From a virus, in the IMG/VR virus record IMGVR_UViG_3300031565_000430, positions 1 to 21,963 of that record: DNA of 21,963 nt; one strand, given 5' to 3'. Of this stretch, positions 1 through 21,963 are shown piece after piece. Position 1 is the first letter of the stretch. The number at the start of each line of letters is the position of its first letter. The translations under genes and the position numbers were made by a program. Under the pieces are notes generated by a model. That model worked only from the letters and a program-made list of their open reading frames with translations, had not been told where the DNA came from and did no database searches.

Positions 1-68
1 GTTGCTACAAGATGATCAACCAACGCCATCTGTTTTGCAGTCAACTTCTGTTGTCCAATGGTCTTCAT
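1..68 (-). CDS. Putative terminase small subunit (N-terminal 22 residues, cut by window edge)
   Basis: The complement of 68-66 is an ATG, preceded five bases upstream by a perfect GGAGG (complement of 74-78). The reading frame stays open to the window edge. The 22 visible residues contain KLTAKQMALVDHLVA, which has the LTxKQxxxVxxxL pattern typical of the start of phage small terminase subunits. Those proteins recognise the packaging site and hand DNA to the large terminase. The gene reads out of the window on the same strand as the late block, which fits a first late gene on a circular map. The family call rests on a short segment and is an inference; the gene start itself is well supported by its ribosome binding site. 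Confidence 0.6.
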   Translation of the reverse strand, partial: MKTIGQQKLTAKQMALVDHLVA

Positions 69-83
69 ATGCGCCTCCAGAAG

Positions 84-106
84 CCCCCCTCTCCCTCTCT
101 CCCCCC
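84..106. repeat. Homopyrimidine tract (near mirror repeat)
   Basis: These 23 consecutive bases on the plus strand are only C and T, with a run of six C at each end. The arrangement is close to mirror-symmetric. On the minus strand it is a purine-only leader just upstream of the terminase ribosome binding site. Such tracts can form triplex DNA or act as protein recognition sites; any role here is inference. Confidence 0.6.
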
Positions 107-136
107 ATTTACCACGCTTATCATGGCCCCTGTCAA
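107..136 (-). promoter_or_regulatory. Candidate late promoter (minus strand)
   Basis: A perfect -35 TTGACA is read on the minus strand (complement of 131-136). After an 18-bp spacer comes GTAAAT (complement of 107-112), a weak -10 matching three of six consensus bases. Transcription would start shortly before the purine tract and run into the terminase gene. The -35 abuts the palindrome at 137-151. Only the -35 is strong, so this is a candidate. Confidence 0.3.
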
Positions 137-146
137 GTAACGTAAT
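118..146 (+). promoter_or_regulatory. Candidate early promoter (plus strand)
   Basis: TTATCA (118-123) and CGTAAT (141-146) are separated by exactly 17 bp. Each matches four of six sigma-70 consensus bases. The -10 lies inside the palindrome at 137-151. A start near 153 would place the hairpin at 184-240 in the 5' leader of the early transcript. Matches are moderate. Confidence 0.3.
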
Positions 147-151
147 GTTAC
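137..151. promoter_or_regulatory. Palindromic operator candidate between divergent promoters
   Basis: GTAACgtaatGTTAC is a perfect 5-bp inverted repeat around a 5-bp centre. It covers the candidate plus-strand -10 and touches the candidate minus-strand -35. A protein bound here could affect both directions. The two small HTH proteins encoded at 1897-2314 are possible ligands, by inference. Confidence 0.4.
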
Positions 152-183
152 AGTCCGAAAGAAACTGTGTCCGCTATGCCAGT

Positions 184-240
184 CGATGCGCCCAGTCAAG
201 GCTTCCCTTCGGCGCTTCGCGGCCTTGACTTTGCGCATCG
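184..240 (+). promoter_or_regulatory. Long two-stem hairpin in early leader
   Basis: CGATGCGC (184-191) pairs with GCGCATCG (233-240), and AGTCAAGGC (194-202) pairs with GCCTTGACT (222-230). Only a CC/TT internal bulge separates the two stems, giving 17 base pairs over a 19-nt loop. No U-run follows, so it is not a standard intrinsic terminator. It sits between the candidate early promoter and the first early gene. It could be an RNase III or protein target in the leader RNA, or a DNA-level recognition site near the terminase gene. Confidence 0.6.
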
Positions 241-277
241 TCTGTCATTTGCGGGATCACATAATAAAGGAGAAACT

Positions 278-427
278 ATGAACAACATCAAGCAAAGAAT
301 CTTATTCGCTATCTCAGACCTGTGCCTGATTTCTCTGGGCTTCCTGCTTTCTGCCCTAGTCTTAGCGAACCTAGATAAAATACTATCTTTACTTCTTCAA
401 CCAATCGCTGCATACTCGCAGCACTAA
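278..427 (+). CDS. Small membrane protein, first early gene
   Basis: This is a 49-residue protein of unknown function. I chose ATG 278 rather than an upstream in-frame start at 167 because AAGGAG at 267-272 lies five bases before it, and because the upstream start would run through the hairpin at 184-240. A short basic N-terminus (KQR) is followed by a long hydrophobic stretch (about residues 8-42), consistent with one or two membrane passes. It opens the plus-strand early block and is followed after 13 bases by the next gene. Small membrane proteins in this position are often host-takeover or superinfection proteins, but nothing in the sequence proves that here. Confidence 0.65.
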   Translation: MNNIKQRILFAISDLCLISLGFLLSALVLANLDKILSLLLQPIAAYSQH

Positions 428-440
428 CAAGGAGAACACC

Positions 441-659
441 ATGCAATACCAATACACGCACGCTGACGAGGTTAATGTTTCAATAGGCATGACGCCTAAC
501 GACATGACCCGCCTCATAAAAATCCTAGAAGATTATACTGGCGATGAATGCAAATGGTTTGCTTCGAATACCGCAAATATCTTGCGCGAAGCTATGCAAA
601 AGACTGCAACAGCTATGATTATTCAAGGCGAATACATAAAGGAGAACACCAATGTTTGA
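441..659 (+). CDS. Hypothetical early protein (72 aa)
   Basis: The start at 441 has an AAGGAG six bases upstream. The product is mixed alpha/acidic with no motif I recognise. Its middle (DMTRLIKILEDY) looks helical, and there is no membrane segment. It overlaps the DUF932 gene by eight bases, so the two are likely translationally coupled: the ribosome binding site of the downstream gene (AAGGAGAACACC) lies inside this gene's end. Function unknown. Confidence 0.7.
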   Translation: MQYQYTHADEVNVSIGMTPNDMTRLIKILEDYTGDECKWFASNTANILREAMQKTATAMIIQGEYIKENTNV

Positions 660-1482
660 CGCACTCAATACTGACTGGTCTTTCCCAGTCGAAATGCAGC
701 CCATCTATGACAGGCTGAACCAACCGATCCAAGGCAATCAGGCTGTGGTTCGCACCGATACCAATGAGGTTCTCGGTGTGCATGGCTCGCGCTATCAAGT
801 CGTAACTCACGACACGGTAGTGAACAGCATCACCGATGCAGTCAAAGCTGCAAACATCAGCGCAGACTGGACACTAAAAACCTATACCGCAGAAGGTGGT
901 CGCAAGTTTCGAGGTGAGATTCTGTTTAACGATCTGACTGTTGAGCCAGTAGTCGGAGACTTCGTTAAGTTTCGCATCTCGTTCTTCAACAGCTACGATG
1001 GAAGCTGGTCCTTCCAGCAGTCAGCCGATGGCCTTCGCCTTTTCTGTCTGAACGGATGCACTCACGCAATCGCAACAGCCCGATCCAAATTAAAACACAC
1101 TCAGTCGATCAGTGTCGATGGCAGTGCAGACAAGATGGCGCTCGGTATGCAAACCTTCATTGAGCAGCGTGATGTATGGCGTGACTGGATGAACGTGCAA
1201 GTCAGCGACGAGATGGCTGAGTTGTTCTTCAAGACCACGCTTGCCAAAGCACCAAGCTACCAGAAGCTGGTCGAGAAAACCAACGACAAGCAGTTGGAAA
1301 GATTGCTTGGCATCTGGCACGACGAGCGCAGCCAGTTGGGCAGCAACAAGTGGGCCTTGTATAACTGCATGACCTACTGGGCATCGCATACCTACGACCT
1401 CAAGAACCCAGAGGTAGCCCGCCGCAACCGTGAGGATGCAATCACTAACGCAATGAAATCAAAGCATTGGGAGATGCAATGA
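652..1482 (+). CDS. DUF932 family phage/plasmid protein
   Basis: This 276-residue protein matches the DUF932 (phage/plasmid-like TIGR03299) pattern. It has an N-terminal segment with VLGVHGSRYQVVTHD, a central beta-rich part with FVKFRISFFNSYDGSWSF, and the segment LRLFCLNGCTHAI. The family is widespread in phages and plasmids and its biochemical role is not established. It lies at the head of the early block, overlaps its upstream neighbour by eight bases and its downstream neighbour by four (ATGA), and has AAGGAG seven bases before its ATG. It appears full length. Confidence 0.85.
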   Translation: MFDALNTDWSFPVEMQPIYDRLNQPIQGNQAVVRTDTNEVLGVHGSRYQVVTHDTVVNSITDAVKAANISADWTLKTYTAEGGRKFRGEILFNDLTVEPVVGDFVKFRISFFNSYDGSWSFQQSADGLRLFCLNGCTHAIATARSKLKHTQSISVDGSADKMALGMQTFIEQRDVWRDWMNVQVSDEMAELFFKTTLAKAPSYQKLVEKTNDKQLERLLGIWHDERSQLGSNKWALYNCMTYWASHTYDLKNPEVARRNREDAITNAMKSKHWEMQ

Positions 1483-1682
1483 CACGCAAAGACTATGAAC
1501 TAATCTGCGACAAGTTGGCTCCGCTGTTCCACTATCCGACAGCAATAGCAGAAGCCGCAGACATCTTAGCAACAACCAACCCACGCTTCGACCGCGATAA
1601 GTTTATCCGTCGAGCCACAGAGAAATGGGAAGAACGCTATGCACAAAACGCGCCACGAGTGGACGACTACATTCCTTATTAA
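1479..1682 (+). CDS. Hypothetical early protein (67 aa)
   Basis: ATG 1479 overlaps the DUF932 stop as ATGA, with GGGAG just upstream. An in-frame TTG at 1467 is less likely. The product is helical and charged (MTRKDYELICDKL, then DRDKFIRRATEKWEERY), with no transmembrane segment. The last 44 bases overlap the next gene in another frame. I do not recognise the family; small proteins of this shape are common in proteobacterial phage early regions. Confidence 0.7.
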   Translation: MTRKDYELICDKLAPLFHYPTAIAEAADILATTNPRFDRDKFIRRATEKWEERYAQNAPRVDDYIPY

Positions 1683-1878
1683 GCATGACGACCCTGACGT
1701 TTACGTCATCAGGGATTGTCCAGAGTGCGGAGGATCAGGCGAACTTGAGTATGAGAAAACAAAGTATCGTCTCGACGGAGATGTAGACTATGAAGACATC
1801 GTTGAAGCCTGCTGGAACTGTGACGGACACGGCACTGTAGAGATCAGGCAAGACGATCTTCTTGACGACGACGAGTAG
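1639..1878 (+). CDS. DnaJ-type zinc-finger protein (79 aa)
   Basis: Two CxxC knuckles are visible: CPECGGSG (Cys27, Cys30) and CWNCDGHG (Cys58, Cys61). This is the CxxCxGxG pattern of the DnaJ central zinc finger, reduced here to one zinc site. The C-terminus is very acidic (DDLLDDDE). No J-domain or other catalytic part is present. The start at 1639 lies 44 bases inside the preceding gene; GGGAAGAA occurs a few bases upstream and no later in-frame ATG was found. Many phages carry such small zinc proteins of unknown partner; it may bind nucleic acid or a host protein. Confidence 0.7.
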   Translation: MHKTRHEWTTTFLIKHDDPDVYVIRDCPECGGSGELEYEKTKYRLDGDVDYEDIVEACWNCDGHGTVEIRQDDLLDDDE

Positions 1879-1892
1879 CTGCGTTAATGCAG
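1879..1892. promoter_or_regulatory. Near-perfect palindrome upstream of HTH gene
   Basis: CTGCGTTAATGCAG is a 14-bp palindrome with a single mismatched pair. It fills most of the 18-base gap between the zinc-finger gene and the HTH gene. No clear ribosome binding site is present in the gap. It may be an autoregulatory operator for the downstream HTH protein. Confidence 0.35.
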
Positions 1893-1896
1893 TGGT

Positions 1897-2103
1897 ATGA
1901 AATCATACCTCGTCAGTCTTAAACAAATAGCAGAGGCGCACAACGTGCCTCTGCTTCGAGCCTTCCAAGCTGCTGGCTTGCCAACATCAACCTACTATCG
2001 GACGATCAACGGGGTGACTGAGCTTCGGCATGACACTGCCGACAGGGTAAAAAAATCCATTGACGAACTTTACAAGATTCAACAAGCCAATCAAGATACC
2101 TAA
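1897..2103 (+). CDS. Small helix-turn-helix DNA-binding protein (68 aa)
   Basis: The product reads as a lambda-repressor-like HTH: LKQIAEAHNVPLLRAFQAAG, then LPTSTYYRTINGVTEL as turn and recognition helix, then DTADRVKKSIDELY. It has no dimerisation or sensor domain, so it would act as a small regulator of the Cro or accessory type. The ribosome binding site is weak, while the palindrome at 1879-1892 lies directly upstream, suggesting controlled expression. It overlaps the next HTH gene by 44 bases. Whether it controls the divergent region at 69-277 is inference. Confidence 0.7.
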   Translation: MKSYLVSLKQIAEAHNVPLLRAFQAAGLPTSTYYRTINGVTELRHDTADRVKKSIDELYKIQQANQDT

Positions 2104-2314
2104 AGACTATGAGCTTCTAGTTTCTGAGTTGACTACCGCTCGAACTAGCATGAACATTAGTCAGGAATCTTTGGCCTATAAAATCGGATGCACTAACTCG
2201 TTGATCCACAAGTGGGAAACACACAAGCGGTTGCCATCTGGTTTCATGTTGATCTGTTGGTTGGACGCACTTGGCTACGAAATCGAAGTTAAAAAAAGAG
2301 ACAGCGAAATGTGA
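2060..2314 (+). CDS. XRE-family HTH regulator (84 aa)
   Basis: Residues 22-75 form a clear XRE/HTH_3 domain: ELTTARTSMNISQESLAYKI, then CTNSLIHKWETHKRLPSGFM. The only start that keeps the whole domain is the TTG at 2060; the next in-frame ATG (2150) would cut off the first helix. A TTG start with poor Shine-Dalgarno sequence suggests low expression or coupling to the overlapping upstream HTH gene. The 3' end contains a run of seven A (2291-2297). A one-base slip there would fuse the protein to the cysteine-rich frame that follows. Confidence 0.7.
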   Translation: MTNFTRFNKPIKIPKDYELLVSELTTARTSMNISQESLAYKIGCTNSLIHKWETHKRLPSGFMLICWLDALGYEIEVKKRDSEM

Positions 2315-2585
2315 CTCTTGCAACTTTGTTGTGAGAAACTTCGTTGCCATACTGAAACACGATCATGCACGAACCAATAACAAGCATTGGTTTATCTGCA
2401 CTGATTGTTATGAGGCCGACCTATGGCAAACAAGAATAAGCTCAAAGGAAGCTACCATGAAAAGTGGTTCGTGGACTGGCTCCAAAAGCTCGGCATCAAA
2501 GCGAAACGCCAGCCCCTCTCAGGAAGTTTGGGAGGAGAATATAGCGGCGACATCAAGCTCGAACTCTTCGGACTTGAACTGGTAG
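2271..2585 (+). CDS. Possible zinc-ribbon protein or 3' extension of the XRE gene
   Basis: This frame encodes CDSCNF and, 25 residues later, CTDCY, a convincing pair of CxxC zinc ligands with an HDH in between. The only start upstream of the first Cys pair is a TTG at 2271 inside the XRE gene, without a ribosome binding site. The last 55 residues overlap the nuclease gene out of frame and are serine-rich and low quality, so the true end may be earlier or the frame may be broken. A single-base slip in the A7 run at 2291-2297 joins it to the XRE frame. It could be an independent gene, a slippage product, or the trace of a frameshift. Confidence 0.35.
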   Translation: MATKSKLKKETAKCDSCNFVVRNFVAILKHDHARTNNKHWFICTDCYEADLWQTRISSKEATMKSGSWTGSKSSASKRNASPSQEVWEENIAATSSSNSSDLNW

Positions 2586-2761
2586 CCGAGGTTAAGTATC
2601 GGGATGCCAGCAATTTCCCAAGCCCCTTTTCTGTCTTAGAAAACAGGGACTTGGCACTATACAAAAGACGGAGGGGAACTCCGCAAACCTTAGTCATAAT
2701 CAGCGGCGAGACATTCGCCAAACTTATGGAGAACAGCAATGGAAAAGAACCTACTAAATAA
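2423..2761 (+). CDS. PD-(D/E)XK nuclease, Holliday-junction-resolvase-like (112 aa)
   Basis: The order of motifs fits a small PD-(D/E)XK endonuclease of the archaeal-Hjc/phage type: Glu13 in the first helix (SYHEKWF), a basic stretch KRQPLSGSLGG, SGDIK with Asp43, and AEVKYR with Glu56 and Lys58. Such enzymes cut branched DNA with a metal ion. In an early phage block it would resolve recombination or replication intermediates, fitting the nearby YqaJ/ERF pair. GAGG lies seven bases before ATG 2423. It overlaps the next gene by 23 bases. The exact substrate cannot be read from sequence. Confidence 0.75.
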   Translation: MANKNKLKGSYHEKWFVDWLQKLGIKAKRQPLSGSLGGEYSGDIKLELFGLELVAEVKYRDASNFPSPFSVLENRDLALYKRRRGTPQTLVIISGETFAKLMENSNGKEPTK

Positions 2762-3020
2762 ATTCAACGACTGGCATAGGGACAACCCGCAAGTATACGA
2801 GTTGTTCAAGCAATTTGCTTTTGAAGCAATCAGACGAGGTCACAAGCGCCTGTCTGCATGGCTTGTCGTTGGTCGCATTCGATGGGAAACTTCCATCATT
2901 ACACACGGCGATGATTATAAAGTCAGCAATGATTTCATCGCTCTGTATGCCCGAAAGTTTATGGCAGACTACCCCCAACACGAAGGCTTCTTTGCAACCA
3001 AGGAAATGAAGAGAGCCTAA
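2739..3020 (+). CDS. Conserved hypothetical phage protein (93 aa)
   Basis: A soluble, helical protein with the segment RLSAWLVVGRIRWET followed by DDYKVSNDFIALYARKF. From memory I associate this pattern with an unnamed family found next to replication genes in many proteobacterial phages. No catalytic motif is evident. GGAG lies five bases before ATG 2739, inside the nuclease gene. Its stop overlaps the initiator gene start as TAATG, so it is likely coupled to the replication initiator. Confidence 0.75.
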   Translation: MEKNLLNKFNDWHRDNPQVYELFKQFAFEAIRRGHKRLSAWLVVGRIRWETSIITHGDDYKVSNDFIALYARKFMADYPQHEGFFATKEMKRA

Positions 3021-3610
3021 TGTCCTTCGCTCACATGGCGTGGGCATGGAGCAACAGCATTGGCGATCCACTTGCCAAGCTGTTGCTTCTATCCCTAGCT
3101 GACCGCGCCGATAAAGAGACAGGTCAGTGCTGGCCGAGCCTTGGTCGCTTGGCACAAGACACAGAGATGAGCAGCGCAACCGTTGCTCGTAAGCTCAGAT
3201 ACCTAGAAGAACGTCAGCTAATCCATAGAACGCAGCGCAATGCGACCTCTACTTTATACACTCTACCCTATCTCACAGAGAGACAGGGGGTGTCTCACAC
3301 AGAGACAGGGGGGTGTCTCACAGTGAGAGACAAACCTATAAGTAATAATCTATCAGAGAATAATATATACTTCGAAGACTTCTGGTCGAAGTATCCAAGG
3401 AAGACTGGCAAGGGTCAGGCTCGCAAGGCATTCGACTCTGCTATGAAGAAGGCGACCCTCGCTGAACTGATGGATGGACTGGATAAGTTTGTCTCTTCTT
3501 CGCAGGGAACTGAGACTCGGTTCATTGCCCATGCTTCGACATGGCTGAACGGAGAGCGTTGGCTAGATGAATATGAAGCGGGGTGGCAAGATGTCCTCAA
3601 TGACCTATGA
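3020..3610 (+). CDS. Replication initiator, lambda-O-like (winged HTH plus C-terminal domain)
   Basis: Residues 15-80 form a winged helix-turn-helix of the HTH_36 type (CWPSLGRLAQDTEMSSATVA, then RKLRYLEERQLIHR). A flexible linker (about 84-117) follows, then a C-terminal region with FEDFWSKYPRKTGKGQARKAF and FIAHASTWLNGERW. The latter resembles the partner-binding part of phage O-type and primosomal proteins. In lambda, O binds iterons inside its own gene and recruits the helicase through P. Here the linker is encoded by three 22-23 bp repeats followed by AT-rich DNA, the same design. The start forms TAATG with the upstream stop. The role is well supported; direct binding to the repeats is inference. 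Confidence 0.8.
   Translation: MSFAHMAWAWSNSIGDPLAKLLLLSLADRADKETGQCWPSLGRLAQDTEMSSATVARKLRYLEERQLIHRTQRNATSTLYTLPYLTERQGVSHTETGGCLTVRDKPISNNLSENNIYFEDFWSKYPRKTGKGQARKAFDSAMKKATLAELMDGLDKFVSSSQGTETRFIAHASTWLNGERWLDEYEAGWQDVLNDL
3269..3336. repeat. Three iteron-like direct repeats inside the initiator gene
   Basis: Units start at 3269, 3291 and 3314 and are 22, 23 and 23 bp long. Each begins T(A/G)TCTCACA and carries GAGACA about nine to thirteen bases later. The second contains the dyad TGTCTC-acaca-GAGACA (3291-3307). The third contains TCTCAC-a-GTGAGA (3316-3328). The first two end in runs of five or six G. Spacing of about two helical turns is typical of replication iterons. Confidence 0.75.
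3337..3372. other. AT-rich DNA-unwinding element candidate (origin)
   Basis: These 36 bases contain only six G or C (30 of 36 A/T) and directly follow the iteron-like repeats. Together with 3269-3336 this is the expected layout of a theta-type phage origin embedded in the initiator gene. Confidence 0.6.
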
Positions 3611-4121
3611 ACAAAGAATGTCTGAACTCAAACTCTGGTTCAGCAAGGAGATCGCAACGCGGTTCACAATGCCGACAGGCATTGACCCCAAGCTATCCAT
3701 CACGGACACGCTCGACGCAGTAAACAATAACCTACCTCTGAACATAACGCAGGCGCAGATGCAGCACCTCGTCGCCTCCATAGCGAAAGAGGTGGTGCAA
3801 TCTGCGCGGACCAGAACCCTACCCCAACCCAAGGACTTTATAACCGCCGCCGCAAATGCCTCTAGGAGCTACAGAGAGGAGCCTACAGGGGCCGTCTCTA
3901 CCTTCAACGACTCTGGGCAGCTACGAAGAATAGAGCGGCTTATACGGGACAGAAAAGCGGTGCCGGAAAGCTGGCTTAAAGGTGAGCGCAGAAAGGAACT
4001 GCTTGCCGAGACCTCGGTAACGCTCAGTGATCTTGCCGCATACGACAAGACAATGGCTGAATGGATCACCGAGGAGGATGATTTCCTGAATGAGTCGCAA
4101 CCGATTCAGGAAGAGTATTGA
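3591..4121 (+). CDS. Hypothetical protein in helicase-loader position (176 aa)
   Basis: Follows the O-like initiator with a 20-base overlap, the place where lambda-like phages encode the helicase loader (P) or a helicase. The protein is soluble and mostly helical (SELKLWFSKEIATRF, then MQHLVASIAKEVVQSARTRT), with an acidic C-terminus. I see no Walker A or other ATPase motif. Starts at 3567, 3573, 3591 and 3600 are all in frame; 3591 has the best purine-rich upstream context (GCGGGGTGG). A loader function is positional inference only. Confidence 0.6.
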   Translation: MSSMTYEQRMSELKLWFSKEIATRFTMPTGIDPKLSITDTLDAVNNNLPLNITQAQMQHLVASIAKEVVQSARTRTLPQPKDFITAAANASRSYREEPTGAVSTFNDSGQLRRIERLIRDRKAVPESWLKGERRKELLAETSVTLSDLAAYDKTMAEWITEEDDFLNESQPIQEEY

Positions 4122-4166
4122 CTCTGCTGCGAATAAGCAGTAGCGTCCTGATGTGGAGGAGAACAC

Positions 4167-4937
4167 ATGGAACGTAAAGGATTCATCGGAGGTTCCGACT
4201 GCGTGAAGATTATGCAGGGGAACTGGCTAGAACTTTGGCAGGTAAAGACTGGCAGGCTGGAGCCTGACGATCTGTCAGATAACGTGGCTGTTCAGCTTGG
4301 CATCTGGACTGAGAACTTTAACCTGAGATGGTTCGAGCGTCAGCATGGTGCTGTAATCAAGAACCACCAGATGCAATTCGAGAAGCAGATCGGATCGGTT
4401 CCCGTCAAGGGAACTATAGATGGAAGGTGGGGTGGAGCTATTGTTGAAGCCAAGCACACCAACAACTTCAATACTATGGACACTCTGATCCAATACTATA
4501 TGCCGCAGCTTCAGCTATACTGTCACCTAGCTGGCAGCGATGGCGCACACCTGTCTGCAATCTTCGGCAATAACAAATGGGACTCTGCCTATGTCGGCTA
4601 CAATGAAGAGTATTTCAATTCAATGTGGGCAGTGGTGTCTGACTTCTGGGGTTACGTTATACGCGATGAAGAGCCGATTGCTATTGGTCCCATACAGATT
4701 GAAATGGACAAGATCGAGGTGGACCAAATGGTCTGCCGTGACGCCGGAACAGACAACGAGTTTATCGACGCGGCCAACCGTTACGTCGAGAACCAAGATC
4801 AGGCTCGTCTATTCGAGATAGCAAAGACAGACCTAAAGAACATGGTCGCAGATAATGAGAGAGAAGTCTACTGCGACCTGATTACAATCAAGCGCGACAA
4901 GCGTGGATCGCTTCGCATCACACCAAGGAGAACATGA
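4167..4937 (+). CDS. YqaJ-type viral recombinase exonuclease
   Basis: A lambda-exonuclease-fold nuclease. It shows the N-terminal IGGSD motif, GIWTENFNLRWFE with Glu50, GTIDGRW with Asp85, VEAKH with Glu94 and Lys96, and the downstream MPQLQLY helix that positions the active site. These proteins digest one strand of DNA ends 5' to 3' to expose a 3' tail for an annealing protein. The ERF gene that performs annealing follows at once with an ATGA overlap, making a two-component recombination system comparable to lambda Exo-Beta. GGAGGAGAACAC precedes ATG 4167. The gene appears intact and full length. Confidence 0.85.
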   Translation: MERKGFIGGSDCVKIMQGNWLELWQVKTGRLEPDDLSDNVAVQLGIWTENFNLRWFERQHGAVIKNHQMQFEKQIGSVPVKGTIDGRWGGAIVEAKHTNNFNTMDTLIQYYMPQLQLYCHLAGSDGAHLSAIFGNNKWDSAYVGYNEEYFNSMWAVVSDFWGYVIRDEEPIAIGPIQIEMDKIEVDQMVCRDAGTDNEFIDAANRYVENQDQARLFEIAKTDLKNMVADNEREVYCDLITIKRDKRGSLRITPRRT

Positions 4938-5353
4938 TGACTGACGCAATCAAAGACCTAATCAAAGCCCAGAAGCAGACCGCACCTCTGGTTAAGAACG
5001 CAGTGAACCCGCACTTCCGCAACAAGTATGCTGATCTTGGCGCTGTCCTTGAGGCTTCGCTTGACGCATTCCATGCCAACAACTTCGCAATGATCCAGCA
5101 CAATGGAGCGGACGAGCATGGACAATACGTTGCCACCTCTCTGGTTCACACCAGTGGCGAGCGGTTCGAGTCCAAAGTTTATCTGGTTCTATCCAAGAAC
5201 GATATGCAAGGACTCGGCAGTGCAATCACCTATGCTCGCAGGTATGGGCTTCTCTCGCTGGCAGGACTGGCAGCAGAAGACGACGATGGTAACGCAGCCG
5301 TGAAGAGCGGGCCTGCACCAGTTACTAAGTTTGTCAAGGACGCAGGATTCTAA
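4934..5353 (+). CDS. erf: ERF-family single-strand annealing protein
   Basis: The core motif DMQGLGSAITYARRYGLLSL followed by AGLAAEDDD is diagnostic of ERF, the P22-type annealing protein. The N-terminal NPHFRNKYADLGAVLEA also fits. It would coat the 3' tails made by the YqaJ exonuclease, anneal homologous strands and help circularise or concatenate the genome. At 139 residues it is shorter than P22 Erf, mainly at the C-terminus. AAGGAG is three bases before ATG 4934 and six before ATG 4937, so 4937 may be the true start; 4934 overlaps the YqaJ stop. Confidence 0.9.
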   Translation: MMTDAIKDLIKAQKQTAPLVKNAVNPHFRNKYADLGAVLEASLDAFHANNFAMIQHNGADEHGQYVATSLVHTSGERFESKVYLVLSKNDMQGLGSAITYARRYGLLSLAGLAAEDDDGNAAVKSGPAPVTKFVKDAGF

Positions 5354-5425
5354 TTCGTGGCGTGGGGTTTCATCGGTCCCTTATTGAGCCTGACGGGGTG
5401 GCGGGTTGCCACGAATCCACCCCAC
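5353..5425 (+). promoter_or_regulatory. Structured intergenic element with competing hairpins
   Basis: In the 97-base gap between ERF and the SSB-like gene, ATTCGTGGC (5353-5361) is complementary to GCCACGAAT (5408-5416), GTGGGGT (5362-5368) to ACCCCAC (5419-5425), and GGGGTGG (5395-5401) to CCACCCC (5417-5423). These pairings cannot all form at once and the first two together would make a pseudoknot. It may be an attenuator, protein-binding leader or small RNA. No U-run follows. Confidence 0.45.
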
Positions 5426-5450
5426 TAACTTTAACACAGGAGCCAGAAGC

Positions 5451-5810
5451 ATGGCAGATTACGACGACACCGACAAAGGCGCAGCCTTCCGCCCCTTTGA
5501 TTCGCAGCAAATGATCCTTCAGGGAAAGATCAATGACGCTGGCAAGGAAATGAAATCAGTTTTTGTCAGGGATAAAACCCGTGATGGCAAGACTATCATT
5601 GAGGTCTACGAGAAAGTCGGTGTCCTCTTTGAGAATGAGAAGAACGGCAACGAGAGTGCGCCAGACTACACAGGTTCTCTTGGAAGCCTTCGTCGGCTGG
5701 CAGCATGGCGTCGAATGAAAGAAGACAAGCCATACATGACCTTTGCCGTATCCGACAAGCGTGAAGGCGCAAGGACTTCGGGGTTGCCTGACGACTCTAT
5801 CCCGTTCTAG
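5451..5810 (+). CDS. DUF736-like protein with SSB-type C-terminal tip (putative ssDNA-binding)
   Basis: 119 residues. The middle (ESAPDYTGSL, then RRLAAWRRMKEDKPYMTFAV) resembles DUF736, small OB-fold-like proteins of phages and mobile elements. The last six residues, DDSIPF, match the acidic DDDIPF tip with which bacterial SSB recruits repair and replication proteins. With ERF and YqaJ upstream, a single-strand-binding or partner-recruiting role in recombination is likely. ATG 5451 has AGGAG eight bases upstream; an in-frame TTG at 5406 lies inside the structured gap and was rejected. An intrinsic terminator follows. Confidence 0.7.
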   Translation: MADYDDTDKGAAFRPFDSQQMILQGKINDAGKEMKSVFVRDKTRDGKTIIEVYEKVGVLFENEKNGNESAPDYTGSLGSLRRLAAWRRMKEDKPYMTFAVSDKREGARTSGLPDDSIPF

Positions 5811-5853
5811 GATAAGTCGTTCTCCTAGTGCAGCACCGCCTGCTGCACAACTA

Positions 5854-5898
5854 GGCGGGGGTCTGTTTCTCTCCTTTCCAGACTCCCGCCGCTTTTTT
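5854..5898 (+). terminator. Rho-independent terminator inside the early block
   Basis: GGCGGGGGTCTG (5854-5865) pairs with CAGACTCCCGCC (5879-5890), giving twelve pairs including one G-U. The sequence continues GC and then six T (5893-5898). A second hairpin, GTGCAGCA/TGCTGCAC (5828-5848), lies just upstream. This would end or reduce transcription after the recombination genes unless antitermination occurs. Confidence 0.8.
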
Positions 5899-5911
5899 CT
5901 AGGAACATCAG

Positions 5912-6433
5912 ATGCACAGAGAGGATATGTATCGCCAGCTTTTGGAGGGCGATGCACCAAAATGTAATGCGCGTATGCGTAAGGTAATGGACACTGACCC
6001 AACCTTTCACACAATGAACAGAAGCAAATCGACTGGCAAATTGGGTGGCAAACCCAAAATGCAAGAAGCTGCAAAGACTATGCTTCTTGATTCTGTTGAC
6101 AAGCACATGGTCGGTGATCTTATAATTGAAGCCGCCGCCAGCATAGTCGGAAAATCCAGAGATGACTTCACGGCTCACAACCAAAGCCAAGAATTCTTGA
6201 TGCCGAGGATGTGTGCTATGTGGATTATGAAAAATGTTGTCGGCCTTAACTACGTTCAAACCGGAGCCTTCTTCCACAGGAATGACAGCACGGCGAGCAG
6301 TGCAGTTAAGCGAGTAAGCGACCAGCTTGAAAAGCAACCGCTCATCAAGATGGTCATAGAGCAAATCCTAATTAAGTCAGGAGTCGAACAATGGATGAAG
6401 CATCCAATCTCGCACGTCTTCAAAAAAGACTAA
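5912..6433 (+). CDS. DnaA domain IV-like DNA-binding protein 1 (173 aa)
   Basis: Residues about 68-155 resemble the C-terminal DNA-binding domain of DnaA: a helix leading to FLMPRMCAMWIMKNVVG, then YVQTGAFFHRNDSTASSAVK, which corresponds to the DnaA signature xIGxxFGGRDHTTVLHAxRK. The key DHTTV motif is altered to NDSTA, so binding specificity may differ. There is no AAA+ domain. Such proteins could bind DnaA boxes, act as regulators, or interfere with host initiation. AGGA precedes ATG 5912, 13 bases after the terminator's T-run. A paralogue lies at 6864-7265. Confidence 0.65.
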   Translation: MHREDMYRQLLEGDAPKCNARMRKVMDTDPTFHTMNRSKSTGKLGGKPKMQEAAKTMLLDSVDKHMVGDLIIEAAASIVGKSRDDFTAHNQSQEFLMPRMCAMWIMKNVVGLNYVQTGAFFHRNDSTASSAVKRVSDQLEKQPLIKMVIEQILIKSGVEQWMKHPISHVFKKD

Positions 6434-6609
6434 CAGATTCAATGGCTAAGGTGTCATTGCTTGAGCGTCAAGTCTCCAACCTTCAAAGCAAAAACGCAAA
6501 GCAAAAGACTGACATCGCTCGGATGACCAAGACCATTGACGCCCTAATGTATGAAAAAAACAAACTAGCAGACACTGTTCAGTGGATGCGCGGAGAAAAG
6601 AATGCGTAG
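6391..6609 (+). CDS. Coiled-coil hypothetical protein (72 aa)
   Basis: Nearly the whole protein has a heptad-like pattern: LARLQKRLTDSMAKVSLLER, then QVSNLQSKNAKQKTDIARM. This predicts a long coiled coil without any other domain. AGGAG is seven bases before ATG 6391, inside the preceding gene, which it overlaps by 43 bases; it overlaps the next gene by eight. Possibly an oligomeric adaptor for a neighbouring DnaA-IV-like protein, by position only. Function unknown. Confidence 0.7.
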   Translation: MDEASNLARLQKRLTDSMAKVSLLERQVSNLQSKNAKQKTDIARMTKTIDALMYEKNKLADTVQWMRGEKNA

Positions 6610-6919
6610 AGATGACTTCTTAGACATGGCTGCTGAACTTATTAACGGAGAGCGGCAGGCAAACTATGGAGAAGCTACAGTAAACTTCTCAAGGCTGGCG
6701 CTAAGAATCAGCCAACACATCAACAAGAACATATCCTCATGGCAAGCTGCGCTTATCTTAGTTGAGCTAAAGATGGCCCGACTAGCCAACGGATACCATG
6801 AGGATTCAATCGCAGATGCCATTGGCTATCTCGCCTTGGCTGGAGAACTATGGGAAATCGAACATGAACTCGAAAGAAAAATTTCTGCTGTCATCAAGGC
6901 CGATATTTCAGGAAGCTAA
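6602..6919 (+). CDS. DUF6378-type phage protein (105 aa)
   Basis: The pattern NGERQANYGEATVNFSRLAL, followed by ALILVELKMARLANGYHEDS and ADAIGYLALAGEL, matches the small DUF6378-type phage family with its GxRxxxYG and KxARLxxGYHxDSxxDxxGYxALA motifs. Its role is not established. The conserved His/Asp/Glu residues hint at a metal site or a relation to nucleotide pyrophosphohydrolase-like all-alpha folds, which is inference. GGAGA lies just before ATG 6602, within the end of the coiled-coil gene. Confidence 0.75.
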   Translation: MRRDDFLDMAAELINGERQANYGEATVNFSRLALRISQHINKNISSWQAALILVELKMARLANGYHEDSIADAIGYLALAGELWEIEHELERKISAVIKADISGS

Positions 6920-7265
6920 TGCGCTGGTCAGCTCTGCCTCTGATCTGTCTGGCATGGAGCCGCATGAGATATGGAAGGACAGACAAGCTCCGCAGTTTAG
7001 GGGCAGAGCCATCGTCATGTGGATTCTGTATTACAATAAGAACTACTCGCTATTGCAGATAGGCTCTGTGTTTAATAGGGACCACACCTCTGTCATGAAT
7101 GCAATACGACGAGTGAACGGCTGGAGACTAAACAATATTAACTTCGTCAGGATGTGCGAGGTAATAGAGGAGAAAGCCTATGACTACCTATCTTACGATA
7201 CTGACGGTTTGCCTTCATGGCGAGTGCGTGAGCCTAGCGATGAAGAGCTATCAGGGGTGCGTTGA
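6864..7265 (+). CDS. DnaA domain IV-like DNA-binding protein 2 (133 aa)
   Basis: A strong DnaA domain IV match: SDLSGMEPHEIWKDR, FRGRAIVMWILYYNKN, then YSLLQIGSVFNRDHTSVMNA (DHTSV at residues 73-77) and IRRV. In DnaA this signature contacts the DnaA box. No ATPase domain is present, so the protein cannot act as a full initiator but could bind or mask DnaA boxes on phage or host DNA. ATG 6864 is preferred over an in-frame ATG at 6798 that lacks a ribosome binding site; the choice is not certain. It overlaps DUF6378 by 56 bases. Confidence 0.75.
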   Translation: MNSKEKFLLSSRPIFQEANALVSSASDLSGMEPHEIWKDRQAPQFRGRAIVMWILYYNKNYSLLQIGSVFNRDHTSVMNAIRRVNGWRLNNINFVRMCEVIEEKAYDYLSYDTDGLPSWRVREPSDEELSGVR

Positions 7266-7371
7266 TGGTATGCGGATAGCATACGCAGAACTGTATGATC
7301 CCAGTATCTACATTGCCTGTGACAAAACCAATATCCTTACCGCAACTATCAGACCGAGGAGTAGACCATGA
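7180..7371 (+). CDS. Small hypothetical protein with hydrophobic N-terminus (63 aa)
   Basis: ATG 7180 has an excellent GAGGAG seven bases upstream but lies 86 bases inside the preceding gene. The N-terminus (TTYLTILTVCLHGECVSLAM) is hydrophobic, and four cysteines are spread over the protein. The stop overlaps the next small gene as ATGA at 7368, which supports translation of this frame. A shorter version from ATG 7270 (33 residues) is possible. Function unknown. Confidence 0.55.
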   Translation: MTTYLTILTVCLHGECVSLAMKSYQGCVDGMRIAYAELYDPSIYIACDKTNILTATIRPRSRP

Positions 7372-7484
7372 CCGAGGAAATCAAGAGCAGGCTCAACTGG
7401 CTATATGCTGTGGAGGGCACTGAAAAGGAACGTGCCGCTTTGCTTGCCATCTATGACCTTGCTTCTGCGTGGGCATTAGAATGA
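7368..7484 (+). CDS. Micro-protein (38 aa)
   Basis: ATG 7368 is preceded by CCGAGGAGTAGACC, a good ribosome binding site, and forms ATGA with the upstream stop. Its own stop forms ATGA with the next start at 7481. The product (beginning MTEEIKSRLNWLYAVEG) is acidic and helical, ending DLASAWALE. Being linked by ATGA overlaps at both ends makes it a likely real gene despite its length. Function unknown. Confidence 0.6.
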   Translation: MTEEIKSRLNWLYAVEGTEKERAALLAIYDLASAWALE

Positions 7485-7714
7485 GCGAACTGGAGCAACC
7501 CAACAGGAAGATGATCGACACACTGGTAGAGCGCCTGCTGGCGTGGGAGAGAGTATTCCCTTGCGACGAAAGCAAACCGGAGGGAAGCCTATATGTCGAG
7601 GCTGCTGACCGCATCAAGGAGCTTGAGGCAAAGCTATTAAAGTATGAAGGCGCATCCGTTAATAGCGAAGACCCCCAGATAAAGAATAACCGCGCGACAA
7701 ACCCAAAAAGATAG
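7481..7714 (+). CDS. Hypothetical helical protein (77 aa)
   Basis: ATG 7481 overlaps the upstream micro-gene stop as ATGA; an in-frame GTG at 7469 is less likely. The protein is helical with ADRIKELEAKLLKYE forming a probable short coiled coil, and a polar tail. Proteins of this pattern (an AADRIxxLE motif) are common in phage accessory clusters without a known role. Confidence 0.65.
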   Translation: MSELEQPNRKMIDTLVERLLAWERVFPCDESKPEGSLYVEAADRIKELEAKLLKYEGASVNSEDPQIKNNRATNPKR

Positions 7715-7727
7715 ACCGGAGAGTATG

Positions 7728-7946
7728 ATGAAACGAATTGATCTGAGATACCCACTGGTCGTTCTGTCGTTCTATGCGCCGGGAGTAATCGCTCTGATCG
7801 GGGCATGGATGCTTGGCTACAGCACCGAGGAAGCACGACGGTATATTGCGTTCTTCGGTGGACTTGGTGGCTTAGTGTTTGCAAGAGCTGTTTCCATAGG
7901 ACTGTTCGTTGATGGCAAGCCGATCTGGTGGGAGTTTCGTAAATGA
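7728..7946 (+). CDS. Small membrane protein (72 aa)
   Basis: Two hydrophobic segments, PLVVLSFYAPGVIALIGAW and YIAFFGGLGGLVFARAVSIG, predict two membrane helices joined by a short charged loop. ATG 7728 is chosen because GGAG lies six bases before it; the adjacent ATG 7725 is too close. It ends in an ATGA overlap with the next micro-gene. Position at the end of the early block gives no functional clue. Confidence 0.65.
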   Translation: MKRIDLRYPLVVLSFYAPGVIALIGAWMLGYSTEEARRYIAFFGGLGGLVFARAVSIGLFVDGKPIWWEFRK

Positions 7947-8041
7947 GTAAAGCACCAGAACGTATTTGGATCGACTTCAAGTGGCAACCGATTGAGACTG
8001 CGCCGAGGAGTAGACACTGCCTCACGCTATTGGATCAATAG
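7943..8041 (+). CDS. Micro-protein, possibly a truncated DUF551-like protein (32 aa)
   Basis: ATG 7943 overlaps the upstream stop as ATGA. The product starts MSKAPERIWIDF and then has WQPIETAP, the opening motif of small DUF551-type phage proteins, but stops 16 residues later, so it looks cut short. The truncation point coincides with a 13-base sequence, CCGAGGAGTAGAC (8003-8015), also present at 7354-7366. Its 3' end overlaps the end of the convergent metallophosphoesterase gene by 20 bases. Could be a remnant. Confidence 0.5.
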   Translation: MSKAPERIWIDFKWQPIETAPRSRHCLTLLDQ

Positions 8042-9164
8042 CCCTCAACACCATGCCATCTTCTGCGTCAAATGTAATTGACTGCAAGGCTCGCCTAGCA
8101 CCGTAACCCATTGACGCAGCGTAGGCGTCAGGCGGGGCAAAGGCGCGAAGGCTTTCCCATCTCAGCGGCCCTATGTCCTTGGCCTGATCGTGATGCACAT
8201 GGCCTGTCAACATATACCTATGAGATGTGCTAGACCAGAACGGGCAGACATCGGAGATATACAGCGCAGCTTGTTGCGGTTTGATCCTGTCGCCGTGGTG
8301 GGCAAAGATAGAAACCTTGCCCCACTGGTGCATAAACAAATCGCGTGGCGTCTTCTCAATCTCTATCCGGTCATGCCCTCTGTATCTCTGACAGAGAGCA
8401 AAGGTTAGAACCAGATGCGAGTGTTCGTCATGGTTCCCGCGCAGAACCCTGACCTTTAGGTTCTTATGTTTCTTTGCCAGTATCTCAATGATTGTAATCA
8501 CAATCTCAATGCCAGTATCCAGCACACGCCAGTGCCTACCATCGACATCTAGCTTGTGCTTCGATGCGGGTGTCTCAGCTTTGTTGTCGTCAGAGTGAAA
8601 AAAATCACCGCCGATAATTAGTATCGCAGTGTTGCTGCTTGGCGTTAGCACATCAATCTTGGAGAAGGCTTTGAGCAACTGGTCCTTGGCTATGTCAGTG
8701 TCATAGTCTGTTGATCCAGTCTCTTTGCCCCAAGCCCTCATGCCATAGTGAACGTCCATAAGAGGATACACTGTGCAAAGATTGTCTGCCGTTTGCTTGG
8801 GTGGCTGGATCGGATCGGCAACTTGTATCTTAGAAAAAGAAGATTCAATGAGGTCGATCAGTGTCTCTGTCGGCAGCGGTTGCGCCTGCCAGTAGGTTGA
8901 TCTGCGAGAGCCAGTATCGGGATCAACCTCAACGATCCACCCGCTCTTCGCTTCCGCATAGTTTAACTCAGCAGAGAGAGCAGACTTTCGAGCGCCCTCA
9001 GACAAGTAAAGACCAGAGGCTTCCGCTACTCTGAGTCTAGACCTGAATGTATTGACGTTTAGTCCTAGTGAGTTTGCGGCTTCGGATAGTTTAGAAAAAC
9101 TTTGCCTTGCTTCTACGGCTTCAAGAAGAAGCTCCTCCGAAAGTGGTGGTGTTGGCATCTCCAC
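8022..9164 (-). CDS. Metallophosphoesterase with N-terminal HTH-like region (380 aa)
   Basis: All calcineurin-type motifs are present in order: DVHYG (Asp137, His139), GGDFFHSDD (Asp187), RGNHDEH (Asn244, His245), FAHHGD (His289/290) and TGHVHHD (His322, His324). The enzyme is therefore likely an active two-metal phosphodiesterase or phosphatase. Residues 25-55 (LSEAANSLGLNVNTFRSRLR) look like a helix-turn-helix, suggesting DNA binding and possibly nuclease action. It is the last gene of the late block and overlaps its upstream neighbour by 44 bases. Similar proteins occur in many phages; substrate unknown. RNA or DNA repair, or nucleotide hydrolysis, are alternatives. Confidence 0.8.
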   Translation of the reverse strand: MEMPTPPLSEELLLEAVEARQSFSKLSEAANSLGLNVNTFRSRLRVAEASGLYLSEGARKSALSAELNYAEAKSGWIVEVDPDTGSRRSTYWQAQPLPTETLIDLIESSFSKIQVADPIQPPKQTADNLCTVYPLMDVHYGMRAWGKETGSTDYDTDIAKDQLLKAFSKIDVLTPSSNTAILIIGGDFFHSDDNKAETPASKHKLDVDGRHWRVLDTGIEIVITIIEILAKKHKNLKVRVLRGNHDEHSHLVLTFALCQRYRGHDRIEIEKTPRDLFMHQWGKVSIFAHHGDRIKPQQAALYISDVCPFWSSTSHRYMLTGHVHHDQAKDIGPLRWESLRAFAPPDAYAASMGYGARRALQSITFDAEDGMVLRAIDPIA

Positions 9165-9396
9165 AATCCATTGATTCGAGTCCGCGCTTCCTGATCTCGT
9201 CAGTCATTACTTCAAGAGCGACAGATAACTCCATGCAAAGAGAGGACATTCCGAGATATGCCCTTACGAATTGTTTCATTTCTCGCTCACCAATAGTCCA
9301 CCTGTCAACAGGTATTCCGCGCTTTGCTCTGCGGCAGACTTTATCTGCGGCTTCAAAGTCGTCCCGCATTGCTTCGATGTCTACTTCGGAAATCAT
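9121..9396 (-). CDS. Hypothetical late protein (91 aa)
   Basis: A soluble helical protein (VDIEAMRDDFEAADKVCRRA, then MKQFVRAYLGMSSLCMEL) with a weakly structured tail. Its start forms ATGA with the stop of the o-spanin gene, and its last 44 bases overlap the metallophosphoesterase gene, so it is co-translated with the lysis genes. I recognise no family. It may be an extra lysis regulator or an accessory to the downstream enzyme, by position only. Confidence 0.65.
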   Translation of the reverse strand: MISEVDIEAMRDDFEAADKVCRRAKRGIPVDRWTIGEREMKQFVRAYLGMSSLCMELSVALEVMTDEIRKRGLESMDCGDANTTTFGGASS

Positions 9397-9644
9397 TGGT
9401 CACCACACGCTGCGTCTATTTGGGCAATGAGCTTAGTGCCGCTAAGAATAACGCTATCACTAGCGCCATCAAGTATAGAATTAGCAAGTTCCGATCTGGA
9501 CCCCTTTGTGCCATCACATATCGCCGCCTGATTGACGCTTACGCAGCCAGTCAAGAGCATCAGTGGCATCGCTAGGAATGGCGGCATCATCAATCCTGCG
9601 GCGCGTCTCAACATATTCGTTAAGCTCTTCTGTAGCTTGATCAT
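9393..9644 (-). CDS. Outer-membrane spanin lipoprotein (Rz1-like)
   Basis: A hydrophobic signal sequence ends in the lipobox LTGC (Cys34), followed by about 50 soluble residues, the layout of an o-spanin. It starts inside the Rz-like gene and overlaps it by 131 bases in another frame, the classic Rz/Rz1 arrangement. Together the two would link inner and outer membrane and fuse them at the end of lysis. The mature part is not proline-rich, unlike lambda Rz1. Starts at 9644 and 9614 (MLRRAAGL) are both possible; the latter gives a more typical signal peptide. Confidence 0.7.
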   Translation of the reverse strand: MIKLQKSLTNMLRRAAGLMMPPFLAMPLMLLTGCVSVNQAAICDGTKGSRSELANSILDGASDSVILSGTKLIAQIDAACGDQ

Positions 9645-9756
9645 TGCCCTTGTCGCTCCTGCCCTTAAAGTAAGCCCAAGTCAAAGCAACAATAACCGCA
9701 CCAGCGGCAGCAAGCCAAGTGCGAAGTTTGGAGCTTAACGCCAGCCAGAGGCCCAT
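9514..9756 (-). CDS. Inner-membrane spanin (Rz-like)
   Basis: 80 residues: an N-terminal membrane helix (about 12-30, TWLAAAGAVIVALTWAYF), then a charged helical region (ATEELNEYVETRRRIDDAA) and a DALDWLRKR end, typical of small i-spanins. It overlaps the endolysin end by 22 bases and carries AGGGTGAGG before its start. The overlapping lipoprotein gene supports the assignment. It is shorter than lambda Rz, which is common in podoviruses. Confidence 0.75.
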   Translation of the reverse strand: MGLWLALSSKLRTWLAAAGAVIVALTWAYFKGRSDKGNDQATEELNEYVETRRRIDDAAIPSDATDALDWLRKRQSGGDM

Positions 9757-10385
9757 GCCCTCACCCTCTCACGAATAATGAACAGCGCGGCCAAGCCGAT
9801 CACGCCAGCAATGACCATCGCCACAATCTGCGCGGTTCCGTCGAGCGCAGCAAATGCGCCAATGCCAGCGGTCCCCGCGCTGACAATCTGCACGGCACTG
9901 GCTTGCACAGTCTTGCTCTGCGAAACATTATTGCGCGGAGCGGGGGCTGGCGCGTAATCTTTCCATGCTGCAACGCGGAAACACGGGCAAGCCTTGGCGG
10001 CATAGTCGTTGTGTCCGCTGATCTTTTTGATCGCAGGGAAGTCTCGCCGCAGTGCGTCAATCAAATTCCGCAGCGCAGCATTCTGGGCGTCAGTGAAGTG
10101 CTGAGAAAAGGTGTCGTCAGCCGAGCCACCCTTGCCACCGACGAGAGACACACCAACGGTCCCAGTGTTGTGACCCTTAACGTGAGCGCCAACCTGATCG
10201 ACGGGTCGGCCCGCAACCACAGTGCCATCGCGGGTGATGACGTAGTGATAGCCGATGTCCTTCCAGAAGTTATCCTCAACGTGCCAGCGTTTGATCTCGG
10301 CAACTTGCTGCTGCGGCGTAAGCGTTGCGCCCCACGATGAGGGCGTGTCGGTGCAGTGAATAATGATCTCGTTGATCGGTCTCAT
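9735..10385 (-). CDS. Endolysin: N-acetylmuramoyl-L-alanine amidase with C-terminal membrane segments
   Basis: An Amidase_2 / T7-lysozyme-type enzyme. His10 (IIIHCT), His125 (SGHNDY) and Cys133 (KACPCF) are the zinc ligands; Tyr46 (GYHYV) and Lys131 match the T7 catalytic Tyr46 and Lys128. It cuts the amide bond between MurNAc and the stem peptide. After an Ala/Pro linker (about 143-150), residues 165-204 hold two hydrophobic stretches (IVSAGTAGIGAFAAL and IVAMVIAGVIGLAALFII) ending in a basic tail, absent from T7 lysozyme. It overlaps the holin gene by four bases and the Rz gene by 22. The tail may anchor the enzyme at the membrane until lysis. Confidence 0.85.
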   Translation of the reverse strand: MRPINEIIIHCTDTPSSWGATLTPQQQVAEIKRWHVEDNFWKDIGYHYVITRDGTVVAGRPVDQVGAHVKGHNTGTVGVSLVGGKGGSADDTFSQHFTDAQNAALRNLIDALRRDFPAIKKISGHNDYAAKACPCFRVAAWKDYAPAPAPRNNVSQSKTVQASAVQIVSAGTAGIGAFAALDGTAQIVAMVIAGVIGLAALFIIRERVRAWASGWR

Positions 10386-10606
10386 TTGCGTAATGCCTCT
10401 TCGATGCCGTCGAGCTTGGTGAAGAGGCGCTTAAAATTTTCGCGCACCTCCTTGAACTCTCGGTCGTGCGCCTCTTTGGTGGCCGCAGCCTGCGCCTTCA
10501 ACACCTCAATGTCGGTGTGGTGCGACTGCTGGCGCGTGAACAGCATCCACACAAAACCGCCGACCGGCAGTATGATATACTTGAGAATCATGTCGAGGGC
10601 GTCCAT
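10382..10606 (-). CDS. Putative holin, single membrane helix (74 aa)
   Basis: One N-terminal membrane helix (about 7-24, LKYIILPVGGFVWMLF) is followed by a long charged helix (EAHDREFKEVRENFKRLF). This fits small one-helix holins found next to endolysins in proteobacterial phages. CGGAG lies eight bases before ATG 10606. Its stop overlaps the amidase start as ATGA, the usual holin-endolysin coupling. Because the amidase also has membrane segments, this protein might instead act as a pinholin-like trigger; topology is inferred only. Confidence 0.65.
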   Translation of the reverse strand: MDALDMILKYIILPVGGFVWMLFTRQQSHHTDIEVLKAQAAATKEAHDREFKEVRENFKRLFTKLDGIEEALRK

Positions 10607-10656
10607 GCAGTCTACTCCGGCAGAAATGAAGCTAATGGGGAGAAGCCGAGCATCGT

Positions 10657-11088
10657 TTACTCCGTAGGGTATGGGTAGCGGGCGCGGATTTCTTCCACCT
10701 TAGCAGACCACTCCTCCATTGTCGCCTCTCCGCGTTGGGCTTGGAAAAACAAGGGGTCGGCTTCTTGGGTGTAGGCGCTTGCGCGTTGCTGGCGGATGCT
10801 TTCAAGCTGGTCCGCTTTGCGCTGTTCGACTTCCTCTGGCGTGGCTTCCGAGGTTTCCCATACCTGCGTCCAGATTTCTCCGACTAAGGCTGGTGTGCCC
10901 TCGGTCATGTTCTGGGTGATGGTGTCATACTCAGGGCGATCCGTGCGCGTGACAGGGAACAAGTCATAAGACGAAAGCAGTTCGTCAGTCGGGTTCTTGG
11001 GGAACGAGACTTGAGGATTGTCTTTCCGAAGCTGGCCGATTGAGTAGGGGTATGTCTCGGCAGTTCCGTTGGGGGCGTAGATGTGCAT
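10657..11088 (-). CDS. Tail accessory / fibre-assembly-like protein (143 aa)
   Basis: The N-terminal half is a small beta-rich region. The C-terminal half carries ASAYTQEADPLFFQAQRGEA, then a Trp and the end RARYPYP. From memory this pattern recurs in phage proteins encoded beside tail fibres and often annotated as tail-fibre assembly or chaperone proteins. It lies between the tail modules and the holin. Coding is clear; the chaperone role is inferred from position and C-terminal resemblance. Confidence 0.65.
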   Translation of the reverse strand: MHIYAPNGTAETYPYSIGQLRKDNPQVSFPKNPTDELLSSYDLFPVTRTDRPEYDTITQNMTEGTPALVGEIWTQVWETSEATPEEVEQRKADQLESIRQQRASAYTQEADPLFFQAQRGEATMEEWSAKVEEIRARYPYPTE

Positions 11089-11109
11089 AGCTATAAGCCT
11101 CTTCTATTT

Positions 11110-11844
11110 TTAAGTTAAATAAAATGTTGTTCCAATTATCGCGGAAGATGTTCTGTCTGCAATAGTGTCAGTGATTGTTACTGTTTGAGCTGTGCCGGAA
11201 ATCAAGGATAGTATAGCCGCCCCAGAAGTATACTCACTGGACGCCTGATCTATTACAAAATTGAAGCCAGAAAAGCCAAAACCGCTATTATCTGTAAGCG
11301 TAGGCGTCGGACTTCCATTTCTTACGACCATGCCAACAAACGCCACATCTCCAACGTCAACATCAAGTGTAATGGTCGTGGACGCTGCTGCGAGGGGGCC
11401 TTGGGAAAAAGTGCTTCTTGGTGTGAGATTTCTAGTTCCCAAAACTACAACCGAATAAATTGCGACAAAAGAAGAGGTGGCCCCGCTTCCTGTAAAAGTA
11501 AACGCTACTTGACCTGAGGTGCCTGTGGGCACTTCCGCAAATGCCAAGGCTATAAAATTGTTAAGATTTGTTGCTTTTGCCTGCACAGCCATACTGGCAG
11601 CTTGACCGCCTATTGTAATCGAGCCGGATGTTATGGTTTGATCTCCACTAGTGCCTCCTTGGGTGAAAGAAATTACAGCAAGCAAATACCTGCGCTTTCC
11701 TGCTGCTGGCGCTGCGCCAAAAGATACAGTGGCAGAAGTAAATGGCGATGTTGGGTTGTTGGTCGTATTCACATTTCCTGTGTAGGTCACGCTTTCAATG
11801 ATGTCTGATGGGGCCGAGGCCGAGGCCAACCTATGCCACAGCAT
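11110..11844 (-). CDS. Tail-tip or appendage protein, beta-rich (244 aa)
   Basis: The protein is rich in Ser, Thr, Gly and Ala with alternating hydrophobic residues (SGSITIGGQAASMAVQA, FTFTGSGATSSFVAIYSVVV), typical of beta-sandwich or Ig-like phage tail and capsid decoration domains. No catalytic motif is visible. The start forms TAATG with the upstream stop. As the last of three small genes behind the fibre, it may be a separately encoded receptor-binding or decoration module. It could evolve quickly, which would explain the lack of recognisable similarity. Confidence 0.6.
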   Translation of the reverse strand: MLWHRLASASAPSDIIESVTYTGNVNTTNNPTSPFTSATVSFGAAPAAGKRRYLLAVISFTQGGTSGDQTITSGSITIGGQAASMAVQAKATNLNNFIALAFAEVPTGTSGQVAFTFTGSGATSSFVAIYSVVVLGTRNLTPRSTFSQGPLAAASTTITLDVDVGDVAFVGMVVRNGSPTPTLTDNSGFGFSGFNFVIDQASSEYTSGAAILSLISGTAQTVTITDTIADRTSSAIIGTTFYLT

Positions 11845-12233
11845 TACGCATCCCCCACTCTTGCACCATAGATCGTCGTGCCGACCTTCCAGAGCGCAAT
11901 AACTGTATCACCAGAGGTGTTCAGCGTAGGGGCAGAACCACCATCTGTTTTCCACACGACAGCAAGAGTTGTCCAAGTGATCGTAAAGGCAGAGCCATCG
12001 TCAACCAGCAGTGTGATCGACTGACCAGCCGCCCATGTCCCAGCAGTAGGGGTAGAGTTGCCAGAAAGCGTCCACGTGTGAATAGACCCGTTGGTAGGCG
12101 ACAAGGCTGGGGTTGCACCAGTGACGGCAAAGACTTCTTCGGTGTAGCCGTCGTTTAGGATAGCACCTGTCACCGTCAGAGAGCCGCTAGTAGAGGCTAT
12201 TTCATTCGTCTGGTGGTTGACGCTGATTGCCAT
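11844..12233 (-). CDS. Small tail-fibre-associated protein (129 aa)
   Basis: ATG 12233 overlaps the upstream stop as TAATG; an in-frame extension to 12287 would run into the previous gene and was rejected. The sequence contains WTLSGNSTPTAGTWAAGQSI, then TLLVDDGSAFTITW and ALWKVGTTIYGARVG. I associate this beta-rich pattern with short proteins or C-terminal domains next to podovirus and siphovirus tail fibres. It likely forms part of the distal tail. No enzyme motif is seen. Confidence 0.65.
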   Translation of the reverse strand: MAISVNHQTNEIASTSGSLTVTGAILNDGYTEEVFAVTGATPALSPTNGSIHTWTLSGNSTPTAGTWAAGQSITLLVDDGSAFTITWTTLAVVWKTDGGSAPTLNTSGDTVIALWKVGTTIYGARVGDA

Positions 12234-12532
12234 TAGACCGCGATGCTCCCTGCCATATCTTCTTGCGCCATGACCCAAGCATAGCACTTGTCGAGGAAGT
12301 TGCCCCCAGCCTGTGCCTCAACCTCAGTCAGATCGGCATGGTAGCGGCGGAAGTCCACCTCACGGGTGTCATCACCGGGCGTGGCAGTGGCATAGCCAGC
12401 GACATCAATCATCACGGTGAACTTGGGGCCACCCTCACGCATACGGTAGATGCTCGCAGTCACGATGCGGAAGTAAGCGCCGGCAAAGGGTGTTCCGTAT
12501 TGACTGTCAGTCAGGTCGAGTTGAATAGCCAT
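12233..12532 (-). CDS. Conserved tail-cluster protein (99 aa)
   Basis: Begins MAIQLDLTDSQYGTPFAGAY at ATG 12532, which overlaps the fibre stop as TAATG; the longer frame upstream to 12745 is a shadow of the fibre gene. The segments TVMIDVAGYAT and TREVDFRRYHADL, and the end CYAWVMAQEDMAG, recall a small conserved family encoded beside phage tail fibres. It is probably a structural or assembly component of the tail tip. Function unproven. Confidence 0.65.
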   Translation of the reverse strand: MAIQLDLTDSQYGTPFAGAYFRIVTASIYRMREGGPKFTVMIDVAGYATATPGDDTREVDFRRYHADLTEVEAQAGGNFLDKCYAWVMAQEDMAGSIAV

Positions 12533-14523
12533 TAGTATGTAACCTCCGAGGTGTTGATGGTGGCAACCCACCGAATGTTCGTAGCGGCAGCACCAGTGAC
12601 TTCGATCTTCAAGCCACCGTTGGTAGTGTCTGCGCTGAGAGCCATGCCCCAAGCGGGTGTGTTGTCCAAGACAGTCGTGGCGCTGTTGACCAGCACAGTC
12701 GTGCCTGCCGAGCCTTCCCTGCGGATCAGACCTTCGATCTTCCACGCTGCCGATGCAGTGCCTGCCGAGGCTTGCTGACGGGCCACGATGGTGCCGTGGA
12801 AGGCATAGGCAGAGTTGTTGGGGAGGATGATTTGGTTGGTGGTGCCACGTGTAGTGTCTGGCCCGTTAGTCACCATTGCCTCTGGCGTAGCATCCGTAGT
12901 GTCAGACCGCAAAACATAAATAGACGTTTGGCTGTCACCCTGACTGCTAATCCACTCACCGCTAAAAGCGAACTGACCTTCAATAGTCGTCTTGGCCCGG
13001 CGACCCAGTGCAGCAGAATACTTGGCACTGGCGTTAGTAGAATTGCCTATAGCAATCGCCCCGTAGCCAGAAGCAGAAGCGAACCCGCCAAGGCAATACG
13101 CATAAGTGCCAGTTGCTGAAGCATTCTTGCCTAATGCAACGGAATAAGCACCGCTTGCAATACAGTCATTCCCTACCGTTACGGCAGCTAGAGAACTTGA
13201 TTTATTGTCCTCACCAATGGCAACGGCACCGTTTGAAATAGCCCCATAAGAAGAGGTGCTGTCCCTGCCGATCACAGCAGCAAAGCAATTGGCCGCAGAA
13301 GCAAGAGAGCCACTCCCAAGCGCAACAGCATTATTACCCGTTGCAATTGGCGCAGTAGGGCTAGACGGGTTCTCAGCATACAGTTCTAGGGCGGAGCCAC
13401 CACCACCCGCAGCAATCCAGTCATAGTCCGACCCAGTCCACGACAGAACCTCACCAGTGGTGGCTGTGCCTGTGTTAAGGTGCGTGTCCACCAGAGGCTC
13501 GACGTTGGCTGCATCAGTTACGTCAGCGTTAGCCTCAATTCCAGAAAGTTTACTTGCCTCTGCTGCTGTATACCCTTGGTATCCAGTATCATAAGACACA
13601 GCAAGAGTGCCGGATGTAGTGATTGGCGAACCAGTGACAGTAAAGCCAGTAGGAACTGTGGCGGCAACGGAAGTAACACTACCAGACCCCTCCCCGTCTG
13701 CGCCACGAAGATCACCCGTGACAAAGCCCAGTCCATCGTCAGATGTAAATGTAACAATACCCGTCGAGGCATTGTAACTACCACCAGTCCAGCCAATACC
13801 ATCAGTGCCGTTAGTGCCGTTAGTGCCATCAGTGCCATCAGTGCCGTTAGTGCCGTCTGGGCCTGTAGCTCCTGTGGCCCCAGTAGCTCCTGTGGCCCCT
13901 GCGGGAATGCCAAAGTCAAAAGTAACAGTTCCATCAAGGGCGGTAGCAGCGGCTGTGGCAGGGGTGCCAGAGGCCAAGGTGGTAACAGTTCCGATAGCCG
14001 CATCAGTTACAATGTCAACGGCCTCGACAGCGCCAGTCGAGGCGTCGAAGGCAAGAACCTTACCCTTGCGGTCATTGATGTCAGACAGAGACAGGCTTGG
14101 CGCAACCTCATAGTCAGGAATCTGAATGGCGCGGCTGGCCTTGTCATCAACGTCAGCAATGAGGGCAATGATCGTGTCGAGTTGCTCGTTCAGCGCAGCG
14201 CGATTGATGTCAGAGCCAGCGTTGAAGTCAGTCGTGCGCTCAATGGGAATGTCACGGGTAATGACAACTTGGCTTCCACCAGTGGCACCAGTGACTTGCT
14301 GCACTTCACCCGGATCAGCTTCAACAAAGATGATCGAACCAGTCGATCCTTCGCCGCCAGTGACAGTGTAGTCAGAACCCTCGGCCTTGAGGACGCCATC
14401 AACGTAGACGTTTAGATCGCCAGTGTCAAAGAACTCAAACGGAACTGAGAAGGTCGTCTGAGTGACGCCCTGCGCTACCGCATACTCAATGCGTGGTGAG
14501 TTGTCTGCCGCGTTAATGGTCAT
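12532..14523 (-). CDS. Tail fibre: T7 gp17-like N-terminus, collagen-like repeat, YadA-like head repeats (663 aa)
   Basis: Residues 1-140 match the T7 tail-fibre attachment domain (FSVPFEFFDTGDLNVYVDG, GSDYTVTG, RDIPIERTTDF, LNEQLDTIIALI). Residues about 207-244 are Gly-X-Y triplets (GATGATGATG, GTDGTDGTNG), a collagen-like triple helix. Residues about 390-530 carry repeated YadA/trimeric-adhesin head motifs (NAVALGSGS, GAIAIGNST, YSVALGKNA). The C-terminus is beta-rich. All parts favour a homotrimeric fibre fixed to the tail and contacting the host surface. AAAGGG lies six bases before ATG 14523. The stop is joined as TAATG to a small tail gene. Confidence 0.85.
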   Translation of the reverse strand: MTINAADNSPRIEYAVAQGVTQTTFSVPFEFFDTGDLNVYVDGVLKAEGSDYTVTGGEGSTGSIIFVEADPGEVQQVTGATGGSQVVITRDIPIERTTDFNAGSDINRAALNEQLDTIIALIADVDDKASRAIQIPDYEVAPSLSLSDINDRKGKVLAFDASTGAVEAVDIVTDAAIGTVTTLASGTPATAAATALDGTVTFDFGIPAGATGATGATGATGPDGTNGTDGTDGTNGTNGTDGIGWTGGSYNASTGIVTFTSDDGLGFVTGDLRGADGEGSGSVTSVAATVPTGFTVTGSPITTSGTLAVSYDTGYQGYTAAEASKLSGIEANADVTDAANVEPLVDTHLNTGTATTGEVLSWTGSDYDWIAAGGGGSALELYAENPSSPTAPIATGNNAVALGSGSLASAANCFAAVIGRDSTSSYGAISNGAVAIGEDNKSSSLAAVTVGNDCIASGAYSVALGKNASATGTYAYCLGGFASASGYGAIAIGNSTNASAKYSAALGRRAKTTIEGQFAFSGEWISSQGDSQTSIYVLRSDTTDATPEAMVTNGPDTTRGTTNQIILPNNSAYAFHGTIVARQQASAGTASAAWKIEGLIRREGSAGTTVLVNSATTVLDNTPAWGMALSADTTNGGLKIEVTGAAATNIRWVATINTSEVTY
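13797..13906 (-). repeat. Tandem 9-nt repeat tract encoding collagen-like triplets
   Basis: On the coding strand, six units of GGCACT(AAC/GAT) follow two copies of an 18-base GGAGCTACWGGGGCCACA-like unit. They encode GTN/GTD and GAT triplets. Unit gain or loss by slippage would keep frame and change fibre length. Confidence 0.75.
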
Positions 14524-14597
14524 GCTATGCCCTTTGTTTCGTCTATGAATTGCATAGAAGAGGCAGTGAACTCAACGCACAAAAGCACTAGGACAAA
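14524..14597. other. Gap before tail fibre gene, small hairpin only
   Basis: This 74-base gap between the large ejection protein and the fibre holds TCTATG-aattg-CATAGA (14551-14567), a six-pair hairpin, and the fibre ribosome binding site AAAGGG. I see no convincing promoter or terminator. Confidence 0.4.
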
Positions 14598-17500
14598 CTA
14601 CAATCCCCAAGCTCTAGTCATTGCGTTCATCTGATCTTTCCAGAACCATAGCCGAGCATATGGAAGGTTCCTAAATATTTGCTTTGCGCCTTCGCCCCGA
14701 TTATCCCCAAGCATTAGCTCATAAGCGCCAGCCCCAAGGTCGAATCCAATAGACGGACCAGCACCCAAAATCCCAACAGCGCCTCTGACCTTATCTGGCA
14801 CAACGGGAAACTTTGGATTGATAACGCCACCGGAAATATTAGGCCCGCCAAGGGCAAGAGATGTATGCAGTCCAGTATAGAACAATCCGCTGTATATAGA
14901 GAGAATGCCACTTGCATCAAAAGCTCTGGCAAACCTATCAGTGTAGCTCATTTCTTCCCAAGCAAACTCTGGGGTTCTTAGCTTTGTAGACATATAGCCA
15001 AACGAAAGAGCCATTGATGTTGCAAATAGTTGGTTCTTTAGTTGACCGTGACCAAACGCAGCAATCGTCTTGTTCGCATTTGCTAGGGCAAAGTTGTAGA
15101 ACTGGAATGGTAGTCCAAGAAACTGACTTTGGATAATGCTGTATCCCTTGTGCATTGGGTCTTCTTCGAAACCGAATTGCTTTCCAATCTTATGCGGAAC
15201 ACGGAAGCGACCGGACACAGCCATTGGTTTATCCGCTGGAGTTGCGGACATGACAGTGTTGAGGATGGAATTGCCAAGAGCAGTCCTGAATGTATCAACA
15301 GTTTCTTGCGTAATCTTGCTGGCCTTCTTGAGCCTATTCCAAGCCGCTTTGTCCAAAGCATTTTCTTGAGCAACAGATAGTGCGCCCTTTGCTCCCAATT
15401 TGATTTCTGCAGCCGCTCTAAGCATTCTAAAGTTTGCCCAATCCTTCGGTGTAACGAAGGCATCCTTTGGGAAAACAGTTCTGCCCTGAATCATTTGAGT
15501 TTGGTGGAACCAAGGCTTTGCATCAAACTCTGTGCTTTCGATATACTCCCGATCAAACCTAAAAGTTTTCTTTCTAATGTCGATAGCAACAGGTTGATAT
15601 ACGCCATTGGAAATTACACCAACACGGGTTGATCCATAAATATCAATCTCAACAACTTTGAGGCCAATAGCATCAAAGTCTGGTATAGAGATGTGACCCT
15701 CCCAGTGTGTAGTGTTCGGTATATACAAGCCATTTTGAGTTTTAATCCAAGGAGATTTGGCAATCTTTTCCATCTGGTCTACGGAAATTCCGTAGCGCAA
15801 CATCTTGGTTAGGTCTTGCTTTGTCGCCTTGCCCTCGGTGTATTTTATAGCGGTGTCAATAATTTCGTGACCAGTGACAATACCATCCAATACCTTGAGA
15901 GCTTGGGTCATTGGAGTTAGTCCGTTTAGAACATAAAACCCGCTAGTAGCTGTATCCCAAATAGTTTGCGTCGAGGGATCATTCATCAAGTCTTCCGTAA
16001 GCCTTAAGCCCACAGAGTTATGGAAATAATCAAGAGCTTCACCGGATAGTCTGGCGTCCTTCATGAGCATCGGCCTCATGTTTTTATCCACCAGAAGGTT
16101 GATAGCTTTAGACATATTGCCAAGATCATGCTCCGCAACAATCCTAGCGGTATCAGGAAATGCAGACAGCCAAGCCGAACCCATGTAGTTGAGTTCAGCA
16201 AGTTTTCTCAAACCAAAAGCAATCTTGTTATCCCATCGATCCGGTTCCTTCATGATAATGCCAGCAATAGAATCATATAGATGCAGAAAGTCTGACATAA
16301 TCCTGTTGGCTTCGCCTTCTTTAACGCCAGCAAGAGCAAGCTCTTCACGAAGCTCACGATCAACCTTCTGAATGCTGCGGCCACCGAATGCTTTATTAAA
16401 CTCTACTGTCGGAGAGATGCGAGAAGAGTATGCCCGCATAATGTTAATGGGGTCTTTAATGATGTAGTCCCAAACCTTTTCGGTTTCGATGTCAATCCTT
16501 CCGTTGAAGTGTTTCTTGCGGCTGGTTCCGGCAACAACAGAAACAAGATCATCTTCCTCCAAGATGGCTGCAACAGTATCCTTTGCTCTTTTATTTATAG
16601 AGACAGGATCGGCCGGAAGAATTTCCTTAACCCACTTCCCATCTTTGAGGTCCCATACTTCTGGATTGGCGCGGTAATGGTCCTCAAAGATTTGAACAAC
16701 CTCTGCCATATTCTTCTTTATTCTTGCCTTGTCATAAAACCGAGGAGTCCAATTCTCAGTTAAAGTAGGCGGGGCATTAAGGGCCATACCCAAGTCTCTT
16801 TCGATGCCACCCCTATCTGAATTGAGGCGACCAAGCTCGCCTGCGATACGCTGATACTCAGGATCACCCGCTGCGTTCTTACCCAAAGCAAGACGTATAG
16901 ACTTGGCCTCGTCTTCAAGGTTAAAGATTGCGGACTCAATACTTTCGAGTTGTTTCTTCAATCGACCAGTAAGGCCAATCAGGCCCAGATCGTATAGCTC
17001 TCGCTCTGCGCCCTTAAAGAAATCATCAATAACCTTGGCCGCTTTAGCCTCTGAGGCTGAGAAGGGAAGTTTCTTAACTCGCTTTTCGTTTACCCTCCGC
17101 ATAAAACCTTCAAAAGAATTATCATAATCAAATGCTTTCCTTGCAGTATTCATAAGATCAATGTCAAGGAAACGTGTATCCTTTACGCCATATTCTTCTC
17201 TATATATTTGATGAAGGTTGTCGTAGGACGCAGCAACTTGACCCCTACGCATCTGCGCTCTTGAATGAACGGATTGAGTAGAAGGCACACCAAGAACAGC
17301 GCTGTAGGCATGGTTCAGTGCGCTGTCGCCAGCAAGTCTGATAGTATACTCTTTTACTTTTGCTGGCGTTTGGGGGGATTGAATAATTCTTTTGAACGGC
17401 GTGGTGAGGGTCTGATAAAGGGGGCTATCTATAAACGCATTGATAGCAAAGTCTAAAGCGTTTTTCTTATTGTATCCACCAGCCTCAAGCGCCCTGAGAG

Positions 17501-18362
17501 CTAACTCTTTTTCTATTGAATTGATATATGTTGTTTTAACTTCAATCCGATCGATAGAAGCTAACTTTGCAGACGCACCAGAAGATCGTCTTAGCTGATC
17601 TATTTGGTTGTAAGCCTTTGTTCGATCAAGCCGTAATTGATTCTCACTGACATTGCCAAGTATTCTGGTTTGCTGTCGATTAAGAGTAGTGAGGTCTTCC
17701 GGAGTAAGAGTCCGGAACAATTCCATCCTCTGAGTAAACTCAAGTGTTCCTGCCAAGTTTTCTTCAAAAGCGGTCAACGCTCTAGCTCTACGAGAAATGG
17801 GAATGCTCGCAACGCCACCAAGCGCACCACCGAACAATGTAGCAGAAGCAACATTCATCGCGCTTTCTTTGGCGGTCTGTAGCGGATCGAAAGGTTGAAT
17901 CATGGCAAGCTCAGTGCCAGCCTGCAACACGCCCACGCCCACCCCAACGCGAGCGGCAGAGCGGAGAGCGCCAACAGTAGGACCACCCAAAGGCAATGCA
18001 ACCAAATTTATTGGATCAAACAGGCCCGCAAAGAACTGAGCCGAAAGCGAAGAGCTTGCAAGAACCTGTCTACGTTTAGCAGACTCATCAATCCCGCGCT
18101 TCAAATCGACCATGTGTTCGGGACTTACCGCACGAGTTAAGTGAACTGCGTATTGCTCGTAGCCCTCCATGTCGGCCATAGGGTTGTAATCCCTCTGGCG
18201 AACATTGCCATAGATTATCCTATTGCGAACAAACTCATAGGCAGGATCGTATGTGTAACCAATCGTTGCACCAACGGTTTCAGAAAACTCTGGCCTCTCA
18301 ATCGGCCCGCGCCTGACCCCAGAAAAGTTGCCAAGAACAAACTGGCTACGATCAATTGGCAT
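14598..18362 (-). CDS. Giant internal virion / DNA-ejection protein, T7 gp16-like (1254 aa)
   Basis: Size and position after another giant protein match T7 gp16. The N-terminus (about 100-190) holds hydrophobic Ala/Gly-rich stretches (SAQFFAGLFDPINLVALPLG and ASATLFGGALGGVASIPI). The C-terminus (about 1120-1210) has another set (LPFQFYNFALANANKTIAAF, then LFATSMALSFGYMSTKL). The middle is helical with a coiled-coil around 475-500. Such proteins leave the capsid and build a channel through the cell envelope. I do not see the lytic transglycosylase domain found at the N-terminus of T7 gp16. The gene starts five bases after the upstream stop. Confidence 0.75.
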   Translation of the reverse strand: MPIDRSQFVLGNFSGVRRGPIERPEFSETVGATIGYTYDPAYEFVRNRIIYGNVRQRDYNPMADMEGYEQYAVHLTRAVSPEHMVDLKRGIDESAKRRQVLASSSLSAQFFAGLFDPINLVALPLGGPTVGALRSAARVGVGVGVLQAGTELAMIQPFDPLQTAKESAMNVASATLFGGALGGVASIPISRRARALTAFEENLAGTLEFTQRMELFRTLTPEDLTTLNRQQTRILGNVSENQLRLDRTKAYNQIDQLRRSSGASAKLASIDRIEVKTTYINSIEKELALRALEAGGYNKKNALDFAINAFIDSPLYQTLTTPFKRIIQSPQTPAKVKEYTIRLAGDSALNHAYSAVLGVPSTQSVHSRAQMRRGQVAASYDNLHQIYREEYGVKDTRFLDIDLMNTARKAFDYDNSFEGFMRRVNEKRVKKLPFSASEAKAAKVIDDFFKGAERELYDLGLIGLTGRLKKQLESIESAIFNLEDEAKSIRLALGKNAAGDPEYQRIAGELGRLNSDRGGIERDLGMALNAPPTLTENWTPRFYDKARIKKNMAEVVQIFEDHYRANPEVWDLKDGKWVKEILPADPVSINKRAKDTVAAILEEDDLVSVVAGTSRKKHFNGRIDIETEKVWDYIIKDPINIMRAYSSRISPTVEFNKAFGGRSIQKVDRELREELALAGVKEGEANRIMSDFLHLYDSIAGIIMKEPDRWDNKIAFGLRKLAELNYMGSAWLSAFPDTARIVAEHDLGNMSKAINLLVDKNMRPMLMKDARLSGEALDYFHNSVGLRLTEDLMNDPSTQTIWDTATSGFYVLNGLTPMTQALKVLDGIVTGHEIIDTAIKYTEGKATKQDLTKMLRYGISVDQMEKIAKSPWIKTQNGLYIPNTTHWEGHISIPDFDAIGLKVVEIDIYGSTRVGVISNGVYQPVAIDIRKKTFRFDREYIESTEFDAKPWFHQTQMIQGRTVFPKDAFVTPKDWANFRMLRAAAEIKLGAKGALSVAQENALDKAAWNRLKKASKITQETVDTFRTALGNSILNTVMSATPADKPMAVSGRFRVPHKIGKQFGFEEDPMHKGYSIIQSQFLGLPFQFYNFALANANKTIAAFGHGQLKNQLFATSMALSFGYMSTKLRTPEFAWEEMSYTDRFARAFDASGILSIYSGLFYTGLHTSLALGGPNISGGVINPKFPVVPDKVRGAVGILGAGPSIGFDLGAGAYELMLGDNRGEGAKQIFRNLPYARLWFWKDQMNAMTRAWGL

Positions 18363-18366
18363 TTAC

Positions 18367-21300
18367 TCACCTTCCGTGAAGTTCGTTTATCTTTTGGATT
18401 TCTCCAAGAAGATTTTGAATTTCGTTATAACGTGGAGTTCCCTGCGGGGTAGTTGCCAAAGCTGTTTCAAGTTTGGTTTTATATCTATCCAAAGAACCAA
18501 TGCCACCAGAGATCAAGCCTCCTTGGGTCGATCTATCGCCCACACCAAGAGTTTCGATTTGGCTGGAGAATGTATTACCAAAAGTGCTGATTGAGTCAGA
18601 CAATGCCTGATCTGAACGAGAACGACCACCAAAGAAAGCGCCAAAGCCTTTGACAGTTCTTTCGATAATATTCTGATCTTGTTGAGTTACTGGCGCACTC
18701 AACCTTTCTTCTGCTTCTTCCATGTTGGCAGCAATGGCAGCTTTTTCAGCAGCAACTTTTAATCCAGAGAAAGCTGACCCCCTTGTTGAAACATAGACAG
18801 GCTCAACGATAAGTTCCGGCTCATTCCGTCCGCCAGATCGCGCTATTGCGGGAATAGGCACACCGCTAGTAACATCAAGGACTTCATAAACAACGCCGCC
18901 ATCCGAGGAAACATTTGAGGCTGGGCGAAGAACCCACCTGTCGTGACCAACAGTTTGAGCAACATACTGCTCAAATAAAGCAGCTTGCTCTTCACCTCCA
19001 AGTGTTTTCACAAGACCAAATTCTGTCTTAGCCCATCGACGACCTTCTTGTAGAACCAATCCAGTTGGGCGAGATTGGATTTTCGTTGGCACACCTATTG
19101 GAGAAAGAATAAAACTAATAGAAGTAGAAGTGCTAAGATCAGACATTTCAAAATCAGCAGGCCAAATGCCGCCATCCCAAACGCGGGGATCATAAGACAA
19201 GTCTGCATTGATATACATATCAATGCCTTCGGCCCAAGTTTTTAGATCAAGGGATTGTCCAGTATTTTGCTTGGCAACAGCATCCATATAAAACCTGTCG
19301 CGTATATACTGCATGGTTCTGTCATTCAGTCCATGCTCGTAGAAACGATAGGCAAGGAAATCATTGACACTGCTGTATTCTTCCCCATCAACACTGGGTG
19401 GATTTTTCTGGTAATAGCTGTTTACCTTCTCAACCACTTCCGGAGTTCTAACTTGCCTAAATTGTTCTGCGTGGAACAGCATACCTTGTTGAGTTGTTGC
19501 GCCACTTGACTCAAGGAATTGTTGCAAGCTGTCCATGTAAGCTACAGCACTAGGGTCTATGGCGGTAGCAGCCCTAGATTGAATTAGCTGGCCCCTGCTC
19601 TCAATAAAGCCAAGCTTAGAATACGCGCTAAGAAGCTCAAGTTGACGCTCAATCGGTTGATTCTGAATTGTATTAAGAGAGTTTATCAGACCAGTGGGAG
19701 GCGCATTGCGAGCAACATTAAGTTCCGTTGGGCTAATACGACCACCAATCAATCTGTCGGTAAAGCCGGGTCCAAGAGCCTGCTCCGCAATCATCTGGTG
19801 TTCTGCGCTTTCCGGATTGCCAAAGCCATTAAGAATTCTGTCAACTGTTAGCTGGTATTCAAACTGAGCTTCAATAGCATTGGCTTGATCTATAAGATCG
19901 CGAGAAATGCGATTGAGGTTACTGGAGTATGAGTCCGTATCGGCACTGCCATACGTTCTGGCCTGCTTGATTTGATCTAGCCTTGGATCATCCTTAAGAA
20001 TTTCTAGCGACTTTTCATCACCCCCAAGTGCATACATGAGGGTCATAAACTCTCCGCGATTGTCAGCTGTAGTCAGTATGCTCCGCACATAAACTTCAGC
20101 AGTAACGTCTTCGATTCTATTTTTTAGGCCAATAAGGAAGGCATTATCCTCCCTCCCTCCAAGAATAGATTCAAGATCATTGATGGCCGACTGTCTGAAA
20201 GCCTCAACCTCTTCAATAGAAGAAGCATTGAAGATTTCCGCCCTAACTCCTTGAACAATAATTCGAGCTTGGTTTTCATTTAGGGCTTCTTTTTGCGCGG
20301 CAGCAATGTTGTCAATTTGTTCTTGTTCTCCCAAAAGATTTTTGGAGACACCAAGCTTATCAAGAAGAGCGGATTCAAAATCTTTTAGTCCAGTAACGCC
20401 ATCTACTGCTTCCATTTGAGAAAGCAATGTGCGCGATGCCTCACTTAAATCCTCCCTGCCTCGACCACCCATTTGAATAACGGTCTGTAGCTTTAAGGCT
20501 TCTTCTACGCCATCAATTCCGGACGGCAATGAGAGTGTGTAAGCATTAACAGAAGTGGCAATAGCTTCAGAGTAATTTCTTTGTGCGGCGTTATACTTTG
20601 CTTGATATTCAGCACTATCTCGCTGCCAAGCGCCAACTCCTTTAGTGCTAATAGCTCTCCAGTTTTGGGCTGTTTCAGTCAGCATTCCAATCGAGGATGG
20701 GGGGTCAGTAAAGTAACCATTAGGATCAAGTCCAAAATCCATCGGACGAGTTGTGATACGAGACACAGCAGCCATATTCTCAAACTGAATGCGATTTGTT
20801 CTCTCAACGATTAAGTTGTTGAACGTGTCGAGAAGCGGGCCTGTAATTTCGGACCAGTCACTATAGTTAGAACTGAACGGGGCAAGTGCCTGCTGAAGCT
20901 CTGGAATGGTAATTCGTGAATAACCACTGTTAGTGCTAATGGCTGCACGATTTAACACAAGCTCTTCTGCGGTATATAGTCCGCTATTAACTGCTTGATT
21001 CAAAATATATTCAGCATCGCCTTGAGCTAGTGCGATTCTATATGCTTCACGAATCCTCTTGTCGGAAGAACTATCCGAAAGTCCGGCAGCAGCACCCAAA
21101 GACAAAGCGGTTTCAGGAAACATTTCTGCCGCTTGTTGTGCGCCAACTTGAACGGCAGCGGCTTGAACCTGAGAAATTACATCAAGGTTATTGTCATTCA
21201 TCGCAGATACTTGCTGCGCCCTAGCCCTAGCCCTCTCATTCTCTTTGAGATTAAGGTAGGTCATCTCTGTGTAATCAGTGCCGACACCAGAGATATACTC

Positions 21301-21750
21301 GCCATACATACCGCCAGCATTTTCTTTTAGCTGGTTGACGTAATCATCCATTGCCTGCTTATAAAGCTCGGAACCATTCGGACTGTTTTGGAACTGAGAG
21401 GCAAGCTCTGCTGCCCTCAATTTAATGTCAGACTCAATCTCTTGATTGAACCGCTGATTGATTACATTCTGATACGCTTCGGCTGCAATAGTGCCAAAAG
21501 GTTTTGGTAGCGTGTGTGCAACAGGTTTTTGCGTAATGGGATCAAAGGTAACAACCTTCTCAGCTTCAACGGACAGAGCCGCTTCTTTGCCAGCCTTCTC
21601 GGCTTGGACCGCAGCCCGCGTGAACATAATGTCAGAGAATGTTTCGCCAGCTTGAGCCATCGCCTGCCCAATAAGTTGACCACCAGTATCGGCCCTTACG
21701 ACTCGAACTGGGCTTATACCAAACTGACGTTGCTCACGAATAACTGCCAT
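18367..21750 (-). CDS. Giant internal virion protein, T7 gp15-like (1127 aa)
   Basis: Lies between a probable gp14-like protein and the gp16-like protein, as gp15 does in T7, but is longer than T7 gp15 (747 aa). It is largely helical and rich in Gln, Ala and Glu, with no signal peptide or obvious membrane helix (for example ERARARAQQVSAMNDNN and ANAIEAQFEYQL). A mixed region near 830-960 (DPRVWDGGIWPADFEM, WVLRPASNVSSDGG) may be a small globular domain. It would be ejected with the DNA and form part of the trans-envelope conduit. The assignment rests on order, size and composition, not on a diagnostic motif. Confidence 0.65.
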   Translation of the reverse strand: MAVIREQRQFGISPVRVVRADTGGQLIGQAMAQAGETFSDIMFTRAAVQAEKAGKEAALSVEAEKVVTFDPITQKPVAHTLPKPFGTIAAEAYQNVINQRFNQEIESDIKLRAAELASQFQNSPNGSELYKQAMDDYVNQLKENAGGMYGEYISGVGTDYTEMTYLNLKENERARARAQQVSAMNDNNLDVISQVQAAAVQVGAQQAAEMFPETALSLGAAAGLSDSSSDKRIREAYRIALAQGDAEYILNQAVNSGLYTAEELVLNRAAISTNSGYSRITIPELQQALAPFSSNYSDWSEITGPLLDTFNNLIVERTNRIQFENMAAVSRITTRPMDFGLDPNGYFTDPPSSIGMLTETAQNWRAISTKGVGAWQRDSAEYQAKYNAAQRNYSEAIATSVNAYTLSLPSGIDGVEEALKLQTVIQMGGRGREDLSEASRTLLSQMEAVDGVTGLKDFESALLDKLGVSKNLLGEQEQIDNIAAAQKEALNENQARIIVQGVRAEIFNASSIEEVEAFRQSAINDLESILGGREDNAFLIGLKNRIEDVTAEVYVRSILTTADNRGEFMTLMYALGGDEKSLEILKDDPRLDQIKQARTYGSADTDSYSSNLNRISRDLIDQANAIEAQFEYQLTVDRILNGFGNPESAEHQMIAEQALGPGFTDRLIGGRISPTELNVARNAPPTGLINSLNTIQNQPIERQLELLSAYSKLGFIESRGQLIQSRAATAIDPSAVAYMDSLQQFLESSGATTQQGMLFHAEQFRQVRTPEVVEKVNSYYQKNPPSVDGEEYSSVNDFLAYRFYEHGLNDRTMQYIRDRFYMDAVAKQNTGQSLDLKTWAEGIDMYINADLSYDPRVWDGGIWPADFEMSDLSTSTSISFILSPIGVPTKIQSRPTGLVLQEGRRWAKTEFGLVKTLGGEEQAALFEQYVAQTVGHDRWVLRPASNVSSDGGVVYEVLDVTSGVPIPAIARSGGRNEPELIVEPVYVSTRGSAFSGLKVAAEKAAIAANMEEAEERLSAPVTQQDQNIIERTVKGFGAFFGGRSRSDQALSDSISTFGNTFSSQIETLGVGDRSTQGGLISGGIGSLDRYKTKLETALATTPQGTPRYNEIQNLLGEIQKINELHGR

Positions 21751-21752
21751 TA

Positions 21753-21963
21753 TTAGCCGCCCTTTGTTGTATAGTAATTGCTGACACCGCTAAGAAGCGT
21801 AGTAGATGCACCAATGCGGGCAGCGGTCATAGCAGCTTTCCCTCTAGCTCTCTCAGAAGAAACTGCGACTGTATCCGCCTGTTGCTGTAGATAGCCTTGC
21901 GTCTGGATTGCCTTAATGTCTTTTCCAAGAGTTTCCTTCTGGGCTTTCATAAAAGCCTCGACG
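21753..21963 (-). CDS. Probable internal virion protein, gp14-like (C-terminal 69 residues; continues past window edge)
   Basis: The frame is open to the right edge (upstream codons read VEAF), so the ATG at 21950 is probably internal and the gene starts outside the window. The visible part is helical and Gln/Ala-rich (GYLQQQADTVAVSSERARGK), ending with a small glycine-rich tail (LLSGVSNYYTTKGG). This is the kind of C-terminus seen in gp14-type internal core proteins, which form the outer-membrane part of the ejection channel. Position directly before the two giant proteins supports this. Its stop lies two bases before the next start. Confidence 0.55.
   Translation of the reverse strand, partial: VEAFMKAQKETLGKDIKAIQTQGYLQQQADTVAVSSERARGKAAMTAARIGASTTLLSGVSNYYTTKGG

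Follow-up and report, generated by a model that had tools for sequence, protein, structure and literature searches.

We identified, inside a viral replication initiator gene, a palindrome array with an adjoining AT-rich stretch (positions 3269-3372) which, judged from the sequence, very probably represents a lambda-type replication origin located within the gene of its own initiator. The window, which is the whole stretch of DNA that was analysed, is a 21,963-base viral fragment from IMG/VR. A preliminary description had proposed a candidate origin in the initiator gene, and this proposal is supported by the relatives, by a blind de novo finder, by the lambda and P22 controls and by the AT-rich flank. 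The assignment to the lambda type rests on architecture and makes no claim of homology to lambda O, because a Phage_rep_O match to the initiator was not found in the Pfam search and hhalign of the initiator against lambda O and P22 gp18 gave a probability of 2%, at which homology is not detectable. The PHROG families named 'O-like' match the initiator, a family name which does not amount to homology to lambda O itself. This kind of origin is already known (lambda, P22, SPP1 oriL) and the window adds another member; new here is the breadth of the fixed array geometry among winged-helix initiators. The features of the region are:

3020-3610, plus strand: replication initiator gene (196 amino acids; HTH_36 and phrog_270 matches, AlphaFold model), encoding a winged helix (residues 1-85), a disordered linker (86-112) and a helical C-terminal domain (113-196)
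3170-3208, plus strand: predicted recognition helix SSATVARKLRYLE, codons 51-63 (alignment to MarR-type regulators; modelled helix 52-64)
3269-3285, plus strand: iteron 1, TATCTC-ACAGA-GAGACA, one mismatch (sequence)
3291-3307, plus strand: iteron 2, TGTCTC-ACACA-GAGACA, perfect dyad (sequence)
3314-3330, plus strand: iteron 3, TGTCTC-ACAGT-GAGAGA, one mismatch (sequence)
3314-3332, plus strand: iteron 3 in a reading with a 7-nt spacer, TGTCTC-ACAGTGA-GAGACA, perfect (sequence)
3337-3372, plus strand: AT-rich stretch, 30 of 36 bases A/T, proposed duplex-unwinding element (composition)
3567-4121, plus strand: overlapping gene, start possibly at 3600, candidate helicase-recruiting partner (synteny)

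The initiator matches HTH_36 above the curated Pfam cut-off (E 3e-13, 49.6 bits versus a cut-off of 25), and phrog_270, annotated as 'replication initiation protein', matches residues 1-187 (E 1e-41) and thereby nearly the whole length of the protein. The primosomal protein family phrog_9327 matches residues 103-185 (E 3e-19). The AlphaFold model contains helices 41-48 and 52-64 and strands 69-72 and 78-81, which together form a winged helix. Residues 86-112, which are encoded by the repeats and the start of the AT tract, are disordered in the model (pLDDT < 50) and sit between the winged helix and the helical C-terminal domain. The array is therefore located between the DNA-binding and C-terminal domains, as in a lambda-type intragenic origin, and the HTH_36 and phrog_270 matches and the modelled linker confirm the earlier placement of the repeats in the linker-coding part of a winged-HTH initiator gene.

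The iterons start 22 and 23 bp apart, which corresponds to about two helical turns, and the array of three is the only one of its type in the window. When the window was simulated 300 times with a first-order Markov model, only 3 simulations contained at least one two-unit array, and a triple occurred in the real window only. Three TGTCTC/GAGACA repeats of 22-23 bp had been described previously; the three units were found, with the correction that the left half of copy 1 reads TATCTC and not TGTCTC, and that 22-23 bp is the period and not the unit length, the palindrome being 17 bp long (19 bp for copy 3). Each unit is an inverted repeat, a shape suited to a dimer, as in lambda-type origins. 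The class of iteron plasmid origins was rejected, since these need direct repeats that bind initiator monomers, as opposed to palindromes binding dimers (PMC5043065), and the units of the array are palindromic. An alternative dyad register between the units (GAGACA-N5-TGTCTC, 3280-3296) was discarded, as the inner spacer hardly varies between families while the unit distance ranges from 21 to 25 bp. Iterons 1, 2 and 3 translate as YLTERQ, VSHTET and CLTVRD, respectively, and are not all in one frame. As the three copies lie in different reading frames, the constraint acts on the DNA and not on the protein, and the array repeat is a DNA signal.

The check proposed in the preliminary description, whether related phages have repeats at the matching place despite protein divergence, was performed on 24 relative loci. 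Those read out keep the repeats at the equal position with proteins down to 44-60% identical, as would be expected of lambda-type origins. The letters of the two half-site arms change in concert, with TGTCTC in L008, TGGCTC-like half-sites in L012 and L013, GGCTC in L019, GGCGC in L017 and TGTCGC in L020. Between L020 and L142, whose winged helices are 52% identical, half-sites are 100% identical and centres 30% (70% of the centre bases differ).

A de novo finder which is blind to half-site letters was run on linker DNA (score threshold of at least 22). Of 172 non-redundant winged-helix initiators, 117 had palindrome arrays in this DNA, versus 1 of 688 shuffles. Among 40 added initiator genes, 27 had arrays (2 of 120 shuffles). 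Many of the genes are close relatives of one another, and collapsing leaves 57 distinct winged helices whose units are clustered. An alignment of wide scope (A3) proved too diverse for use as a search query. The dyad spacer is odd in 114 of the 117 (5 in 63, 3 in 35 and 7 in 16), and 227 of the 237 unit distances under 40 bp are 21-25 bp, many spacings not being divisible by 3. About one third of the related genes lack an array above the threshold; unusual layouts escape the finder, and an array may be truly absent from some relatives. An array-first search with TGTCGC-N5-GCGACA gave 30 viral contigs with pairs, 28 of which lie inside an HMM-recognised winged-helix ORF and the remaining two inside ORFs judged by eye to be HTH-like; a control with the scrambled half-site TCTCTG gave one contig, on which an initiator was not found. 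With TGTCTC, the initiator profile recognised 6 of 11 viral contigs and 1 of 7 genome contigs, and matches outside recognised initiators occurred in L040, L041, L043-L046 and L049. The repeat family, reported as unfamiliar in the preliminary description, has counterparts, as at least three further lineages of initiators (L032/L039, L047 and L334) carry TGTCTC-N5-GAGACA arrays, among them nine consecutive units 22-23 bp apart in the initiator gene of Thiobaca trueperi (L047:4793-4988). An intragenic array with fixed geometry is a general arrangement among the winged-helix phage initiators examined.

The AT-rich stretch directly after the repeats, noted before as 36 bases with 30 A/T, was recovered at 3337-3372 and ties for the most A/T-rich 36-mer of the window; five of 21,928 reach this value, and those besides 3337-3372 overlap one another at 11102-11105. 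Averaged over the 57 genes, the A+T excess over the gene mean is +10 points in the 20 bp directly 3' of the arrays, +13.5 points in the following 20 bp and at most 3.5 points beyond 40 bp; on the 5' side the excess is at most 5 points. In lambda, binding of O opens an adjoining 40-bp A+T-rich region, and the 40-bp extent of the 3' excess across the 57 genes matches that region (PMC5043065). An AT-rich region of about 40 bp beside the repeats, as in lambda-type origins, is thus present as far as composition goes.

Lambda O and P22 gene 18 (gp18) served as positive controls and were both found blindly, with TCCCTC-N5-GAGGGA units 20 and 24 bp apart in lambda and TTTACC-N5-GGTAAA units at distances of 20, 24 and 23 in P22, matching the rep_origin annotation of P22 and three of the four iterons annotated in lambda. 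In TP901-1 rep, taken as a further positive control, the finder did not find an array of the 6-N-6 palindrome type, so some phage replication proteins are without one. The lambda iterons are 19-bp inverted repeats in gene O beside an AT-rich tract and are bound by O dimers (PMC5043065, PMC7466680). The earlier remark that the window mirrors lambda holds for the 6-N5-6 palindromic unit, the similar spacing (20-24 bp in lambda and P22), the place directly after the HTH-coding part and the AT-rich side located 3'; in addition, the initiator gene is in each case overlapped by the next gene. In contrast, the half-sites differ (TCCCTC and TTTACC versus TGTCTC), lambda and P22 have four units and the window three, the window initiator belongs to HTH_36/phrog_270 with no homology to lambda O detectable by Pfam or hhalign, and the downstream gene, which is P in lambda, is not recognisable as P in the window. 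SPP1 oriL likewise lies inside the gene of the origin-binding protein (gene 38, encoding the replisome organizer G38P) and consists of repeats plus an AT-rich unwinding element (PMC6316719), but its repeats are described as direct repeats and SPP1 has a second origin. A lambda-like putative origin has been noted in Francisella phage KIRK (PMC7924643).

Arrays are also present in replication genes of Pam5, ST15-VIM1phi2.1, D14B, MR13, 236O40-1, Madiba and 62501, and were not found above chance by the finder in those of AP22, Jamun and CheeseTouch, among others. In Pseudanabaena phage Pam5, Klebsiella ST15-VIM1phi2.1, Pseudomonas D14B and MR13 and Vibrio 236O40-1 the array likewise follows the DNA encoding the N-terminal domain, but with other half-sites (GGGTCA, TGCCAT, GTGCAA, TGCACG and GGTGAA, respectively) and partly other spacers; the examined stretches of these five carry no origin annotation. 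A literature search found no description of HTH_36 initiators with TGTCTC iterons, or of a correspondence between helix and half-site, which, as coverage of the literature was incomplete, is not proof of novelty.

Three other explanations for the palindromes were weighed. An improbable one is that they form an intragenic operator or roadblock, bound by the initiator, which mainly damps transcription of the initiator operon and is not an origin. The winged-helix fold of the initiator resembles that of ArsR/MarR/Fur repressors, whose operators are typically palindromic. However, the site is located 250 bp inside the gene rather than at a promoter, the promoter-like matches of the region fall below chance level, the AT excess beside the array is one-sided across the 57 genes, and the equal layout in lambda and P22 serves as origin (PMC7466680). 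Still less probable is a hairpin-type element (single-strand origin, recombination or terminator signal) that works as a folded single strand. Single-strand folding is somewhat better than in shuffles, but the z-score of -2.5 is expected because dyads fold by themselves; moreover, a terminator-like match was not found at the site, and the fixed two-turn spacing and AT flank suit duplex binding better. Least probable of all, selection on the linker peptide ..TERQGVSHTETGG.. with the DNA repeat as by-product would fit conspicuous peptide repeats such as SHGETPPVSHRDT in L047, but is refuted for the window by the frame argument, the copies encoding different peptides, and also disagrees with spacings that are often not a multiple of 3, with half-sites kept while the centre drifts (L020/L142) and with the predicted disorder of the linker.

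For the origin reading we propose the following mechanism. Winged-helix dimers of the initiator would bind the palindromes via helix 51-64; dimer binding is suggested by the palindromic units and by lambda O, which binds as dimers (PMC7466680). The bound dimers might wrap or bend the DNA, upon which the adjacent AT stretch (3337-3372) would melt, and the C-terminal domain, alone or together with the product of 3567-4121, could then recruit the host replicative helicase. For this last step, the role of the C-terminal domain is weakly inferred, as is that of the 3567-4121 product, which possibly also takes part. A disordered linker accepts nearly any peptide, and the gene can therefore carry the site at little cost; initiator and origin would travel together as a single cassette.

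The gene at 3567-4121 is conserved beside the initiator in relatives. A family or fold match was not found for it, and its identification as lambda P or G39P is not supported by the family and fold searches. In L008 the initiator (2501-3265) is longer, and its C-terminal tail resembles, by eye, the end of the window gene 3567-4121; a fusion or split relating the L008 initiator to the window gene pair is possible.

Comparison of recognition helices with half-sites gave a tentative match which is new here and without phylogenetic significance. We give somewhat less than an even chance to the idea that winged-helix initiators share one binding geometry and that, by a simple code, residue X (position 56 here) of the helix ..[A/S][T/S]V-X-[R/K].. 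determines the central pair of half-site bases (TC for A or C, TT for T and GC for K). Among ..TVXRKL.. helices, A or C at X occurs with TGTC, T with GTT and K with TGGC. At residue 51, S, G or A mostly occurs with T as the next half-site base, whereas G is the base found with N, H or D, a rule that fits 41 of 47 rows, the exceptions being the clade SVATVTRKL-TGTTGC and L131. Independent well-supported phylogenetic contrasts number only two to three, none of them contrary (sign test p 0.5), and because these are too few the code is put forward as a hypothesis. If it is true, origin specificity would be predictable from the protein sequence and could be re-set by one or two substitutions, so that single substitutions would make the correspondence testable. 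Mapped origins are rare for metagenomic phages, and the fixed geometry (6-N5-6 units 21-25 bp apart in linker DNA with a 3' AT flank) offers a way of placing the origin from sequence only, applicable to many tailed phages and prophages in which the initiator has no annotation beyond 'helix-turn-helix protein'.

The TGTCTC searches also returned arrays of other kinds. A Coleofasciculus contig and three viral contigs (L034, L036, L037 and L048) represent one cyanobacterial element with a 404-codon ORF, which has TGTCTC and related dyads after its N-terminal part and is without a Pfam (HTH) match. Chromosomal TGTCTC-N5-GAGACA arrays outside recognised initiator genes are located at L044:1435-1566, L043:4966-5003, L049:1096-1132 and L045:6088-6126, the one in L044 (Desulfobulbaceae) having six units with a 23-bp period.

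A 34,129-base contig (L050, G004) carries an identical initiator. It overlaps the window at both ends (L193 and L194; 1 mismatch in 12,702 bases and 0 in 9,261), which indicates a circular map of about 34 kb. At the window join 12702/12703, 689 bases of G004 are missing, inside a tail-fibre gene (12532-14523). The cumulative GC-skew on this relative, a further check named in the preliminary description, has a broad minimum, which in window coordinates lies at 1,102 after detrending and at 1,710 in the raw curve, 1.6-2.2 kb from the array and near but not at it. Genes in the window point rightward from about 0 to 8 kb and leftward beyond; as the minimum is broad and gene orientation alone can produce skew, the skew is merely consistent with the origin. 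Neither this check nor the one on the relatives refuted the earlier proposal. Perfect DnaA boxes were not found in the window, nor was any DnaA box found near the array. Two small proteins encoded on the plus strand (5912-6433 and 6798-7265) match Bac_DnaA_C, DnaA domain IV (E 1.7e-8 and 3.4e-8, respectively); both are without an AAA+ domain and thus represent stand-alone domains of the DnaA-box-binding type, two in one phage.
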